64,000 nucleotides of DNA, taken from assembly GCF_003576375.1 (NCBI RefSeq), contig NZ_QWGE01000001.1:124001-188000 (forward strand). Direction: 5' to 3'. Below are positions 1 to 64,000 of this stretch, one piece after another. The position numbers and the translations under genes are program-made. The notes beneath the pieces are model-generated. The model worked only from the letters and a program-made list of their open reading frames with translations. It made no database searches and was not told where the DNA came from. Each line of letters starts with the position of its first letter. The first letter of the stretch is position 1. Origin of the DNA: Pontibacter oryzae. GTDB lineage: Bacteria; Bacteroidota; Bacteroidia; Cytophagales; Hymenobacteraceae.

Positions 1-242
1 TTAAAACGGCGGAGCAGCGTGTACGGGCGTTTATTAAAGAGCTGGCGGAGGAGCATGGCCGTGAAATTGCGCAGAACCCCGAAGAACGCGTCGTAAAATT
101 GCAGCTCACCCACGACGAGATCGCCAAACTATCGGCTACCAGCCGGCAAACCGTAACATCGGTGCTAAACGAGTTAGAACGGCAGGAAATTTTGACTTAT
201 GACCGCAGCCGCATTTACATTAAAAAGTATAGCCAGCTTTAA
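1..242 (+). CDS. Crp/Fnr family transcriptional regulator, C-terminal part (5' truncated by window)
   Basis: The first 242 bases are open in one frame, read from base 3, and end in TAA at 240-242, giving the last 79 residues of a protein. It contains a helix-turn-helix of the Crp type: LTHDEIAKLSATSRQTV, then a recognition helix ending VLNELERQ, and a short wing with the sequence ILTYDRSRIYIKK. This layout (L-T-x-x-x-I-A-x-x-x-x-x-S-R-x-x-V-x-x-x-L) is typical of Crp/Fnr regulators. The cyclic-nucleotide-type sensor domain lies outside the window, so effector and targets cannot be inferred. The stop abuts the convergent lipoprotein gene, whose stop begins at 243. Confidence 0.85.
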   Translation, partial: KTAEQRVRAFIKELAEEHGREIAQNPEERVVKLQLTHDEIAKLSATSRQTVTSVLNELERQEILTYDRSRIYIKKYSQL

Positions 243-1172
243 TCAGTCTAGCTTCAGGTTCTGGCGTAGCGGCTCGTCGGTTGTGCTGTTTTTTCTCCAG
301 TAATCGGTTATCAGTTTTGCTTTGCGGGTGGCACGACTTGTCTCCTTTTCTCCGTTTCGGTTTGTTCTGATTTCCTCCCAACCGGCAATCTCATACGGGA
401 AAGCAGAAGTATAAAAAATGCGCAGCACGCGTGGGTAGTCTTTATACTTTACCTCCAGTACGTTTAAATCCTGGGCAGCAAAGCCGCCCATACTATCTGC
501 AGCTGCTACAATTTGAATGATAGCGTCTTCCTCCTCCAGTTTTTCGTGCGTCATCCGTTGGTCTAGCAACGCCGGAATGAGTTTGATATCACCGGTCGCA
601 ATTTGCTTTGGGTCGAGGCGCAGCAGCGTCCAGAGGTTATCTTCGGGCATGGCATCCAGGGTAAGTTGCTGGTCGCTTTCCTTTTCGAAGTATGAACGCA
701 GCTGCGCATTATACTTGCCGCCCTGCCGGTTCAACTGCGTAAACGTATGGCCACACCACTCCTGCGAGCTAGCCGTTACTTTTACCGCAGGCACCGCATC
801 ATACACGGGCGTGAATACCGACAGCATCATTGAATACGGGTAAATGCCTGTCACGAACTTCTTTGTCAGGTTGAGTTTGAGCACCTTTTGCGCATCCTGC
901 TCGTTGGCCTGCGGGTTGTCCAGTTTCACCTGCTTCTCGCGCGAGAAATCCTCTGTCACAAAAATCAACACGGCCTCCCCTTCTCGTTTCTCGCCGTAGC
1001 GGTACTGCTCCAGCGTATAGCTGTTCAGTTCGGCTTTGCCCTGATACCAGTATTCTCCAAAAGCATCAAAATCGAGTTGCCGCGAGGCCATACTTTCAGT
1101 GTTGCTTTTGCTGGCTCCGGAGCAGCCTAGGAGCAGAAGTATGAGCGGGAGAAATTTCAGGTTTCGTAGCAT
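243..1172 (-). CDS. Conserved lipoprotein of unknown function
   Basis: A 309-residue protein. The longest frame begins at 1247, inside the upstream gene; I place the start at 1172 because that ATG directly precedes a lipoprotein signal peptide (MLRNLKF, a hydrophobic leucine run, then the lipobox LLGC at about residues 14-17). The mature part has no motif I can assign to an enzyme. Relatives in Bacteroidota may carry a misleading Maf or septum-formation label; nothing in the sequence supports that. It is last in a leftward run with the CxxC protein and the glycosyltransferase, 40 bases behind the former, and faces convergently into the Crp/Fnr gene. Probable role in the envelope, function unknown. 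Confidence 0.75.
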   Translation of the reverse strand: MLRNLKFLPLILLLLGCSGASKSNTESMASRQLDFDAFGEYWYQGKAELNSYTLEQYRYGEKREGEAVLIFVTEDFSREKQVKLDNPQANEQDAQKVLKLNLTKKFVTGIYPYSMMLSVFTPVYDAVPAVKVTASSQEWCGHTFTQLNRQGGKYNAQLRSYFEKESDQQLTLDAMPEDNLWTLLRLDPKQIATGDIKLIPALLDQRMTHEKLEEEDAIIQIVAAADSMGGFAAQDLNVLEVKYKDYPRVLRIFYTSAFPYEIAGWEEIRTNRNGEKETSRATRKAKLITDYWRKNSTTDEPLRQNLKLD

Positions 1173-1212
1173 GGCTTTTGGATTTGATTGAGTAACGAGG
1201 ACTTTAAGCTTT

Positions 1213-1581
1213 TTAGCCGACAAAGGCATTTTGCAACACTTCGTCAAGTTTGGTCCTTAGCTGTTTGAGGGATTTAAGCTCATTTAGCTCAGAAGCTTCC
1301 AGCAGCACTTCTACGCGGTCGGTGCCGGTTTGCAGCGCTACCAGTGGGTACTCCTGCCGCACGGGCGCAAACTTCCACTCATTTTTATAGATAAACTCTA
1401 CCTCCATGGGCAGGCTCTTAATGTACTCGGCCCACTCTTCTTTCATGGTAAATTTGCCATAGGTTAGCGCGCACAGGCTGCAGGCATAGGTTTTAGGCGA
1501 AATTATTTTATGTGCGAAATCGGTTAGCTTGTTAAAGAAACCTGTTTCAGCATTGTATATGAATTGCAGTTTTTGAGCCAT
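1213..1581 (-). CDS. Small conserved CxxC protein of unknown function
   Basis: A 122-residue protein starting at the ATG at 1581 (MAQKLQFIYNAE). The open frame extends to 1638, but that would overlap the glycosyltransferase, whose stop is at 1586; the 1581 start leaves a 4-base gap typical of an operon. The N-terminal third has the pattern FxYNAExGxxNxxxDxxHKxxSPKTYxCxLCxLTYG, with a C-S-L-C pair that could bind metal or act in redox chemistry. I recognise this as a widespread small family without known function, sometimes loosely called GTPase although no P-loop is present. There is no signal peptide or membrane segment. Confidence 0.75.
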   Translation of the reverse strand: MAQKLQFIYNAETGFFNKLTDFAHKIISPKTYACSLCALTYGKFTMKEEWAEYIKSLPMEVEFIYKNEWKFAPVRQEYPLVALQTGTDRVEVLLEASELNELKSLKQLRTKLDEVLQNAFVG

Positions 1582-1585
1582 CGGT

Positions 1586-3055
1586 CTATACTTTACGGTA
1601 CGATTGAAAAGAGTGGTAAAACACCAGCAGGTAGCCAACGGCCAGCATGCTATGGAAAATCAAAAGGCCATATTCTTGCTGCGCCACGCTCCAGGCGGCT
1701 ACACCTAGAAACAGCAAACCTAGCAAGCCTTCGGCCCAGGTAGTATAGGGCATCCTGAAATTCAGGTAAAAATTGTCCTGCCACTTGTTGTCGCGTGCTT
1801 CCAGGTTAAACTTGGGTGTACGGATAAAGGGTGATTTCCGGCCGCTCCAACCTTCCCAAACAGCTACGGCATTATGCAGCGCCAACCCCATCGACACGGA
1901 AAGAAACAACGGAAAGTAAAGTATAAAGCTGCCCAAGCGGCGGAAAAGCGAACCTTGCTCCTGCGTGTTTGCCTGAAAGTAAACTAAGCTGATCACCAAA
2001 AAACTAAACAAGGTAATCGCCGCTACTTCAAAAATCACCTCCGGCAGAAGGCCGTGAACCTTCGCCCAAAGCAGTGGTATACTTGCCAGCGAGGCCAGTA
2101 GCACAGCCACAAAAACAGAGCTATTTAGCAGGTGAGCCAACGCATGATACTTTACGTGCAGCGGAGCGCTGGAGCGCAACACGTTGCCCAAATGCTTTAC
2201 CGCCGACTCGGCCCCACCTTTGGTCCACCGGAATTGCTGTGATTTTAGCGCGCTCATCACGGGCGGCAACTCCGCCGGCGACTCCACTTCGGGCAGGTAT
2301 ACAAAGCGCCAGCCTTTCATCTGAGCGCGGTAGCTCAGGTCCAAATCCTCAGTCAGGGTATCGTCTTGCCAGTTGCCGGCATCCAATATGGTTTGCTTGC
2401 GCCAGACACCCGCCGTGCCGTTGAAATTGATGTAAGCGCTTAGGCTGTTGCGGCCTACCTGCTCAATGTAAAAATGCGCGTCCAGGGCAAAGGCTTGCAG
2501 CCTGGTAAGCAGCGAGTAGGTTTTGTTGAGGTGTGTCCAGCGGGTTTGCACCATGCCGGTTTTGGCATCGGAGAAGTATGGAACTGTGCGCTTGAGAAAG
2601 TATGACTTAGGTATAAAATCAGCATCAAAAATAGCAATGTACGCTCCTTTGGCTATTTCTAAGCCATACTTTAGCGCACCCGCTTTGTAGCCGCTGCGGT
2701 CGGGGCGTTGTATGTGCTGAAACTGCAGGTGCGGGTACTGCTGGATTTTCTGCTGCACCAGGGCTGAAGTTTCATCGTCGCTATCATCCAGGATCTGTAT
2801 TTCGAGTTTGTCGGCAGGATAATCGAGAGTGGCCACGGCATCAAGCAATCGCTCGACCACATACTTCTCGTTGTAGAGCGGCAGCTGCACGGTAACCATT
2901 GGCCATACCTTGGGCGCAGCGGGTGCTGCAACTGAGCCGCGTTTAAGGTAGCGCCTGAACCTGTATAGCAAGTGAGCCTGGGCTACGCTGTAAAAAAGTA
3001 TGAACAGCATGGCGGCGGCGTAAATCAATACAAAAACTAAAAGTAAAGCGGTCAT
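1586..3055 (-). CDS. Family 2 processive glycosyltransferase, cellulose-synthase-like, membrane-bound
   Basis: A 489-residue protein. Residues 1-30 form a membrane helix; a GT2 catalytic domain spans about 50-300; several more helices follow (about 315-400 and 440-485). The processive GT2 motifs are present: substrate-binding Asp residues in LDDSDDE (90-95) and FDADF (143-147), the catalytic TED (235-237) and QQFRW (273-277), the Q-x-x-R-W motif. Such enzymes move UDP- or GDP-sugars into a membrane-spanning polysaccharide or glycolipid. The donor and product cannot be read from sequence. It lies 45 bases downstream of the polyferredoxin gene and 4 bases upstream of the CxxC gene on the same strand, so co-transcription is likely. 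Confidence 0.9.
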   Translation of the reverse strand: MTALLLVFVLIYAAAMLFILFYSVAQAHLLYRFRRYLKRGSVAAPAAPKVWPMVTVQLPLYNEKYVVERLLDAVATLDYPADKLEIQILDDSDDETSALVQQKIQQYPHLQFQHIQRPDRSGYKAGALKYGLEIAKGAYIAIFDADFIPKSYFLKRTVPYFSDAKTGMVQTRWTHLNKTYSLLTRLQAFALDAHFYIEQVGRNSLSAYINFNGTAGVWRKQTILDAGNWQDDTLTEDLDLSYRAQMKGWRFVYLPEVESPAELPPVMSALKSQQFRWTKGGAESAVKHLGNVLRSSAPLHVKYHALAHLLNSSVFVAVLLASLASIPLLWAKVHGLLPEVIFEVAAITLFSFLVISLVYFQANTQEQGSLFRRLGSFILYFPLFLSVSMGLALHNAVAVWEGWSGRKSPFIRTPKFNLEARDNKWQDNFYLNFRMPYTTWAEGLLGLLFLGVAAWSVAQQEYGLLIFHSMLAVGYLLVFYHSFQSYRKV

Positions 3056-3099
3056 TCAGGTTAAACGTATAATCAAAACAGGGCTAGGCTTCGGGTGTC

Positions 3100-4650
3100 T
3101 TAGCTCAGTACCTTCACCGACTCGTTGCCGGTAAGTATGGGAATATCAACAATGCGCTGTTGCTCCGGCCCGTTCTCCAGTTTCAGTACACCACGTGGGC
3201 AAACCGAGGCGCACACGCCGCAACCAACACAAGAGGCGCGCACAATATTTTGCCCGCGTTGCGCATACCAGCGCACATCAATCCCCATTTCGCAATAGGT
3301 AGAGCAATTGCCGCAGGAAATGCACTGGCCGCCGTTGGTGGTAATCCGGAACCTGGACTTAAAGCGCTGCACCAAACCCAAGTAAGCCGCCAGCGGACAG
3401 CCAAAACGGCACCACACGCGGTTGCCCATCAGCGGGTAAAAACCTACGCCTACCACACCGGCAAAGGCAGCCCCAATCAGGAAGCCGTACCACTCGTGCA
3501 GCGTGTTCGTCCATTGGCCCAGCAGCTCGAAGCCGGAAAAGTAATTAACTATCGTCAGCAGTGTCATCACGACGGCAAAAACCAGCACACCGTGCACCAT
3601 CCAACGCTCCACTTGCCAGGCATTCAATGATTTATCGGAAAGATGACGGTACGGGTCTCCGGCGGTTTCGGCCAGGCCGCCGCAACCGCAAACCCAACTG
3701 CAGTACCAGCGTTTGCCGTAAAAGTACGTCATTAAAGGCACACCTAAAATGATCAGCAAAATTCCCCAGACAAACATGAGCATACCAATGCTTCCGCTGT
3801 TTAAAAAGCCGTCCACACGGTAATCATAAAAGAACGTATAATCCAGTGGCCAGATGTTCTTGAAGTCGTGCCAGGGCTTATTGAGCAGCACCAGAATCTC
3901 AGGAATAAGAAAGGCGAAACTCAGCTGGAAAAACATGACGGACGAGGTGCGCAGTGTTTGGTACTTGTTGCCCCGGTACTTCCGAAACATGCGTACGCCC
4001 ATCACCAAAATGGCCAATGTATAAATAGTGCCATACAGGAACCACTGGCTGGCCGGCCCGCCCGAAAGCAGTTGGCTCAGCGGATCCACGAGCAGCGTCC
4101 AGTTCACGATAAACTCTGGAAACCAGTACAGCAGCACGTAGATGCCGATGAGGTAAGCGCCAAGTATGATGCCGATCACGCCCCGCGATTTGTTGGACGA
4201 GAACATGACACTGTTATGCTTGATGCCGGCAGGCTCATCGCGGTACTTGGGCAGGATGTTTAGGAGTGCGCCCGCCGTGCCCAAGGCAACGGTCAGCAAC
4301 AGGAGCAGAAGCTTGTTATTGGCCACAAAACCTTCGCTGGCGGCTTTGGTGGCGGCAAACGTATAATCGTCCCAGATCACGCGGTCCCATTGCTCGTTTT
4401 CCTGCTGGCGCGTGTTGTAGGCTCCAAAGTATTTCTTAAAATCCTGCGAAAAAGCGAAACTGGTGCTATAGGTTTTGCCTAGGATAGGCTCCAGTTCCGG
4501 GCGCAGTATCTCGTAGTTTTCGGGGCTGGTAACCTGTTGCAACTTCTGCTCGGTCAGCCTGAAATTGCCCATAAAAAGCAACAGGTTAAAGAGTAGCAGC
4601 GCTGCCAGAAATATACCGAGTCCGAGTTTTTGTAGCATTTTCATGTGCAT
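3100..4650 (-). CDS. Membrane polyferredoxin, NapH/CcoG-like 4Fe-4S protein
   Basis: A 516-residue inner-membrane protein with about six or seven helices. A C-S-W-V-C-G-C-G cluster motif and a later C-R-F-G-C-P motif lie in the membrane domain, as in NapH/NosR/CcoG proteins. Two ferredoxin motifs follow at the C-terminus: CISCGNCSTYCEMG (443-456) and CVGCGVCASVCPRG (474-487), enough for two [4Fe-4S] clusters. It probably passes electrons between a cytoplasmic flavoprotein and a membrane or periplasmic acceptor. The start could be any of three close ATGs (4650, 4644, 4638). The gene begins 3 bases after the stop of the FAD oxidoreductase, so the two are almost certainly translated from one message and may be redox partners. 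Confidence 0.88.
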   Translation of the reverse strand: MHMKMLQKLGLGIFLAALLLFNLLLFMGNFRLTEQKLQQVTSPENYEILRPELEPILGKTYSTSFAFSQDFKKYFGAYNTRQQENEQWDRVIWDDYTFAATKAASEGFVANNKLLLLLLTVALGTAGALLNILPKYRDEPAGIKHNSVMFSSNKSRGVIGIILGAYLIGIYVLLYWFPEFIVNWTLLVDPLSQLLSGGPASQWFLYGTIYTLAILVMGVRMFRKYRGNKYQTLRTSSVMFFQLSFAFLIPEILVLLNKPWHDFKNIWPLDYTFFYDYRVDGFLNSGSIGMLMFVWGILLIILGVPLMTYFYGKRWYCSWVCGCGGLAETAGDPYRHLSDKSLNAWQVERWMVHGVLVFAVVMTLLTIVNYFSGFELLGQWTNTLHEWYGFLIGAAFAGVVGVGFYPLMGNRVWCRFGCPLAAYLGLVQRFKSRFRITTNGGQCISCGNCSTYCEMGIDVRWYAQRGQNIVRASCVGCGVCASVCPRGVLKLENGPEQQRIVDIPILTGNESVKVLS

Positions 4651-4653
4651 GTG

Positions 4654-6042
4654 TTATAAGCCGAAGATGGAAAGGATGCCTTTCTTCTCTTTCTTTTTTC
4701 GTGGCTGCAGGCTAGTACCAAACTGCTGGTTAAAAGCCTGAAGTATACTTGGGTAAAGTTTGTCGTAAAATTCCGGGTCGAAGTTGGCGGTGGGCAGCTG
4801 CTCCAGCACTTGCTCCACTGTTGTTCCGTTGCGCAGAGCTTCATCAAAAAACTCGTGCCGCAGCCGCATGCCAAATGCGTTTATACCCAACAACGTGCGT
4901 TTTTCTTCATCAAACAAAGCTCTGAAACATTTGCGCCCGTCGGGGTGCTCCCAGTAAAAGCTGCCCGTAGGTTTCTCCCAGGTGCTGGGTACCTGCCCGT
5001 AAGTTTGGTACTCGATGTCGAGGAATTTAGCGGAGTTGAACCACGGACCGGGCTTGTAGGGCACTGGCTGGTGCGCCAGGTTATGCGCCAGCGTTTCGCC
5101 GTGCATGCGGCCGGTATACCATACTTGCTCCACGGGTCGGCGCTGCGGCGGCGGCGTGCGGTACTCCACACAATCGCCGATCGCAAATACGTCGGGAATG
5201 TTCGTCGCGAAGTGCTCATCCACCAGAATGCCCTTGTTAACTTCCAGAGCCGTGTTACGCAGCAGGTCGATGTTTGGGCTCACGCCTACGGCTAAACCAA
5301 CAAACTGACACGGAATCTCCTCCCCGTCCTTTGTAACTATCGCTTTTACCTTGCCTGTTCCGTCATCCAGAATCTTATCCAGTTCCGCGCCTAATCTTAA
5401 GTCGATGTGGTGCTCGCGGATGTGGCGGCCTACCAGTTTGGCCTCTTCCTGTGGCAGTACATTATCCCAGAACTCCTGCTCCCGCACCAGAAAAGTAACC
5501 GGGATATTTCGACTGCGCAGCATCTCTGCCATCTCAATCCCGATCAGTCCGCCGCCCACTACCACGGCGCGCGCGCAGCTTTGCGTGTTGGCTTCCATAC
5601 TTTCCAGATCCTGGTAACTGTACAAACCCTGCACGCCTTTCAGCTCCTGCCCCGGCCAGCCAAACTTGTTAGATTTAGAGCCGAGCGCTAAGATCAGAAT
5701 ATCATACGCAATCGGCTCCTGCTGCTGTAGCTGTAATTGCTTTTGCTCAAAATCTATATGTGTTACCCAGTCGTGCACCAGGTTCAGGCGGTTTTTCTCC
5801 CAGAACCAGTCTTCGTAAGGTTTAATGTGCGCATACTTCATGTGGCCCATGTAAATGTACATAAGCGCAGTGCGGGAGAAGAAATGCTCTGTTTCGCCGG
5901 AGATGATGGTGATTTGCGCGGCGCTGTCGCGTTTGCGCAACTGCCGCGCGCAGGTAACGCCCGCAATGCCGTTGCCAATGATCACGATGCGGCGACCACG
6001 GGAATTGATGCAAAAATCGCCGATGGGTTTGGCTTCTATCAT
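4654..6042 (-). CDS. FAD-dependent pyridine nucleotide-disulfide-type oxidoreductase
   Basis: A 462-residue flavoprotein. The longest frame begins with TTG at 6081; I prefer the ATG at 6042, which leaves 18 residues before the first beta strand. The FAD-binding Rossmann motif is GNGIAG (23-28), a second Rossmann motif (GGGLIG, near 160) should bind NAD(P)H, and an FAIGDC-type motif near 290 contacts the flavin. No redox CxxxxC disulfide is visible, so it resembles ferredoxin/rubredoxin reductases and the NirB N-terminal half rather than glutathione reductase. Immediate overlap in context with the polyferredoxin suggests that it oxidises NAD(P)H and hands electrons to it. Confidence 0.87.
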   Translation of the reverse strand: MIEAKPIGDFCINSRGRRIVIIGNGIAGVTCARQLRKRDSAAQITIISGETEHFFSRTALMYIYMGHMKYAHIKPYEDWFWEKNRLNLVHDWVTHIDFEQKQLQLQQQEPIAYDILILALGSKSNKFGWPGQELKGVQGLYSYQDLESMEANTQSCARAVVVGGGLIGIEMAEMLRSRNIPVTFLVREQEFWDNVLPQEEAKLVGRHIREHHIDLRLGAELDKILDDGTGKVKAIVTKDGEEIPCQFVGLAVGVSPNIDLLRNTALEVNKGILVDEHFATNIPDVFAIGDCVEYRTPPPQRRPVEQVWYTGRMHGETLAHNLAHQPVPYKPGPWFNSAKFLDIEYQTYGQVPSTWEKPTGSFYWEHPDGRKCFRALFDEEKRTLLGINAFGMRLRHEFFDEALRNGTTVEQVLEQLPTANFDPEFYDKLYPSILQAFNQQFGTSLQPRKKKEKKGILSIFGL

Positions 6043-6153
6043 GCGTCGGTGTAAAGGCTTTTGTGTTAAAATCCGGTCCAAGTTAGCGTAAATACGCGGT
6101 CAAATATAGTTTCCCGACAGACGGGGCACCTGCCACGGCAGATCGCAGGCCTT

Positions 6154-6912
6154 TTACTCGTTCAGGCTCCAGTCGTAATCCTTATAAGTAATGGCTGCAT
6201 CAGCTTTAAGCTGTGCAGTGCTGTACTTGTTCAGGTACTCCTGAAGGCTGCCCTGCCTGGTAAAATCGCCGCTAAACCAACTGAATATTTGAGACACTTC
6301 CGCCCGGTTTGTCTTTATCTGGTTATACTTCGGGTTGTTGATAAAACTCCTGGCCTGCTCTTGCAACTGCTCTTCCAGCTTGCCGGCCTCATACGCCTCA
6401 GGCCTTAAAGGCGGACAGGATTTAGAGGCGCAGTTGATGGCAAAATGGATGCGCGGCTCATCAAATTGCTTCCGCAGAATCTGATGCTCAATCTCGTCTA
6501 AGCTCGATTTCTGGTTTCCGATCCTGAAAAACTTCTTGTGCCATACCGTGTTCACTCCTGGCACGTGCAGGGTTGGGTGCAGCTCGGTTATACTTTCCAG
6601 CGGGTAATTGTCCACGATCAACTTCACGGTAAAGGCATTGTAGGCATTTATCCAGTAGGTCAATTGCTCGGCTTCGCTCCAGGCAGTTGTGTCGGGCGGG
6701 TTTTGGCTAAGTGTATCGAGGTAGCGTTGCAATTTGGCTTTATCCTGCACAAAGCCTTGGTAATTCACGTTGCCATCATCGCGTACGTGCATTTTCAGCA
6801 GCTGCGTCCAGAGTTGGTGCGAGGGCGGTGAGGTGCCAACCGCCCCAATCGGCACGCTGCCGCTACAGCTCAGCAGCAGTATAGCAAGTATACATATCAA
6901 CATCAAGCGCAT
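6154..6912 (-). CDS. DUF547 domain lipoprotein
   Basis: A 252-residue lipoprotein. The N-terminus is a short signal peptide ending in the lipobox LLSC at about residues 13-16. The DUF547 signature follows: YWINAYNAFTVKLI, a P-L-x-S-I turn, and FAINCASKSCPPLRPEAY, whose two cysteines and Asn are hallmarks of the family. DUF547 has a papain-like or transglutaminase-like fold by published predictions, but no reaction is established. It stands 111 bases upstream of the oxidoreductase start on the same strand, so it may head the leftward operon, although that gap could hold a separate promoter. It is divergent from the lipoprotein at 7241. Confidence 0.88.
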   Translation of the reverse strand: MRLMLICILAILLLSCSGSVPIGAVGTSPPSHQLWTQLLKMHVRDDGNVNYQGFVQDKAKLQRYLDTLSQNPPDTTAWSEAEQLTYWINAYNAFTVKLIVDNYPLESITELHPTLHVPGVNTVWHKKFFRIGNQKSSLDEIEHQILRKQFDEPRIHFAINCASKSCPPLRPEAYEAGKLEEQLQEQARSFINNPKYNQIKTNRAEVSQIFSWFSGDFTRQGSLQEYLNKYSTAQLKADAAITYKDYDWSLNE

Positions 6913-7240
6913 GGTTCTGGTTTAGGGGTTTCGTAAAATTACGTTGTCAGGTTAGATTTTTGACTTTGAGAAACTATGCTGCTAACGTGTGTTTCTGGAA
7001 AAGTGCCACAACACTCTTTCATATACGTGCAAGTTTGGCTTTGGCCACCCTTGTATTTCGACCAATAACATCATTACTAAGTCAAATCACCTTTCCTGAA
7101 GGCATTATTCCGCATACTTTTGCAAAGATAAATGTAATGCTAAGTGCATGCAGGAAATGTCGCATTCCCGACAAAACTTAAATTTAGCTCTTGTTAGCTT
7201 TGCCATCGTATCTTAAGGAGAATAAACCAATCCATCAACC
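6913..7240. other. Divergent intergenic region between two lipoprotein genes
   Basis: This 328-base stretch separates the leftward DUF547 gene from the rightward DUF6503 gene and must hold both promoters. On the + strand it has two matches to the Bacteroidota -7 element TAnnTTTG: TACTTTTG at 7115-7122 and TAGCTTTG at 7195-7202. Neither has a convincing -33 TTTG. The short frame at 6960-7181 has no family features and is probably chance. Confidence 0.5.
7195..7202 (+). promoter_or_regulatory. Putative -7 promoter element (TAnnTTTG) for the DUF6503 lipoprotein
   Basis: TAGCTTTG matches the Bacteroidota housekeeping -7 consensus exactly and lies 38 bases before the ATG at 7241, giving a short plausible leader. 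The -33 element is not clear, so this is a candidate only. Confidence 0.4.
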
Positions 7241-8059
7241 ATGAAACTGATTTCTAACACTTTTATACTTGCTGCCCTCGCGTTAGCATCCTGCCAACCA
7301 TCTGAAGATAAAACAACGGAAACGACTGAGGAAACTACAGAAATTAACGCTGCTGCTACCTTCCCGGCATACTTTGAGCAAGTGCTGCAGGCACACGGCG
7401 GCCTTGAAAAATGGCAACAGTTTGGCGGCATGCAATACGAGCTGCAAACCGATTTAGGCGGCAACCCAGCTACCGAAACGCACATTATCGATCTGAAAAC
7501 ACGCAAAGATCTGGTAAAGGGCGGCGACTATACTATTGGTTTTGATGGCCAACAGGTATGGGTGAGCCCAAACCGCGCCGCTTATCCGGGTAAGTCTGCC
7601 AGATTTTATCATAACCTGTTTTTCTACTTTTATACCATCCCTTTTGTGCTGGCTGACCCTGGTGTAAACTATGAGCAGCTGGATGATCTGGAATTGGAGG
7701 GCAAAACGTACCGCGTCATTAGCACGAGCTTTGGCGAAGGCATCGGCGACACGCCGGAGGACCAGTACCGCATGCTCATTAACCCGGAAACAAACCAGAT
7801 GGAGTGGCTGCTATACACGGTTACTTATTTCGGCAGCGAGAACGTGCAGTTCAACGCCCTGAAGTATGAGGATTACCAAGAGCAGCAGGGACTTTTGTTG
7901 CCAGGCAAGTTAACGGGCTACAAGTATGAAAACGGCCAAATTGGCGATGTGCGCTACAAGGTGTCGTTTGAGAACGTGCAACTGATGCAGGAGCAGCCGG
8001 CTGCCGAGCAGTTTGCCATGCCAGCCAATGCCGAGGTTGATTCGCTGGGAAACAAGTAG
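7241..8059 (+). CDS. DUF6503-type lipoprotein
   Basis: A 272-residue lipoprotein with lipobox LASC (about residues 15-18) and an acidic, threonine-rich linker after it. The body begins with PAYFEQVLQAHGGLEKW, the H-G-G-L-x-x-W motif found in the DUF6503 family of Bacteroidota; the rest resembles LolA/outer-membrane lipoprotein carrier-like beta folds, with many aromatic residues. Function is not known. It is monocistronic as far as can be seen: a strong hairpin with a T tract follows at 8083-8114. Confidence 0.8.
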   Translation: MKLISNTFILAALALASCQPSEDKTTETTEETTEINAAATFPAYFEQVLQAHGGLEKWQQFGGMQYELQTDLGGNPATETHIIDLKTRKDLVKGGDYTIGFDGQQVWVSPNRAAYPGKSARFYHNLFFYFYTIPFVLADPGVNYEQLDDLELEGKTYRVISTSFGEGIGDTPEDQYRMLINPETNQMEWLLYTVTYFGSENVQFNALKYEDYQEQQGLLLPGKLTGYKYENGQIGDVRYKVSFENVQLMQEQPAAEQFAMPANAEVDSLGNK

Positions 8060-8082
8060 CAAGTAAATATCTTTATAATCTA

Positions 8083-8114
8083 AGAAAAGGTGCCAAGCTG
8101 CACCTTTTCTTTTG
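8083..8114 (+). terminator. Rho-independent terminator
   Basis: An 11-base perfect stem AGAAAAGGTGC / GCACCTTTTCT (8083-8093 and 8100-8110) with a 6-base loop, followed by a TTTT run. It ends the DUF6503 transcript. Confidence 0.8.
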
Positions 8115-8223
8115 GCCAACAACCACAAACACCCGCTGCACTAACTGGAAAATATCATCCAATTGTCTGCCTGCCGACACTATTCTTTAAACATTTCAGC
8201 GATATTCGTGTAAAGAAAAGAAC

Positions 8224-8910
8224 TTGACGCCCGCACCGCCACATATCGCCGTTTTGCTTTTTACCCGCAGCTCCGCACAGGAGGCGCAGGCAAAGCACTT
8301 CTGCCATGGCCATGCCCGCCGAAAAGCGATTGCGGCGCAGCTTATCAGCCACACCAAAAAAATTGTGCAGCAATCGGGTTTGCCACTGTTTATAGTTGAT
8401 TCCGCCAGCCAGCGGGGCCATACTTTTGGGGAGCGGTTAGAGCATGCATTTGCACAAGCGTTTGCCGCCGGTTACGAGCAGGTTATCTGCCTCGGCAACG
8501 ACACGCCCGGCCTTACGCCTGCCCTGCTCCGAAGCGCCGCCAGCCAATTACAGCAAAAGGACTTTGTGTTTGGGCGAGCCACTGACGGTGGCGTATACTT
8601 GATGGGCCTGAGCCGCCAAAATATGGCACAGCTCGACTTCCGGCAGATTTCCTGGAACACCAGCCACGTTTTTGCCCAGCTTTGCGTGCAAACCGCACCA
8701 GCTAAAGTGAGCATACTTGCTCCCATACTTTCCGATGCCGACGACCGAGCCGGGATTTTATGCATCAGCAGATACTCAAACTTAGGTAAGCTGAAACAGG
8801 TGCTTCAGTCGCTGCTGCAAGTTGTTTCTTCAAAACTAAGCTATACATTCTCCCCCATACCAATAGCCGCAGTAGCTTCTGAATCGCTGCGCGCGCCGCC
8901 TGTTCTGTAA
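8224..8910 (+). CDS. DUF2064 glycosyltransferase-like protein (TIGR04282-type, rSAM-associated transferase 1)
   Basis: A 228-residue protein. The frame has no ATG near its start; upstream it is open only back to 8191, so TTG at 8224 is the likely start. It has the DUF2064 features: an N-terminal I-A-V-L-L-F-T-R strand, ICLGNDTPGLTP (about 80-91) with the conserved D-T/S-P-G, and GRATDGGVYLMGL (about 117-129) with the D-G-G-Y/V-x-L motif. The family is a nucleotidyl/sugar-transferase-like fold named for its frequent partnership with radical SAM proteins. A radical SAM gene lies 7 kb downstream at the end of the same co-directional run. The C-terminal ~40 residues are not conserved in my memory of the family. 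Confidence 0.8.
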   Translation: MTPAPPHIAVLLFTRSSAQEAQAKHFCHGHARRKAIAAQLISHTKKIVQQSGLPLFIVDSASQRGHTFGERLEHAFAQAFAAGYEQVICLGNDTPGLTPALLRSAASQLQQKDFVFGRATDGGVYLMGLSRQNMAQLDFRQISWNTSHVFAQLCVQTAPAKVSILAPILSDADDRAGILCISRYSNLGKLKQVLQSLLQVVSSKLSYTFSPIPIAAVASESLRAPPVL

Positions 8911-8958
8911 GTAATCTCCCGTTTCATTTCTTGATTTTACTTACAGAATTTATACTTG

Positions 8959-11900
8959 ATGAGAAGACTTTTCCTCATACTCGGGTATGTTATACCCATG
9001 GCCGCGGCATTGGCACAAGGCGACATCGAAGTAACCGTACTTAACCCCAAACTGGAGCCGCTGCAGGGCGTGCAACTGACAGCGCACAACGATGCTATCG
9101 GGTTTGAAACGAGCAAAACAACTAACAGCAAGGGCATTGCTACTTTTTCCGGACTTAACACCGCCGGGAGTTATACTATCCTTTCCGCTGAAACTGAAAC
9201 GTATACGTTCACGGCATCCGAGCCTGTTATTTTACGCTCAAACTTTAAACGCACGGTTACGCTGGTACTGCCTTATAAGCGCGAAGTGGATTTGCAGGGA
9301 GTAACCGTGTACGCGCCCAGCACCACACGCATCAACATGCACAATGCCGAGGTGTCATCGGAAATGCGGATCTCGGAGATCAGAAGCCTGCCTGTGGAGG
9401 GACGCGATGTGTCCCGGATGCTGTACCGCCTGCCCAACGTAACGCAGGCAACCGGCTTTTTCCCGGAAGCGCCGAACGTAAGTATAAACGGGGCTAATTC
9501 GCTATTTAACAACTACCTCATCGACGGGCTGGATAACAACGAGCAGTTCCTGGGCGGCTCGCGCTTTAACTTACCGATCGGTTTTGTGCAGAACGTATCG
9601 GTGCTGACGAATAATTACTCGGCGGAGTTCGGGAACACGGGTAACGGCATTATCAACATCACTACCAAATCGGGGAGCAACGAACTGCAGGGCGAGGCTT
9701 TTTTCCTGACGCGCCCCGGTTTCCTGGATGCTTCCTCGCCCTACGCACAGCGCGATTTATCCGGCAACCAGGTGAAGGACGGTTTCCAGCGCTACCAGGC
9801 AGGTTTTGGCGTGGGCGGCCCGATCATCAAAGGGCAAACGTTTTACTACCTGAACTACGAACACACCACCGACCTGAAGGATAATTTGCTGCGAAGCCCG
9901 GCTTTGGGCGTGAACGAAACGGTGCGCGGCAAGAACTACTTCAACTACCTATCGGGCAAGCTCGACCACTACTGGAGCGACCGCTTCCACTCGGCCATTC
10001 GGGCCAATATGGGTGTGGTGGGCATTGGACGGCAGGCCGGCGGCTTGTCGGGCGGGTTAAATTTTCCGTCGGCAGCCAACGACCAGGTGCGCAACTCGCT
10101 TAACCTGGCCAGCACCAACGTGTACACCTCCGGCAACCTGACATTAGAGACAAACCTACAGTACGCCCGCTTCCGCTGGGATTACGCATCCCCCGAAAAT
10201 CCCAATAGCCCTGATGTAACTGTAACCGGCCCCACCGGCGAAACAGTGGCAGTTTTAGGCCACCCCGGCTATGCCTTCGAAAGTATACAGCACACCCTGC
10301 AGGCACAGCAAAAAGCCACTTGGAGCAAGGGCATCCATACCGTAAAAGCCGGAGCCGAGATCCTGAGCACCGACCACGAGCTGTTTGGCGGCGGCAACCC
10401 AAACGGCAGTTACCGCGTGCAGCTCACGCAGGAGCAGCTGGATGCCCTGCGCGCGCAAAACCTTGGCTCAGGCTTAAGTATAAATAATATTCCGGCAGAT
10501 GCGCTGGTTACAAATTACAGCGTGGAGTTGCGCCCAACCTCGTTCGGCAAACGGCAGAACATTTATACGCTGTACTTGGAGGACCAGCTACAGGCCACAG
10601 AGCGCCTGAACCTGAACCTCGGCCTGCGCTACGATTACGACAACCTATCCAAAGGCGGCAGCAACAAAGGCGATTGGAACAACCTGGCTCCGCGCCTGAG
10701 TTTCAATTATCAGCTTATGCCAAACAGCACCCTGCGCGGTGGTTTCGGTTTGTTTTATGATAAGGTGCTCTACGCCATTTACAGCGATGCCCTGCAGCAA
10801 AACAACAACTCCGAGGACTTCAAAAAGCAGATCGCATACTTTGTGCAGCAAGGCATACTACCCGCTGATACTGACCCGGACCGTGTAACCTTTAACGGCA
10901 ACCTAACCGTGGGCCAGAGCAACAACTCCGGTCTGCCTTACGCTTACTTGCAGGGGCCGCCAGCCGAAAGCTTTGCCGAGCAGCGCAACCTCTTCAGCAA
11001 CGAACGCCGCATCCTCAACCCCAACGGCTACGAGAACCCTTACACCCAACAGTTCTCGCTGGGCTACCAACTGCAAATGGCTACAAACAGGCTTTTTTAT
11101 GTGGATGTGGTGTACAACCGCGCGCGCAACCAGTTCCGCACTGTAAACCTCAACGCCCCGGCCGCATGGGACTATAACCGTAGCCAGCAGGAAGGCGTGG
11201 CCCGCAGCAGCGCCTGGGCTGATGAAACGCGTCCGCTACCCATTTATGGCAATTATGCCATCATAGACGGAGAGCGTGTGGATGGCGTAGCGCGCAGCCT
11301 GGTGATGACGGAATCTGAAGGAGAAAGCAATTACTATGCGGCCAGCTTTAACCTGCAGAAAGACAAAGCAGAGGATAAGTTCTCGTACCGCCTGATCTAT
11401 ACATTGTCGTACCTCGAAAACAACACGGAGGACATTAACTTCAGGGCGATGGATGCCAATGATTTTGAGGCCGAGTGGGGACCGAGCATCAACGACCGCC
11501 GCCACGTGATCAACGCCATTTACAACTACTACCCAATCCAAAACCTGACGCTAACGGTAGCGGCGCTGCTGCAAAGCGGCCAACCGATCAACCGCATTCC
11601 GGATGCCTCGCAGTATATGGTCATTAACCGCGACGGCAGCCCGGTGCTGAATGCCGGCGGCAACCCCCTCTTCACAAACGACCTCAACGGCGACGGCTCC
11701 GCTTTCGGGGATGCCTACGTGGGCAACTCCGACCGCCAACCCGGCGAGTCACGCAACTCCGACCGCCTGCCCTGGTCCAACACCTTCGATGCAAGTGTGC
11801 AGTATTTTATACCTTTCGGGTCTGATAGAAAAAACGGCCTGGAAATTCGTGCCGATGCCTTCAACCTATTAAATGCAGAAAACTTGAGCGGCTACAGTAA

Positions 11901-12015
11901 CAACGCCACCCAAAGCAACCAGATACAGATGGGCCCGGCCAGCAGCGGCGTACTCGTGCGCCGCAATGCCGCCCCGCCCAGGCAGTTTCAGTTTGGGGTG
12001 AGGTATGTTTTTTAG
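8959..12015 (+). CDS. TonB-dependent outer membrane receptor, Oar-like, with carboxypeptidase-regulatory-like N-terminal domain
   Basis: A 1018-residue receptor. I start it at the ATG at 8959 (the frame opens one codon earlier at a TTG). A signal peptide (MRRLFLILGYVIP, cleaved after the A-L-A-Q region, about residue 20) leads to a carboxypeptidase-regulatory-like beta sandwich (about 22-105), a plug domain (about 120-235, with NGANSLFNNYLIDGLDNNEQF) and a 22-strand-type barrel that ends in FQFGVRYVF with the terminal aromatic. The Oar-like architecture without a SusD partner suggests uptake of a small ligand, not glycans. It lies 48 bases after the DUF2064 gene and upstream of an ABC importer, so both may handle the same ligand. 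Confidence 0.9.
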   Translation: MRRLFLILGYVIPMAAALAQGDIEVTVLNPKLEPLQGVQLTAHNDAIGFETSKTTNSKGIATFSGLNTAGSYTILSAETETYTFTASEPVILRSNFKRTVTLVLPYKREVDLQGVTVYAPSTTRINMHNAEVSSEMRISEIRSLPVEGRDVSRMLYRLPNVTQATGFFPEAPNVSINGANSLFNNYLIDGLDNNEQFLGGSRFNLPIGFVQNVSVLTNNYSAEFGNTGNGIINITTKSGSNELQGEAFFLTRPGFLDASSPYAQRDLSGNQVKDGFQRYQAGFGVGGPIIKGQTFYYLNYEHTTDLKDNLLRSPALGVNETVRGKNYFNYLSGKLDHYWSDRFHSAIRANMGVVGIGRQAGGLSGGLNFPSAANDQVRNSLNLASTNVYTSGNLTLETNLQYARFRWDYASPENPNSPDVTVTGPTGETVAVLGHPGYAFESIQHTLQAQQKATWSKGIHTVKAGAEILSTDHELFGGGNPNGSYRVQLTQEQLDALRAQNLGSGLSINNIPADALVTNYSVELRPTSFGKRQNIYTLYLEDQLQATERLNLNLGLRYDYDNLSKGGSNKGDWNNLAPRLSFNYQLMPNSTLRGGFGLFYDKVLYAIYSDALQQNNNSEDFKKQIAYFVQQGILPADTDPDRVTFNGNLTVGQSNNSGLPYAYLQGPPAESFAEQRNLFSNERRILNPNGYENPYTQQFSLGYQLQMATNRLFYVDVVYNRARNQFRTVNLNAPAAWDYNRSQQEGVARSSAWADETRPLPIYGNYAIIDGERVDGVARSLVMTESEGESNYYAASFNLQKDKAEDKFSYRLIYTLSYLENNTEDINFRAMDANDFEAEWGPSINDRRHVINAIYNYYPIQNLTLTVAALLQSGQPINRIPDASQYMVINRDGSPVLNAGGNPLFTNDLNGDGSAFGDAYVGNSDRQPGESRNSDRLPWSNTFDASVQYFIPFGSDRKNGLEIRADAFNLLNAENLSGYSNNATQSNQIQMGPASSGVLVRRNAAPPRQFQFGVRYVF

Positions 12016-12071
12016 TTAGAGAGGTTGGGAGGTAGAGAGTTTTGGAGGTTAGTTGATGATTATGTATGGTG

Positions 12072-12237
12072 CAAGTCTTTAGACTTGTATCCTAAAATGA
12101 TGTGAAGTCTGTGACTTCACTGAAGCCGGAGGCTTCAAATGCAATTAACTCTGAAGCAGTATAGAAGTTGCTTCATTTGAGTGTAAATATACGCAAGCTG
12201 AAAGCCAGCCTCATGCAGTACAAGCTGAAAGCTTGCG
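12072..12237. repeat. Cluster of short palindromes (REP-like) between receptor and ABC operon
   Basis: Four close perfect palindromes with tiny loops: CAAGTCT-tt-AGACTTG (12072-12087), GTGAAGTC-tgt-GACTTCAC (12102-12120), TGAAGCC-gga-GGCTTCA (12121-12137) and CAAGCT-gaa-AGCTTG (12221-12235). The last can also pair at long range, since CGCAAGCT at 12192-12199 complements AGCTTGCG at 12230-12237. CAAGCTGAAAGC is a direct repeat at 12194-12205 and 12221-12232. The style resembles REP elements mobilised by REP-associated tyrosine transposases; none of those genes is in the window. Confidence 0.6.
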
Positions 12238-12251
12238 GAGAATAAAAATTT

Positions 12252-13472
12252 ATGAAACATTTATACATACTTATTTTAGGCTTGCTGCTCCTGTGCAGTG
12301 CCTGCGGAAACAATCTGGAACAAGAGGCGCAGCTAAACGTGCAGCAAGCAGATTGGCAAAGTATAGAGCAGGCTGCCAAAAGTACTACGGTGCAGATGAT
12401 GATGTGGCAGGGCGACCCGCTCATCAACCAATACATGCAAACCTATGTGCAACCGCAGCTGAAGGAGCAGTATGGCATCACGCTGGAAATCTCCTCTGGC
12501 CAGGGAAAGGATATTGTGGGCTTGGCATTGGGTGAGAAAGAAACCGGCAAAAAAACCAGTGAGATAGACGTGATCTGGATTAACGGCGAGACCTTTTATC
12601 AGCTGCGCCAACTCGATGCACTCTACGGCCCCTTTACCGAGCTGCTGCCCAACAACAAGTATGTGAATTGGCAAAACCCGTTCATCGCCCGTGATTTTCA
12701 GCAGCCGGTGGAGGGTATGGAAGCGCCCTGGGGCAATGTGCAGCTGGCTTTTATCTATAATGCTGATAAAGTACAAAGTCCGCCTGCCTCGTTTGACGAG
12801 CTGGAAAAGTACGTAAAAGCCAACCCCGGCACCTTTACTATCCCTAATGAGTTCACAGGTATGACGTTGTTAAAATCCTGGCTGATTGCCCTGGCCGGGA
12901 AGGATGAACTGGCCGGCGATTTTGATGAGGCAAAGTATAACAAGTCTAGCAAACAACTGTGGCAGAAGATTAATGCGCTAAAGCCATACTTCTGGAAACA
13001 GGGCCAGACCTTCCCGGAAACGCTTGCGCAGCTGCACCAGCTTTACGCCAACGGCGAGGTGCATTTCACCTTCAGCAACAACGATAGCGAGGTAGATAAC
13101 AAGATACTTCAGGGCGTTTTCCCGGAGAGTTCGCGGGCTTACGTGCCAAAGCCGGGTACCATCCAAAATTCGCACTACCTGGGCATTATGAAGCAGTCCG
13201 GGAACATAGCGGGGGCGCTGGTAGTGATCAACTTCCTGCAGTCGCCGGAGGCACAGTACCGCAAAGCCAGCCCCGAGGTATGGGGCGACGGCAGCGTGCT
13301 GGCCACCGAAAAACTGCCCGCCGAATGGCAGCAGAAGTTCCAGAACATCCCGGCACGCAGGCACGCACCAGACCGCAACAGCATCCAGGGCAGAGCCTTT
13401 GAGGAGTTGGCACCCGAGTACATGATCAGACTTTATGACGATTTTAGAACACAGGTTATCAACCAGAACTAA
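12252..13472 (+). CDS. ABC transporter substrate-binding lipoprotein, YnjB-like
   Basis: A 406-residue lipoprotein with the signal peptide MKHLYILILGLLLLC and lipobox C-S-A-C (cysteine at about 18). The body has the pattern of extracellular solute-binding proteins (family 1): T-V-x-M-M-M-W-Q-G-D-P near 40, IDVIWINGETFYQLR, and PWGNVQLAFIYNADK, where the W-x-x-x-x-x-x-F-x-Y-N region is characteristic of YnjB. In E. coli ynjBCD encode a transporter of uncertain substrate. Here the lipoprotein would face the periplasm and deliver the ligand to the two permeases. Its 3' end overlaps the first permease gene by 38 bases. The ligand is unknown. Confidence 0.85.
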   Translation: MKHLYILILGLLLLCSACGNNLEQEAQLNVQQADWQSIEQAAKSTTVQMMMWQGDPLINQYMQTYVQPQLKEQYGITLEISSGQGKDIVGLALGEKETGKKTSEIDVIWINGETFYQLRQLDALYGPFTELLPNNKYVNWQNPFIARDFQQPVEGMEAPWGNVQLAFIYNADKVQSPPASFDELEKYVKANPGTFTIPNEFTGMTLLKSWLIALAGKDELAGDFDEAKYNKSSKQLWQKINALKPYFWKQGQTFPETLAQLHQLYANGEVHFTFSNNDSEVDNKILQGVFPESSRAYVPKPGTIQNSHYLGIMKQSGNIAGALVVINFLQSPEAQYRKASPEVWGDGSVLATEKLPAEWQQKFQNIPARRHAPDRNSIQGRAFEELAPEYMIRLYDDFRTQVINQN

Positions 13473-14313
13473 GCACGGCAGCGGCGTGTATTTGCGGCTG
13501 CTTTTCCTGCTGCTGGCGGCAGCGCCCGTGGCCGGTGGTTTGCTCTACGGTCTGGCTTATAGTTTCGGGCTGACGGGCGCGCTGAGCTCCGGTTTTACCC
13601 TTCAGCATTGGCAGCAGGTGCTGGCATCAGGCGTGTTACTGCAGTCGCTGGCCTATAGCCTGTACATTGCGTTTGCAGCAATAACATTGGCTACCGCTTC
13701 TTCCCTTTTCCTGAGTTTATACTTTCAAAAAAGCCTGCGCACCGGCTTGCTCAGTTACCTCTTATACTTGCCGCTCACCATTCCGGCGGTGGTTATGGGT
13801 TTCCTGGTTTTTCAGCTGTTCACTAAATCCGGTTTGGTATCGCGGATGTCGTATGGTTTAAGTTGGATCTCGGAACTGCAGCAGTTTCCGGACCTGGTGC
13901 ATGATAGCATTGGCTTCGGTATTATACTGGCGCACACGCTTATGGCCGTACCCTTCCTGACGCTGCTCTTCCATGCCATTTACCGCGAGCAAAACCTGGG
14001 GCAGCTGCAGCAGGTGTCCGAGAATTTAGGCGCTGGCAAAGTATACTTTGTGCGCCACATTGCCGTACCTATGCTGCTCAAAACCGCTGCGCCAAACCTG
14101 CTACTATACTTCATTTTTATACTTGGCGCCTACGAGGTGCCGCTGCTCATTGGCAGTCAGCAACACCCCATGGTGTCGGTGCTGGCGGTGCAGAAGTTCC
14201 AGCGCTTCAACCTGCTCGATATCCCGCAGGGCTATGCCATCAGCGTGGCCTTTACCTTGTTTGTACTGCTGCTGCTTACTATCAGCTTTAAAAAATTGCA
14301 GCGCCATGCTTAG
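13435..14313 (+). CDS. ABC transporter permease, YnjC-like (first subunit)
   Basis: A 292-residue inner-membrane permease with about six helices. The ATG at 13435 lies inside the lipoprotein gene; no later in-frame Met precedes the first helix, so this start is likely. A permease EAA-like loop is visible near NLGAGKVYFVRHIAVPMLL (about 201-219), which docks to the ATPase. It shares an 8-base overlap with the second permease (14306-14313), so the subunits should be made in a fixed ratio. E. coli YnjC is a single fused permease of about twice this length; here the two halves are separate genes. Confidence 0.85.
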   Translation: MTILEHRLSTRTKHGSGVYLRLLFLLLAAAPVAGGLLYGLAYSFGLTGALSSGFTLQHWQQVLASGVLLQSLAYSLYIAFAAITLATASSLFLSLYFQKSLRTGLLSYLLYLPLTIPAVVMGFLVFQLFTKSGLVSRMSYGLSWISELQQFPDLVHDSIGFGIILAHTLMAVPFLTLLFHAIYREQNLGQLQQVSENLGAGKVYFVRHIAVPMLLKTAAPNLLLYFIFILGAYEVPLLIGSQQHPMVSVLAVQKFQRFNLLDIPQGYAISVAFTLFVLLLLTISFKKLQRHA

Positions 14314-15067
14314 GAAATCACTCACCGCTATACTTGCCTCGGCTATACTTTTGCCTTTCCTGTTCTTCGCGGTGCTGTCGGTGGGGCAGGCGTGGTTTTA
14401 CCCGAGCGTGATGCCGCAGCGCTTTACGCTGGCTAACTGGCAGCAGCTGTGGTCGGGGCAGAGCGAGTTGCAGTTTGGCTTGGTGCGGTCACTTATACTT
14501 GGCCTGGGCGTGGCTATACTTTCAACGTTGCTCGGCTTCATCATCAGCAAGGAAATTGCGCTGGCAAAGTATAAAAACCGTTGGCTGCTGCTCGCTTACT
14601 GGCCCTTTGTGCTGTCTCCGGTGGTGCTGGCCATACTGGTGCAGCGTTTTTTCCTGCTGACGGGCATGAGCGGCGAACTTATCGGGGTATTACTCGGGCA
14701 GCTTATACTTGCGTTTCCGTTTACGGTAATCTTTTTCCAGAGTTTTTGGAGCCCTGAGGTGCTGCAACTCGGGCAGCAGTCGCAAACATTGGGCGCTTCG
14801 GCTGTTTATACCTTGCGGTACGTGCTGTTGCCGCTCGCCAAACCGCTGCTGCTCATCTGCTTCTTCCAGACCTTTCTGATCTCCTGGTTTGAGTACGGTT
14901 TAACGCAGTTTATCGGACTGGGCAAGGTAAAAACACTGACTATTCTGGTGTTTAAATATGTGAACGAGGCTAATATTTTCCATGCGGCTCTGGCTTCGCT
15001 GCTGATCATGCTGCCCCCTGCCCTGCTGCTTTGGGCCAATAAAAAGTTTGTTTTTAGAGGAATCTGA
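14306..15067 (+). CDS. ABC transporter permease, YnjC-like (second subunit)
   Basis: A 253-residue inner-membrane permease. The open frame extends far upstream inside the first permease gene, but the ATG at 14306 begins a normal N-terminal helix (MLRKSLTAILASAILLPF) and overlaps the preceding stop. About six helices and an EAA-like loop (TLGASAVYTLRYVLLPLAKP, near 170-190) are visible. The stop TGA shares one base with the ATG of the ATPase (TGATG at 15065-15069). The gene is unusually rich in the ATA-CTT codon pair. Confidence 0.86.
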   Translation: MLRKSLTAILASAILLPFLFFAVLSVGQAWFYPSVMPQRFTLANWQQLWSGQSELQFGLVRSLILGLGVAILSTLLGFIISKEIALAKYKNRWLLLAYWPFVLSPVVLAILVQRFFLLTGMSGELIGVLLGQLILAFPFTVIFFQSFWSPEVLQLGQQSQTLGASAVYTLRYVLLPLAKPLLLICFFQTFLISWFEYGLTQFIGLGKVKTLTILVFKYVNEANIFHAALASLLIMLPPALLLWANKKFVFRGI

Positions 15068-15807
15068 TGCTCACGATACAACATATAAACAAAGCTTTTC
15101 AATCGCACACAGTGCTCGATCGTGTGTCGGTGGAGCTACCGGAGGGGCAGGTACTGGCAGTGCTCGGGCGCTCGGGATGCGGCAAAACCACACTGCTTAA
15201 AACAATTGCCGGCCTCTTGGCCCCAGATGCCGGAAGTATAAAGTGGGCTGGAGAAAGTATAAATGAAGTGCCGCCGCGCGAGCGGGAAATGGTCTACCTG
15301 TTTCAGGAGCCTTTGCTGTTCCCGCACCTCAGTGTTTTCGAAAATATTGCTTATGGACTGCACGTGCGCAAAACCCCAGAAGCAGAGGTGCAAAACAAGG
15401 TGCAAAGCATGCTGCGCGAGCTGGAACTGCAGGAGCATGCGCAGAAAAAGCCAGGTCAGCTTTCGGGAGGGCAGCGGCAGCGGGTAGCCTTTGGGCGTGC
15501 CATTATCTTTTTGCCGCGCGTGCTGCTGCTTGATGAGCCTTTCGCCAGCCTCGATGCACAGACCCGCTCCGCTATGCAAAAGCTGTTTCTGCGCCTGGCC
15601 CGTAAGTATGGCATCACCGCCCTGTTTGTGACGCACGATGTAAAGGAGGCGCTGCTCATCGGTGACTGCTTTGCCTACATGGCTGCCGGCCAACTCACGC
15701 TCTATCGTTCCAAAGCGGCTTTTATGGATGACCCTGCCACGGGTGTGCAGGAAGAGCTCGCCTTCTGGAACAATATTGAACATAATATACCAACCAATGA
15801 CAAGTAA
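15067..15807 (+). CDS. ABC transporter ATP-binding protein, YnjD-like
   Basis: A 246-residue ATPase with all motifs: Walker A GRSGCGKTT (34-42), Q-loop in FQEPLLFPH (about 79-87), signature LSGGQRQRV (about 133-141), Walker B VLLLDEP (about 155-161), D-loop SLDAQTR and H-loop FVTHDVKEA. It energises the importer formed with the two permeases and the YnjB-like lipoprotein. The last 11 bases overlap the start of the radical SAM gene, so translation of the two is probably coupled. Confidence 0.93.
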   Translation: MLTIQHINKAFQSHTVLDRVSVELPEGQVLAVLGRSGCGKTTLLKTIAGLLAPDAGSIKWAGESINEVPPREREMVYLFQEPLLFPHLSVFENIAYGLHVRKTPEAEVQNKVQSMLRELELQEHAQKKPGQLSGGQRQRVAFGRAIIFLPRVLLLDEPFASLDAQTRSAMQKLFLRLARKYGITALFVTHDVKEALLIGDCFAYMAAGQLTLYRSKAAFMDDPATGVQEELAFWNNIEHNIPTNDK

Positions 15808-16765
15808 AGATTACAACCATATCGAATCGGTGTACTGGGTATTTACCCAACTCTGCAACGACGAGTGCGACCACTGCTACAACAGCTCCGGCCCTCGCGG
15901 CGAACGCATTCCCGAGGAGGACTGTATGGCCATTATCGACAACCTGCCCGACAGCATGGACCGCCTCATACTTTCGGGGGGCGAGCCGCTGGCCGATAAA
16001 AAGCTGCTTTACAAAATACTGGACCGCCTGCAGGAGCGCTACCAGGGTCGCGTACAAATTATGCTGCAAACCAACGGCGACCTGCTCAACGAGAAAATCC
16101 TGGACACGCTGCTGCAGAAAGGCGTTACCCGTTTCGATATTGCCAGCATAGACCGCTACCACAAGTATGCCGGCGCCCGCCTGATGGAGCTTGCCGACCT
16201 GTTTGCCAGCCGCGGCGTGAACGGCGAGGACAAGGACCCGCTCGTGGAAAAAGACACTTACCTTACCAAGCATAAAGCCAGCTGGGGCTATTGGGGCGCA
16301 ACCATTGATATGTGGCTAGGCGGCAATTGGGCACGGGGCCGTGCCTTCGAGAAAGGTCTTTGGAAAGAGGACCCGGACCATAACTTCTGCGCCATACTTT
16401 CGGGGGGCAAGGGCTTTCTGACTGGGTCAGAAGACATCCCGCAGGAAATATCCATACAGCTCTGGAAGATAAACCCCTGCTGCCCCGGCACCAAAATTCC
16501 GCTAGGCGATGCCCGCACCGAGAAAGTGGCCGACGTGCTGCAACGCGTCTCCAAATCCGAAATCTGGCAGAAGATAAACGAGGGCAACCCGCTGGCCTTG
16601 GGCGAAAGTATGGGTATACCGGAGGATTTTGCAAAAGAGCGTACGGCGCAGCTTAAAAATATTTGCCTGTGGTGTGATGAGTTTTTTGAGAAGCACTATC
16701 AGGGTGAGGCGTTGGAGCGTAACTGCGGCGGCTGCGCTCAGAAAAACACTGGTTCAACAGTATAA
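15797..16765 (+). CDS. Radical SAM protein with extra C-terminal cysteine clusters
   Basis: A 322-residue enzyme. The frame is open from 15662, but the ATG at 15797 overlaps the ATPase stop by 11 bases and begins right before the core. The radical SAM cluster motif is CNDECDHC (C20, C24, C27; CxxxCxxC) and the SAM-binding motif is SGGEP (60-64). Later cysteines form C-C-P-G near residues 230-235 and CLWC plus CGGC near the end, which could hold an auxiliary [4Fe-4S] cluster as in SPASM/twitch proteins. It is not an ArsS-type protein, as the core motif differs. Being last in an ABC importer operon suggests that it acts on the imported ligand, or on a cofactor made from it. No small precursor peptide gene is seen nearby. 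Confidence 0.85.
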   Translation: MTSKDYNHIESVYWVFTQLCNDECDHCYNSSGPRGERIPEEDCMAIIDNLPDSMDRLILSGGEPLADKKLLYKILDRLQERYQGRVQIMLQTNGDLLNEKILDTLLQKGVTRFDIASIDRYHKYAGARLMELADLFASRGVNGEDKDPLVEKDTYLTKHKASWGYWGATIDMWLGGNWARGRAFEKGLWKEDPDHNFCAILSGGKGFLTGSEDIPQEISIQLWKINPCCPGTKIPLGDARTEKVADVLQRVSKSEIWQKINEGNPLALGESMGIPEDFAKERTAQLKNICLWCDEFFEKHYQGEALERNCGGCAQKNTGSTV

Positions 16766-16923
16766 GTATAAACCTAATGCCGCAATACCGGAAGGTGTAG
16801 CATGATTTAAACATGCCAACTTTACCCATACCCACTTATTGCACCATCGTTTGGTAAAAATTACATGCCTAAGTATAACCAACTGGCTAGCAGCAAGTAT
16901 AGGAAGTAACAAAGTAAAGTAAG

Positions 16924-17433
16924 ATGCAAGACGAAAGACAAACTGCAGTAGAAGCCGCCTCCGTTGCGACTCGCATAGCTGGTGCCATAGGCAAGGGGTT
17001 GGTAGCCGGCTTAATCGGTACAGCCGCCATGACCATTGCGCAGATGATTGAAATGCAAATGACAGACCGTGAGTCCAGCAACACACCGTACAAAGCTGCA
17101 AAAAAAGTGTTTGGAGTAAAGGCTAAGGATGATGAATCTAAAAAGAAGATCTCGAACATTATGCACTTAGTTTACGGTGCTTCCTGGGGCGTGCCACGCG
17201 CGTTAATGGCTGAGTTTGGAATCAACGGCGCTTCTGGCACCCTGGCACACTTCGGGGCGGTGTGGGGTACTGAGCTAACGCTGCTACCTGCATTACATGT
17301 CATGAAACCAGTTACAGAATGGAAACCTGAAGCCATAAGTGAAGATGTGATGTTCCACAGTATCTATGCTATCTCCACGGGCTTGGCCGCTGACGCCTTA
17401 GTCCGCTGGTCTGGAGACGAAGAAGATGCCTAA
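16924..17433 (+). CDS. Small membrane-associated protein, DUF1440/YagU-like (tentative)
   Basis: A 169-residue protein. A glycine-rich hydrophobic segment (GLVAGLIGTAAMTIAQ, about 24-39) is followed by a charged stretch rich in Lys and Asp (about 45-80), then weaker hydrophobic segments around LVYGASWGVPRALMAEF and LAHFGAVWGTELTLLPAL. The pattern G-x-x-x-G-x-x-x-M-T followed by a Y-G-x-x-x-G motif recalls YagU/DUF1440 inner-membrane proteins, but I am not certain. It stands alone, 158 bases after the radical SAM gene. Confidence 0.6.
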   Translation: MQDERQTAVEAASVATRIAGAIGKGLVAGLIGTAAMTIAQMIEMQMTDRESSNTPYKAAKKVFGVKAKDDESKKKISNIMHLVYGASWGVPRALMAEFGINGASGTLAHFGAVWGTELTLLPALHVMKPVTEWKPEAISEDVMFHSIYAISTGLAADALVRWSGDEEDA

Positions 17434-17781
17434 TCTCAAGGCATTCACCCCAAACTTGTGTGACTTACAGCAAACCCTCGGTTCCAAATTCTTCACAAGA
17501 AGGTTGGCATTGTCTGTTCTAGATTGAAGCATAGAAATTCTGGCTGAAACAACTATAGCCTCTATATTCACTGGACCTACTATACAAAAGCCCGGCTCTA
17601 GATGCCGCGCATACTTTTGAAAATTGCACTAGCAACGAAGCCTGCTAGTACCCACCCGCTGTGTGCACTTTTTTAGCCATACATCGAATTTTAAAATAAG
17701 TATACTTCCATCAATTTTCACGAACTTACGTTTTTTAGCCTTACCTGCTAGAGCCAGCTTATACTTCTGAATCAGTAAACC
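17434..17781. other. Intergenic region without recognisable content
   Basis: 348 bases with no plausible coding frame, no strong hairpin and no repeats that I can see beyond ATACTT words. It should carry the promoter of the hydrolase at 17782, but no clean TAnnTTTG is visible close to that start. Confidence 0.4.
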
Positions 17782-18672
17782 ATGCGATCTATCTACGCAC
17801 TCTTATTTCTGTTGACCATGTTTCACGTTTCATCTGCACAAAATCAGACTTACCAACCTTTAACCTGGCAAGACATAGCAGCTTTGCCAATTCCTACTCC
17901 GGATCATACTATAAAGTATGGCACAGACTCTTTGCAGTTTGGAGAGCTTCGGTTGCCTAAACAAGGAAAAGGTCCTTTTCCGGTTGTAGTGGTTGTGCAT
18001 GGAGGCTGCTGGTTATCGGCGTATAACCTAAACTATATGAGCCACGTCAGTGCGGCCCTAACCGAAGCAGGATATGCTACCTGGAACATTGAGTTTAGGC
18101 GCGTAGGAGATACTGGTGGCGGATGGCCGGGTACTTTCCAGGATGTAGCCCTGGCCACAGATTTTGTGCGCGAGTTAGCTAAAAAACATCCTGTTGATGC
18201 CAAGAATGTAGCCGTAATCGGGCACTCAGCCGGCGGCCATCTGGCACTCTGGCTGGCTAACCGGGAGCACATATCTGCCTCCAGCCCGCTTTACACCAAA
18301 AAACCGCTTAAGCTGAAAGGTGCCATCGCGTTAGCCGGCATTCCGGATCTGGCCACCTATGGTACGCAGCAAGGCAGTTGCAACGAGGCCGTGCCACAAC
18401 TGATGGGTGGCACAGCTGCAGAATATCCTGAAAGGTATGCCCAGGTATCGCCGCATCAGATGCGCCTCGGTGCAGTGCCAAGCCGCTTGGTGCAAGGCGC
18501 TAAAGACCCTATTGTGCCGGTTAGCCAAGCCGAAAACTTCGCAAAAAAAGCTACCGCTGCCAGCGCCGATAGTGATGTGATACTATTGCCTGAAGCCGGC
18601 CATTTTGATCTTGTAGCACCTCAAGCACCGTTTTGGCCGCAGATACTACAGACGGTTACATCTGTATTCTAA
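17782..18672 (+). CDS. Secreted alpha/beta hydrolase (BD-FAE/kynurenine formamidase-like)
   Basis: A 296-residue hydrolase with a signal peptide (MRSIYALLFLLTMFHVSSAQ, cleaved near residue 20). The oxyanion motif HGGCW (about 73-77) and nucleophile elbow GHSAGGH (about 147-153, Ser in the centre) place it among esterase-type alpha/beta hydrolases. The acid and base are probably Asp in GAKDPIVP and His in EAGHFDL near the C-terminus. Substrate unknown; probably a periplasmic or exported esterase or peptidase. It is followed 96 bases later by the M28 peptidase on the same strand. Confidence 0.87.
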   Translation: MRSIYALLFLLTMFHVSSAQNQTYQPLTWQDIAALPIPTPDHTIKYGTDSLQFGELRLPKQGKGPFPVVVVVHGGCWLSAYNLNYMSHVSAALTEAGYATWNIEFRRVGDTGGGWPGTFQDVALATDFVRELAKKHPVDAKNVAVIGHSAGGHLALWLANREHISASSPLYTKKPLKLKGAIALAGIPDLATYGTQQGSCNEAVPQLMGGTAAEYPERYAQVSPHQMRLGAVPSRLVQGAKDPIVPVSQAENFAKKATAASADSDVILLPEAGHFDLVAPQAPFWPQILQTVTSVF

Positions 18673-18768
18673 TTGATAGAAGTCGTTATTTTTTGGCCTT
18701 GCGTTTAGGATAGTCTGGTTTTCTTTGCGGTTTATACTTTTATTTACGGCTTCATAAACCACTACCCT

Positions 18769-20424
18769 ATGCGTTTTAAAAGTATAACTGCCGCCCTATG
18801 CCTGGGGCTGGCCATACCAGCCACAACCTTCGCCCAATCGGTGCAGGTACCTAAACCTGTAGCCAAGGCATTGGATAAGGTGAAGCCAAACGATGTTAGT
18901 GCCCACATTGCTTACCTAGCTGATGATAAGCTACTCGGTCGCAAGCCCGGTACACCAGGCTACCAAATGGCCGTGGATTATGTTACCGGGCAATTCCAGA
19001 AGATGAAAGTGGCACCTGCCGGTGAGAATGGTACATACCTCCAAACGGTGCGTATCCGAACAGCCACTACAAACCCTGATGCCGCATTAACGCTTACATC
19101 AAACAAGGATGGCAAGGCACAGCAGCTTCAAAACGGACAGGACTTTATCCTCTACCCTAACCCTGGAAAGCCACAGGTTGAATTCAGTGCTTCTGAGTTA
19201 GTATTTGCCGGTTACGGCATCAGCGCCCCTGACCTGAAATATGATGACTACGCTAATATCGATGCAAAAGGGAAAGTAGTGGTTGTATTGCGTGGGGTTC
19301 CGGAAGGGTTTCCATCCACAGTGGCATCTTATAGTATGGACATGCAAACCATCCTGAACACGGCAGCCGAGCATGGTGCTACAGGTGTGTTGGTGGCATC
19401 AACAAACCCAAAGGGAAAGCTTCCAGATTTTTCAAGGGGAATGAGCAGCGTAATGGGAGCTGATGGCGGGGTAGCAGCATCGCGTAGCTATCATAATAAC
19501 ATTAACCTACTGGGTATGCTGCCTTATGCCATGCTGCAGCAAATGCTAACGGCTGTGGGCCAGGATGCACAGCAGCTGGCCAGCACCATCCATAGCGGAA
19601 AACCAGCATCAACCCCACTCCCATTTAGCATCAGCGGTACGTATGGCAGCTCATACAATGATATCGAAAGCTACAATGTGGTTGGTAAAATTGAGGGCTC
19701 AGACCCGGTGCTGAAAAATGAGTACGTTGTGCACAGCGCCCACCTCGATCACATTGGCGTTGGCAAACCCATCGACGGCGACTCGATATACAACGGTGCC
19801 CACGATAACGCCTCTGGTGTGGCCAGCCTCTTAGAGATTGCCAATGTTTACACCAGAATCAAGGCCAAACCGAAGCGCTCCATACTTATAGTTATGGTAA
19901 CTGCCGAAGAACTAGGCTTGCTTGGATCTGCTTATTTTGCCAAATACCCTACCGTGCCAGCCAACCAGATCGTGGCCGATGTAAACACCGATATGCCTAC
20001 GTTAATTGCGCCGCTTTTGGCTGTCGTGCCATTGGGTGCTGCACACTCTTCGCTGGAAAAGGAGGTTAACGCCGCAAGCAGCTACCTGAAACTTGATGTA
20101 GAAGCCGATCCTGAGCCAGAGCAAAACCGCTTTGTGCGCAGCGACCAGTACAGTTTTGTAACGCAGGGTGTGCCGGCACTGCACATTAAGTATGGCAACA
20201 AAACCGCTGATGGCAAGAACAACCTGGACGAGCAGGTGAAAGTATGGCGCGAGAAGTACTACCACAAGCCGCAGGATAATTTTGAAGGTGGCGTGTTTGA
20301 TTTTGAGGCCGCAAAAAAATATGTACAGCTCAACTTTCTGATCGGTTATTTAGTGGCCCAGGACGCTGACCGCCCTAGCTGGAAAGAAGGCGACTTCTTT
20401 GGCTCCCGTTTCGGTAGAAACTAA
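18769..20424 (+). CDS. M28 family zinc aminopeptidase with PA domain
   Basis: A 551-residue secreted peptidase. Signal peptide at 1-22 (ends T-F-A-Q). A PA-type insertion occupies about 120-240. The M28 zinc ligands are seen in order: HSAHLDHIG (His), HDNASGVA (bridging Asp), TAEELGLLGS (catalytic Glu pair), ADVNTDMP (Asp) and a late LHIKYG His. These bind two zinc ions and cleave N-terminal residues from peptides. The C-terminus has no sorting domain, so it is probably periplasmic. A strong bidirectional terminator follows. Confidence 0.92.
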   Translation: MRFKSITAALCLGLAIPATTFAQSVQVPKPVAKALDKVKPNDVSAHIAYLADDKLLGRKPGTPGYQMAVDYVTGQFQKMKVAPAGENGTYLQTVRIRTATTNPDAALTLTSNKDGKAQQLQNGQDFILYPNPGKPQVEFSASELVFAGYGISAPDLKYDDYANIDAKGKVVVVLRGVPEGFPSTVASYSMDMQTILNTAAEHGATGVLVASTNPKGKLPDFSRGMSSVMGADGGVAASRSYHNNINLLGMLPYAMLQQMLTAVGQDAQQLASTIHSGKPASTPLPFSISGTYGSSYNDIESYNVVGKIEGSDPVLKNEYVVHSAHLDHIGVGKPIDGDSIYNGAHDNASGVASLLEIANVYTRIKAKPKRSILIVMVTAEELGLLGSAYFAKYPTVPANQIVADVNTDMPTLIAPLLAVVPLGAAHSSLEKEVNAASSYLKLDVEADPEPEQNRFVRSDQYSFVTQGVPALHIKYGNKTADGKNNLDEQVKVWREKYYHKPQDNFEGGVFDFEAAKKYVQLNFLIGYLVAQDADRPSWKEGDFFGSRFGRN

Positions 20425-20470
20425 TAAACAAACTACCTCAACTTCTCTTTTAATAGCATCCGCAAGTATA

Positions 20471-20511
20471 AAAAAAGCGCCCCTGCACAAGATTTGTGCA
20501 GGGGCGCTTTT
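20471..20511. terminator. Bidirectional rho-independent terminator
   Basis: A 14-base perfect stem GCGCCCCTGCACAA / TTGTGCAGGGGCGC (20477-20490 and 20494-20507) with a 3-base loop. It has six A on the left and TTTT on the right, so it can end both the rightward M28 gene and the leftward GH31 gene. Confidence 0.92.
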
Positions 20512-20530
20512 AGTGTAAATCATACTTAGC

Positions 20531-22999
20531 TTAATAGCTCAGCGTGATCTTGTCTTTATCATTTTTGATGACGAAGCTCTGAACCTCGTAGCCAATTTTC
20601 GGGTTGGAAGTACCTTGTGGGTCAAAGCGGGAGATTGGATCAATGAAAGAAGCGAAATCCTGCTGCAGATCCTGCTTCTTGCCATTGGTTTTTACCTTGG
20701 CCTTATCGAAACCGTGCAGCATTACCTTGATGTTCTTGAAGTTTGAGCTGTAATTGCCTTCCACTTTATCGAACGTGATGGTTTTGCGGCGCGCATCGTA
20801 AGAGATGGTGCGCTTGTAGTAATCGCCTTTCTGGTAATCGTAGCTGGCGCCATCGTCCTCGTAGTATACAAACGAGTTATTTACATCACCTTTATAAATG
20901 TGCACGGTCAGCGTATCGGTTGGCTTCTCGGAGGTATGCTGCACCAACGACTGCATCGGGATGATGCTGCTTTCCTTCACGTAAATCGGCAGCTTGCTAT
21001 ACTCTATCGGTATGATCTTCTCGTTAGCGCCCTGCTCTACCTGGCCTGTATACAGGTTGTACCACTTGCCTTGCGGGAAGTATACTTTGCCATAGTTTTT
21101 GCCACTCTCAAACGGCATGATCAGGAACGATTTTCCGAACTGATACTGCGTATCAAACTCGCCGTTGTATACTTTCGGGTCGTGGGTATAATCAATTGCC
21201 AGTGTGCGCATCAGCGGCTGACCTGTTTGCGAGGCCAGGTAAAAGTTAGAGTAGATGTACGGCATCAGTTTGTAGCGCAGGCTAATGAAGTTACGCGCAA
21301 TCTCGGTTACTTCTTCGCCATAGGCCCAAGGCTCCGACGATTTGGAGTTTACACCCGTGTGGTTACGGAAGTATGGCGTAAAGGCTCCCAACTGAATCCA
21401 GCGGGCATACAAACCGATAGACGGGTTGCCGGTAAAGCCACCAATATCCATCGCCGAGAAAGCAACACCGCTAACACCCATACTATTCAGCAAGCGAATG
21501 CCTAGCATCATATGGCTGTCTTCGGAGCGGTTATCACCAGTCCAGATGGCGGTGTAGCGCTGCGAACCCGAAAAACCGGCTCTTGAAAGCAGGAACGGGC
21601 GCTGGTTTGGCTGGTGCTGGCGTGCACCTTCGTAGCTGGCGCGGGCCATCTGCATGCCGTACACGTTGCGGCCTTCTTTGTGCGTTGTCAGGTGGCCATC
21701 ATAATCAAACAGGATGTTGTTCGGCATTTTCTGCCCCCAGGTAGCTATCTCGTTCATATCGTTCCAGAAACCGTCTACGCCGGTTTCCGCAAAGAACTTG
21801 ATCTCTTTTTTCCACCATTCACGGCCATCGTTGCTTGTATAATCAGGGAAGTGCGTCCAACCTGGCCATACTTGCCCAGTGTAGTTCTCGCCATCGATAT
21901 ACTTCAGGAAGATGTCGTCTTTTTTACCGCGCTCATAAGCACCGTAACCTTCCTCAACCTTAATGCCCGGGTCTACGATTACCGTAGTTTTAAAGCCCAT
22001 CTCCTCCAGCTTCTTGTTCATCTCGGCTGGGTTGGCAAAACGACTTTTATCCCAGGTAAAGAGCTTGTAGGCATCCATGTAATGGATATCCAGGGTAATG
22101 CCGTCTGCCGGAATTTTCTTCTCTCTCAAGGTTTGGGCAATGCGGTATACTTCGGTATCCGGGTAGTATGAGTAGCGGTTTTGCTGATAACCTAGGCTCC
22201 AAAGCGGCGGCAGGTCCATGCGGCCGGTAAGGTCTGTGTAAGAGGTAATGATATCAGCTAGTTTTGTGTGGTAGATGAAGTAGTAATCCATCTCGCCGCC
22301 CTGCGCCCCGAAAGACGAGAAACGGTCGTTGCTGGCCCCAAAGTTAAAATCGCTTTGGTAACTGTTATCGAAGAATATACCGTAGTTCAGGCCGTGGTGT
22401 ATACCCACGTAAAACGGAATGGTAGTATAAAGCGGGTCCTGGCCGGTGCCGTAGCCATAGGCATCGGTGTTCCAGTTGGTATAGCCGCTGCCACGGCGGT
22501 CCAGGCCGCCGGTTTTCTCACCGAGACCGATAAAACGCTCGCCTTCCTGCATTTCCTTGTAGGTGGTTACCTCCTCGCCTATCCAGGAAGTGGTCAGCCC
22601 CTGCTCATCGCGGTTAATTACCTTGCCATCTTTGGTATAAAAAGCTACGGCAAACGGGTTCTTGCTGATGCGCGTTACAAGTGAGTCGGTGGTGATGGTT
22701 ACCTCCTCGTTGCTCTGCTTGATATCAGCCTTTGCTTGCTTTGGTTTGCCCACCACGGCGTAAGAGAAATCTTCGGCCAGCGGCTGTTTGTCCATGCGCA
22801 CGTGTACCACGGTCGGGCTGTACACGCTTACCTGTATGTGGTTATTGTTATCAGTGGTCAGGTTTACTGTCTGCCCGCTAATGTTCACGTCGCTTACCTT
22901 ACCTACCTGGCGGATCGGTCCGTTGCCCTGCCCAACTGCGGCAAAGCTTAGCACCGTGCATGCCATGAGCGCAGCAATAGGTCTAAAAGTGATTTTCAT
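20531..22999 (-). CDS. GH31 alpha-glucosidase-type glycoside hydrolase, secreted
   Basis: An 822-residue enzyme. I set the start at the ATG at 22999, which begins a clean signal peptide (MKITFRPIAALMACTVLSFA); the frame runs 17 codons further upstream without one. An N-terminal galactose-mutarotase-like sandwich (about 30-220) is followed by the GH31 barrel. The nucleophile is Asp414 in WNDMNE and the likely acid/base is Asp489 in WTGDN. It should release glucose from alpha-glucans or maltodextrins. It is the last gene of the leftward FecR-SusC-SusD-SusE set, but a hairpin with a T run lies between it and the SusE-like gene, so its level may be set separately. Confidence 0.93.
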   Translation of the reverse strand: MKITFRPIAALMACTVLSFAAVGQGNGPIRQVGKVSDVNISGQTVNLTTDNNNHIQVSVYSPTVVHVRMDKQPLAEDFSYAVVGKPKQAKADIKQSNEEVTITTDSLVTRISKNPFAVAFYTKDGKVINRDEQGLTTSWIGEEVTTYKEMQEGERFIGLGEKTGGLDRRGSGYTNWNTDAYGYGTGQDPLYTTIPFYVGIHHGLNYGIFFDNSYQSDFNFGASNDRFSSFGAQGGEMDYYFIYHTKLADIITSYTDLTGRMDLPPLWSLGYQQNRYSYYPDTEVYRIAQTLREKKIPADGITLDIHYMDAYKLFTWDKSRFANPAEMNKKLEEMGFKTTVIVDPGIKVEEGYGAYERGKKDDIFLKYIDGENYTGQVWPGWTHFPDYTSNDGREWWKKEIKFFAETGVDGFWNDMNEIATWGQKMPNNILFDYDGHLTTHKEGRNVYGMQMARASYEGARQHQPNQRPFLLSRAGFSGSQRYTAIWTGDNRSEDSHMMLGIRLLNSMGVSGVAFSAMDIGGFTGNPSIGLYARWIQLGAFTPYFRNHTGVNSKSSEPWAYGEEVTEIARNFISLRYKLMPYIYSNFYLASQTGQPLMRTLAIDYTHDPKVYNGEFDTQYQFGKSFLIMPFESGKNYGKVYFPQGKWYNLYTGQVEQGANEKIIPIEYSKLPIYVKESSIIPMQSLVQHTSEKPTDTLTVHIYKGDVNNSFVYYEDDGASYDYQKGDYYKRTISYDARRKTITFDKVEGNYSSNFKNIKVMLHGFDKAKVKTNGKKQDLQQDFASFIDPISRFDPQGTSNPKIGYEVQSFVIKNDKDKITLSY

Positions 23000-23032
23000 T
23001 TTAATGTATATAGTTTGTGTAGCAAAAAGCTT

Positions 23033-23069
23033 AAAAAAATAACCCGGCATACGTATACCGCCGGGTTAT
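23033..23069 (-). terminator. Intra-operon hairpin with T tract upstream of the GH31 gene
   Basis: A 10-base stem ATAACCCGGC / GCCGGGTTAT (23039-23048 and 23060-23069). Reading leftward, it is followed by seven T. It ends the SusE-like transcript or lets only part of it read into the GH31 gene, whose ATG is 34 bases beyond. Confidence 0.75.
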
Positions 23070-23141
23070 TTGGGGTGTGGTTGCAAATTTGTAAAACAAT
23101 ATGCTAGCAGACTACTTTCTGAAGAGTCTTTTGCAAATTGG

Positions 23142-24203
23142 CTATTTCTTATTCAATGTATAGCTGTAGTAACCAGGTAGACGCAGGTCCAAAATAATTT
23201 CATAGGTACCACTTTCAGCGACTTTGATGTTGTCATTGCTTGATTTATCTAAGAAGCCATCCGCAGGTTTGTTGTCACCATAGTTCAGATCCCAGCCATC
23301 ATTGGCTCTAAACTTTATTTCGCCTTCGCTTAGAGAAAGCGTAATAGTCCAAACACCTCTGATCTCATCGTAAGTCATGTCGTGGTCTGTTACATTATCA
23401 TTTACCCAACCTTTGGGAGTTGCGCTTCCAGTTACAGCCCACTGTGTTTTTAGCGCTGACCAGGTTAAGGCATTTGTATTTGCTTTCAGCAAATAAAACC
23501 CTGGTTCACTAACTTTTAGGTTTCCTGCTCCGCCATCGGTAGATAATTTAGTAGCACCATCTGCGCCATAGTTGGTGCCATCCCAGCCTGGTTTGCTGGT
23601 AAACTTGAAGCCTTTGGCAATACCACTCCCCATGTATACATAGCCTTCATAAATGCCGTTATCTGAAAGTGATGAAATTTTTGGGGCTAACTCAGGCTTC
23701 CATGATTGGTACTGACCAGGCACATACAACGAGGCGTAGTCAATAATATCCAGGTAAGGCACTACTGAAACGGTAACAGGCGCAGAAAACACAGGCGCTA
23801 CTTCCGGAGATATATCTGCCTTTACCCGGAACTGCATATCAGAAGCTGTTTCGTACGGCAATTTTAGCTTACCGGCCAATGCATTTAGCTCTTTTACGGT
23901 TAAGGTTTTCTCTGTTGCATTAGCTATAATGATTTCGGACGGTGAAGCAAAGTTATTTCCTGCTACATCATACTGGATGCTATAGTTTACAGCGGCAGCG
24001 TAACCATACTCAGCCGGTGTCCAGTTAAGGGTGATGGCTTTGTTTGCTGCATCGTCCTTATTTAGTACAACGCTGGTTTTAGAGGTTGACAGCGAAGGGG
24101 CTATGCCTTCCTGAATAATGATACGGTCCTCATCCTTGTCGCAGGAGAAAAGCGCCAGTGTGAACAAGCACAGGATGGTTATTTTATTTAGCCAGATTTT
24201 CAT
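23142..24203 (-). CDS. SusE/SusF-like outer membrane starch-binding lipoprotein
   Basis: A 353-residue lipoprotein. The start at 24203 gives the signal peptide MKIWLNKITILCLFTLALFS with lipobox LFSC, followed by the acidic D-K-D-E-D, the surface-export-like context common in this phylum. It has a SusE N-terminal Ig-like domain (about 35-160; the S-K-T-S-V-V-L-N and L-N-W-T-P-A pattern) and two SusE/F carbohydrate-binding-type modules: GQYQSWKPELAPKI and the aromatic-rich RANDGWDLNYGDN segment. It should bind starch-type glucan at the cell surface next to SusC/D. It is 69 bases downstream of the SusD-like gene. Confidence 0.88.
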   Translation of the reverse strand: MKIWLNKITILCLFTLALFSCDKDEDRIIIQEGIAPSLSTSKTSVVLNKDDAANKAITLNWTPAEYGYAAAVNYSIQYDVAGNNFASPSEIIIANATEKTLTVKELNALAGKLKLPYETASDMQFRVKADISPEVAPVFSAPVTVSVVPYLDIIDYASLYVPGQYQSWKPELAPKISSLSDNGIYEGYVYMGSGIAKGFKFTSKPGWDGTNYGADGATKLSTDGGAGNLKVSEPGFYLLKANTNALTWSALKTQWAVTGSATPKGWVNDNVTDHDMTYDEIRGVWTITLSLSEGEIKFRANDGWDLNYGDNKPADGFLDKSSNDNIKVAESGTYEIILDLRLPGYYSYTLNKK

Positions 24204-24272
24204 GATCTTAAACTTTATAAGTTGTAGTATAAGTATGGAACTGGCGGGCAGCTCCATACTTCTTGCTTACTA

Positions 24273-25874
24273 TTAATAGCCTAGGTTCTGCTCAAGCTTT
24301 GTATTGGCAGTGAGGTCTGTGGTTGGTATTGGGAAGAGCACACGGAAATCTGCCACGCTTCTTCCTTCTTTCACGCCACCTTTCCAAGGCCACAGGTAAG
24401 CACTGCCTGTAAATCGCTTGTATCGGATCAGGTCGGTACGGCGGTGTGCTTCCCACATTAGCTCACGTGCTCTTTCATCAAGTATAAAATCCAGTGTGAG
24501 TTGGCTGCTCGTGATGTTACCCGATTGGCCTTTATAAGCGCGCTCGCGCAGCTTGTTAACATACTCCAGTGCCTGAGCTCTGTTACCGGTGCTGGCACCA
24601 CGCAGAACGGCCTCTGCATACATCAGATAGGCATCGGCTAACCTGAACATCGGGTAGTCAGTATCCGGGTGGTTTCCAACAGGGTCTGAGCCCACATTAC
24701 CGGCAGACGTCACGTTTTTATACTTGGCAACCGCGTATCCATCCGTAAAGGTAAAGATGTCGTTAATCTCTAGGGATTGGCCATTCGTGTAGAAGTTAGC
24801 GCGGTCGTCGGTGTTACCACTAACGTCGTTAAATAGGCCTACAATAGCTTTAGTAGTGCGCAAACCAGCCCAACCACCATTGATACCGAAATCGGCAGCT
24901 GGCATGCTTCCGCCCACTGGTGCGTGCACAAGGTAAGTCATACCCCCCCATGTTGTAGTGCGCAAGCCATCAAAAGTAATTGGGAACACAATCTCCGGCG
25001 ACGTGTGGTTATCCGCCAGGAACAGGTCATCGTAGTCCTCCTCCAACATATACCCTGCATCTATCACTTTCTTAGTATAGGTAGCGGCCTGGTCCAAGCG
25101 CGCGGTGCCACTGTATACTTCAGCGTTTAGGTATAGTTTAGCAAGCAGCATCCAAACTGCGGCTTTGGTAGCACGGCCATACTGGGCCGTATTACCCGGT
25201 GCAGGCGCCATTAACGAGCCTTCAATATCCAGCAATTCTGACTCAACATACTTAAACAGGTCAGGGCGAGCGATTTGGTCTGGTAGAAATGCTCCTACTT
25301 CATCCTCCTCGGTTACAAACGGCACATTGCCATATAGATCAAGCGCATGCCAGTAGCTAAGCGCACGCAGAAAACGGGCCTCAGCTCTGAATAACTTAGC
25401 CTCCTCCAGGTTCGCGCCGCTAATTCCTCTTTCAGAGAGTTTTGCATCGGTTGTTTCACGGATAAATTCGTTTGTGAGCGATACCTGATAGTAAATTCGG
25501 TTATACAGGGCACGCAGGAACTCATTGCCTGGCGTCCAGTCCATATCGTGCAGGTCGCGCAGGTTACCGTCGTTCCAGGCAATAATAGCCTCATCCGTGG
25601 TTAGTTCCTGAGCCTGCCAGTACTGGCGCAGGTAGTTAGAGAAGCCTTCGTCAATACCTCCGATGTCGGCGTTGCCGGTAGGGCCAACCTGGCCAGTTAC
25701 CGCATAGCCTGCATAGAGCTTGGCTAAGATGTTTTTATAGTTACTGAAATCTTTGTAGATATTCGCCGACACCACGTCATACTTTGGTTCCAGGTCAAGG
25801 CTATGGTCGCAGGAGGCAACACTAAGCGTTACTGCTGCTCCCAGTAGAATATTCTTTATATATGTAGTATTCAT
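24273..25874 (-). CDS. SusD/RagB family outer membrane nutrient-binding lipoprotein
   Basis: A 533-residue lipoprotein with lipobox VASC (about 20-23) followed by D-H-S-L-D-L-E-P. The TPR-like SusD fold is supported by EAKLFRAEARFLRALSYW near 155-172, where the R-A-L-x-Y-W-x-x-L-x-L-Y-G-N motif is the family hallmark, and the C-terminal pattern ELMWEAHRRTDLIRY with L-F-P-I-P. It caps the SusC barrel and captures oligosaccharide. The stop-to-start gap from the SusC gene is only 12 bases. Confidence 0.94.
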   Translation of the reverse strand: MNTTYIKNILLGAAVTLSVASCDHSLDLEPKYDVVSANIYKDFSNYKNILAKLYAGYAVTGQVGPTGNADIGGIDEGFSNYLRQYWQAQELTTDEAIIAWNDGNLRDLHDMDWTPGNEFLRALYNRIYYQVSLTNEFIRETTDAKLSERGISGANLEEAKLFRAEARFLRALSYWHALDLYGNVPFVTEEDEVGAFLPDQIARPDLFKYVESELLDIEGSLMAPAPGNTAQYGRATKAAVWMLLAKLYLNAEVYSGTARLDQAATYTKKVIDAGYMLEEDYDDLFLADNHTSPEIVFPITFDGLRTTTWGGMTYLVHAPVGGSMPAADFGINGGWAGLRTTKAIVGLFNDVSGNTDDRANFYTNGQSLEINDIFTFTDGYAVAKYKNVTSAGNVGSDPVGNHPDTDYPMFRLADAYLMYAEAVLRGASTGNRAQALEYVNKLRERAYKGQSGNITSSQLTLDFILDERARELMWEAHRRTDLIRYKRFTGSAYLWPWKGGVKEGRSVADFRVLFPIPTTDLTANTKLEQNLGY

Positions 25875-25886
25875 CTTCAGTTTTGA

Positions 25887-28800
25887 TTAAAATCCAATGT
25901 TCACACCCAGTGTATACACACGTGGCCGCGGGTAAAAATTATTGTCTATACCACCTGCAATCTCGGGGTCAAGCCCGTTGTACTTGGTGATAACAAACAC
26001 GTTTTGCGCATTTGCAGACAGGCGCAATGCAACGGCATCGTTAAACAGGCGGCCAAAGTCATAACCTAGGCTTATGTTTTCCATGCGCAGGAACGATGCG
26101 TTTTCCATGTAGTAATCGGAGAACAGCTGGAAATTGTCAAACTCGGTTTCGTTTACGTTGCTTGAAACGTTTGTAAGATAGTTAGAGAATGAGAACGCCT
26201 TGTAAGAGCCATTGTTTGAGTACACGTTATTATACATGTAGTTACCCAAACTTCCTCTTGCCACAAAGCTTAGCGTCCAGTTGTTGTAAGAAACATCGGA
26301 GTTAATACCAAGGTATACTTTCGGTTCCGCGTTTTTGTAGCGGTACTTGTCTTTCTCGTTAAATTCGCCATCGCCGTTCACGTCAGCATACAGCCCTTCA
26401 ATTGGCTTTCCGTTAGCATCGTATACTTGCTTGTACACATAGAAAGTATTAGGAGCGTAACCCACTGTGTTGATCTGGATTCTGTTATCATTACCACCTG
26501 CAATACCACCTACAAAGTACCCTTCAAAATCAGGGTTATCAACTTTGCTTAAGCTGGTGATTTCGCGTTTCTGGTAAGTACCGTTTAAACCAACATTCCA
26601 GGTAATCTTATCAGTGTCTACAGGCACAAAGTTAAGCACTGCTTCAATACCGCGGGCTTCCAGGTTACCCACGTTTGTGATAAGCTCGTTGGTAAGGTTG
26701 GTACCGGCAGCTACAGCCACCAAGGCAAGCAGGTCTTTTGTATCCTTGAAGAAATAATCGAGGCTACCCGTAATGCGGTTGTTCAGGAAACCAAAGTCAA
26801 TACCGGCGTTCCAGGTTTGGGTTTCTTCCCACTTCAGTCCTGTGTCATACCCTTCTGGGCGGTACAGGTTATAGAACTGGTCACCTAACTGGTACTGAGC
26901 TGTGTTATCGCTATAAGAGTAGCGTGGCAGGTATGGGAAAAAGTTAGAGCCAATATCCTGCTGACCTGTTACACCAAAGCCTAAGCGCAGTTTAAGGTTA
27001 GATACGGTGTTAGAGTTTTTCAGGAAATCTTCCTCATTAATTCTCCAAGCCAGTGCTAACGCCGGGAAGGTACCCCAACGGTTGTCTGAGCTAAAACGAG
27101 AAGAGCCATCTAAACGCACTGTTGCTGTAAGCAGGTAACGGTCTTTTAAGGCATAGTTTACTCTACCAAAGTATGATCTAAGGCGGTAGATTTCGTTTTC
27201 CGGAAGGCCTGCCTCTACGTTCGACAATGGCACACCTTCAGCATTGGTTGCTACAAAACGAGGTTTGTTATTCTCAAAATCCTGGAAAGAATAACCCGCT
27301 GTTGCTTCAATGCGGCTATCCAGACCGGCCAGCTCTTTCGCATAGTTCAGGTAAAACTCTACTAGCTCGTTGGTCTTGGTTTGCTCAAACTGCGTGCGGC
27401 GCCCGCCAGAGGAGGCATCCGGTGCGTAGTTAGCCGGCGTCAACGTATAGCCATCGCTTTCTGAGCGGTCGTAACCCAGGTTAAGGTTGGCATGCAACTC
27501 AGGCAGGAAATGGAACTTATAATCCAGCTGCACATTACCGATGCTTCTATAAGCTTCGCCGCGGTCTTTGCGCTGCTCCAGCATACTTACCGGGTTTCTG
27601 GTAGCCAGTGGGTTATATAACCCCTTGGAATCCAGCCACTGGAAGTATCCGCCGTAATCCTTGCCGAAGTTGTTAGTGGCGTATACAGGTTGTGTCGGGT
27701 CGAAGGCTACGGCTGCCCCAATAGCACCTTGGTCTGCAAACTGGCTATTAGTCTTTGCGCCTTTATAGTTTGCATTTACTTTAAGGTGTTCATCAAAAAA
27801 CGTAGGGTTCAGGCTGATGCTACCGGTATAACGCTCGAACTGAGAAGTTTTCAGAACGCCTTCCTGATTCAGGTATGCCGCTGAAACACGGAAAGGGAGC
27901 ATTTTATAAGCACCGCTAACGCTAACGTTATTGTCGGTTGTGAAAGCATCCTGGTAAATCAGGTCCTGCCAATCAGTGCTTGCGTTTCCCAGCAAAGCGC
28001 GCTGAGTCTCTGAACCGTTTGCGTTCACGACATCTCTAAACTCATCCGCGCTGAGCACGTCTATCTTCTTGTTTATAACAGAAAGTGAATTCTGAGAGCT
28101 TAAATTTACACTAAGCTTCTGGCCTGCTTTACCTTTTTTAGTGGTGATGATGATGACACCATTAGAGGCACGAGAACCGTAGATAGCAGTGGCAGAAGCA
28201 TCTTTCAACACGTTGAAAGACTCGATGTCATTCGGGTTTAAGAAATTAAGTGGGTTAGCCGCCCCTGATGTAGCTGCATTATCAACAGGTACTCCATCAA
28301 TTACAATTAGTGGGTCATTACTAGCTGTGAGCGATGCACCACCACGAATACGGATTCGGGATCCGGAGCCAGGCGCACCGCCGTTGGTAGTGATCTGCAC
28401 ACCGGCCACCTTGCCCTGAATAAGTTGCTCTGGCGTAGTATTCTGGCCTTTCACAAAGTCCTCGGATGTAACAGCAGTTACTGCTCCTGTTACATCGCTC
28501 TTCTTTTGCGTACCGTAACCCACAACCACTACTTCTTGCAGGGCTTTGGTATCGGTTTGAAGGGTGATATTGAAGGCAGCCTGGTTGCCCACAGCTACTT
28601 CCTGCTGCTGAAAGCCAATGTAGCTGAACACCAGCGTAGCATTGGCTGGCACGGCAATGTTAAAGTTACCGTTCAGGTCTGTAGAGGTTCCGCGGGTTGT
28701 CCCCTTCACTACTACTGCCACACCTGGCAAAGATGTCCCTGACGCATCCTTAACCGTTCCGCGTACAGTCTGCTCCTGCATCGCTTTAGTCTCAGAAGTC

Positions 28801-29192
28801 GCGTTGTTCCTTACTGGCGCCGCAGCAGGTGATGCTCCTTTAATGATGATGTAAACATCGTTTACCTTTTTATAATCAAGGCCATTGGGAGCTAGCACTT
28901 TTCTAAGCACAGCATCCACATTCCCCTCGTTTGCATAGTTAGAAGGTACCTGCAATTGCAGGTTTTTGGCTACATCTGCTTTATAAGAGTACTGGATGCC
29001 ATACTTTGTGCGCAGGTCTTTGAGTACGCTATTCAAAGACATGGTTGCAGCACGTTGCCCTACCACCCCGGAAGCGCTGGCCATGGCCACCTTACCATCA
29101 AAGTGGGTTTGAGCTGTTCCCGAAAAATAAAGAAAGCATGCCGCCGTAATCAGGCTGCATGTCCTTATTCGGTTTGTAGATTTTTTACGCAT
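25887..29192 (-). CDS. SusC/RagA family TonB-linked outer membrane transporter with STN domain
   Basis: A 1101-residue transporter. Signal peptide, then an STN (secretin/TonB short N-terminal) domain at about 50-115, a carboxypeptidase-regulatory-like domain at about 140-215 (V-R-G-T-V-K-D and the A-F-N-I-T-L end), the plug with the SusC signature VVVGYGTQKKSDVTGAV (about 222-238), and a barrel ending PRPRVYTLGVNIGF. The STN domain is the part that signals to a FecR anti-sigma factor, and FecR is encoded immediately upstream (18 bases). It imports the oligosaccharide held by SusD. Confidence 0.95.
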   Translation of the reverse strand: MRKKSTNRIRTCSLITAACFLYFSGTAQTHFDGKVAMASASGVVGQRAATMSLNSVLKDLRTKYGIQYSYKADVAKNLQLQVPSNYANEGNVDAVLRKVLAPNGLDYKKVNDVYIIIKGASPAAAPVRNNATSETKAMQEQTVRGTVKDASGTSLPGVAVVVKGTTRGTSTDLNGNFNIAVPANATLVFSYIGFQQQEVAVGNQAAFNITLQTDTKALQEVVVVGYGTQKKSDVTGAVTAVTSEDFVKGQNTTPEQLIQGKVAGVQITTNGGAPGSGSRIRIRGGASLTASNDPLIVIDGVPVDNAATSGAANPLNFLNPNDIESFNVLKDASATAIYGSRASNGVIIITTKKGKAGQKLSVNLSSQNSLSVINKKIDVLSADEFRDVVNANGSETQRALLGNASTDWQDLIYQDAFTTDNNVSVSGAYKMLPFRVSAAYLNQEGVLKTSQFERYTGSISLNPTFFDEHLKVNANYKGAKTNSQFADQGAIGAAVAFDPTQPVYATNNFGKDYGGYFQWLDSKGLYNPLATRNPVSMLEQRKDRGEAYRSIGNVQLDYKFHFLPELHANLNLGYDRSESDGYTLTPANYAPDASSGGRRTQFEQTKTNELVEFYLNYAKELAGLDSRIEATAGYSFQDFENNKPRFVATNAEGVPLSNVEAGLPENEIYRLRSYFGRVNYALKDRYLLTATVRLDGSSRFSSDNRWGTFPALALAWRINEEDFLKNSNTVSNLKLRLGFGVTGQQDIGSNFFPYLPRYSYSDNTAQYQLGDQFYNLYRPEGYDTGLKWEETQTWNAGIDFGFLNNRITGSLDYFFKDTKDLLALVAVAAGTNLTNELITNVGNLEARGIEAVLNFVPVDTDKITWNVGLNGTYQKREITSLSKVDNPDFEGYFVGGIAGGNDNRIQINTVGYAPNTFYVYKQVYDANGKPIEGLYADVNGDGEFNEKDKYRYKNAEPKVYLGINSDVSYNNWTLSFVARGSLGNYMYNNVYSNNGSYKAFSFSNYLTNVSSNVNETEFDNFQLFSDYYMENASFLRMENISLGYDFGRLFNDAVALRLSANAQNVFVITKYNGLDPEIAGGIDNNFYPRPRVYTLGVNIGF

Positions 29193-29210
29193 AGGAAATT
29201 AGTTAATTGA

Positions 29211-30248
29211 TCAGTTAGAGCTTATGATTATGGAATTATTTTGCTTCTGTACCGCCACCTCCAGTGTCTCAGACACAGTAGTCAGGATGTGGTCCGGGGA
29301 GTTTGTATTTAAAGAGGCCGAGATGCGCATGCCTCTCAAGGCCGGGTCTGCTATGCTTACCTGGTAGCCGTAACTGTGCTCCAGCATTTGGGCTACTTCA
29401 CCGAGTGTGGTATTCTCAAAAACCAGGTTCGTGTTCTTCCAGGCGTTGTACAGGTTTGGGTCAACCTCTTTTTTCACGAAGCCATAGGCCTCGGTAAGCA
29501 CAACCAGTTCACCGGGAGCCATGGTTAGCTGCTGCGAGGCGTTTTTGGTATGGCTCAGGCTTACCATGCCTCGCTCAAGTATAACCTGGCTGGTTTTAGT
29601 GTCGCTTGTAACACTAAACTCTGTGCCCAGCACCTCTACTGCAAGGCCATCCGGCGTTAGCACCACAAAGCGCTGGCTATTGCGTGTATGCATAACCGAG
29701 AAAAACGCCTGGCCCTTAAGCTGAACTTTGCGATCCGTGTCCGGGGTCCAGCGGGCTGGCAAGGTTATGGATGAATTGCCGTTGAGTAAGACCATCGAAC
29801 TATCTGGCAAACGCAAACGCATGCGTTCTCCTGCATTAGTGGCATAGGTTACGGTTGGCTCCTTGTGGTACTGCCGCACCAAGAAATAACCACCAACCAG
29901 CAGCAACGCAGAAACAGCCGCAGCCACCAAGTATGTGCGATACTGCCAGAAGCGCATAGAGATCACGGTATCTTCCTCGTCGTTATCCCCGCCATTTCCC
30001 AGGTAGTTTTGTCGGGCGGCCCCAAGGTTGTCCCATACTTCGCTGAGCTCTGCTGCATCTATCCTTTCGCTTTGGAATGACAGATGTAGCACCAGTGTTT
30101 TCGCCTCGTCTATGGCGCTACGCTGCTCTGGAAACTCCTGCCACACCTTCTCCCAAAACGCATCGCGCGCAGGCGTAGGATGCTGCACCCATTGAATGAA
30201 AGCTTCGTCGGTTGCAAAATCTGTTGAGGTATAGTATTGGTACTCCAT
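29211..30248 (-). CDS. FecR-type transmembrane anti-sigma factor
   Basis: A 345-residue protein. The N-terminal cytoplasmic part (1-105) binds a sigma factor, a single membrane helix lies at about 108-127 (LVAAAVSALLLVGGYFLV), and the periplasmic FecR domain follows (TNAGERMRLRLPDSSMVLLNG) with the DUF4974 C-terminal domain (LVFENTTLGEVAQMLEHSYG). It should relay occupancy of the SusC STN domain to an ECF sigma factor. No sigma gene lies next to it, which is unusual: the usual order is sigma-FecR-SusC-SusD. An orphan ECF gene is at 46016. Confidence 0.93.
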   Translation of the reverse strand: MEYQYYTSTDFATDEAFIQWVQHPTPARDAFWEKVWQEFPEQRSAIDEAKTLVLHLSFQSERIDAAELSEVWDNLGAARQNYLGNGGDNDEEDTVISMRFWQYRTYLVAAAVSALLLVGGYFLVRQYHKEPTVTYATNAGERMRLRLPDSSMVLLNGNSSITLPARWTPDTDRKVQLKGQAFFSVMHTRNSQRFVVLTPDGLAVEVLGTEFSVTSDTKTSQVILERGMVSLSHTKNASQQLTMAPGELVVLTEAYGFVKKEVDPNLYNAWKNTNLVFENTTLGEVAQMLEHSYGYQVSIADPALRGMRISASLNTNSPDHILTTVSETLEVAVQKQNNSIIISSN

Positions 30249-30411
30249 TCAAGCGGTGCTAAATAGTCAAAGTATCAGGTTCAGTGCCTGCTCACTAACC
30301 ATATATAGCTCATCACTCACTCAATTATCCCCCTATCTGAAACTTTTTTTTAATTATTTTTGATTCGCACCCCAGAATACCATACAAATAATTTACTATC
30401 AATAGCATAGA

Positions 30412-30452
30412 AATAAAAAAAGCCTTCTGCCACATGTATGGCAAAAGGCTTT
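30412..30452 (-). terminator. Rho-independent terminator of the GH13 gene
   Basis: An interrupted stem: AAAGCCTT (30419-30426) pairs with AAGGCTTT (30445-30452), and TGCCA (30428-30432) with TGGCA (30439-30443). Reading leftward it is followed by a T-rich run (TTTTTTATTT). It ends the amylase transcript before the FecR promoter region. Confidence 0.88.
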
Positions 30453-30479
30453 AAGCATTAAAATACATGCAGTAGGTAA

Positions 30480-33296
30480 TTACTCCCCTAGTTTCACGAG
30501 TTTTAGGACCATCCTTTTGTTGCCATCACTCACCTGTACAAAGTATAAACCATCAGGTAAAGCATCTATTTTCAGTTCCTGCTGGGCCATTTCCTGTGTT
30601 TTGAGCAAGCTATAGGTTTGCACCGTTCTGCCCATCACGTCTTTAAGCTGTACCGACAGCAGGCCTCTGAAACTGTTTTCTATGTTGAGGACTGACTTGC
30701 CCGGCGACGGATTTGGGTAGAGTTTCAGTCCCTCGCTTTTAACAAGCTTCTCATCGGCAGACAACACCACTTGCGCCCAGGGCACTAAGCTTGCTTTTGG
30801 CCCCTCCAGCTTTTGGCTTGTGAAAAGCCTAAACTCGCCGGGCTGCAGCACAATGGTTTCATTCGGGTTATCCACCTTAAGCTCCTGGCCGCTAAAATAG
30901 TCGTACCACATGCCTGCCCCCGGAAAATTAGCTGACGGGCTCTGCGACTTAATATCGAAATTTCCGATCAGGAAGACCATCATGTCTGTGTTGGCCAGCG
31001 TCACTCGTTTCACAACCTTATCAAGGTCTAAGTTAAAATCGTTGGTCGCAAAAACAGGCTGTGTGGTTTTAAGGCGTATCAGTTCTGCGTATACCTGATA
31101 AAGCTTAGCCCTGTCGGGGTCTTGCTGGTATTGCCATAGTATAGGCTTTTTGCCAGTCCGTCCATTCTGGTCGATGGAGATATCATAGCCTAGCTCACCA
31201 AATTGCCAAATCATCTTAGGGCCAGGTATGGCCAACCCAAACGCTGCAGCCAGTTTCGCACGGTTAAGGGCTGTACCTTGGCTGGCTGCGTTGTAGCTCC
31301 CGGCTGATCTACCATACTGTCTCACGTCATACATGAAGCGTTCTTCGTCGTGGCTCTCCAAAAAGCCCACTACGTGCGGTTTTTGCCAGCCTCGCACTTT
31401 ATAAGACATCCATTGCGGGTTCGCATTATCTCCTTTGCCTAGCTGCCGGAAATCATAGTTGGCGTTACCCCAGAAGAGCATGCCATAGTTTGCCAGTTCC
31501 TTTTCTTCTGCGTTATCGCCGAAGTGCTCTAAAATGATGTAGGCTGACTCGTCTGTGCTACGGATTTCGTTGTAAATGCGCTTCCAGGTGGCAACGCGGC
31601 CTGCGTCATAGGCACTCCAGGCACCCACGTCGCCGCCGGTAACTTTTTGGGTAAACCCTTTGGAAAGGTCGAAGCGAAAACCATCTACGTTGTATTCTTC
31701 CAGCCAGAAATTTGTTACGCGTTGCACAAACGCCTTGGTAGCCGGGCTTTCATGGTTAAAATCAAAGAACACATTGAAAGGGTGCGTAGCATTCTGGTTA
31801 AAGTATGGGTTATCGGCAGCGGGTTTATCCTTGTCCCAATACAGCTTTACATACGGAAACTCGTAATCCGCCTGGTTAAGCACAATGTCCAGAATGATAG
31901 CAATGCCCGCTTCGTGGGCGGCGTCTATAAAGCGCTTCAGATCCTGCTTTGTGCCGTAGGCTTTGTCTGGTGCAAAGTAGAATATCGGGTTATAGCCCCA
32001 GGAATCGTTGCCCGAGAACTCCATAATTGGCATCAGCTCAATCGCGTTAATTCCCAGTCGCTTAAAATAGCTTAACGTGTCGGTCAGCGTTTGATAATTT
32101 TGGGTTTTCACAAAGTCACGCACCAGTAACTCGTAGACTACCAACTTATTTACATTAGGCCGCTCAAAGTTTTTAACCTGCCAGTTATAGGGCTGCTGCT
32201 GGGTTTGCAACAGCGATACAATGCCTGTAGCGCCTTCGGGATAGGGCTTTAAGTTTGGATAGTTAGCGCTAGTAAGGTATTTGTCGTTGTTCGGGTCAAG
32301 TATTTTTTCGGTATAAGGGTCGGCTATGGCTATAGTCCCATCTACTAGGTATTGAAAGGCAACCTCCTGCCCTGCCGGCAGGTTTGCGAGCCGTAGCCAG
32401 TAACGTTCTGCATCCGGGGTTTTATGCATCAGGTATGGCTGGGTAGGTTGCCAGTTATTAAACTCTCCGATAACGTATGCATTGTTTTTATGCGGCGCAT
32501 AAAGCACAAGAATCGCCTCTGTGGCGCTTACATAGTTTATACCGTCCTTTACACCAGCAGGTAAGGCAGCTATGGTTGGCTCAGGTTCTATGGTATAAGC
32601 AAAGGCATCGGTAACGGTGGCACTCGCAGTTTTCGCTTCAATAACAACCTCATGCCGCGAGCCTCTTACTGCACCTACCGCCAGGGTATAGCTCAGGCTT
32701 TTCCCGTTGGCCACTTTTTTCAGTTCCACACCGTCGTGCGTCAGGCGCAGGGCGGCATCTTCGGAAGCCTCGGCGCTTATTTCTATACTGCCGTTTGCTT
32801 CTGCAAAAAAGAATTCCTGAACCGGCTGCCTGAAGCTTACACGCAACTCATCGGGGTATACTTCAACAAACAGGTCTTCGGTTTGTGCGCTGCCATTCCC
32901 GCTTTTTAGCAACAAGCCTAATTTACGGATGGCTGTACCGGTTGGCACACCAAAATATGTTCTGGGCACGATCGTGATCTGCCACTTATTCTTGCCCATC
33001 GAGGTCATTTTACCTGGCTCGAAGGGAGCATTAAAATTTGTTTGCCCGGCAGGTTGGTACTCAAAGGCGTCACCGGTGGCGGTACTTCCGGCTCCTGACC
33101 ATAAGTATACATCCGAGGTTTTTCCGAGCAGGCCGCTGGCCTTGCTATGTGTAGCTTTAGAAACATCGAAAATAAGTGTCACCGGCTTATCGGCGGTGGG
33201 AAAAGCGGGATCCGTGGTTACGACTTGCCCCAACGCCGGGACAGCCAAAAGCCAAAGCACAACCAGAAAATAACGGGCTAGCGTAAAAATTTTCAT
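30480..33296 (-). CDS. Secreted GH13 alpha-amylase-family enzyme with T9SS sorting domain
   Basis: A 938-residue enzyme. Signal peptide 1-23; N-terminal beta domains (25-250, the first like a Bacteroidota-specific starch-enzyme module); a CBM48/isoamylase-like domain (about 255-330; VIGEFNNWQP); the GH13 barrel (about 385-780); a beta domain; and a T9SS type A sorting domain (about 855-938; LYPNPSPGKSVLNIE and the final MVLKLVK). Catalytic residues: Asp543 in GFRFD, Glu590 in ILEHF and the His649-Asp650 pair. In region I the usual His after DxVxN is Gln475 (DIVLNQ). Type IX export should place it on the surface or outside, producing oligomers for the SusCD system. Confidence 0.93.
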   Translation of the reverse strand: MKIFTLARYFLVVLWLLAVPALGQVVTTDPAFPTADKPVTLIFDVSKATHSKASGLLGKTSDVYLWSGAGSTATGDAFEYQPAGQTNFNAPFEPGKMTSMGKNKWQITIVPRTYFGVPTGTAIRKLGLLLKSGNGSAQTEDLFVEVYPDELRVSFRQPVQEFFFAEANGSIEISAEASEDAALRLTHDGVELKKVANGKSLSYTLAVGAVRGSRHEVVIEAKTASATVTDAFAYTIEPEPTIAALPAGVKDGINYVSATEAILVLYAPHKNNAYVIGEFNNWQPTQPYLMHKTPDAERYWLRLANLPAGQEVAFQYLVDGTIAIADPYTEKILDPNNDKYLTSANYPNLKPYPEGATGIVSLLQTQQQPYNWQVKNFERPNVNKLVVYELLVRDFVKTQNYQTLTDTLSYFKRLGINAIELMPIMEFSGNDSWGYNPIFYFAPDKAYGTKQDLKRFIDAAHEAGIAIILDIVLNQADYEFPYVKLYWDKDKPAADNPYFNQNATHPFNVFFDFNHESPATKAFVQRVTNFWLEEYNVDGFRFDLSKGFTQKVTGGDVGAWSAYDAGRVATWKRIYNEIRSTDESAYIILEHFGDNAEEKELANYGMLFWGNANYDFRQLGKGDNANPQWMSYKVRGWQKPHVVGFLESHDEERFMYDVRQYGRSAGSYNAASQGTALNRAKLAAAFGLAIPGPKMIWQFGELGYDISIDQNGRTGKKPILWQYQQDPDRAKLYQVYAELIRLKTTQPVFATNDFNLDLDKVVKRVTLANTDMMVFLIGNFDIKSQSPSANFPGAGMWYDYFSGQELKVDNPNETIVLQPGEFRLFTSQKLEGPKASLVPWAQVVLSADEKLVKSEGLKLYPNPSPGKSVLNIENSFRGLLSVQLKDVMGRTVQTYSLLKTQEMAQQELKIDALPDGLYFVQVSDGNKRMVLKLVKLGE

Positions 33297-33841
33297 AGGC
33301 GGATTAAATTAGTATGATTAGTTGAAGTATAAGTTGCAAACAGAATGGCTCCCTTACGTGTAACGCATGCCTGGGCTCTACAATTTTTGCGGTAAAAGCA
33401 GTAAGATAAGTAAGTAATTGATTACTCTAAAACCATGTTACACCATAAAGATTGTAACCCCTATGAAAATTCAGGGATAACGCACTGATAAACTCAGCGT
33501 TATACTTCACAGCATAAATTAAGTTACTTGAGCTTCTAAAATTGTAGGTCGCTCACTAAATTATGCCTGCAAAGGAGATAAAACCCAAGAAATTGAAAGC
33601 ATAGAATAGGACTTTAACCAGTGCTAACCTTATATTTTTCTAGACATTTCATACTTATTCTACTGTCTTTCACACCTTGGGCTTGTTATTAAGCAACTTG
33701 TATGTAAATTAGCCTAATCCAATTTTCGGATACGCATAGCATTTCAAAGTTTTGGCTTTGATTTATGAGTGATGTCCCAAAACAGTTTATACGCTACGTT
33801 TAGATACTAATCTCTTGCAAGCTCCTGTTCCAAGTATTTGT
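33297..33841. other. Divergent intergenic region between GH13 gene and histidine kinase gene
   Basis: 545 bases, AT-rich. It contains an inverted repeat GTTACA-N10-TGTAAC at 33437-33458 and an imperfect hairpin around 33478-33502, either of which might be operators for the amylase gene. I find no coding potential. The frame of the kinase opens at a TTG at 33815, but a better ATG is at 33842. Confidence 0.4.
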
Positions 33842-36031
33842 ATGCAAAGCCATTCGCTTGAATTTTATCGCTCAGTCGTGTCCAATAGTATGGACCTAAT
33901 TTCTGTGGTCGACAAAGCGGGCAAGTATACTTTCGTGGGCGAGTCGGCAAAGGTAATATTAGGCTATGCGCCTCAGGAGCTAATCGGTACCGAAGCCTAT
34001 AGATTTATCCATCCGGATGAGCAAATGCGCGTTGATTTGCTAATGCGAAACCTGCCTGTGCAAAGGAAGGTTCGGATTCCGGCTTTCAGATTTCTATCCA
34101 AAACAGGCCAATGGCGCTGGCTGGAGTGTACAGCCACCAACATGCTGCATGACCGGCATGTTCGAGGCATCCTGATAAACTCCCGCGATGTAACAGAGGA
34201 GGCCAAACTCGGCTATGACAAAGATTACCATCAGGCTTACTATAAATCACTTTTTTTCGAGCACCCAGACGCTGTTTTCACAGTGAACTTAAAGGGTACG
34301 TTCCAGCAGGTAAACCAGCACATGCATTCGCTCACTGGGTATAATGATAACCAGCTGCATGGTATGCCTTATGCTAAACTAGTGGCACCCCATTCGCTGG
34401 CCGCTGCAAACACAGCCTTTACCAAGGTATTGAATGGCCTTGCGCATTCAGTGGAAATATGCATTGTTACTGCTGATGGGGTAGAAAAAGAAGTTTCGGT
34501 TACGGTAATGCCAGTGTACTTCCGTGGAGAGCTCCAGGGCGTGCAGGGTATTGCCAAAGACGTGACGGAGGTTAACAGAACGCAGAAACTTATACAGGAG
34601 CAGGCCCAGCAACTCAATAACATACTTGAAAGTATAAGCGAGCCTTTTTATGCTTTAGATGACGAATGGCGGTTTACATTTGTGAGCGCTGCTTTTGCCT
34701 CCTTTAAGGGCATGGACCGCAGTGAGCTGGTAGGCAAATGCATTTGGGAAGAATGTCCATACTTACTGAACAGCAGGTTCTATCAGCAGTGCCTCGACGT
34801 TGCGCAGCATAAAACCACCTTGCACTTCGAGGAAACATTTACCTCTCCTAAACCATGCATACTGCATTTTACTATTTACCCTACCCCCGACGGCATTGCA
34901 GTACACTTTGTAGACGTTACGCTACAAAAAAGAACGGAGCAGGAAATAAAGAAACTCTCCTTTGTGGCTAGCAAAACGATCAACGGTGTAGTTATTATGG
35001 ACCCCGATCGTAATATTGAGTGGGTTAACGATGGTTTTTGCCGGCTTACTGGGTACAACCGCCAAGAAGTTATTGGTCGCAAACCCAGCGAAATGTTGCA
35101 GGGCCCGGAAACAGACAAGAAGGTAGCTGCGCAAATTCTGGAAAAGTATCGCAGCCAGAAACCTTTTTCCGAAGAAATCCTGAACTATAAGAAATCAGGC
35201 GAAAAGGTATGGTTTTACATAGATGTAACTCCGATTTTTGATCAGTTTGATAACCTTGTAAACTATATAGCCCTCGAAACAGACATTACCGAGAAAAAAG
35301 AGGCCGAGAAAAAGCTTCTGAAACTGGCCGATGACCTGTACAAGCAAAACCGAGACCTGCAGCAGTTTACATACATCATCTCACACAACCTGCGGGCACC
35401 AGTGGCTAATGCCCTCGGGCTGGCACAACTTGTGAAGAGACTCCCTAAAGAAACAGAGACTTACGATGTCGCCCTGCAGAAGCTTTACTTTTCGGTACAG
35501 AGCCTGGATTCTGTAATAAAAGACATGAACAACGTACTCTCCATCCGGGACTCGGGCCGTACGTCGCCAAGAGAGGCTGTTAACCTGAAGCAGGTATGCA
35601 ATGAGGTGCTCGAGCACTTCGAGAAACAACTGAGCTATGCGGGAGCCAAAGTCCACGTTTCCATTGACCCAGCGCTCAAGCTTGCTTCCATCCGTGCTTA
35701 CTTATACAGTATTCTTCATAACCTGCTTTCCAATGCATTAAAGTATAAAGCAGAGGCACGGCCGCTGGAGATCCGAATAACCGCAGAGCGCGATAAGCGC
35801 GGCTATGCGCTCACCGTGGCAGATAATGGCACCGGGCTGGATATGCACGTGGTGCACAGCCAGTTATTCCAGTTATACAAGCGTTTCCATCCAGAGTTGC
35901 CAGGAAAGGGCATTGGCTTGTTCTTAGTAAAAACACAAGTAGAGGCCTTAGGCGGAAAAATCACGGTGGATAGCGAGCCTGATAAAGGCACCACCTTTAA
36001 AATATTATTAGGAGCAAAACATGTTCAATAA
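33842..36031 (+). CDS. Multi-PAS sensor histidine kinase
   Basis: A 729-residue cytoplasmic kinase with no membrane helix. I start it at ATG 33842, not at TTG 33815. Four PAS domains are seen at about 8-120, 130-245, 260-365 and 370-485 (each closes with a D-V-T-E/D-I-T-E motif). The dimerisation helix has IISHNLRAPVANALG with His515 as the phosphorylation site, followed by the ATPase domain: NLLSNALKYK (N box), VADNGTGLD (G1) and GKGIGLFLVKTQVEALGG (G2). It probably senses intracellular redox state, light or ligands through the PAS domains; no cofactor residue is certain. It overlaps the response regulator by 11 bases. Confidence 0.92.
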   Translation: MQSHSLEFYRSVVSNSMDLISVVDKAGKYTFVGESAKVILGYAPQELIGTEAYRFIHPDEQMRVDLLMRNLPVQRKVRIPAFRFLSKTGQWRWLECTATNMLHDRHVRGILINSRDVTEEAKLGYDKDYHQAYYKSLFFEHPDAVFTVNLKGTFQQVNQHMHSLTGYNDNQLHGMPYAKLVAPHSLAAANTAFTKVLNGLAHSVEICIVTADGVEKEVSVTVMPVYFRGELQGVQGIAKDVTEVNRTQKLIQEQAQQLNNILESISEPFYALDDEWRFTFVSAAFASFKGMDRSELVGKCIWEECPYLLNSRFYQQCLDVAQHKTTLHFEETFTSPKPCILHFTIYPTPDGIAVHFVDVTLQKRTEQEIKKLSFVASKTINGVVIMDPDRNIEWVNDGFCRLTGYNRQEVIGRKPSEMLQGPETDKKVAAQILEKYRSQKPFSEEILNYKKSGEKVWFYIDVTPIFDQFDNLVNYIALETDITEKKEAEKKLLKLADDLYKQNRDLQQFTYIISHNLRAPVANALGLAQLVKRLPKETETYDVALQKLYFSVQSLDSVIKDMNNVLSIRDSGRTSPREAVNLKQVCNEVLEHFEKQLSYAGAKVHVSIDPALKLASIRAYLYSILHNLLSNALKYKAEARPLEIRITAERDKRGYALTVADNGTGLDMHVVHSQLFQLYKRFHPELPGKGIGLFLVKTQVEALGGKITVDSEPDKGTTFKILLGAKHVQ

Positions 36032-36434
36032 AGTTTACATTGTGGATGATGACGAAGTTAGCATCTTCCTGACTGAGGCGCTGCTGGAGGCCGATAATTT
36101 TGCCAGTGAGTGCAGAGCTTTTTTAGATGCGCAGCAAGCGCTGCAGATGCTTTTACAGAGTGCCACCGGTACCGCCCCAGACACTTTGCCTGATGTCATT
36201 TTTCTGGACTTGAACATGCCGTTTATCAGTGGCTGGGATTTTCTGGATGCACTTGCCCCTTACGAGCAAGCACTTAAAAACCAATGCCGCATCTATATTT
36301 TAACTTCATCTGTGGATGAGCAGGAACGCCTGCGTGCCAACGAAACCAGCCTAGTGTCTGGCTTTCTGCAAAAACCCCTGGAGGACCAATGCCTTACGCT
36401 GTTAAAAGAAAGCTGTTCAGGCACGCTTTACTAA
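36021..36434 (+). CDS. Single-domain response regulator (receiver only)
   Basis: A 137-residue CheY-like receiver with no output domain. VDDDEVSIFL holds the acidic pocket (Asp9-Asp11), FLDLNMP carries the phosphoacceptor Asp63, ILTSS gives the switch Ser/Thr, and QKPLE the conserved Lys. Its start overlaps the end of the kinase gene by 11 bases, so it is the cognate partner. Without an output domain it must act by protein contact or in a phosphorelay. It aligns without gaps, through Asp63, to the receiver at 37965. Confidence 0.93.
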   Translation: MFNKVYIVDDDEVSIFLTEALLEADNFASECRAFLDAQQALQMLLQSATGTAPDTLPDVIFLDLNMPFISGWDFLDALAPYEQALKNQCRIYILTSSVDEQERLRANETSLVSGFLQKPLEDQCLTLLKESCSGTLY

Positions 36435-36467
36435 TCCTTGTGTTTTAATTAGTACCTCTTGTGTGCG

Positions 36468-37586
36468 ATGTATTCAACTAACCTTAACCCGGGAATAAAC
36501 TCTTTAAAGCTGGAACGCTTGAACCGTCTGCTATTTAACCACTACCCAGACGCTGTGTACAGCATCACTATTGATGGGAGGTTCCATACGGTTAATGACA
36601 AGGTATGCCAGATTTTGCAGAAAGAGCGTAAGGAGCTTTTAGGGAAAGGGTATCAGCTGCACATCCACCCGGAGCACTGGGAGAATGCGCTTCAACATTT
36701 TACCTCAGCCAGGGAAGGCAATCCGCAACGCTATCAAACCGTGGTTCGGAATAGCAGTGGAGAGTCTGTCTTTATTGATGTAACCAACTTCCCTCTTAAA
36801 GTGGGAGGGCAGTTGGTGGGCATTTTTGGCATTGCCAAAGACGTAACCGTGCAGCAAGAACGCGAGCAGGCGCTTTGGCGCACCACCCAAGAGCTGCAAC
36901 GCCAAAACGATGAGCTTGATTTGTTCCGCAAGATTGTGGCCCACGATTTCCGAAGCCCTATTGCTCGGATACTGGGGCTTGGCAGCCTTTTACAGAAGGA
37001 CAATCTGCCACCAGCCACTCACCAAACCGCTGTGAGCGCCCTCATGCAGTCAGCGCAGCAACTAGATGCCATGGTCCGTGACCTCAACGAAATGCTATCA
37101 TTACGGCATCAGGGCCAGGAAGCCAGGGAGCTATGCCATATAGAAAACCTGGTAAAACTAACTATTGCCAGCCTGCAGCAGGAGATAAAGAACGCGAATG
37201 CCTCAGTGCATATAGAATCAGAGGGGCCGCTTGAAATATTTACCGTAAAAGCCTTTCTGGTAAGCATACTACATAACCTCATTTCGAACGCGCTGAAATA
37301 CCGCTCCCCTGAACGCCCTGTGGAAGTAACCGTGAGCGTGAGCAAGCAGGCTACCAAGGCCATTATAGCTGTCTCTGACAATGGCACTGGCATGGATATG
37401 GGCAAGGTGGGCACAGACTTATTTAAGATGTACAAGCGCTTTCATGCCGGGGTAGACGGAAAAGGGCTTGGTTTATACTTAGTAAGCGAGCAGGTAAGCA
37501 TATTGCACGGAGAGGTTAAGGTTGAGAGCACAGAAGGTACCGGAACAACTTTTACGGTTATCCTGCCCCTTAATAACCAGCACTAA
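36468..37586 (+). CDS. PAS sensor histidine kinase
   Basis: A 372-residue cytoplasmic kinase, started at ATG 36468 (the frame opens at a TTG nine bases before). One PAS domain (about 15-130), then a HisKA-like helix with IVAHDFRSPIARILG (His159), and an ATPase domain with HNLISNALKYR, VSDNGTGMD and GKGLGLYLVSEQVSILHG. The kinase core closely resembles that of the upstream four-PAS kinase, including the M-Y/L-Y-K-R-F-H motif, so the two arose by duplication. It is 33 bases after the first receiver gene. Confidence 0.92.
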   Translation: MYSTNLNPGINSLKLERLNRLLFNHYPDAVYSITIDGRFHTVNDKVCQILQKERKELLGKGYQLHIHPEHWENALQHFTSAREGNPQRYQTVVRNSSGESVFIDVTNFPLKVGGQLVGIFGIAKDVTVQQEREQALWRTTQELQRQNDELDLFRKIVAHDFRSPIARILGLGSLLQKDNLPPATHQTAVSALMQSAQQLDAMVRDLNEMLSLRHQGQEARELCHIENLVKLTIASLQQEIKNANASVHIESEGPLEIFTVKAFLVSILHNLISNALKYRSPERPVEVTVSVSKQATKAIIAVSDNGTGMDMGKVGTDLFKMYKRFHAGVDGKGLGLYLVSEQVSILHGEVKVESTEGTGTTFTVILPLNNQH

Positions 37587-37964
37587 CTTTTTGCATTCCT
37601 GCCTCAAAGCAATCATCACAAACAAAATACAGGCATTGCAACCGTTATAACTGTGCATTTGTGTTAATACATGCTTGCCAATAAAAATAATAACCGCGCA
37701 TGCAATAAACGTTTCCAGTGGCCAGTATTAGGGCAAACTTATAGTAATTGTTGCTATATTTGCATTACGTTTACGCCTATTCTCTCCTTATCAATTTATA
37801 CTACCCTTATTTTTTTGCCTCCATTTTTGTTTTGCACCTAGCCAGAGTAGGGATTACATAGCACGCGCACTTGAAACACTATACATTATGGCCATATCAC
37901 CGGAACGAATATTGCCGTATTATTGCAGAAAAGCGTAGGCTTAAGTACACGAACTGCTAAGCGT
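37587..37964. other. Intergenic region before second response regulator, with candidate promoter
   Basis: 378 bases. A perfect TAnnTTTG element (TATATTTG, 37755-37762) suggests that the second receiver gene can be transcribed alone, from a leader of about 200 bases. The frame of that gene opens at TTG 37923, which I consider too early. Confidence 0.45.
37755..37762 (+). promoter_or_regulatory. Putative -7 promoter element (TAnnTTTG)
   Basis: TATATTTG matches the consensus fully. It is about 200 bases upstream of the second response regulator. No clear -33 TTTG is seen at the usual distance. Confidence 0.4.
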
Positions 37965-38375
37965 ATGTTTAGAAAAGTAGTTATAGTTGATGATGATGAG
38001 GTAAGCATTTTTCTGACCGAAACAATGCTCTCTGTATATGGGTTTGGGGAAGAGTATAAAACCTTCCTGAATGCCCCGCAAGCGTTGAGCTATTTAACCA
38101 GTATCTTTGAGGGGCAATCCACAGAGCAGCTTCCCGATGTAATTTTCCTGGACCTCAATATGCCCTTTATGAGTGGCTGGGATTTTTTAAACGAGTTAAG
38201 GCCACGCGCAGAGCAACTTAAAGCCTGCTGTAAGATCTTCATACTTACCTCTTCTGTAGACAAAGAGGAAATGGAGTGTGCGAAGAAATACTCTTTTGTT
38301 CAGGAATTTCTGCACAAACCCCTTGAAGAAAATGAGGTTTTGCGGCTCCTGAAAAAACCTGGCACAAATCCATAA
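37965..38375 (+). CDS. Single-domain response regulator (receiver only), paralogue of the gene at 36021
   Basis: A 136-residue receiver started at ATG 37965 (MFRKVVIVDDDEV). Phosphoacceptor Asp63 in FLDLNMPF, switch residues in ILTSS, conserved Lys in HKPLE. It shares VDDDEVSIFLTE, LPDVIFLDLNMPF and SGWDFL with the receiver at 36021 and aligns with it without gaps to beyond the phosphorylation site. It lacks an output domain. It lies 378 bases after the second kinase rather than overlapping it, so its pairing is by position only. Confidence 0.92.
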   Translation: MFRKVVIVDDDEVSIFLTETMLSVYGFGEEYKTFLNAPQALSYLTSIFEGQSTEQLPDVIFLDLNMPFMSGWDFLNELRPRAEQLKACCKIFILTSSVDKEEMECAKKYSFVQEFLHKPLEENEVLRLLKKPGTNP

Positions 38376-38433
38376 CTAACTTTCTATGAGAGAATTCCAG
38401 TATGAAAATTTACTCGTATTCGCTTATACTTTA

Positions 38434-38441
38434 TACCTTTG
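38434..38441 (+). promoter_or_regulatory. Putative -7 promoter element (TAnnTTTG) for the FUSC gene
   Basis: TACCTTTG matches the consensus and lies 48 bases before the ATG at 38489. A -33 element is not obvious. Confidence 0.4.
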
Positions 38442-38488
38442 CCCATACAAGCTACCTAAATATTTACCCGCGCCCGGTATAGTACCCC

Positions 38489-39541
38489 ATGCCTAAAGCC
38501 ATAGATTTTTTTGCCCGAATTGGTTTAACACTCCAAATTGTTAAAACGGCTCTGGCCGCAGCAGTGTCGTGGTTGGTGGCAACAGCCGTGCTTGGTTCCG
38601 AGTTTCCTTACTTTGCCCCACTTGCCTCTATACTTACCGTGCAGGTTACTGTGGCTGATTCCGTGGAAAAGGCTACCCAACGCATTATTGGTATCATCGG
38701 CGGTGTGGCCGTCAGTCTGCTCATCGGGCATTGGTTCAGTATCAGCAGTTTTTCCATCTTTCTGGTAATTATACTTGGCATGGGGATTTCCAAAGCGCTG
38801 CGCATGAATCCTCAAATTGTGTCGCAGGTAGCGGTCAGCTCTTTCCTGGTGTTGGCGTTTGGATTTCAGGAGGAGGGCTATGCCCTGGAGCGGGTTCTTG
38901 AAACACTTATGGGCTCTGTGGTGGCTGTGCTCATCAATGCCCTAATTGTACCGCAGAACGCTATACCTGAGGTTGAGAAAAGTATACTTGCCTGGGGCCA
39001 GCAAGGCACAAAAACATTACGCTTTCTGGCCAGCCAGCTTAGGCAGTCCGAAAAGGGACAGCTTGTTGGGCGCCACGAAACCGATGCGCTAATCGCGGCT
39101 ACCGAGCAAATTATTAAAGCACTGCAATTAGCCGAGCAAAGCCTTAAGTATAACCCCTTTTTAACCCATAAGCGTACGCGCCTGAGCCGGTTGGCCGTCA
39201 GCGTAAAGCGCCTGGAGCATATCACCACTCAGATACGGGGCATACGGCGTGGTATTGCGGACCTCAACTCTGCTCATATCTTCGAATCGGACCTGCAGGA
39301 CACACTGGCCCTTCAACTAGCCATGGAAGTTACCGCAGAATGCCTCACCTTATCCAGCCTAACCATGGTTGAGCAGCAGGATGTGCACCGCCCAGCCTTG
39401 GCCAATGCCATTCGGGAAGCACACCAACTCCAGAATTGCTGCCTGTATAACCTGCGGAGCATCAGCTCAAACCGCACCCTCCGCGACGTAGGAAGTATAC
39501 TCACCGACCTGAATCGCATCCTGGCAGAAGCTGAAAGATGA
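38489..39541 (+). CDS. FUSC/aromatic acid exporter family membrane protein
   Basis: A 350-residue protein. The N-terminal half has about six hydrophobic segments within residues 15-150 (TALAAAVSWLVATAVL, YFAPLASILTVQVT, IIGIIGGVAVSLLIG, FSIFLVIILGMGISKAL, and so on), as in the FUSC/ArAE family related to AaeB. The C-terminal half (160-350) is soluble and helical. Such proteins are thought to export aromatic or other weak acids, but the half-size Bacteroidota forms are uncharacterised. It stands alone. Confidence 0.85.
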   Translation: MPKAIDFFARIGLTLQIVKTALAAAVSWLVATAVLGSEFPYFAPLASILTVQVTVADSVEKATQRIIGIIGGVAVSLLIGHWFSISSFSIFLVIILGMGISKALRMNPQIVSQVAVSSFLVLAFGFQEEGYALERVLETLMGSVVAVLINALIVPQNAIPEVEKSILAWGQQGTKTLRFLASQLRQSEKGQLVGRHETDALIAATEQIIKALQLAEQSLKYNPFLTHKRTRLSRLAVSVKRLEHITTQIRGIRRGIADLNSAHIFESDLQDTLALQLAMEVTAECLTLSSLTMVEQQDVHRPALANAIREAHQLQNCCLYNLRSISSNRTLRDVGSILTDLNRILAEAER

Positions 39542-39988
39542 GCGTGGGTTTTATTAGTTTTATACAAACCCGAAAGAGAAGCTTTGAATTATAGTGCCGA
39601 ACATGCCCTGTAACAATGGTTAACTGCTGTACCTATCGGCTTCATCAAGAGAACAAATTAACTCGCCTCAACTTTTTGTTTAGGCTGTAACTTAGGAGCC
39701 TTGCCATTCTCTTGTTTTATACTTGCTAGTAAGGCTATAAACTGAGCAAGCCTAACGCTGTATAACCTATAGAAGGTGCCGCACCAGCGTTCAGACTCAA
39801 ATTATACAAACGCCACAGATAAGTTGCTCCCCAATGCAATCGAGGCATTCTAACGGCACGGCATTAATTATAGCAGTTCCTTCTCAAAGCCTATTAAGCT
39901 CAGTATAGTCGAAAACGCCTTACTCAAACACTAAACTTTAATACCCGGTATATGTTAATCATACTTCATTAAATCAGCAGAAAAACTT
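39542..39988. other. Intergenic region with a short repeat shared with 55593
   Basis: 447 bases with no coding frame I would trust. It contains GCTAGTAAGGCTATAAA (39725-39741), which differs at one base from a sequence at 55593-55609 upstream of a Crp/Fnr gene; both follow a TATACTT word. Confidence 0.4.
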
Positions 39989-41062
39989 ATGTCCATACTT
40001 ATGTCGCCGTTGCCGCTCAGAGGCATCACGCTTAAAAACAGAATTGTGGTTTCCCCGATGTGCCAATATAGTAGCCAAGATGGTTTTGCTAACGATTGGC
40101 ACCTGGTGCATCTTGGAAGCCGTGCCGTGGGCGGAGCCGGTCTTATTTTATTCGAGGCAAGTGCCGTGGTACCCGAGGGCCGCATCACACCGCATGATCT
40201 GGGCATCTGGAAAGATGAGCACATTGAGGGCTTAAAACGCATAACGGATTTTATCTCGGCGCAGGGTTCTGTGCCAGGTATCCAACTGGCACATGCCGGG
40301 CGTAAAGCCAGCCACCACCGCCCCTGGGATGGCGGCAAAGCCATTGCCCCAAACGAAGAAAACGGTTGGCAAACCGTGGCCCCAAGCCCTATTCCCTTTC
40401 AGGATGGGGAACCAACACCGCACGAACTGACGGAAGCAGAAATCGGGCAGGTGGTGGATGCTTTTGAGGCAGCAACCAAACGCTCGTTGGAGGCAGGCTT
40501 TAAAGTTATTGAACTGCATGCTGCCCACGGCTATCTGCTACATGCCTTTTACTCACCCCTGAGCAACCAGCGAACCGATAAGTATGGCGGCTCCTTCGAG
40601 AACCGCATCCGTTTATTGCTGGAGGTAACAGAGCGCGTCCGCAAGGTGTGGCCCCAAGAATACCCGCTTTTTGTACGCATTTCCGCAACCGACTGGACCG
40701 AAGGCGGCTGGACCGGCGATGACTCGGTTGCGCTGGCCCTTGCGCTTAAAAAACTTGGTGTGGATCTGGTTGATTGCTCCACCGGAGGCAATGTACCGCA
40801 GGCAGAGATACCGATTGCCCCAAGTTACCAGGTTCCTTTTTCGCAGATGGTCAGGCAGCGGGCAAACATACTTACCGGCGCCGTGGGCATGGTTACCGAA
40901 GCCCAGCAAGCAGAAGAGATTTTGGCAGGTGGCCAGGCCGACGTGGTACTGTTGGCGCGGGAGCTGCTCCGCGACCCATACTTCCCGATGCATGCTGCGC
41001 TTCAGCTAGGGAGTGCGCATGCCTGGCCCCCGCAGTACGAGCGTGCCAAACCCCGAAGGTAG
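39989..41062 (+). CDS. namA: NADPH dehydrogenase, old yellow enzyme family (YqjM class)
   Basis: A 357-residue FMN enzyme. The YqjM-class hallmark PMCQYSS (about 23-29, with the flavin-modulating Cys and the Tyr) is present, as are QLAHAGRKAS (about 99-108), the HAAHGYLLHAFYSPLSN active-site stretch (about 174-190, with the His pair) and the N-Q-R-T-D-K-Y-G-G-S motif. It reduces activated alkenes such as enones with NADPH. The C-terminal G-x-V-G-M-V-T and DVVLLARELLRDPYF segments bind the FMN phosphate. Downstream by 52 bases is a small GNAT protein. Confidence 0.93.
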   Translation: MSILMSPLPLRGITLKNRIVVSPMCQYSSQDGFANDWHLVHLGSRAVGGAGLILFEASAVVPEGRITPHDLGIWKDEHIEGLKRITDFISAQGSVPGIQLAHAGRKASHHRPWDGGKAIAPNEENGWQTVAPSPIPFQDGEPTPHELTEAEIGQVVDAFEAATKRSLEAGFKVIELHAAHGYLLHAFYSPLSNQRTDKYGGSFENRIRLLLEVTERVRKVWPQEYPLFVRISATDWTEGGWTGDDSVALALALKKLGVDLVDCSTGGNVPQAEIPIAPSYQVPFSQMVRQRANILTGAVGMVTEAQQAEEILAGGQADVVLLARELLRDPYFPMHAALQLGSAHAWPPQYERAKPRR

Positions 41063-41114
41063 GTCAACACCCACCCAAATTACCCGTAGATACTCAGGAA
41101 TTAAAATTTATACT

Positions 41115-41399
41115 ATGAGCGAGAACATCATTCATGACGAAGAAGACCTGCGTTTTTACATCCTTCTGCAGGAAGAAGAAGCAGAGCTGACATATACGTA
41201 CCCCGAAACCGAGGTAATGGATTTTGACCATACCTTTGTACCCGAGGACCACCGGGGTAATGGCCTCGCGGATAGCCTGGTGCGTTGCGGGCTGGAGTTT
41301 GCCCGCTCAAACAACTATAAAGTGATCCCATCCTGCCCTGTGGTGGAAGCCTACATCAAGCGCAACCCCGGTTATAAGGATATGGTACACCTCAATTAG
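41115..41399 (+). CDS. Small GNAT-type N-acetyltransferase (YjdJ-like)
   Basis: A 94-residue protein. The open frame starts at 41013 within the upstream gene; the ATG at 41115 begins the domain (MSENIIHDEEDLRFYI). It has the short-GNAT pattern: Y-T-Y-P-E-T-x-V-x-D-F-x-H-T-F-V-P, then the acetyl-CoA loop DHRGNGLADSLV (about 53-64), and a C-terminal P-S-C-P-V-V-x-x-Y-I-K-R-N-P-x-Y. Such proteins have only the core of the GNAT fold and no known substrate. Confidence 0.88.
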   Translation: MSENIIHDEEDLRFYILLQEEEAELTYTYPETEVMDFDHTFVPEDHRGNGLADSLVRCGLEFARSNNYKVIPSCPVVEAYIKRNPGYKDMVHLN

Positions 41400-41470
41400 A
41401 GGTTAAAGCCAAACAAAATACCGCCTGCCGCTCTTGGCACTGCCAGCAGAAACGGCTATCTTAGCTACAG

Positions 41471-41511
41471 CATCCTGCCCTCCGAAATCAATTTCACGGG
41501 CAGGATGTTTT
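41471..41511 (+). terminator. Rho-independent terminator after the GNAT gene
   Basis: A 10-base perfect stem CATCCTGCCC / GGGCAGGATG (41471-41480 and 41498-41507) with a 17-base loop, followed by TTTTATATAAT. It lies only 29 bases before the next ATG, so its promoter must overlap or the hairpin acts as an attenuator. Confidence 0.75.
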
Positions 41512-41539
41512 ATATAATACCAAACCAAACATACCTTTC

Positions 41540-43189
41540 ATGAAGACACGCCACCTTCTACCTGCTCTGGCTTTAGGCAGCCTACTAAGTATGGGCACCA
41601 CTACCGCGCAGGCACAAGAGTTTACGCGCCAGGACACTTTGCGCGGTAGCATTACCCCGGAGCGCGCTTGGTGGGACCTTACCTTTTATGACCTAAACAT
41701 CCGTGTAAACCCTAAAGACAGCACCCTGCAGGGAAGCAACATCATCAGGTATAAGGTGCTGGAGCCCAAGCAACGCATGCAAGTAGATTTGCAGCCGCCC
41801 ATTCGCATTGAGCGCGTAACCCAAAACGGCAAGGAACTACAGGTGCAGCGCGACGGCAACGCGTGGTATGTGCAACTGCAGGAACCACAGAAAGCAGGCG
41901 AGGAACGAGAGGTAAAAGTATACTATGGCGGCAAGCCGCAAGTCAGCGAAAACCCTCCCTGGAGCGGCGGCCTGACCTGGCAACGCGATGCCAACGGCAA
42001 CCCTTTCATCGCTACATCGTGCCAGGGCGATGGCGCCAGCCTTTGGTGGCCATGCAAAGACCACATGTACGACGAACCTGATAGTATGCGCATTAGTGTG
42101 CAAACGCCCAAGGGCCTGATGAATGTGAGCAACGGCCGTCTGAAAAACGTGCAGGAACACGCCGATGGCAGCAAAACATATAGCTGGTACGTGGCCAACC
42201 CCATCAACAACTATGGCGTGAATGTTAACATTGGTGACTACGCGCACTTCTCAGACAAGTATAAAGGCGAGAAAGGCGAGCTGGATCTGGACTACTATGT
42301 GCTGCGCGATAACCTGGAGAAAGCGAAAAAACAGTTTACCCAAACTACGCTCATGCTGCAGGCTTTTGAGCATTGGTTTGGCCCCTACCCTTTTTATGAA
42401 GACGGATTTAAACTGGTTGAGGTGCCGTATCTGGGGATGGAGCACCAAAGCTCCGTTACCTATGGCAACGGCTACCAAAACGGTTACCGTGGCCGCGACC
42501 TGAGTGGCACGGGCTGGGGCAAAAAGTTTGATTACATTATAGTGCATGAGGCCGGGCACGAATGGTTCGCCAACAACATCACTTACAAGGACATTGCCGA
42601 CATGTGGATCCATGAGAGCTTTACAGATTACTCTGAATCCCTGTTCCTGGATTACCATTACGGCACCGAGGCAGCCAATGAATACGTTATCGGGCTTCGC
42701 AAGAACATCCGCAACGACCGCCCCATTATTGGCAAGTATGACGTGAACTACCCTGGCTCCGGAGACATGTATTACAAAGGCGCCAACATGCTGCACACCC
42801 TGCGGCAAATCGTGAACAACGATGATAAGTGGCGCGCCATACTTCGTGGCCTAAATAAAGAGTTTTACCACCAGACGGTAACCACGCAACAGATAGAAGA
42901 CTACCTAAGCCAGCAAACAGGTCGAGACCTTTCCCCATTTTTCGACCAATACCTGCGCGATGTTCGCATCCCTACACTGGAGTATATGCAGGAAGGTAAT
43001 AAAATAAAATACCGTTGGGCCAACACGGCAGGTAAATTCAATATGCCTGTTAAGGTATACCTCAACGACGAAGCCCAATGGCTGGAGCCCACAACTGACT
43101 GGCAGGAACTGAAAAATGTAAAGAAAGGGTCAAAGTTCCGGGCAGACAAAAACTTCTACATCAACACAAGTCAGTTATCCAAAGCTTAA
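41540..43189 (+). CDS. M1 family zinc metallopeptidase (gluzincin aminopeptidase)
   Basis: A 549-residue secreted peptidase with a signal peptide (cleaved after T-A-Q-A, about residue 25). The N-terminal saddle domain spans about 35-235. The zinc site is HEAGHEWFANN (HExxH) with the third ligand Glu 18 residues later in WIHESF. The M1 exopeptidase motif appears as LGMEHQSS (GxMEN-like, with His-Gln in place of Asn). A catalytic Tyr is probably in the Y-Y-K-G-A-N-M-L segment. It likely trims oligopeptides in the periplasm. Confidence 0.93.
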   Translation: MKTRHLLPALALGSLLSMGTTTAQAQEFTRQDTLRGSITPERAWWDLTFYDLNIRVNPKDSTLQGSNIIRYKVLEPKQRMQVDLQPPIRIERVTQNGKELQVQRDGNAWYVQLQEPQKAGEEREVKVYYGGKPQVSENPPWSGGLTWQRDANGNPFIATSCQGDGASLWWPCKDHMYDEPDSMRISVQTPKGLMNVSNGRLKNVQEHADGSKTYSWYVANPINNYGVNVNIGDYAHFSDKYKGEKGELDLDYYVLRDNLEKAKKQFTQTTLMLQAFEHWFGPYPFYEDGFKLVEVPYLGMEHQSSVTYGNGYQNGYRGRDLSGTGWGKKFDYIIVHEAGHEWFANNITYKDIADMWIHESFTDYSESLFLDYHYGTEAANEYVIGLRKNIRNDRPIIGKYDVNYPGSGDMYYKGANMLHTLRQIVNNDDKWRAILRGLNKEFYHQTVTTQQIEDYLSQQTGRDLSPFFDQYLRDVRIPTLEYMQEGNKIKYRWANTAGKFNMPVKVYLNDEAQWLEPTTDWQELKNVKKGSKFRADKNFYINTSQLSKA

Positions 43190-43208
43190 CGCAACATATA
43201 ACTTTTGA

Positions 43209-43240
43209 GAAAGCCCGTTCTTCAGAGCGGGCTTTCCTGT
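43209..43240 (+). terminator. Hairpin after the M1 peptidase gene
   Basis: A 9-base stem GAAAGCCCG / CGGGCTTTC (43209-43217 and 43228-43236) with a 10-base loop. The T tract after it is weak, so it is a probable rather than certain terminator. Confidence 0.6.
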
Positions 43241-43306
43241 TAACAAGCTTCTTCCTATTTTTTTACATATAGTTTAAATTTCTGCGAACCCTCTGACCTA
43301 TACTTT

Positions 43307-44566
43307 ATGCGTGCGCTGCTCTCTGTATTTTGCTTAATATTTGGCCTCTTCCGCCTGGCAATATCCCAAGACACATATTACCTCCTAAAACCCAAACGTG
43401 TGTTTGATGGCGAGAAGATGCAAGAGCAGTGGCAGGTATTAGTCAAGAATGATAAGATAGAAGCTGTAGGGCTGCAGATAAACGCACCGGTTGGAACGGT
43501 TATCCATGAATTGCCCGGCACCACTCTACTTCCTGGCCTGATAGAAGGCCATAGCCATTTGTTGCTGCACCCTTACGATGAAACCTCCTGGAACGACCAG
43601 GTGCTACGTGAGTCGAGGGCGGAACGCGTGGCCCGCGCAACACAGCATGCCCGAGTAACTTTACTGGCCGGCTTTACTACCGTGCGTGACCTGGGCTCCG
43701 AAGGGGCTGGTTTTGATGATGTAGGACTAAAGCAGGCAATCGAAAAAGGGGCCGTTCCTGGCCCGCGTATGCTGGTTGCTACAAAAGCCTTGGTTGCTAC
43801 GGGCAGTTATGGCCCTAAAGTCCTGTCGTATGATATTGCCACACCCATTGGAGCCGCCGAAGCAGATGGCATAGACGGCGTGACGCGCGAGGTACGGGAC
43901 CAGATTGGCCACGGTGCCGATCTCATTAAAGTATACGCAGACTACCGTTGGGGCCTGAACGGCACCGCTGCGCCAACCTTTACCCTAGAAGAACTACAGC
44001 AAATCGTTAAGGTAGCCAACAGTAGTGGCCGGCAGGTGGTCGCGCATGCATCTACTGAAGAGGGCATGCGCCGCGCCATACTTGCAGGTGTTTCAACTAT
44101 AGAACATGGCGACGGGGCTACCCCGGAAATTTACCGGCTCATGAAGAAGCATAACGTTGCCCTCTGCCCTACCTTGGCCGCCGGCGATGCCATCAGCCAG
44201 TATCGCGGCTGGAAAAAAGGGCAAGAACCAGAACCGGAGCACATCCAACATAAACGAAAAACCTTTAAGGCGGCCCTAGATGCAGGTGTAACCATTTGTA
44301 TGGGAGGTGATGTAGGCGTTTTTAGCCACGGCACCAATGCCCGCGAAATGGAAATGATGGTAGATTACGGCATGGCCCCAGTGCAGGTGCTTAGTGCGGC
44401 CACCTCCGTAAACGCTGATGTGTTCGGTATCAGCAACAAAGTTGGCCGAATTAAAGCTGGCCTGTTGGCAGATATACTGGTAGTCAGTGGCAACCCTTTA
44501 GAAAACATGCAGCAACTCCGCGAAGTTATACTTGTGATGAAAGGAGGTGTGATTTATACTGATTAA
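43307..44566 (+). CDS. Secreted amidohydrolase (imidazolonepropionase/prolidase-like)
   Basis: A 419-residue metal enzyme with a signal peptide (cleaved near residue 20, I-S-Q). The binuclear amidohydrolase ligands are visible: GHSHLLLH (HxH), DLIKVYADY (the probable carboxylated Lys), AHASTEEG (His), IEHGD (His) and GGDVGVF (Asp). This pattern matches Bacteroidota periplasmic amidohydrolases annotated as Xaa-Pro dipeptidase-like. The exact substrate is unknown. The stop overlaps the convergent MscS gene by 4 bases. Confidence 0.9.
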   Translation: MRALLSVFCLIFGLFRLAISQDTYYLLKPKRVFDGEKMQEQWQVLVKNDKIEAVGLQINAPVGTVIHELPGTTLLPGLIEGHSHLLLHPYDETSWNDQVLRESRAERVARATQHARVTLLAGFTTVRDLGSEGAGFDDVGLKQAIEKGAVPGPRMLVATKALVATGSYGPKVLSYDIATPIGAAEADGIDGVTREVRDQIGHGADLIKVYADYRWGLNGTAAPTFTLEELQQIVKVANSSGRQVVAHASTEEGMRRAILAGVSTIEHGDGATPEIYRLMKKHNVALCPTLAAGDAISQYRGWKKGQEPEPEHIQHKRKTFKAALDAGVTICMGGDVGVFSHGTNAREMEMMVDYGMAPVQVLSAATSVNADVFGISNKVGRIKAGLLADILVVSGNPLENMQQLREVILVMKGGVIYTD

Positions 44567-45480
44567 ATGCGATCAGGCGTAGGTGCCTGCCCCTCGCCGG
44601 AAGTATAAAAACGCGTAGTAGGGTATGCAAACTTAATCTCCTTCGACTTTAGAAATTCCGTAAGCACGTCTTCCCAGATCAAGTGGGTGCTTTGCCTGCG
44701 GCGCATCAGGCTGCAAACGTATCGCATAGTAAGCTCAATGCCGTTTTCGCGTACGGTGGTGTAGAGGCGCGGCTGCAGGTCTTCGTAAAAAATAAGGTGG
44801 CGCTGCGACTGGCGTTTGATTTGCTGCCGGGCGGCTTCGGTAAGCTGCTCGGCGTGGCGCTGCATAATCTCACGAAGTATACTTTTGGCATGTTGCCAGT
44901 TGCTCTCAAAAGTAATGTGCACCGGAATTTCCTGCCACACAAACGGGAAACCATAGTTGTAGTTAGCTTGTGGCTCTGTAAACACTTTCAGGTTAGGGAT
45001 GCTTACCACGCGGCCTGTGGCCTGGTCTGCGTTTACCCAGCCTTGTATCTCATTCAGGCTAAACTGGAACAACCCAGTATCTATCACATCTCCAATGTGC
45101 TCGCCTATCTGTATGCGGTCTCCGATGTGGAACGGCCTTTTCCAGATGATATAGACCCAACCTGCCATGTTTAAAACCGGTTCGCGCAGGGCCAGCACCA
45201 AACCCGCCGATAGCAAACCCAGAAACGTGGCAATAGATTTAAACCCATCGAACCAGATATAGGATAGTATAAGTATGCCCAGGCCAGTGGCAGAATAATT
45301 GGTGAACTTGCGCCATTTATAGAGCTTGCGCAAGTCAGTTTCCCGTTGACCCACAAGTCGCATGAGTAGCCGGCTCATTAACCACAGTAAACTCACCGTG
45401 GCTAGAGAGAATATCAATCTACTGTAAAAATCCTGCGAAATGCCGGTGTGGGCGTGGAGCCAATAACTGATTTTATGCAT
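44563..45480 (-). CDS. MscS-type mechanosensitive ion channel protein
   Basis: A 305-residue inner-membrane protein. Three or four helices lie in the first 115 residues, then the pore-lining TM3-like segment SAGLVLALREPVLNMAGW and the MscS beta domain (FHIGDRIQIGEHIGDVIDTGLFQ, with the G-D-x-I/V motif) at about 120-180, followed by an alpha/beta C-terminal cage domain. It opens on membrane tension to relieve osmotic shock. It is single and convergent with the amidohydrolase. Confidence 0.9.
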   Translation of the reverse strand: MHKISYWLHAHTGISQDFYSRLIFSLATVSLLWLMSRLLMRLVGQRETDLRKLYKWRKFTNYSATGLGILILSYIWFDGFKSIATFLGLLSAGLVLALREPVLNMAGWVYIIWKRPFHIGDRIQIGEHIGDVIDTGLFQFSLNEIQGWVNADQATGRVVSIPNLKVFTEPQANYNYGFPFVWQEIPVHITFESNWQHAKSILREIMQRHAEQLTEAARQQIKRQSQRHLIFYEDLQPRLYTTVRENGIELTMRYVCSLMRRRQSTHLIWEDVLTEFLKSKEIKFAYPTTRFYTSGEGQAPTPDRI

Positions 45481-46015
45481 ACTATTCAGGTTTTAACTTC
45501 CTTACGCAGTGCTTAGCCGCTGGTGTTTACTTGCAAAAGAATTACGCTGCAGCCGAACCTTATACTTTCAAAACTGTATATAGCATGCAACACACTATAA
45601 CATGTAGTATCTGTTACTCTTTCAATAAAATTCTAGACTGTTTTGATGGTTAATCAGGAATAAAAATTGTAGCTTCAAGAAAGATCTGGGGCTCAGTGAT
45701 TAGAGCAAGTCATAGTTTAAACAGTGTTCAATGCCTTTGTAGCTCAAATTTTCATTGTACTTTATTATTCCTAACTTGGGCCAATTGTGCCAACTGGTTT
45801 GCTTACAAGTGCTTTAGCAAGGCAAAGGAATATTGAAACAAAGTTAGATGTTCGATTAGGGAATATTTTCGCCTCAATTGCAATGCAAGCATGCCGCCAG
45901 CTTACTCAACTACTTATGGGTACCTGGCGAAAGTGTTGCCATAACACAAAAAAGCTGCCTGGCGCCGCTAAATCTGTTAGTTTGTTAGTTAAGCAGGAAA
46001 TTAATTAAAGTCTGC
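45481..46015. other. AT-rich intergenic region upstream of the ECF sigma gene
   Basis: 535 bases between the divergent MscS and sigma genes. The open frame at 45787-46008 ends just before the sigma gene but shows no domain, composition or start site that would make it a gene. No strong hairpin is seen. Confidence 0.4.
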
Positions 46016-46702
46016 ATGGAAGAGCTGGAAGTTTGGCTTAGGTTCAGGGAAGGAAGTGAGGCTGATTTTACATTATTATATAAGCGTTACGCGCCTGTAA
46101 TGCTGCGGTACGGCAACAAACTTACCACAGACCCAGACTTGGTGAAAGATTGCATCCAACAGGTATTCTTTCAGATTTGGAAGAGTAGAGAAAACCTCTC
46201 TAACCCGCCAAGTGTAAAAAACTACCTCTTAAAGTCTTTCCGCCACGAGCTTGGCAAAAAAGCTACGTTTAAAAGCAAGCATGAGCCTTTGCCCGAGGAT
46301 ATTAGCCTGGGCGCTGAGGCCTCCCATGAGTCTGAGCTCATAAACTCTCAGTCTTTTGAGCTTGTACAGAAAAAGGTTCATTTGCTGCTGGCCAAACTGC
46401 CCGAAAGGCAACGGGAGGTTATCTTTCTGAAATATTACACTGGTTTGCAGTATGACGAAATATCCGACATCATGGGCATTGATCAAAAATCAGTTTACAA
46501 ACTCACTTACAAAGCCATTGACAAGCTGCATCGGCTTTTCAGTGAGAAGCCCCAGCCAGCCCGAGACTCGTTGCGCAAGCGCATGAGTGGCCTTGCCAGC
46601 GGCCTGCAACCTGCAGGCACACAACCGGACAAACTGGATACAATGGAACCTCTTTCCATAAGCAGTAACACCCCCCTGTTACTCGATTTGAGTAAATTAT
46701 AG
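46016..46702 (+). CDS. ECF-type RNA polymerase sigma factor, orphan
   Basis: A 228-residue sigma factor. Sigma-2 region at about 20-90 (F-T-L-L-Y-K-R-Y-A-P, then DLVKDCIQQVFFQIWKSRENL), sigma-4 at about 115-172 (LPERQREVIFLKYY, YDEISDIMGIDQKSVYKLTYKAIDKL). A tail of about 55 residues (174-228), rich in Ser, Pro and Leu, extends past sigma-4, longer than most FecR-partner sigma factors. No FecR or other anti-sigma gene adjoins it. It lies just before sugar genes (aldose 1-epimerase, symporter), so it may control these or the SusCD locus at 23-30 kb. Confidence 0.9.
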   Translation: MEELEVWLRFREGSEADFTLLYKRYAPVMLRYGNKLTTDPDLVKDCIQQVFFQIWKSRENLSNPPSVKNYLLKSFRHELGKKATFKSKHEPLPEDISLGAEASHESELINSQSFELVQKKVHLLLAKLPERQREVIFLKYYTGLQYDEISDIMGIDQKSVYKLTYKAIDKLHRLFSEKPQPARDSLRKRMSGLASGLQPAGTQPDKLDTMEPLSISSNTPLLLDLSKL

Positions 46703-46807
46703 TTTTTTTATAACGTAAAGTATGCTTTTGGCTATACCTATTGGTTTTTTAAAAAGAAACACTCTATCTTAAAATCTTGATTAAACTACACCTGTGATAC
46801 AACCCTT

Positions 46808-47989
46808 ATGAAAAAAGGAAACACCCGCAGTATTCTGCTCATGGCCGCCTTAATGGGTAGCCTAAGTATAGGGGGCCTAACAAGCTGCTCTAACTCTGCC
46901 TCAGAGCAGGAGACTACCAGCACGAATGAAGCACCTACCGCCAAAATCGACAAAGAGCCTTTCGGCACTACCCCTGACGGCCAGGAAATCAGCCTATATA
47001 CTTTGACGAACAAAAACGGCCTTATCGTAAAAGTCAGTAATTACGGTGCCATCGTTAACTCCATCATTACACCAGACAAGAATGGCGAGATGGGCGACGT
47101 TGTGCTTGGCTTCGACGACGTGAGCGGCTATATCCCGAACGACCCGCACATTGGCGGTGTGGTAGGCCGTTTTGCAAATCGCATTGCCAAAGGCAAATTT
47201 ACCCTGGATGGTCAGGAATATACGCTGGCTACGAACAATGCCCCCAACCACCTGCATGGCGGCAACATTGGTTTTGACCGCGTAGTATGGCAGGCCGAGG
47301 AGATGCCTGAGGAGAATGCCATAAAGCTTACCTATGTAAGCAAGGATATGGAAGAGGGCTACCCAGGCAACCTGACAGCCACTGTAATTTATACTTTAAC
47401 CGAGGATAACGGCCTGCAGATTGATTACACAGCCACTACTGATAAGGCGACCCCGGTAAACCTGACCAACCACAGCTATTTTAACCTCTCTGCTGGAAAG
47501 GTAAATACCATAAGTGATCACATCATCCAGATAAATGCTGATAAGTATACAGCCGTAGACGAAACGCTTATCCCGACTGGTGAATTGGCTAGCGTAAAAG
47601 GCTCTAACCTGGACCTAACGCAGGCGCAACCAATCGGCAAGTTCCTGAACCAAGTCCCTGGTGGCGGCTACGACCATAACTATGTGGTAAACGGCACAGC
47701 CGGCGAGATGAACAAGGCCGCTGAAGTATATGAACCAACATCTGGGCGCGTTTTGGAAGTGTATACAACCCAGCCAGGCATTCAGTTTTATACTAGTAAT
47801 TTCCTGGATGGCACGCTAACAGGCAAAAACGGCAACAAGTACACAAAGCACTACGCCTTCTGCCTGGAAACGCAGCATTTCCCGGACTCACCGAATCAGG
47901 AAAATTTCCCGTCGACTATCCTTAAGCCAGGCGAGACCTATAAGGAAAGCACGACATACAAGTTCTCTGTCAGAAAAGACAACCAATAA
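46808..47989 (+). CDS. galM: Aldose 1-epimerase (galactose mutarotase), lipoprotein
   Basis: A 393-residue enzyme with a signal peptide and lipobox LTSC (about 24-27), followed by a Ser/Thr-rich linker. GalM motifs: NYGAIVNSI, GRFANRIAKGKF (the N-R-I segment), NHLHGG (about 150; catalytic His), NLTNHSYFNL (the second catalytic His) and a C-terminal FCLETQHFPDSPNQ with the catalytic Glu. It interconverts the alpha and beta anomers of free hexoses. Being lipid-anchored, it acts outside the cytoplasm, on sugars entering through the symporter encoded 570 bases downstream. Confidence 0.94.
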   Translation: MKKGNTRSILLMAALMGSLSIGGLTSCSNSASEQETTSTNEAPTAKIDKEPFGTTPDGQEISLYTLTNKNGLIVKVSNYGAIVNSIITPDKNGEMGDVVLGFDDVSGYIPNDPHIGGVVGRFANRIAKGKFTLDGQEYTLATNNAPNHLHGGNIGFDRVVWQAEEMPEENAIKLTYVSKDMEEGYPGNLTATVIYTLTEDNGLQIDYTATTDKATPVNLTNHSYFNLSAGKVNTISDHIIQINADKYTAVDETLIPTGELASVKGSNLDLTQAQPIGKFLNQVPGGGYDHNYVVNGTAGEMNKAAEVYEPTSGRVLEVYTTQPGIQFYTSNFLDGTLTGKNGNKYTKHYAFCLETQHFPDSPNQENFPSTILKPGETYKESTTYKFSVRKDNQ

Positions 47990-48011
47990 CAACAGAGGCA
48001 GGATTATTAAA

Positions 48012-48061
48012 AACCCTGCAGCAGCCCCGTTTGCAATGAAAAGCCAGGCTGTTGCGGGGTT
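48012..48061. terminator. Hairpin after the aldose epimerase gene
   Basis: A 15-base stem (AACCCTGCAGCAGCC at 48012-48026 with GGCTGTTGCGGGGTT at 48047-48061, two G-T pairs) with a 20-base loop. The T tract rightward is poor; leftward it has TTTTT. Probable transcript end or a stabilising structure. Confidence 0.55.
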
Positions 48062-48106
48062 AATGCGTGAAAAGAAGCGGGTGGTTAATCACTCGGCCCT
48101 AACCGG

Positions 48107-48496
48107 ATGCTACAATTAGAGGAGCTACACCATGTAGCTGTTATATGCACTGACTATCAGCGTTCCAAACAATTCTACACGGATGTTTTGGGAATGAAGG
48201 TGTTGCGGGAAGTATACCGCGAAGACAGGCAATCTTACAAGTTGGATCTGGCTTTGAAAGGAGGCTATGTGCTGGAGCTTTTCTCTTTCCCTGAGCCCCC
48301 AGCAAGGGTTTCGCAACCCGAAGCAGCAGGTTTGCGCCACCTGGCCTTCGCCGTAGCCGATATTGCTGCTGCCCGGGAAGAACTGCTGCGTCTGCATGTA
48401 CCTGTTGAGCCAATTCGGCAAGACCCTTACACCGGTAAGCGCTTTACTTTTTTCTCGGATCCTGATGACTTGCCGCTGGAACTGTATGAATCATAA
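48107..48496 (+). CDS. VOC family protein (glyoxalase-like, YaeR/GloA2 type)
   Basis: A 129-residue vicinal-oxygen-chelate protein. It begins LEELHHVAVICTDYQRSKQFYTDVLG, with a metal-ligand His, and continues with LELFSFPEPP, GLRHLAFAV (second His) and DDLPLELYE (Glu ligand), the pattern of the YaeR/SMU1112c group. The active reaction is not established; lactoylglutathione lyase is a common but unproven label. It lies between the epimerase and the sugar symporter, all on the same strand. Confidence 0.88.
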   Translation: MLQLEELHHVAVICTDYQRSKQFYTDVLGMKVLREVYREDRQSYKLDLALKGGYVLELFSFPEPPARVSQPEAAGLRHLAFAVADIAAAREELLRLHVPVEPIRQDPYTGKRFTFFSDPDDLPLELYES

Positions 48497-48560
48497 TCAC
48501 TGCCAAGGCAGAACACTTAACTAACTTATTAACTAACTCAACCAATTAACTTCTAAAAAT

Positions 48561-49979
48561 ATGGCCGGAACTACCCATACCGACGTGAACGCTGCCAAAG
48601 CTGCCGGCGGTAACGCCGTAACGAAAAACTACACAGGACCACTGATCACTGTAACGATGCTCTTCTTTATGTGGGGCTTTATTACCTGCCTGAACGATAT
48701 CCTGATACCGAAGCTGCAGCAGGTGTTTACCCTGGAGTTGTGGCAGGCTATGCTTATACAGACAGCCTTTTTTGGGGCATACTTTTTTATCTCGCTGCTG
48801 TATTTCCTGATGTCTATCACCAAAGGCGACCCTATTCGCCAGATCGGTTACAAGAACGGAATTATAGTTGGTTTGGTGGTGGCAGCCGTGGGTTGCGCGC
48901 TGTTTTACCCAGCCGCCAGCCTGCATAGCTATGGTTTCTTCCTGGGTGCGCTATTCATACTTGCGTCAGGTATTACCATCCTGCAGATTGCCGCTAACCC
49001 TTACGTTACCATACTTGGCCCTGCAGAGGGTGCTGCCAGCCGCCTGAACATGACGCAGGCATTAAACTCTTTGGGTACCACTGTTGCCCCGATTATTGGC
49101 GGTTACCTTATTTTTGGAGCCGTTAACGAAAGCAGTGCCGGTGCCGACTCTGTTAAGTTGCCTTACCTTGGCCTGGCAGCTACCTTGCTGGTTATTGCCC
49201 TCCTGATTAAAATGGCCAAGTTGCCAAGCATCCAAAACGAAGACGAAATTAAGCCGGATGCAGGCGCACTACGCTACCGCCATCTTGTGTTGGGTATTGT
49301 TTGTATTTTTGCCTACGTAGGTGGCGAGGTTGCCATCGGTAGCACCCTGATTAACTTTTTTAGGTTGCCTGAAATTGCCGGTCTGGATGAAACAGAAGCG
49401 GGTCACTTTCTGGCTTTTTACTGGGGCGGAGCCATGGTAGGGCGTTTCTTTGGAGCTGTTGCTCTATCCAACATGCGTAATGCTGGCATGAAATACCTGA
49501 TTATTGCTGGTATTGCTGCTATGGTTTTCGTATTGATGTACGCTGTTTACAGCCTCGACGAAGCCTTGATCACACTTGGGTTGATCGCGCTGAACTTTGC
49601 CGTTCTAATGATCGGTCGTTTTATCCCGAGCAGAACACTGGGTGTTTTTGCTACAACAGTTGTGGTGTTGCTGCTTATCACAAGCTTTGCGACAGGCTCT
49701 ATTGCCATGTGGGCGGTAATTGCCATTGGCTTATTTAACTCCATTATGTTCCCTACTATTTTCACGCTGGCAATTAAAGACCTGGGCGTGCACACATCTC
49801 AGGGTTCCTCCCTATTGGTTATGGCTATTGTAGGGGGTGCTATCATACCACCATTGCAAGGTGCCATCGCTGATGCTACAGGTAACCTGCAGCTGTCTTT
49901 CCTGGTGCCAATGGTATGCTATCTGTATATTATGTACTATGGCTTTATAGGGTCCAAAGTAAAAGAATCGGCTGTTTAA
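48561..49979 (+). CDS. Sugar:H+ symporter of the major facilitator superfamily (FucP/GluP-like)
   Basis: A 472-residue protein with 12 hydrophobic segments. The FucP-family pattern is seen: F-F-M-W-G-F-I-T-C-L-N-D-I-L near residues 35-48, FFGAYFFISLL, ANPYVTILGPAEGAASRLN (about 150-168), GGEVAIGSTL and IMFPTIFTLAIKDLG. Relatives carry L-fucose, glucose or galactose. With the epimerase it forms a small hexose-uptake set. A strong terminator follows at 50000-50036. Confidence 0.92.
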   Translation: MAGTTHTDVNAAKAAGGNAVTKNYTGPLITVTMLFFMWGFITCLNDILIPKLQQVFTLELWQAMLIQTAFFGAYFFISLLYFLMSITKGDPIRQIGYKNGIIVGLVVAAVGCALFYPAASLHSYGFFLGALFILASGITILQIAANPYVTILGPAEGAASRLNMTQALNSLGTTVAPIIGGYLIFGAVNESSAGADSVKLPYLGLAATLLVIALLIKMAKLPSIQNEDEIKPDAGALRYRHLVLGIVCIFAYVGGEVAIGSTLINFFRLPEIAGLDETEAGHFLAFYWGGAMVGRFFGAVALSNMRNAGMKYLIIAGIAAMVFVLMYAVYSLDEALITLGLIALNFAVLMIGRFIPSRTLGVFATTVVVLLLITSFATGSIAMWAVIAIGLFNSIMFPTIFTLAIKDLGVHTSQGSSLLVMAIVGGAIIPPLQGAIADATGNLQLSFLVPMVCYLYIMYYGFIGSKVKESAV

Positions 49980-49999
49980 AACGGCTGTTTCATACTTTC

Positions 50000-50036
50000 A
50001 AAAGGCCAGTCTGTTTGCACAGACTGGCCTTTTTTT
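50000..50036 (+). terminator. Rho-independent terminator after sugar symporter
   Basis: A 13-base perfect stem AAAGGCCAGTCTG / CAGACTGGCCTTT (50001-50013 and 50020-50032) with a 6-base loop and a run of T's behind it. Confidence 0.92.
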
Positions 50037-50173
50037 ATGCCCGAGGCAATTTATACTTTTGGGCAAGTCCGTTTCTGCTTCAGGATATTTTCATAACTTG
50101 AGCCCCGTGGGTTAACTCTTACAACTACCACACAATGCAGCCGCGCCACCCTAAAGCGTTTATTCCGAACAGA

Positions 50174-52471
50174 ATGAAACACTACCTACCATGTATGCTT
50201 TTGGTGTTTTCACTGCTACGCACCCTACCAGCCATTGCGCAGCAAAGTGTGCAGCGGCCTGCGCAACGGCCAAAGATCGGGTTGGTGCTAAGTGGCGGTG
50301 GGGCAAAAGGAATGGCGCATATCGGTTTCCTGAAAGTGATGGAGGAAGCTGGTATCCGGCCGGATTTTATTACCGGCACAAGTATGGGCAGCCTAGTTGG
50401 TGCCCTCTACGCGCTTGGTTATACCCCTGATCAGATTGAGAAAATTGCCCTAGGCCAGGACTGGGAAATGGTATTGAGTAACCAAGTGCAGCTTAGCCAG
50501 ATTGCCATTGAGGAAAAGGCGTACTACGGGCGCTACATGCTGGAGCTCCCCGTCAACAAGCTCAAGATCAGCTTCCCCAGCGGTTTAATTGAAGGCCAGG
50601 CACTGAACAACCTGCTAATCCGCTTATCGCGCGGGGCACACGGCATTCAGGATTTCAATAAACTGCCAACACCTTTCGCCTGCGTAGCCACCAACCTCAG
50701 CACAGGCAAGAAAGTAGTACTCCGTAGCGGTTTCCTTCCCGAGGCCTTGCGCGCAAGTATGGCCATCCCTACTGTTTTTACGCCGGTAAAGCTGGATAGC
50801 AGCATGCTCGTGGATGGCGGCTTGGTGCAGAACTTTCCGGTGCAGGAAGCGCTTGATATGGGCGCTGATTTTATAATTGGCGTAAATGTAGGCGGCGGCC
50901 TGGAACCGGAGCAAAACCTTAAGTCCATGCTGGATGTGCTGGTGCAGGCCACGTTTTTTACTAGTGCCTCTAACTCGGAAGCAGAGAAAAAGAAAACCGA
51001 CCTTCTGGTGGATGTGCTGCCAGCGCTGCAAGGCTATACTACCGGCAGCTTTTCAGAGACGAAGCAGATCATTGAGATTGGGGAAGAGGTTGCCCGCCAG
51101 TATGAGGACAGCTTAAGAACATTGGCCCACTACTTCCGATCCTTTAAAGAGCCCATGCACCGGCCAGCCTATCATAATCTCCAGGATTCCGTTAAGATCG
51201 GCCAAGTTATTATTAGCGGTACTAGCTCGTTGCCGGAGCGCATCATCCGGAGGCGCTTGCGAGTCGATGAAAACGCTAGTACAACTATCAGCCGCATCGA
51301 GGACCACATCGAGATTCTTTATGGCACTGGCCACTTCAACAAAATATCGTATGCCCTTTTGCCCACCGGTAATAGTAGCTATCACCTGCAGCTAAATGTA
51401 GAGGAGGCCTCCGAGGCAGCCCTCAAAACGGCTATTTACTACGATTCTGAGAACCGGGCCGGTGCCACCATTAACTACACGCACCGTAACTTTTTGTGGG
51501 AAGGCTCCCGGTTTGTGGCCGAAGTGGATTTAGGTCAGAACATCCGGAGCGACATTAATTACCTGAAGTATACGGGCTATAGAAACCAGGTAGCGATGAA
51601 GCTGGCAAGCCAATACTATAAAAACGATTTCTCCCTGTTTGATGACCACGGAAATAAGATAGCTATACTACAGCAGAACACAAACATTGGCCTGTTAGGC
51701 TGGCAAACCACTACCAATAACACCTGGACGCTGGGCCAACAGTTAAAGTATAAATCCGGCCGCTTGTACCCGCAGGTGGCAGGCCAAATCACCCTAGACT
51801 CTGTTGACATTGACATAAACTGGCTGGAGCAGCTGAAAACGCGCAATTGGCAAATCGCCACTTTCTTTAAGCTCAACACCCTAAATCGTCAGGTTTACCC
51901 CACCCGCGGCTGGAAAGCCGAGGCAGCAGGCGCCTTTGTATTTGGCAATAACTTTTCTGTACGCGCGCAGGAGGACCATCCGGAACTTGAGAGTATGTTT
52001 GGGAAGGCCACTTATGATCCATACCTCAAAATAGCGTTAGGGGCAGACGGTGTAGTGCCTCTGCGGCCAAATCTGGGCCTGATGCTACGGCAAGGCCTGC
52101 TGCTTTATACTAGCAACGACTTGCCCGTTGGCGAAGAAACCATGCTCGGAGGCTACACTACGCCTTTGCATAACATGATATCTTACCGCGCGGCCGAGCC
52201 TTTTGCCTACTCCACCGACAACCTCTTTTATGCTGGGCTGGGCCTGCAAATGGAGCTGCGCAAAAAGCTATACGCACAAGCTACAACCACCTTGATTAAT
52301 ACCAGCTTGCTACACGGTTCCAGAAACTTGAGGGGGAAATCCACACGCATTGGGTACGGCACCACGTTTGGTTACCTTACCCCCTTTGGGCCGGTTACCC
52401 TTGGCGCTGCCTACGAACACGGCTCCGGATTGCGCGGCTTTCTTAGCCTTGGCTTCCGGGTGCCGTGGTGA
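50174..52471 (+). CDS. Patatin-like phospholipase fused to POTRA and outer-membrane barrel
   Basis: A 765-residue protein when started at ATG 50174, which gives a good signal peptide (MKHYLPCMLLVFSLL); an in-frame ATG at 50135 adds 13 residues. The patatin domain has SGGGAKGMAHIGFL (oxyanion loop), GTSMGS (Ser nucleophile, G-x-S-x-G) and DGGLVQNF (Asp of the Ser-Asp dyad) within residues 35-290. A POTRA-like domain (about 335-405) and a BamA/Omp85-type barrel follow, ending in the C-terminal strand FLSLGFRVPW. This is the PlpD/FplA-like class, in which a lipase is held or exported by its own barrel. Confidence 0.92.
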   Translation: MKHYLPCMLLVFSLLRTLPAIAQQSVQRPAQRPKIGLVLSGGGAKGMAHIGFLKVMEEAGIRPDFITGTSMGSLVGALYALGYTPDQIEKIALGQDWEMVLSNQVQLSQIAIEEKAYYGRYMLELPVNKLKISFPSGLIEGQALNNLLIRLSRGAHGIQDFNKLPTPFACVATNLSTGKKVVLRSGFLPEALRASMAIPTVFTPVKLDSSMLVDGGLVQNFPVQEALDMGADFIIGVNVGGGLEPEQNLKSMLDVLVQATFFTSASNSEAEKKKTDLLVDVLPALQGYTTGSFSETKQIIEIGEEVARQYEDSLRTLAHYFRSFKEPMHRPAYHNLQDSVKIGQVIISGTSSLPERIIRRRLRVDENASTTISRIEDHIEILYGTGHFNKISYALLPTGNSSYHLQLNVEEASEAALKTAIYYDSENRAGATINYTHRNFLWEGSRFVAEVDLGQNIRSDINYLKYTGYRNQVAMKLASQYYKNDFSLFDDHGNKIAILQQNTNIGLLGWQTTTNNTWTLGQQLKYKSGRLYPQVAGQITLDSVDIDINWLEQLKTRNWQIATFFKLNTLNRQVYPTRGWKAEAAGAFVFGNNFSVRAQEDHPELESMFGKATYDPYLKIALGADGVVPLRPNLGLMLRQGLLLYTSNDLPVGEETMLGGYTTPLHNMISYRAAEPFAYSTDNLFYAGLGLQMELRKKLYAQATTTLINTSLLHGSRNLRGKSTRIGYGTTFGYLTPFGPVTLGAAYEHGSGLRGFLSLGFRVPW

Positions 52472-52500
52472 GAATGAGCACATAAAATTTATACCCCTCC

Positions 52501-52512
52501 GGACAATTGTCC
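52501..52512. promoter_or_regulatory. 12-bp palindrome, candidate Crp/Fnr operator
   Basis: GGACAATTGTCC is a perfect palindrome. Its centre lies 30.5 bases before a TAnnTTTG element (TACCTTTG, 52537-52544), close to the -41.5 position of class II activators, just upstream of the Crp/Fnr gene at 52549. It shares the GAC-N4-GTC core of the sites at 56301 and 57175, so autoregulation by a Crp/Fnr protein is likely. Confidence 0.55.
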
Positions 52513-52536
52513 TTTCAGGCACGCAAAGAACTGTCT

Positions 52537-52544
52537 TACCTTTG
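52537..52544 (+). promoter_or_regulatory. Putative -7 promoter element (TAnnTTTG) of the Crp/Fnr gene
   Basis: TACCTTTG matches the consensus. It ends only 4 bases before the ATG at 52549, which would place the transcription start at about the first codon (leaderless). Confidence 0.5.
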
Positions 52545-52548
52545 TGGC

Positions 52549-53226
52549 ATGCAAGATTATCTTTTCTCTGACTACAGGGCTAGGTTAGTTACCTACATCG
52601 CCAACCATCAGGAACAACTGCAACAGCAGTATATGCTGCAACTGGCAGAGGCCGGGCAGCAGCATGTATTGTTACACCAGGATGCCCGCACCCAACAAGT
52701 ATACCTTGTTGCCTCTGGGTTGGTAAAAGTAACCCGCACCACATCATCGGGGCAGGCTTTTACGCTTGGCGTGTTTGACAGGGGCCAACCCTTAGGCGAG
52801 TTGGAAGTAATGATGGGCATCCCGAATTTCTGCACTGTACAGGCACTCACGCACTGCACGCTTTATTGTATACCTGCAAAGGCTTTCTTGCAGATGCTGG
52901 CACAGGAACCTGCATTTAACATCCTTATGCATCAGGCCACCGCATCCATGCTGCTTAATACAACACACAAGGCCTCCATACTTGGTACTAACCGCTTGCT
53001 TTACACTTTGCTTATTGTGCTGCGCGAGTTATCCATGCTAAACGAACTAAAGCTATCAAAAAGCCTGCTTGCCGAGTTTCTGGGCACTTCTGTTCGTAAC
53101 CTGAACCGCCTGCTGGCCCAGCTCGAAGCCGAAAAAATCCTGCAGCTACGTAATGCATCCATTGGGCAAATAAACTTGCCTCTTCTAATTAAACGCATCC
53201 AGATTTATGAAACCACTATACACTAA
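52549..53226 (+). CDS. Crp/Fnr family transcriptional regulator
   Basis: A 225-residue regulator, started at ATG 52549 (the frame opens at TTG 52507, inside a palindrome, which is unlikely to be coding). The N-terminal cNMP-like barrel spans about 15-125 (VLLHQDARTQQVYLVASGLVK, and GQPLGELEVM), then a dimer helix, and a helix-turn-helix at about 165-205 (LLAEFLGTSVRNLNRLLAQLE). No FNR-type cysteine cluster is seen. It overlaps the CAT-like gene by 20 bases, so the two are translationally linked. Confidence 0.9.
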   Translation: MQDYLFSDYRARLVTYIANHQEQLQQQYMLQLAEAGQQHVLLHQDARTQQVYLVASGLVKVTRTTSSGQAFTLGVFDRGQPLGELEVMMGIPNFCTVQALTHCTLYCIPAKAFLQMLAQEPAFNILMHQATASMLLNTTHKASILGTNRLLYTLLIVLRELSMLNELKLSKSLLAEFLGTSVRNLNRLLAQLEAEKILQLRNASIGQINLPLLIKRIQIYETTIH

Positions 53227-53866
53227 GCAGCCATTCCCGGTAGAGGGCTGGGAACGGGAAGAGCATTTCCATTTTTTCAGGAACTTCACACAACCGTTTT
53301 TTAACATAAGCACCGAAATCGATATTACTGCACTTTACAAGTATTGCAAGCGCGAGAAGCTGTCGGTTTTTCTGGCCTACCTGCATACGACCACAGCCGC
53401 GGCACGAGCCACCGAAAACTTCCTGCTCCGCCTGGATGGGGAAGGAATTTCGAAGTATGATGCCGTAGACATTTCGAGCACTATACTTAAACCGAATAAT
53501 ACGATCTCTTTCGTGCACCTGCCCCACCACCCGGATTTGCATACTTTCTGCGCCAGCGCCGCCGAGGTGATTACCAAGGCCAAAGCGAACCCAAAACTGC
53601 TGTACGGCTATAACGGTCCGGATCTTTTACACAGTACCACCTTGCCCTGGTTTAAACTTAACAGCATGGAGCACGCCTATACCGTAAATCCGCAAGACTC
53701 AGTGCCGAAATTAGCTTTTGGCAAAATTGAGAAGCATCAGCATAAGGTAATGCTTCCCATTAACATTAGCCTTCACCATGCCCTGGCCGATGGCTACCAC
53801 GTGCACCTGTTCCTCGAAAACTATAAGGCCCTGCTAAATGAGTTGCCGAAAGAGCATCTTAACTAA
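53207..53866 (+). CDS. CatA-like (chloramphenicol acetyltransferase fold) acyltransferase
   Basis: A 219-residue protein of the CAT family. It has the N-terminal H-F-x-F-F pattern, the central Y-N-G/G-P-D-L region and the catalytic motif HHALADG (about 190-196; HHxxxDG), with the His in the active site. True CAT enzymes acetylate chloramphenicol; Bacteroidota relatives of this size are mostly uncharacterised acetyltransferases, so resistance should not be assumed. It starts inside the end of the Crp/Fnr gene, which suggests the regulator controls it. Confidence 0.87.
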   Translation: MKPLYTKQPFPVEGWEREEHFHFFRNFTQPFFNISTEIDITALYKYCKREKLSVFLAYLHTTTAAARATENFLLRLDGEGISKYDAVDISSTILKPNNTISFVHLPHHPDLHTFCASAAEVITKAKANPKLLYGYNGPDLLHSTTLPWFKLNSMEHAYTVNPQDSVPKLAFGKIEKHQHKVMLPINISLHHALADGYHVHLFLENYKALLNELPKEHLN

Positions 53867-53915
53867 AAAAATCTGGCAAATAAATGCCACCCGCATCTTT
53901 ATCGGTATACTTCCG

Positions 53916-53947
53916 GCCTGAATCTTTAATAAGGTTCAGGCTTTTTT
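53916..53947 (+). terminator. Rho-independent terminator after the CAT-like gene
   Basis: A 7-base stem GCCTGAA / TTCAGGC (53916-53922 and 53935-53941), loop of 12, followed by six T. Confidence 0.8.
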
Positions 53948-54130
53948 ATTGACTAAGCTTAACTCGCTCACTAAGCACATGGCACAACTCATCTGCCATT
54001 TTCTTAACATTCCCTCAATTAATTTGCCATTTATACTAAAAGATATTGTTTTTATTTATTATTTATCAATATATTAGACACTTAATTATAACGTATGCAT
54101 TAAAACTTATACCTTATTAACATTTTCATT

Positions 54131-55495
54131 ATGGCAAAAGCATTTTCCCGCATCCCCATGTTGCTCCTGCTGCTGGTCGTGGCAGCCACCTTTATAATTC
54201 CGTCTGTGCCGCAGGCCGCCGAAGCTACCGAGATCAATGCAGCCGACACAGCCTGGATGCTTACAGCCACTGCCCTTGTATTAATCATGACACCCGGGTT
54301 GGCTTTCTTTTATGGCGGAATGGTGCGGAAGAAGAACGTGCTGTCTACCATGCTGCAGAGCTTTATTTGCATGGCAATCGTTACTGTGCTTTGGGTAGTA
54401 TGTGGCTTTAGCCTGGCTTTTGGAGAGTCCATTGGGGGCGTAATTGGTAACCCGCTAACCTTTTTTATGATGGATGGAGTGATAGACGGAGTGCCCTGGC
54501 CTGCCGCGCCAACTATCCCGCTGCTGCTCTTTGCCATGTTCCAGCTTAAGTTTGCCATTATCACACCCGCCCTGATCACCGGCGCTTTTGCCGAGCGAAT
54601 TCGGTTCATTTCCTACGTTTTGTTTATCGTGCTTTTTGTAATCTGCATTTATACGCCGCTGGCGCACGCTACCTGGCACCCCGATGGATTGCTGTTTAAC
54701 CTGGGGGTACTGGATTTTGCAGGTGGCACGGTGGTACATATGTCGGCGGGGTGGGCGGCGCTGGCCTCTGCCCTTTACCTAAAGCGCCGGTATGAGGTTA
54801 GCCATGCGCCTGCCCATACTTCCTATGTGCTACTTGGCACTGGCCTGCTGTGGTTTGGCTGGTTTGGGTTTAATGCAGGTTCGGCCATGGGGGCAAGCTC
54901 GCTGGCGGTGGTTGCACTGGCCACCACCACCACTGCATCGGCCTCTGCGGCACTTGCCTGGATCTTTTTTGACGCCCTCCGCGGACGTAAGCCATCTGCC
55001 ATGGGTACTTGCATAGGCGCGGTGGTAGGCTTAGTAGCAATTACACCGGCTGCCGGTTTCGTTACTATCCCTCACTCGCTAGCTATTGGTGTGTTGGCGG
55101 CAATCGTCAGCAACCTGGTGGTGGAGTGGCGTACACGCTCCAGCGTAGATGATACCCTGGATGTTTTCCCTTGCCATGGTGTAGGCGGTATGGTTGGTAT
55201 GCTGCTAACCGGAGTATTTGCCAGCCAGGCAGTAAACCCGGCCATCGAATTGGGCAACGGGCTAATCTTTGGCGAGTATAAGCTCTTCTTGGTGCACCTG
55301 GCAACGCTGGTCGGCGTTTCGTTATTTGCCTTCGGCGGATCATGGATATTACTGCGCATCACCGACCTGGTTACCCCGCTACGTGTATCCCGCGAGGAGG
55401 AGCAACTTGGCCTTGACCTAAGCCAGCATGACGAACGGCTAGACCACCCTGAGCTCGAGCAGCAGCAACATAAAGGCCAAATGATATTCTCTTAA
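54131..55495 (+). CDS. amt: Ammonium transporter, Amt/MEP/Rh family
   Basis: A 454-residue inner-membrane channel with a signal-like N-terminal helix (1-28) and 11 core helices. Amt motifs are present: MLTATALVLIMTPGLAFFYGGMVRKKN (with the F/Y gate and the conserved D-T-A-W just before), the DFAGGTVVHMSAG signature (about 196-208, first twin His), and FPCHGVGGMVGMLL (second His, about 347-360). It moves ammonia or ammonium into the cell. No GlnK (PII) gene adjoins it, which is unusual but not unique. A terminator follows. Confidence 0.95.
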   Translation: MAKAFSRIPMLLLLLVVAATFIIPSVPQAAEATEINAADTAWMLTATALVLIMTPGLAFFYGGMVRKKNVLSTMLQSFICMAIVTVLWVVCGFSLAFGESIGGVIGNPLTFFMMDGVIDGVPWPAAPTIPLLLFAMFQLKFAIITPALITGAFAERIRFISYVLFIVLFVICIYTPLAHATWHPDGLLFNLGVLDFAGGTVVHMSAGWAALASALYLKRRYEVSHAPAHTSYVLLGTGLLWFGWFGFNAGSAMGASSLAVVALATTTTASASAALAWIFFDALRGRKPSAMGTCIGAVVGLVAITPAAGFVTIPHSLAIGVLAAIVSNLVVEWRTRSSVDDTLDVFPCHGVGGMVGMLLTGVFASQAVNPAIELGNGLIFGEYKLFLVHLATLVGVSLFAFGGSWILLRITDLVTPLRVSREEEQLGLDLSQHDERLDHPELEQQQHKGQMIFS

Positions 55496-55525
55496 AGTCT
55501 CATAGTTTCCGTTTATAGTCTGATG

Positions 55526-55577
55526 AACCCCACAGCTAGCTTCTTCTCCGGAGGCTGCTCGTGGGGTTTGTCTTTAT
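55526..55577 (+). terminator. Rho-independent terminator after amt
   Basis: An 8-base stem AACCCCAC / GTGGGGTT (55526-55533 and 55561-55568) with an internal hairpin in the loop, followed by T-rich sequence. Confidence 0.75.
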
Positions 55578-55585
55578 TTTTATAC

Positions 55586-55610
55586 TTTTATAGCTGGTAA
55601 GGCTATAAAA
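55586..55610. promoter_or_regulatory. Inverted repeat upstream of Crp/Fnr gene, possible operator or leader hairpin
   Basis: TTTTATAGC (55586-55594) and GCTATAAAA (55602-55610) are perfect complements, separated by 7 bases. The ATG of the regulator follows after 15 bases. GCTGG and CCAGC nearby (55593-55597, 55617-55621) could form an alternative stem. Confidence 0.5.
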
Positions 55611-55625
55611 ACCTGCCAGCTAACT

Positions 55626-56273
55626 ATGGACTATACCACGCAGGCAAATATACAGCAGCTTTTCCCCCAGTTCGAGGAACCACTGCTGCAGGAACTTATT
55701 CAGGAGAGCACGATTAGGGGCTTTAACGAGGGAGAGCAAATTATCCGGACTGGACAATACATGCGTTCTTCCCTCCTGTTATTAAGCGGGCTCATGAAGA
55801 TTTACCGCGAAGACGAGGAAGGCAATGAGTTTATGATGTATTACCTGGAGCCCGGCAATGCCTGCGCCATGTCTATGATGTGCACCGCCCGCAATGAGAA
55901 AAGCCAAGTTATGGCCAAAGCTGTGCAGGCCGCAGAAGCCATACTTGTGCCACAGCACCTCACCGAGCAATGGCTTGGCAAATATAAAAGCTGGCACAAC
56001 TTCGTGATTGGGTCTTACCGCCAGCGCTTCGAGGAGCTGCTGCTTACATTGGATAGCATTGCCTTTAAAGCCATGGATGAGCGGCTGGTGTTTTACCTGC
56101 GTCGCCACCTCCAGAATCAAGGCTCGGAAGTGCGCCTTTCGCACCAGCAAATCGCTGATGACTTAAACAGCTCCCGAGAAGTTATCTCGCGCCTGCTTAA
56201 AAAACTGGAGCAGCGCCAGGCCCTTACCTTACACCGCAGCCACCTCGAGATCCTGAACCTGGATGCACTGTAA
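55626..56273 (+). CDS. Crp/Fnr family regulator with two sensor-domain cysteines (sulfur island)
   Basis: A 215-residue regulator. The cNMP-like barrel covers about 15-125, with Cys80 and Cys86 in the GNACAMSMMC segment; there is no FNR N-terminal cysteine cluster. The helix-turn-helix is at about 168-195 (LSHQQIADDLNSSREVISRLLKKLEQ), with S-R-E-x-x-S-R as recognition helix. Downstream are a TauE/SafE exporter and a persulfide dioxygenase-rhodanese gene, each with a GTGAC-N4-GTCAC palindrome in the class II position, so those genes are the probable targets. The paired cysteines could sense persulfide or redox, which is inference. Confidence 0.9.
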   Translation: MDYTTQANIQQLFPQFEEPLLQELIQESTIRGFNEGEQIIRTGQYMRSSLLLLSGLMKIYREDEEGNEFMMYYLEPGNACAMSMMCTARNEKSQVMAKAVQAAEAILVPQHLTEQWLGKYKSWHNFVIGSYRQRFEELLLTLDSIAFKAMDERLVFYLRRHLQNQGSEVRLSHQQIADDLNSSREVISRLLKKLEQRQALTLHRSHLEILNLDAL

Positions 56274-56300
56274 TTCCCTCGGAAAACCATACTTGCTTGT

Positions 56301-56314
56301 GTGACTGATGTCAC
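56301..56314. promoter_or_regulatory. Palindromic Crp/Fnr-type operator GTGAC-N4-GTCAC
   Basis: GTGAC-TGAT-GTCAC, perfect. The centre is 29.5 bases before TACTTTTG (56337-56344). It probably activates the TauE/SafE gene. Confidence 0.8.
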
Positions 56315-56336
56315 TTACATCGCGCAGCAGAAGCCA

Positions 56337-56344
56337 TACTTTTG
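56337..56344 (+). promoter_or_regulatory. Putative -7 promoter element (TAnnTTTG) of the TauE/SafE gene
   Basis: TACTTTTG matches the consensus. It lies 21 bases before the ATG at 56366 and 22 bases after the palindrome. Confidence 0.65.
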
Positions 56345-56365
56345 CATCGGATTAAACAAACAACT

Positions 56366-57166
56366 ATGGAAATACTTGGATACCTGGCTGCCATACTCAT
56401 CGGGTTATCACTCGGCTTAACGGGTAGCGGCGGCTCTATACTTACCGTGCCTATTCTAGTGTACCTGATGCGTTTCAGCCCGGTCATCTCCACGGCATAC
56501 TCACTTTTTGTGGTAGGGCTTACCAGCATGGTGGGAAGCTTTAAGTTTTACCGAAAGGGGCTTGTAAACTTTAAAACTGCCTTCGTTTTTGGAGCACCAT
56601 CCCTGCTGGCTGTGCTTCTTACCCGTCGCTTCGTGGTGCCTGCCATCCCGGAGCATATCATCACGCTGTTTGGGTTGCATATTACCAAAGGCATCCTTTT
56701 GATGGTAATTTTTGCGATTTTGATGGTGTTTGCCTCCTTCAGCATGATTCGCAAAAGTAAGTACAGCCCTGCACAAGAAGATAACGGCTCCCAGGACATT
56801 AAATACATTCCTGTGCTGCTTCAAGGCGTTGCGGTAGGGTTTGTTTCCGGCTTAGTGGGTGCTGGCGGCGGTTTCCTTATTATTCCGGCACTGGTACTAT
56901 TTACCGGCCTGGATATGAAAATGGCAGTAGGCACATCGCTTTTCATAATTGCGGCAAACTCCCTGCTGGGCTTCGTAGGCGACATTTTCACTTACGATAT
57001 CAATTGGGGATTCTTAATCACCTTTTCTGCCTTATCAGTTTTCGGTATCTTTATCGGCTCAGCCCTCTCTACCCGCATTCAGGGGGAAAAGCTTAAAACC
57101 GGTTTCGGCTGGTTTGTGCTGGCTATGGGTGTTTACATACTTATCAGGGAAATATTTCTGCAGTAA
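56366..57166 (+). CDS. Sulfite/organosulfur exporter, TauE/SafE (DUF81) family
   Basis: A 266-residue inner-membrane protein, started at ATG 56366 (the frame opens at a TTG within the promoter). About eight helices are present, with the duplicated TauE glycine motifs GLSLGLTGSGGSILTVP (about 12-28) and GFVSGLVGAGGGFLIIPAL (about 154-172). Family members export sulfite, sulfoacetate or thiosulfate-type anions. Between the regulator and the persulfide dioxygenase it is likely to remove sulfite made by that enzyme. Confidence 0.92.
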   Translation: MEILGYLAAILIGLSLGLTGSGGSILTVPILVYLMRFSPVISTAYSLFVVGLTSMVGSFKFYRKGLVNFKTAFVFGAPSLLAVLLTRRFVVPAIPEHIITLFGLHITKGILLMVIFAILMVFASFSMIRKSKYSPAQEDNGSQDIKYIPVLLQGVAVGFVSGLVGAGGGFLIIPALVLFTGLDMKMAVGTSLFIIAANSLLGFVGDIFTYDINWGFLITFSALSVFGIFIGSALSTRIQGEKLKTGFGWFVLAMGVYILIREIFLQ

Positions 57167-57174
57167 AACCACCG

Positions 57175-57188
57175 GTGACAAAGGTCAC
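57175..57188. promoter_or_regulatory. Palindromic Crp/Fnr-type operator GTGAC-N4-GTCAC
   Basis: GTGAC-AAAG-GTCAC, perfect. Its centre is 29.5 bases before GATATTTG (57211-57218), the same distance as at 56301. It probably activates the dioxygenase gene. Confidence 0.8.
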
Positions 57189-57210
57189 TGTAGCATGTGG
57201 TATTTATGCT

Positions 57211-57218
57211 GATATTTG
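57211..57218 (+). promoter_or_regulatory. Near-consensus -7 element of the dioxygenase-rhodanese gene
   Basis: GATATTTG differs from TAnnTTTG only at the first base. It lies 27 bases before the ATG at 57246, and its distance from the palindrome is the same as at the TauE/SafE promoter. The weak first base fits an activator-dependent promoter. Confidence 0.6.
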
Positions 57219-57245
57219 TACTGTTGAACAAAATTACGCAAGACT

Positions 57246-58655
57246 ATGATAGTTGAACAAATCTATACAGGTTGCCTGGCACAGGGCGCCTACTACATCG
57301 AAAGCAAAGGCGAAGCTGTTATCATCGATCCGCTACGCGAGATAAAGCCATACTTAGAGAAAGCTAAGCGCAGTGATGCTAAGATAAAATATGTGCTGGA
57401 GACGCATTTTCACGCTGATTTTGTATCCGGGCACTTGGATTTGGCAAAGGCCACCGGCGCCGAAATCGTTTTTGGCCCTAACGCGAAGCCTTCTTTTGAT
57501 GCGCATATAGCCACAGATGGCCAGGAACTGCATGTAGGCGATGTCACGATAAAAGTGTTGCATACTCCAGGCCATACCATGGAGTCCACTACGTATCTTT
57601 TAAAAGATGAGCAAGGGAAAGACTACGCCATATTTACCGGCGATACACTGTTTATTGGTGACGTTGGCCGCCCGGACCTGGCTGTAAAGTCCGACATGAC
57701 AGAAGAGCAACTTGCCGAGCACCTATTCGAATCCCTACGAAACAAAATCATGACGCTTGCTGATGATATCATTGTATATCCGGCACACGGCGCAGGCTCG
57801 GCTTGCGGCAAAAACATGAGCAAGGAAACCAGCGATACGCTAGGCAACCAGAAGCAAAACAACTACGCGCTTCGGGCTGATATGTCGAAAGAAGAGTTTG
57901 TGAAGGAAGTGACAGAGGGCTTGCTGCCACCGCCAGGCTATTTCCCGTTTAATGTGCAGATGAACAAGCAAGGCTACGAAAGCATAGACAACGTGATGCG
58001 CCAGGGACTGCAGGCACTTTCGCCGGACGCTTTTGAGGCAGCCGCCAACGAAACCACTGTTCTGATGCTTGATACCCGCAAACCCCAGGATTTTGCCAGT
58101 AGCTTTATTCCTAATGCGATCAACATAGGCATTGATGGAGGTTTCGCCCCATGGGTGGGCGCTCTTATCCCTGATATTAAACAACCAATTTTGTTCATAG
58201 CTGATGAAGGACGCGAGGAGGAAGTGGTAACGCGTTTGGCGCGTGTAGGATTTGATAACGCTATTGGTTACCTGAAAGGTGGCATCAGTGCCTGGAAAGC
58301 TGCAGGTAAGGAGATAGACACAATTACTTCTATTTCGGCTACAGAATTATCCCAGCGCTTTAAGCAAGATGAGGACATCACGATCGTGGATGTGCGCAAG
58401 CCAGGTGAATTTCAGGCCGAACACCTGGAAACAGCCTCTTCCAAGCCACTTGACTTCCTGAATGAGCACTTGGCAGAGCTGCCGAAGGATAAGACCATGC
58501 ATATCCACTGCGCAGGTGGGTATCGCTCCATGATCGCCGCTTCAATCCTCAAGGCCCGTGGCTTCGATAACGTAGTAGATGTGCAGGGTGGCTACAAGGC
58601 TATCTCAGAAACAGACATGCCACGCACTAATTTTGTTTGCCCAAGCACACTTTAG
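57246..58655 (+). CDS. Persulfide dioxygenase-like metallo-beta-lactamase fused to two rhodanese domains
   Basis: A 469-residue cytoplasmic protein. The metallo-beta-lactamase domain (1-240) has THFHADFVSGH (His54, His56, Asp58, His63), His110 in HTPGH, Asp133 in FTGDT and His181, the iron-binding set of ETHE1-like persulfide dioxygenases. Rhodanese 1 (about 265-360) has lost the active-site Cys: the loop reads FIADEGREEE. Rhodanese 2 (about 365-460) keeps Cys422 in HCAGGYRS. It should oxidise glutathione or other low-molecular persulfide to sulfite and shuttle sulfur with thiosulfate. Its own promoter has the palindrome at 57175. Confidence 0.93.
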   Translation: MIVEQIYTGCLAQGAYYIESKGEAVIIDPLREIKPYLEKAKRSDAKIKYVLETHFHADFVSGHLDLAKATGAEIVFGPNAKPSFDAHIATDGQELHVGDVTIKVLHTPGHTMESTTYLLKDEQGKDYAIFTGDTLFIGDVGRPDLAVKSDMTEEQLAEHLFESLRNKIMTLADDIIVYPAHGAGSACGKNMSKETSDTLGNQKQNNYALRADMSKEEFVKEVTEGLLPPPGYFPFNVQMNKQGYESIDNVMRQGLQALSPDAFEAAANETTVLMLDTRKPQDFASSFIPNAINIGIDGGFAPWVGALIPDIKQPILFIADEGREEEVVTRLARVGFDNAIGYLKGGISAWKAAGKEIDTITSISATELSQRFKQDEDITIVDVRKPGEFQAEHLETASSKPLDFLNEHLAELPKDKTMHIHCAGGYRSMIAASILKARGFDNVVDVQGGYKAISETDMPRTNFVCPSTL

Positions 58656-58679
58656 TAAGTATACACATTGCTAAGTAAA

Positions 58680-58722
58680 CCTGTAACTGCCTTCACGAAT
58701 TGTGGAGGCAGTTACGGGTTTT
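58680..58722. terminator. Terminator between convergent dioxygenase and AraC-type genes
   Basis: A 12-base stem CCTGTAACTGCC / GGCAGTTACGGG (58680-58691 and 58707-58718, one G-T pair), followed by TTTT rightward. It serves the dioxygenase gene. Confidence 0.75.
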
Positions 58723-58736
58723 GTGCTTACAAGTGC

Positions 58737-59339
58737 TTAGCCTTTCTTTCTGGAATCGCTTTGCTCCTGTACTTTATCCAGGGTTTTACGCTTATCTGTT
58801 TTGAGTTGCTTAAAGTAGCTAGGCGTTAAACCCGTTACTTTTTTAAACTGGTTAGATAGGTGCGCCACGCTACTATAACCCAGTTCAAAAGCTATTTCTT
58901 TCAGGCTGAGCTCATTATAAACAAGCAGTTCCTTTACACGCTCAATGCGCTGCAAAATCAGATACTTCTCAATAGTAATACCCTCTAACGACGAGAATAG
59001 TGAGCTAATGTGCTGGTAATCCATTCCTAATTTTTGCGCGATATACTCTGAGGTATTTATGCTAAGCTCCTGCTCACCTTTATGATGCACCAGGTCGATG
59101 ATTGTAAGCTTAACTTTCTCGATGAGCTGCGTTTTACGGTCGTCCAGCAGCTCAAAACCATTTAATTGTAACGCTTCCCTTATCTGCTCCAGGTCAATTT
59201 GTGTATTTACGGAGGCTATTTCTACCTCTCCCAAGCTATTGTTGAGCACTGTATAGCCTAGTTTCTGTAATTCTTCCGCTACAACCTTCTTGCAACGGTC
59301 GCATACCATGTTTTTTATATTCAGTTTCAGCGTGGTCAT
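58737..59339 (-). CDS. HMA-like domain fused to AraC-type DNA-binding domain
   Basis: A 200-residue regulator. The first 70 residues look like a heavy-metal-associated ferredoxin-like fold with MVCDRC (Cys13, Cys16, the CxxC position). The AraC/XylS double helix-turn-helix covers about 95-185 (ISSLFSSLEGITIEKYLILQRIERVKELL, then LSLKEIAFELGYSSVAHLSNQFKKVTGLTPSYFK). The C-terminus is charged. The CxxC pair could bind copper or another soft metal, or sense persulfide, and drive the AraC module; no partner gene is obvious. It is convergent with the persulfide gene and is about 170 bases from the next gene. Confidence 0.88.
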   Translation of the reverse strand: MTTLKLNIKNMVCDRCKKVVAEELQKLGYTVLNNSLGEVEIASVNTQIDLEQIREALQLNGFELLDDRKTQLIEKVKLTIIDLVHHKGEQELSINTSEYIAQKLGMDYQHISSLFSSLEGITIEKYLILQRIERVKELLVYNELSLKEIAFELGYSSVAHLSNQFKKVTGLTPSYFKQLKTDKRKTLDKVQEQSDSRKKG

Positions 59340-59509
59340 TAAATGTGATGGTATTCAATTTAGGTTAACATAAACAGGTTCGGCTGGTTTAAAAAGCAGG
59401 GCTAATGCTTTTACTAGTCAATCAGTTTAGTTTTTACCTACAGTTTAGAGTATACATTATATGTAATATATAACATTTATAATTATTTTTGAGGCTGATT
59501 CTAATATTT

Positions 59510-59914
59510 ATGAAATTACAATACCAGGACTTCTTATCTATAGAGATTATCACAGAGGAATCCCTGATGCATATTAGCTGGCTCAGAAGCTTGAGTAGCG
59601 CAGAATACAGAGCAGGGTTAAATCATATGCAGACGTTACTACCTGTGCATAGCATAAAATGGGTCTTATCAGATTCTCAGAAGCTAAACAATGTTACGAT
59701 TGAGGATCAGCAATGGCTAAAAAATGAGATTTTCCCTAAGATGATAGAAGATGGCATAACAAAGGTTGCCCGTGTGGTGAAGGAGGATATTTTCACTTAC
59801 ATCTCCTTTGAGAACCTGGTAGAAACTGCTTATAATGAAAACGCTTTTGAGGTAAAGATCGCACAGTTCAGCTCTGTTTCAAGCGCATTGGCATGGCTAA
59901 GGCTCCCGGAATAA
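59510..59914 (+). CDS. STAS/SpoIIAA-like protein of unknown function (tentative)
   Basis: A 134-residue protein, started at ATG 59510 (the frame opens at a TTG seven codons earlier). No signal or membrane segment. It has a SpoIIAA-like/STAS-type alternation: a strand pair at the start (FLSIEIITEESLMHISW), helix with Y-R-A-G-L-N-H-M, and I-K-W-V-L-S-D-S-Q-K-L, then Trp-rich helices. I do not recognise a named family with certainty. It ends 1 base before the stop of the convergent pirin gene. Confidence 0.65.
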   Translation: MKLQYQDFLSIEIITEESLMHISWLRSLSSAEYRAGLNHMQTLLPVHSIKWVLSDSQKLNNVTIEDQQWLKNEIFPKMIEDGITKVARVVKEDIFTYISFENLVETAYNENAFEVKIAQFSSVSSALAWLRLPE

Positions 59915-59915
59915 G

Positions 59916-60779
59916 CTAATCCTCTATCAGCACTCCCAGTTTGCCCATACGGTAATCTCGCATTGCTTGTAACACCTCTGTTTCAGTGTTCATCACAAAA
60001 GGACCATTGGCAGCTACAGGCTCGTTTATGGGCTCTCCAGCCATAAGTATTGCCCGAGTATCTTCTTCAGCTTTAAATCTTACACTTTCGCCATCGCTGT
60101 TAAACACCACTTGGTGCAACCCGTCCACCTGTCCAAAGCCGTCCAGCCGTATCTGTCCGTCAAGTAAATACAAGAATGCATTGTAAGTGCCTGGCAAGGG
60201 CAAAGTATAAGTTGCCCCAGCTTTAAGCGTAAGCCTCAGCGCCAACACTGGCGATTTAGTTAGCACAGGCCCTACAGCCTCCCCATACTCACCTGCAACA
60301 ACCTGAATGCTAACGCCGTCTGCATCCACCACAGGTGTCTGTTCGCTTTGTAGCGCGAAATATTCTGGCTGGTCCATTTTGTAAGCGGCAGGTGTATTTA
60401 CCCAAAGCTGTACGATTTCCTGCACGCCTCCCCGCTCCATAATATCTTTAGGAGGCCGCTCGCTATGTATGATTCCACGGCCTGCATTCATCCACTGAGA
60501 GCCCCCTTCGTAAACGACACTGTTATTGCCTCTCGAATCGCGGTGGTGCACCCCACCTTTATATACAAAAGTTACCGGTGAAAAGCCTCTGTGGGGATGC
60601 GGTGCAACGCCAGTTTTTTGAGGCAACACCCCCTTAGGCATTTCCGCCACATGATGATGCAACAGCAGGAAAGGATCTATCTGCGCTATTTGCTGCGTAG
60701 GAAAGGTTTGCCGCACCGGCATACCCCCCATATCTACCAATTCAGCATATAGTATACGATCTACAGTTCGGTTTTTCAT
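59916..60779 (-). CDS. Pirin family protein
   Basis: A 287-residue bicupin. The metal ligands are in HPHRGFSPVTFVYKGG (about 62-77) with HH-R-D-S, and E in the G-G-V-Q-E-I-V-Q-L-W-V-N segment, typical of pirins. The C-terminal half has the second cupin and the L-M-A-G-E-P-I-N-E-P-V motif. Pirins include quercetin dioxygenases and transcription cofactors; which applies is unknown. It lies alone, convergent with the STAS-like gene. Confidence 0.93.
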   Translation of the reverse strand: MKNRTVDRILYAELVDMGGMPVRQTFPTQQIAQIDPFLLLHHHVAEMPKGVLPQKTGVAPHPHRGFSPVTFVYKGGVHHRDSRGNNSVVYEGGSQWMNAGRGIIHSERPPKDIMERGGVQEIVQLWVNTPAAYKMDQPEYFALQSEQTPVVDADGVSIQVVAGEYGEAVGPVLTKSPVLALRLTLKAGATYTLPLPGTYNAFLYLLDGQIRLDGFGQVDGLHQVVFNSDGESVRFKAEEDTRAILMAGEPINEPVAANGPFVMNTETEVLQAMRDYRMGKLGVLIED

Positions 60780-60934
60780 ATCCTGATAGTCTTAAACATA
60801 AACAGTTGCTAAGCAGGTATGTTTACGGCGCTTCAGTAGCTAGGGTGGTAAAATCCATATCCACAAAAAAGGCAACCTAACGTATAGTTGCCCTGCCTTC
60901 CTTTTGAAAGTGCATTTATTTGGAAGAAAGCCCC

Positions 60935-61594
60935 TTAATGTATAAGTCCGTTTAAAACAGCATACTTAATTAAGGCAGCGGTGTTCTTAGTATGCGTTTT
61001 CTCGAGCAGGTTCTGCCGATGGGTCTCAATGGTGCGCTTGCTTGTGAAAAGCTTTTCAGCAATATCTGCGTTAGTATAGCCTTCGGAAATCAGGTTAAGT
61101 ACTTCTTTCTCTCGTTTAGAAAGCTCTTTATGCGCACTTTGCTTCGGTTCGGAGCCATTGCTTTCCTCCATACTTAGGTTTACCTTGCGCAGCAGATCAA
61201 GCGTGATGTTAGAGCTGATGTAAGGCGTGCCACTCGCCACCAGTTTAATGGCCAGGTGCAGCTCTTCTTTACCTGCATTCTTTAGGATATAGCCATAAGC
61301 ACCCAGTTCCATCATTTGGTGCACGTAGCGCTCATGGTCCAGCATCGAAAGCACTAATACCTTTAGGGCAGGAAACTTTTGGCGCATGATTCGCAGGGCC
61401 TCAATACCATCCATATCAGGCATGTTTATATCAAGGAGAATCACATCAGCTGGTGTATGGTCCAGCATTTCTACCAGCTCACGGCCATTTGCGGCTTCCC
61501 CAACGATATTCACATGGTCTTGTTGCTCTTGTAATAAGGCCTTAACACCATCGCGTATCAGTTTGTGGTCATCAGCGAGTATAAGTCTAACCAT
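60935..61594 (-). CDS. NarL/FixJ-type response regulator
   Basis: A 219-residue regulator. Receiver domain 1-120: ILADDHKLIRDGVKALL, phosphoacceptor Asp in ILLDINMPDMDG (about Asp56), and switch residues in VLVLSMLD. LuxR-type helix-turn-helix at about 152-212 (LSKREKEVLNLISEGYTNADIAEKLFTS, then R-T-I-E-T-H-R). Its kinase is probably the HisKA_3 protein at 62811-64000, from which it is separated by two STAS genes on the other strand. Confidence 0.95.
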   Translation of the reverse strand: MVRLILADDHKLIRDGVKALLQEQQDHVNIVGEAANGRELVEMLDHTPADVILLDINMPDMDGIEALRIMRQKFPALKVLVLSMLDHERYVHQMMELGAYGYILKNAGKEELHLAIKLVASGTPYISSNITLDLLRKVNLSMEESNGSEPKQSAHKELSKREKEVLNLISEGYTNADIAEKLFTSKRTIETHRQNLLEKTHTKNTAALIKYAVLNGLIH

Positions 61595-62055
61595 CGATGT
61601 CTATCAAAGTTTGTCTCATTCAGAGTAATACTACTTGCATAATTGCACCGGAAATATACGCTTGCCATGCTCTCAGCAGGTACACTGGGCCACGATAATC
61701 TTTAAAAAGAAATAGCTTCACCTTATCAAACTTAGGATAGAAGAGTAAAGTATAAATAGCACTTTACACTCTATTTCCAGCCGTATGCAATATATATCTC
61801 ATCAAATATATAACTATAACGGCTCTTGGGAACAGGTTTTACTAAAAATAAGTATTAAATCAGTTACATTTACGTATTTTACACCTGAGCTATACTGATT
61901 ACACGACTTAAATTTGTTAAACCTTAAGATGGGAGGCTAAAACAGTTCTTATCTACATACATCTTAGTTTAGCCTGGTAGATTACCAGACCAACTTAAAC
62001 CTCTGAAGTAAAGAAATATACTGTTAAGATATGAATTTACTTACGTATACAGAGG
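61595..62055. other. AT-rich intergenic region before the STAS pair
   Basis: 461 bases between the divergent response regulator and first STAS gene. No coding frame is supported. The first STAS gene has AGAGG just before its ATG (62051-62055), possibly a ribosome site too close to be optimal. Confidence 0.4.
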
Positions 62056-62436
62056 ATGGAAGCAAAGAATGGGTCCGATCAGCAGAGAGGCTTTGATGCA
62101 ACAGCTGAAGAGCATGCGCAAGGCGTAATATTGCGCATTAGTGGGGAGCTCGATGCTAATACCGCCATCGCCGCCGACGATAGCCTGAACCATGCGATGG
62201 CAAAGCCTGTACGTTTCCTGCTTATTGATTGCCGCTCTTTGCGCTATGTTTCTTCAGCGGGGCTAGGGGTTTTTCTATCGGCTTTTTATGCATGCCAGCA
62301 GAAAGAAATAAACATGGTCTTCTTCGGGCTTCAGCCAAAAATTAAAAATGTGTTTTCCATACTTGGTCTCGAGCGCATTATGCATTGCGTTGACACTGAA
62401 AAAGAAGCGTTGCAAAGCGTTCACAAGACTAGTTAG
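62056..62436 (+). CDS. STAS domain protein, anti-sigma factor antagonist-like
   Basis: A 126-residue protein. The STAS fold is clear: GVILRISGELDANTA (about 23-37), then LLIDCRSLRYVSSAGLGVFL (about 55-74) with the phosphorylatable Ser66-Ser67 of the D-x-S-S-x-G-L motif. In anti-sigma antagonists, a kinase of the RsbW/SpoIIAB type phosphorylates that Ser. No such kinase or PP2C phosphatase is in the window. It is 35 bases before the second STAS gene. Confidence 0.93.
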   Translation: MEAKNGSDQQRGFDATAEEHAQGVILRISGELDANTAIAADDSLNHAMAKPVRFLLIDCRSLRYVSSAGLGVFLSAFYACQQKEINMVFFGLQPKIKNVFSILGLERIMHCVDTEKEALQSVHKTS

Positions 62437-62471
62437 GGGATTTAGGTACCAGATTATGAAAACAAATAACC

Positions 62472-62816
62472 ATGATTGTTCAGCACACCTTAGAAAACAA
62501 TATCTGCCGAATTACGCTCCAGGGAATACTATTAGCATCGGAGCTTCCTAAGCTTAAGCGCATTTTCAAATCGGCGATACAACAACACGTATGCGAGGTA
62601 TGGATTAACTGTGCAGAAATCATTGATGTTGAACTGCCCGTGCTCATAAACCTTACCTTATACCAGCACATATTGCAGGAAAACCGCATTGCTCTTCTAT
62701 TTACAAACCTAACGCCATACCTACACAATCTCCTTGTTAAAAACCACCTGGATGTTGCTGTGTCTATTGCGGAATCTGGCACAACGGCCCAAGTTGGAAA
62801 AGTAATTGAACTATAG
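62472..62816 (+). CDS. STAS-like protein lacking the phosphorylation serine
   Basis: A 114-residue protein in the same fold order: N-I-C-R-I-T-L-Q-G-I-L-L-A-S (about 10-23) and the position of the STAS motif EIIDVELPVLINL (49-61), where Val53-Glu54 replace the two Ser. A long helix then follows. It could be a constitutively binding, unswitchable partner of the upstream STAS protein. Its stop overlaps the end of the convergent histidine kinase gene by 6 bases. Confidence 0.85.
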   Translation: MIVQHTLENNICRITLQGILLASELPKLKRIFKSAIQQHVCEVWINCAEIIDVELPVLINLTLYQHILQENRIALLFTNLTPYLHNLLVKNHLDVAVSIAESGTTAQVGKVIEL

Positions 62817-64000
62817 CGGCAGCTTTAACCGTATCCTGGTCCCCTGTATTGTATTCACCTCAATCCTTAACTTCCCACCCATAAGCTTTAGGCGTTTTTT
62901 TATACTTCGGAGGCCTATACCTTTCTCTTTTTTCAGCATAGTTTTATCTAACCCTTTACCGTTATCGCTTACCTGTAAATATAAGCTGCTTTTGGCCTCG
63001 CATACCTCTATTCTAACATGTGTGGCTTCGGAATGCTTCAAGCTGTTATTGATCAATTCTTGAATCATGCGGTAGGCAGCTATTTCTATCTCCGGGTCAA
63101 ATCGCGCGCTGGCGTCATAAACAGCTAAAGCGATGGAAACATGTGCCTTCGATAGTTTTTGGCAGAGCTCACGCAGCGTTACTTCCAACCCAAAATCCTG
63201 AAGTATAGAAGGCATCAACTCAAAGGCTATTGTACGCGTCTCTTGAATGGCCTCCTCCAGCAGTGCCTTTACATGCGTGCTGGGTGTATTGGTGCTGTCT
63301 AGCTGCTCAAAGTGTAGTTTAATGCCATACAGTAACTGCCCCAGGCCATTGTGCAACGCTTCGGCAATGCGCTTGCGCTCTTCTTCCTGCGTTTGCAGGG
63401 CCACCTGCAAGTGCTGCTTTTGTTGGGCTAGCCTATGCTTTATCGTGATCTCCTTCAACTCTATACTCTCCGTGACATCGTGCAGGAAAATGATGCCACC
63501 GGACTGTACTTTGTCTGAATTAAACGTCGGGACGAGGTTAAGGTCATAAAACCCCAGTTGCCTCTTAAATGGCATTGTCTTAAGTTGCCCAGCCTTTCCG
63601 TTCAACAGCCTTTGGATGAATTTATCTACCTTACAATTACCAGCCTCCGGAAACACTTCATAAATAGGCTTCCCCAGGGCAAGAGTGCGTTGCATGCCTG
63701 AGTAATTCTCCATTTTTTTATTCCAGGCGGTAATTTTCCCGGAGGCATCTAGGGCACAGATACAGTCTATGGAGTTCTCAATAATACGCTCTAGCAGCTC
63801 ATGCTCATGCGATAATTGCTCTTGTGCTTCCTTCCGCTCAAGTGCTTCGCGCTGCAGATCGGCATTTGTTTTATGAAGCATTAGAGCGAGCTGGCGGTAT
63901 TCCGAAATATCGATAAAAGACAGCATTACGCCATCATCCAATTTTGAAATCAATAAATCATACCACGCATCAAGGTGCTCGTGGTTATAGTATACACTTT
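62811..64000 (-). CDS. PAS sensor histidine kinase, NarX/HisKA_3 type (5' end off the window)
   Basis: The frame runs to the window edge at 64000, so the N-terminus is missing; an internal TTG should not be taken as start. The visible 396 residues include the end of a PAS domain (H-L-D-A-W-Y-D-L-L-I-S-K-L-D-D-G-V-M-L-S-F-I-D-I-S-E), a second PAS (about residues 70-185 of the visible part; CICALDASGKITAWN), then a HisKA_3 region (EERKRIAEALHNGLGQLLYGIK, His phosphosite) and an ATPase domain (LINNSLKHSEATHVRIE, VSDNGKGLD). This class pairs with NarL-type regulators such as the one at 60935. Confidence 0.92.
   Translation of the reverse strand, partial: SVYYNHEHLDAWYDLLISKLDDGVMLSFIDISEYRQLALMLHKTNADLQREALERKEAQEQLSHEHELLERIIENSIDCICALDASGKITAWNKKMENYSGMQRTLALGKPIYEVFPEAGNCKVDKFIQRLLNGKAGQLKTMPFKRQLGFYDLNLVPTFNSDKVQSGGIIFLHDVTESIELKEITIKHRLAQQKQHLQVALQTQEEERKRIAEALHNGLGQLLYGIKLHFEQLDSTNTPSTHVKALLEEAIQETRTIAFELMPSILQDFGLEVTLRELCQKLSKAHVSIALAVYDASARFDPEIEIAAYRMIQELINNSLKHSEATHVRIEVCEAKSSLYLQVSDNGKGLDKTMLKKEKGIGLRSIKKRLKLMGGKLRIEVNTIQGTRIRLKLPL

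Follow-up and report, generated by a model that had tools for sequence, protein, structure and literature searches.

The window, by which we mean the whole 64,000-nucleotide stretch of Pontibacter oryzae DNA that was analysed, carries three genes in a row that code for a Crp/Fnr family regulator, a TauE/SafE family exporter and a dioxygenase-rhodanese protein (Table 1). The exporter more likely starts at the ATG at 56366 than at the listed TTG at 56342, because the first codons read from the TTG overlap a promoter box. In the dioxygenase-rhodanese protein, PF00753 occupies residues 14–148 and is followed by two PF00581 stretches (Pfam), and near full-length matches were found to 3tp9 (E 2.5e-73) and 3r2u (E 1.7e-56). 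This arrangement, a metallo-beta-lactamase (MBL) domain and then two rhodanese-type domains, would place the protein in the MBL-rhodanese persulfide dioxygenase type, which we take to be CstB-like.

Table 1. Features of the regulator, exporter and dioxygenase locus in the window (+, forward strand).
Feature	Position	Strand	Evidence
Regulator of the Crp/Fnr family (215 aa) with a cNMP-like barrel and a Crp-type helix-turn-helix	55626..56273	+	PF00027, PF13545 and PF00325 above cut-off; fold match
Cys80-to-Cys86 codons, the sole two cysteines, where the cyclic-nucleotide phosphate pocket would lie	55863..55883	+	Sequence; alignment; AlphaFold2 model
Region of the recognition helix, SREVISRLLKKLEQ; aligns to SRETVGR in E. 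coli CRP	56172..56213	+	Alignment with E. coli CRP and FNR
Putative activator site, TauE promoter: palindrome GTGAC-TGAT-GTCAC	56301..56314	+	Sequence; fixed spacing kept in related loci
Promoter box TACTTTTG, full TAnnTTTG match, 22 bases after the palindrome	56337..56344	+	Sequence; base counts over 108 composite sites
Exporter of the TauE/SafE family (266 aa, counted from the ATG)	56366..57166	+	PF01925, E 5e-45
Putative activator site, dioxygenase promoter: palindrome GTGAC-AAAG-GTCAC	57175..57188	+	Sequence; kept in related loci
Promoter box GATATTTG, one base off TAnnTTTG, spacing as for the first box	57211..57218	+	Sequence; GATATTTG also seen in related loci
Metallo-beta-lactamase (469 aa), persulfide dioxygenase-like, with two rhodanese stretches	57246..58655	+	PF00753, two PF00581

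An earlier, sequence-only reading had reported perfect GTGAC-N4-GTCAC palindromes at 56301–56314 and 57175–57188, and both were found there. The window holds these two exact copies against 0.03 expected from the shuffled window; with up to two mismatches it holds 18 against 15.2 expected, which is not above chance, so that it is the exact copies and their placement that carry the signal. The whole genome (4.23 Mb) has three exact copies and also three of a backwards control pattern, and the two are about equally frequent across the family as well; the number of palindromes is therefore not evidence by itself. Sulfur genes lie downstream of all three exact genomic sites, the third of which stands next to the genome's second copy of the regulator gene. 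In total, five promoters in the Pontibacter genome bear a site, three of them exact, one with one mismatch and one degenerate with CTTG, and no site precedes the genes for DoxX, thioredoxin-like and rhodanese proteins at 10.4–13.0 kb of locus L067 in the same genome. Because of the second locus, and of homologous systems in at least two phyla, the description of the regulon as local was too narrow.

In the window, TTTG begins 26 bases past GTCAC at both sites (56341 and 57215), and each palindrome centre lies 29.5 bases ahead of the start of the 8-base box, as had been claimed. The available part of PMC9723704 places the TAnnTTTG box of the flavobacterium F. psychrophilum at -12 to -5; on this geometry, taken from another genus, the centre of the site in both Pontibacter promoters is predicted at -41.5, from which the proposed class II position follows. 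The site also adjoins the -33 region, and the regulator bound there might instead block the promoter and be released by reactive sulfur; CstR and SqrR/BigR, with control over a similar set of genes, are described as repressors in PMC9774590 and PMC8148161. Such repression is very unlikely, since a constant centre at -41.5, as predicted here, is the geometry of a class II activator and a repressor has no need of one exact spacing.

Conservation was followed in 80 named related loci, the best 80 of 257, and distant relatives are for this reason under-sampled. Among these best 80 of 257 loci, GTGAC with a spacer of 4 is the most widespread palindrome when all 5-base arms with spacers of 0 to 12 are compared (exact in 58 loci; runner-up in 25), TTTG stands at exactly +26 after 106 of 113 exact palindromes, and an exact or degenerate site with TTTG at +26 is present in 75 loci, the composite site being absent from L079, L131, L133, L142 and L144. 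Degenerate palindromes have TTTG at +26 in 108 of 122 cases in loci L068–L123 and in 32 of 44 in 23 later loci. The palindromes are thus kept upstream of orthologous genes, on which the sequence-only reading had staked its proposal, and its view that chance was very unlikely is borne out: the fixed spacing and the conservation rule out a chance origin. A dioxygenase, rhodanese, TauE or YeeE gene lies within 300 bases of 103 out of 108 exact composites; no matched sulfur gene was found within that distance for the remaining 5 and for 47 of 143 degenerate composites.

The regulator belongs to the Crp/Fnr superfamily by its barrel and helix-turn-helix, both in Pfam (PF00027, 33.0 bits, cut-off 27.5; PF13545, 44.2 bits, cut-off 27; one sub-threshold Sigma70_r4 match beside them) and by fold, with matches to Crp/Fnr structures of which 3dv8 is the best (Z 17.0). 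Cys80 and Cys86 are its only cysteines, so the FNR cysteine set is absent, in keeping with the earlier claim of two barrel cysteines and no FNR cluster. Both are present in 84 of 84 sequences, the Pontibacter regulator included, as are the recognition-helix residues R184, E185, S188 and R189. The AlphaFold2 model confirms the fold and has a short helix, residues 81–85, between the two cysteines, although it is weak just past Cys80 (mean pLDDT of 58 for residues 81–90). In 34 aligned sequences no invariant histidine or further cysteine was found in the barrel; the sole invariant histidine, His173, sits in the helix-turn-helix domain.

These residues bear on the possibility that the barrel binds a small ligand (sulfite, thiosulfate or a nucleotide), with the cysteines structural or metal-binding. 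TauE/SafE and YeeE proteins are annotated as movers of sulfur oxyanions, and the model would put the cysteines in the region of the ligand pocket. A ligand of this kind is nevertheless distinctly unlikely, given the lack of an invariant histidine or further cysteine in the barrel of the 34 aligned sequences and the loss in the regulator of a glutamate which in CRP has a role in the phosphate pocket.

Regulator and site occur together. In 150 family genomes, which are related and not independent, 66 have the regulator and an exact composite site, 79 have neither, three have the regulator only and two the site only; all three regulator-only genomes have degenerate sites, and both site-only genomes have stop-containing remnants of the regulator. 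A dioxygenase homologue is present in all 81 genomes counted as without regulator, and in 18 genomes of one genus without it no site was seen in the start region of the single dioxygenase gene inspected per genome. Outside the family, 15 proteobacterial plasmid homologues were compared: 14 have both the cysteine pair and a GTGAC-N3-GTCAC-like site, and the fifteenth (L232), beside NnrS and NorQ genes, has neither. The general CRP consensus, GTGA-N6-TCAC, is also contained in the palindromes, and the Pontibacter genome encodes further Crp/Fnr proteins; a global CRP-like protein other than the regulator might thus bind the sites, and the neighbouring regulator control something else. Such a binder is disfavoured and extremely improbable, as the composite sites track the regulator in the related family genomes and the cysteine pair and site go together in the plasmid loci. 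Moreover, three of five checked genomes without regulator and site (G003, G014 and G011) still have distant matches (21–23% identity), so the sites do not come with just any protein of this kind.

The genes behind the sites also speak to the signal. Thioredoxin reductase and peroxiredoxin, general thiol and peroxide enzymes, are found behind some degenerate sites, as would be expected if the same regulator and sites served a general thiol redox switch, in which the cysteine pair forms a disulfide under oxidative stress and the sulfur genes are part of a wider thiol response. This is possible, if unlikely: it is at odds with the sulfur genes behind nearly all exact composites and with the plasmid loci, where 10 of the 14 with pair and site have an MBL-fold (dioxygenase-like) gene in their gene runs, mostly with SulP or YeeE genes.

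Some relatives depart from the pattern. DUF2892 is the only expected neighbour of two Azospirillum homologues and of the Thiothrix one, and the Persicobacter homologue (L201) keeps the cysteine pair, but its 12.6 kb contain neither a site nor any gene for a dioxygenase, TauE, rhodanese or YeeE. In Spirosoma (L202) one of the two cysteines aligns exactly and the other lies one residue off, and the first site is followed by TTTC instead of TTTG. The homologue from Fusobacterium (L206) lacks a cysteine at both positions and has no site, so that not every relative found has the pair. In the regulator tree a 99/97 split would suggest one origin; with only six no-cysteine rows, on long branches, it is a lead and not proof.

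Sequence comparison thus establishes the sites, their spacing, the promoter box, the regulon content, the invariant cysteine pair and the co-occurrence with the regulator, and the regulator-site-regulon link is well supported. We infer that the regulator is the binder of the sites and acts as an activator; it is probably a class II activator of genes for export and oxidation of reactive sulfur. The product of 55626–56273 would bind GTGAC-N4-GTCAC as a dimer and activate from -41.5, next to a TAnnTTTG box that would be that of the Bacteroidota primary sigma factor. The genes under its control would be those for TauE/SafE, dioxygenase-rhodanese proteins, single rhodaneses and YeeE/DUF6691 sulfur transporters; thioredoxin reductase, peroxiredoxin and a CoA-disulfide reductase are probable further members in some species. 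With less certainty, per- or polysulfide is proposed to react with Cys80 and Cys86, placed where cAMP would sit, and a di- or polysulfide bridge between them to switch on DNA binding; the two cysteines may serve another signal.

On balance, a separate class of reactive-sulfur sensors with the Crp/Fnr fold may well exist in Bacteroidota, Alphaproteobacteria and Gammaproteobacteria, in which the cAMP pocket would have become an activating C-x5-C polysulfide switch and the half-sites would have been kept, with a spacer of N4 in Bacteroidota and N3 in Proteobacteria. If true, this would be a new type of input for the large Crp/Fnr family. A search of the open-access literature, with most subscription journals and all preprints outside its scope, found no description of a Crp/Fnr reactive-sulfur regulator. 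The Bacteroidota thereby gain a candidate regulator whose predicted site, promoter geometry and regulon are defined and in which two residues can be mutated, opening toxic-sulfur sensing in these bacteria to direct tests.

Among known systems, E. coli CRP shares with the regulator the fold, the helix-turn-helix, the recognition-helix R, E and R, the GTGA half-sites and, as predicted for the regulator, the class II position; the regulator differs in its two cysteines, a two-residue insert in the pocket segment and its sulfur regulon. Assignment as CRP, sensing cAMP, was rejected (47.3 bits against an equivalog cut-off of 266; IGELGLF segment of CRP replaced), and so was iron-sulfur sensing as in FNR (only Cys80 and Cys86; NF008365, 21.5 bits against 228). 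FNR and the DNR/NnrR/HcpR types have the Crp/Fnr fold in common with the regulator, which is without the four-cysteine cluster set; HcpR and DNR are fold matches only, at 13–22% identity, and HcpR of Porphyromonas gingivalis (9day) is a structural match at 13–14%. CprK and FLP are likewise Crp/Fnr proteins, described as redox-sensitive through cysteines, which lie at other positions, and they have other regulons. The best match in both sequence and fold, 3dv8 from Eubacterium rectale, is a Crp/Fnr protein entitled putative regulator, with 22% identity and cysteines aligned to Cys80 and Cys86. CstR, SqrR/BigR and FisR also control sulfide detoxification genes and sense with two or more cysteines (PMC9774590); as reviewed, they come from Gram-positive bacteria and Proteobacteria and from families other than Crp/Fnr. 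They are of the CsoR, ArsR and Fis/sigma-54 activator families, CstR and SqrR being repressors, whereas the regulator has Crp/Fnr domains in Pfam and no CsoR, ArsR or sigma-54 activator domain, and by Pfam and fold it is, as had been proposed, distinct from all three.

In the window, the gene of the Crp/Fnr regulator is accompanied by genes for a TauE/SafE exporter and for a metallo-beta-lactamase (MBL) protein with two rhodanese stretches (dioxygenase-rhodanese). The sequence-only reading had placed exact GTGAC-N4-GTCAC palindromes in front of the latter two; both are present, with an expectation of 0.03 per shuffled window, and a TTTG starts 26 bases past each (+26; composite site). Exact sites number only three in the 4.23 Mb of this genome, and because the reversed pattern (backwards control) likewise has three matches, the evidence is carried by the position of the sites, not by their number. 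The third has a TauE gene on one side and a rhodanese-YeeE block on the other, and adjoins a regulator paralogue (71% identity). At the same locus, the second dioxygenase-rhodanese gene is preceded by GTGACAAACATCAC, N26 and TTTG, and the second TauE gene by GTAACAACTGTCAC, N26 and CTTG. Five promoters of this genome have a site, and none is found in front of the DoxX, thioredoxin-like and rhodanese genes farther on the same contig.

Coordinates of genes and sites in the window and at other loci (L-numbers)
Location	Position	Strand	Feature	Promoter box
Window	52507-53226		Second Crp/Fnr protein, without cysteine at either position of the Cys80/Cys86 pair	
Window	53207-53866		Chloramphenicol-acetyltransferase-family gene, 20-base overlap with the preceding gene	
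Window	55626-56273	+	Regulator	
Window	56301		First exact site	TACTTTTG
Window	56366-57166		TauE	
Window	57175		Second exact site	GATATTTG
Window	57246-58655		Dioxygenase-rhodanese	
Window	58737-59339	-	200-aa protein, AraC-type helix-turn-helix, weak CopZ-like N-terminus; convergent to dioxygenase gene	
L067 (G000:C5, this genome)	4932-9921		Second system version: dioxygenase-rhodanese, regulator paralogue, TauE, rhodanese, two YeeE-type genes	
L067	10.4-13.0 kb		DoxX-like, thioredoxin-like and rhodanese genes, 3' of second version	
L129	3662-5362		CoA-disulfide reductase-like protein, C-terminal rhodanese domain	
L207 (P. akesuensis)	21053-21439		Small conserved protein, upstream of metallophosphatase/5'-nucleotidase gene	

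The site and its spacing are conserved among relatives. With 1.5-kb flanks, 25 of 31 regulator loci have an exact site 3' of the regulator gene, and all 28 exact sites of those loci have TTTG at +26. One scan with a 16-sequence alignment gave 257 relatives, the best 80 of which were taken as loci; the top named ones belong mostly to Pontibacter, in keeping with a Pontibacter-type genome for the window. Conservation of the palindrome near orthologues, the check proposed by the sequence-only reading, is borne out in 58 of these 80; they hold 113 exact sites, 106 with TTTG at +26. Two of these are flanked by TTTG on either side and count twice, which brings the exact composites to 108. In Flavobacterium-type loci the exact form is mostly absent, and GTGAT-N4-GTTAC and similar palindromes stand at equal distance. 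Among degenerate, non-exact palindromes TTTG stands at +26 in 108/122 (L068-L123) and 32/44 (23 loci of L124-L147, without L135), the other offsets having means of 1.4 and 0.45 per offset. Altogether 75 of the 80 loci have a composite site, which was not found in L079, L131, L133, L142 and L144.

The palindrome centre lies 29.5 bases upstream of T1, the first base of the TAnnTTTG box, as had been claimed. In Flavobacterium psychrophilum this box occupies -12 to -5 (PMC9723704), which would put the centre at -41.5; by this analogy the predicted placement is that of class II geometry. Across the 108 composites, A is found at -11 in 98% and G at -33 in 90%.

Regulator (E up to 1e-20) and exact composite site also tend to occur together across 150 family genomes, which are related and hence do not represent 150 independent events: 69 have the regulator, 68 the site, 66 both, three the regulator only, two the site only and 79 neither. 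Exact composites total 182, versus seven backwards-control matches in six genomes. In the regulator-only genomes (G001, G007, G023) the sites are degenerate, with TTTG again at +26; in the site-only genomes, G037 (L213/L222) and G060 (L212), the best regulator matches are short, stop-containing and on a contig shared with a site. Dioxygenase homologues occur in 148 genomes, including all 81 counted as regulator-less, as both genomes without one are regulator-positive. In 18 regulator-less genomes of one genus, no degenerate site was found in one dioxygenase start region each (11,767 bases).

Sulfur genes follow most sites. A rhodanese (29), dioxygenase (24 and 16), TauE (23 and 9) or YeeE (2) gene starts within 300 bases downstream of 103 of the 108 exact composites, but not of the other five; for degenerate composites the figures are 96/143 with and 47/143 without such a gene. 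In 20 additional composite-site regions, hand-chosen from the 150-genome site list and with genes named mostly by eye, the sites precede six dioxygenase-rhodanese genes, five small ORFs, three thioredoxin-like, two YeeE, one TauE, one SoxB-like (284 bits, under the SoxB cut-off of 550) and one porin-like gene, and once the regulator itself. At named loci, degenerate sites precede thioredoxin reductase and peroxiredoxin genes, as well as those for a methyltransferase, a TolC protein, and TetR-like and universal stress proteins; one precedes the L129 gene, whose product resembles the CoA-persulfide reductase 8a56. These genes are weaker evidence, because chance alone may produce a degenerate site. 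A small conserved protein (117-123 aa) is encoded behind composite sites with TTGTTTTG or TTGCTTTG box in L178, L179, L189 and L195. The Pontibacter akesuensis plasmid Paks1 (L207), typed mobilizable, carries a sulfur block with regulator and five sites with TTTG at +26 within 22 kb.

A plasmid search gave 31 records, 19 of which were examined, 15 being proteobacterial. Fourteen of the 15 homologues carry both the cysteine pair and a 13-mer resembling GTGAC-N3-GTCAC (seven exact, the others with one or two changes). This 13-mer stands at most 50 bases from the end of the regulator in 12 and before DUF2892 in two Azospirillum plasmids; the remaining homologue, whose neighbours are NnrS and NorQ genes, lacks pair and site alike. 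The proteobacterial palindromes (L199, L200, L203, L205, L208, L209 and others), which stand between the regulator and the gene after it, have a spacer of three bases rather than four. An MBL-fold gene is in the gene run of ten of the 14 loci, with DUF6691 in seven and a SulP-type gene in nine of these ten (stretch examined); Thiothrix and the two Azospirillum have, of these neighbours, DUF2892 only, and one further record is unannotated. Among Bacteroidota, the neighbours in Spirosoma include TauE-type (DUF81), beta-lactamase-type and YeeE genes; one cysteine is displaced by a residue, and TTTC follows one of two sites. Persicobacter keeps the pair, with no such neighbours and no site at its locus, and a Fusobacterium match has neither pair nor site. 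When the cysteine columns were left out of the tree, a branch with support 99/97 separated the cysteine rows from six other Crp/Fnr rows, which have long branches.

Cys80 and Cys86 are, as claimed, the sole cysteines of the regulator. They are kept in 84/84 sequences (82 from the 80 loci taken as best of 257, plus both copies in this genome), and the same holds for R184, E185, S188 and R189. The recognition helix, SREVISR, aligns with SRETVGR of E. coli CRP and TVETISR of FNR, and fits CRP-type GTGA half-sites, judging from the residues by which CRP contacts DNA. That the regulator would control sulfur detoxification genes by way of the palindromes, most likely in the role of a class II activator, is well supported by these comparisons; its signal would most likely be a per- or polysulfide that acts on the Cys80/Cys86 pair. 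The Crp/Fnr genes treated in PMC8014003 are linked there to denitrification. The AlphaFold2 model (pLDDT 85.5) places a short helix at residues 81-85, flanked by the two cysteines, in a region of low confidence. Its fold matches are Crp/Fnr proteins, the best being 3dv8 (Z 17.0, 22% identity), in which the positions of Cys80 and Cys86 are each matched by a cysteine in the alignment; its rmsd of 13.3 over 206 residues is probably due to a difference in how the domains are oriented.
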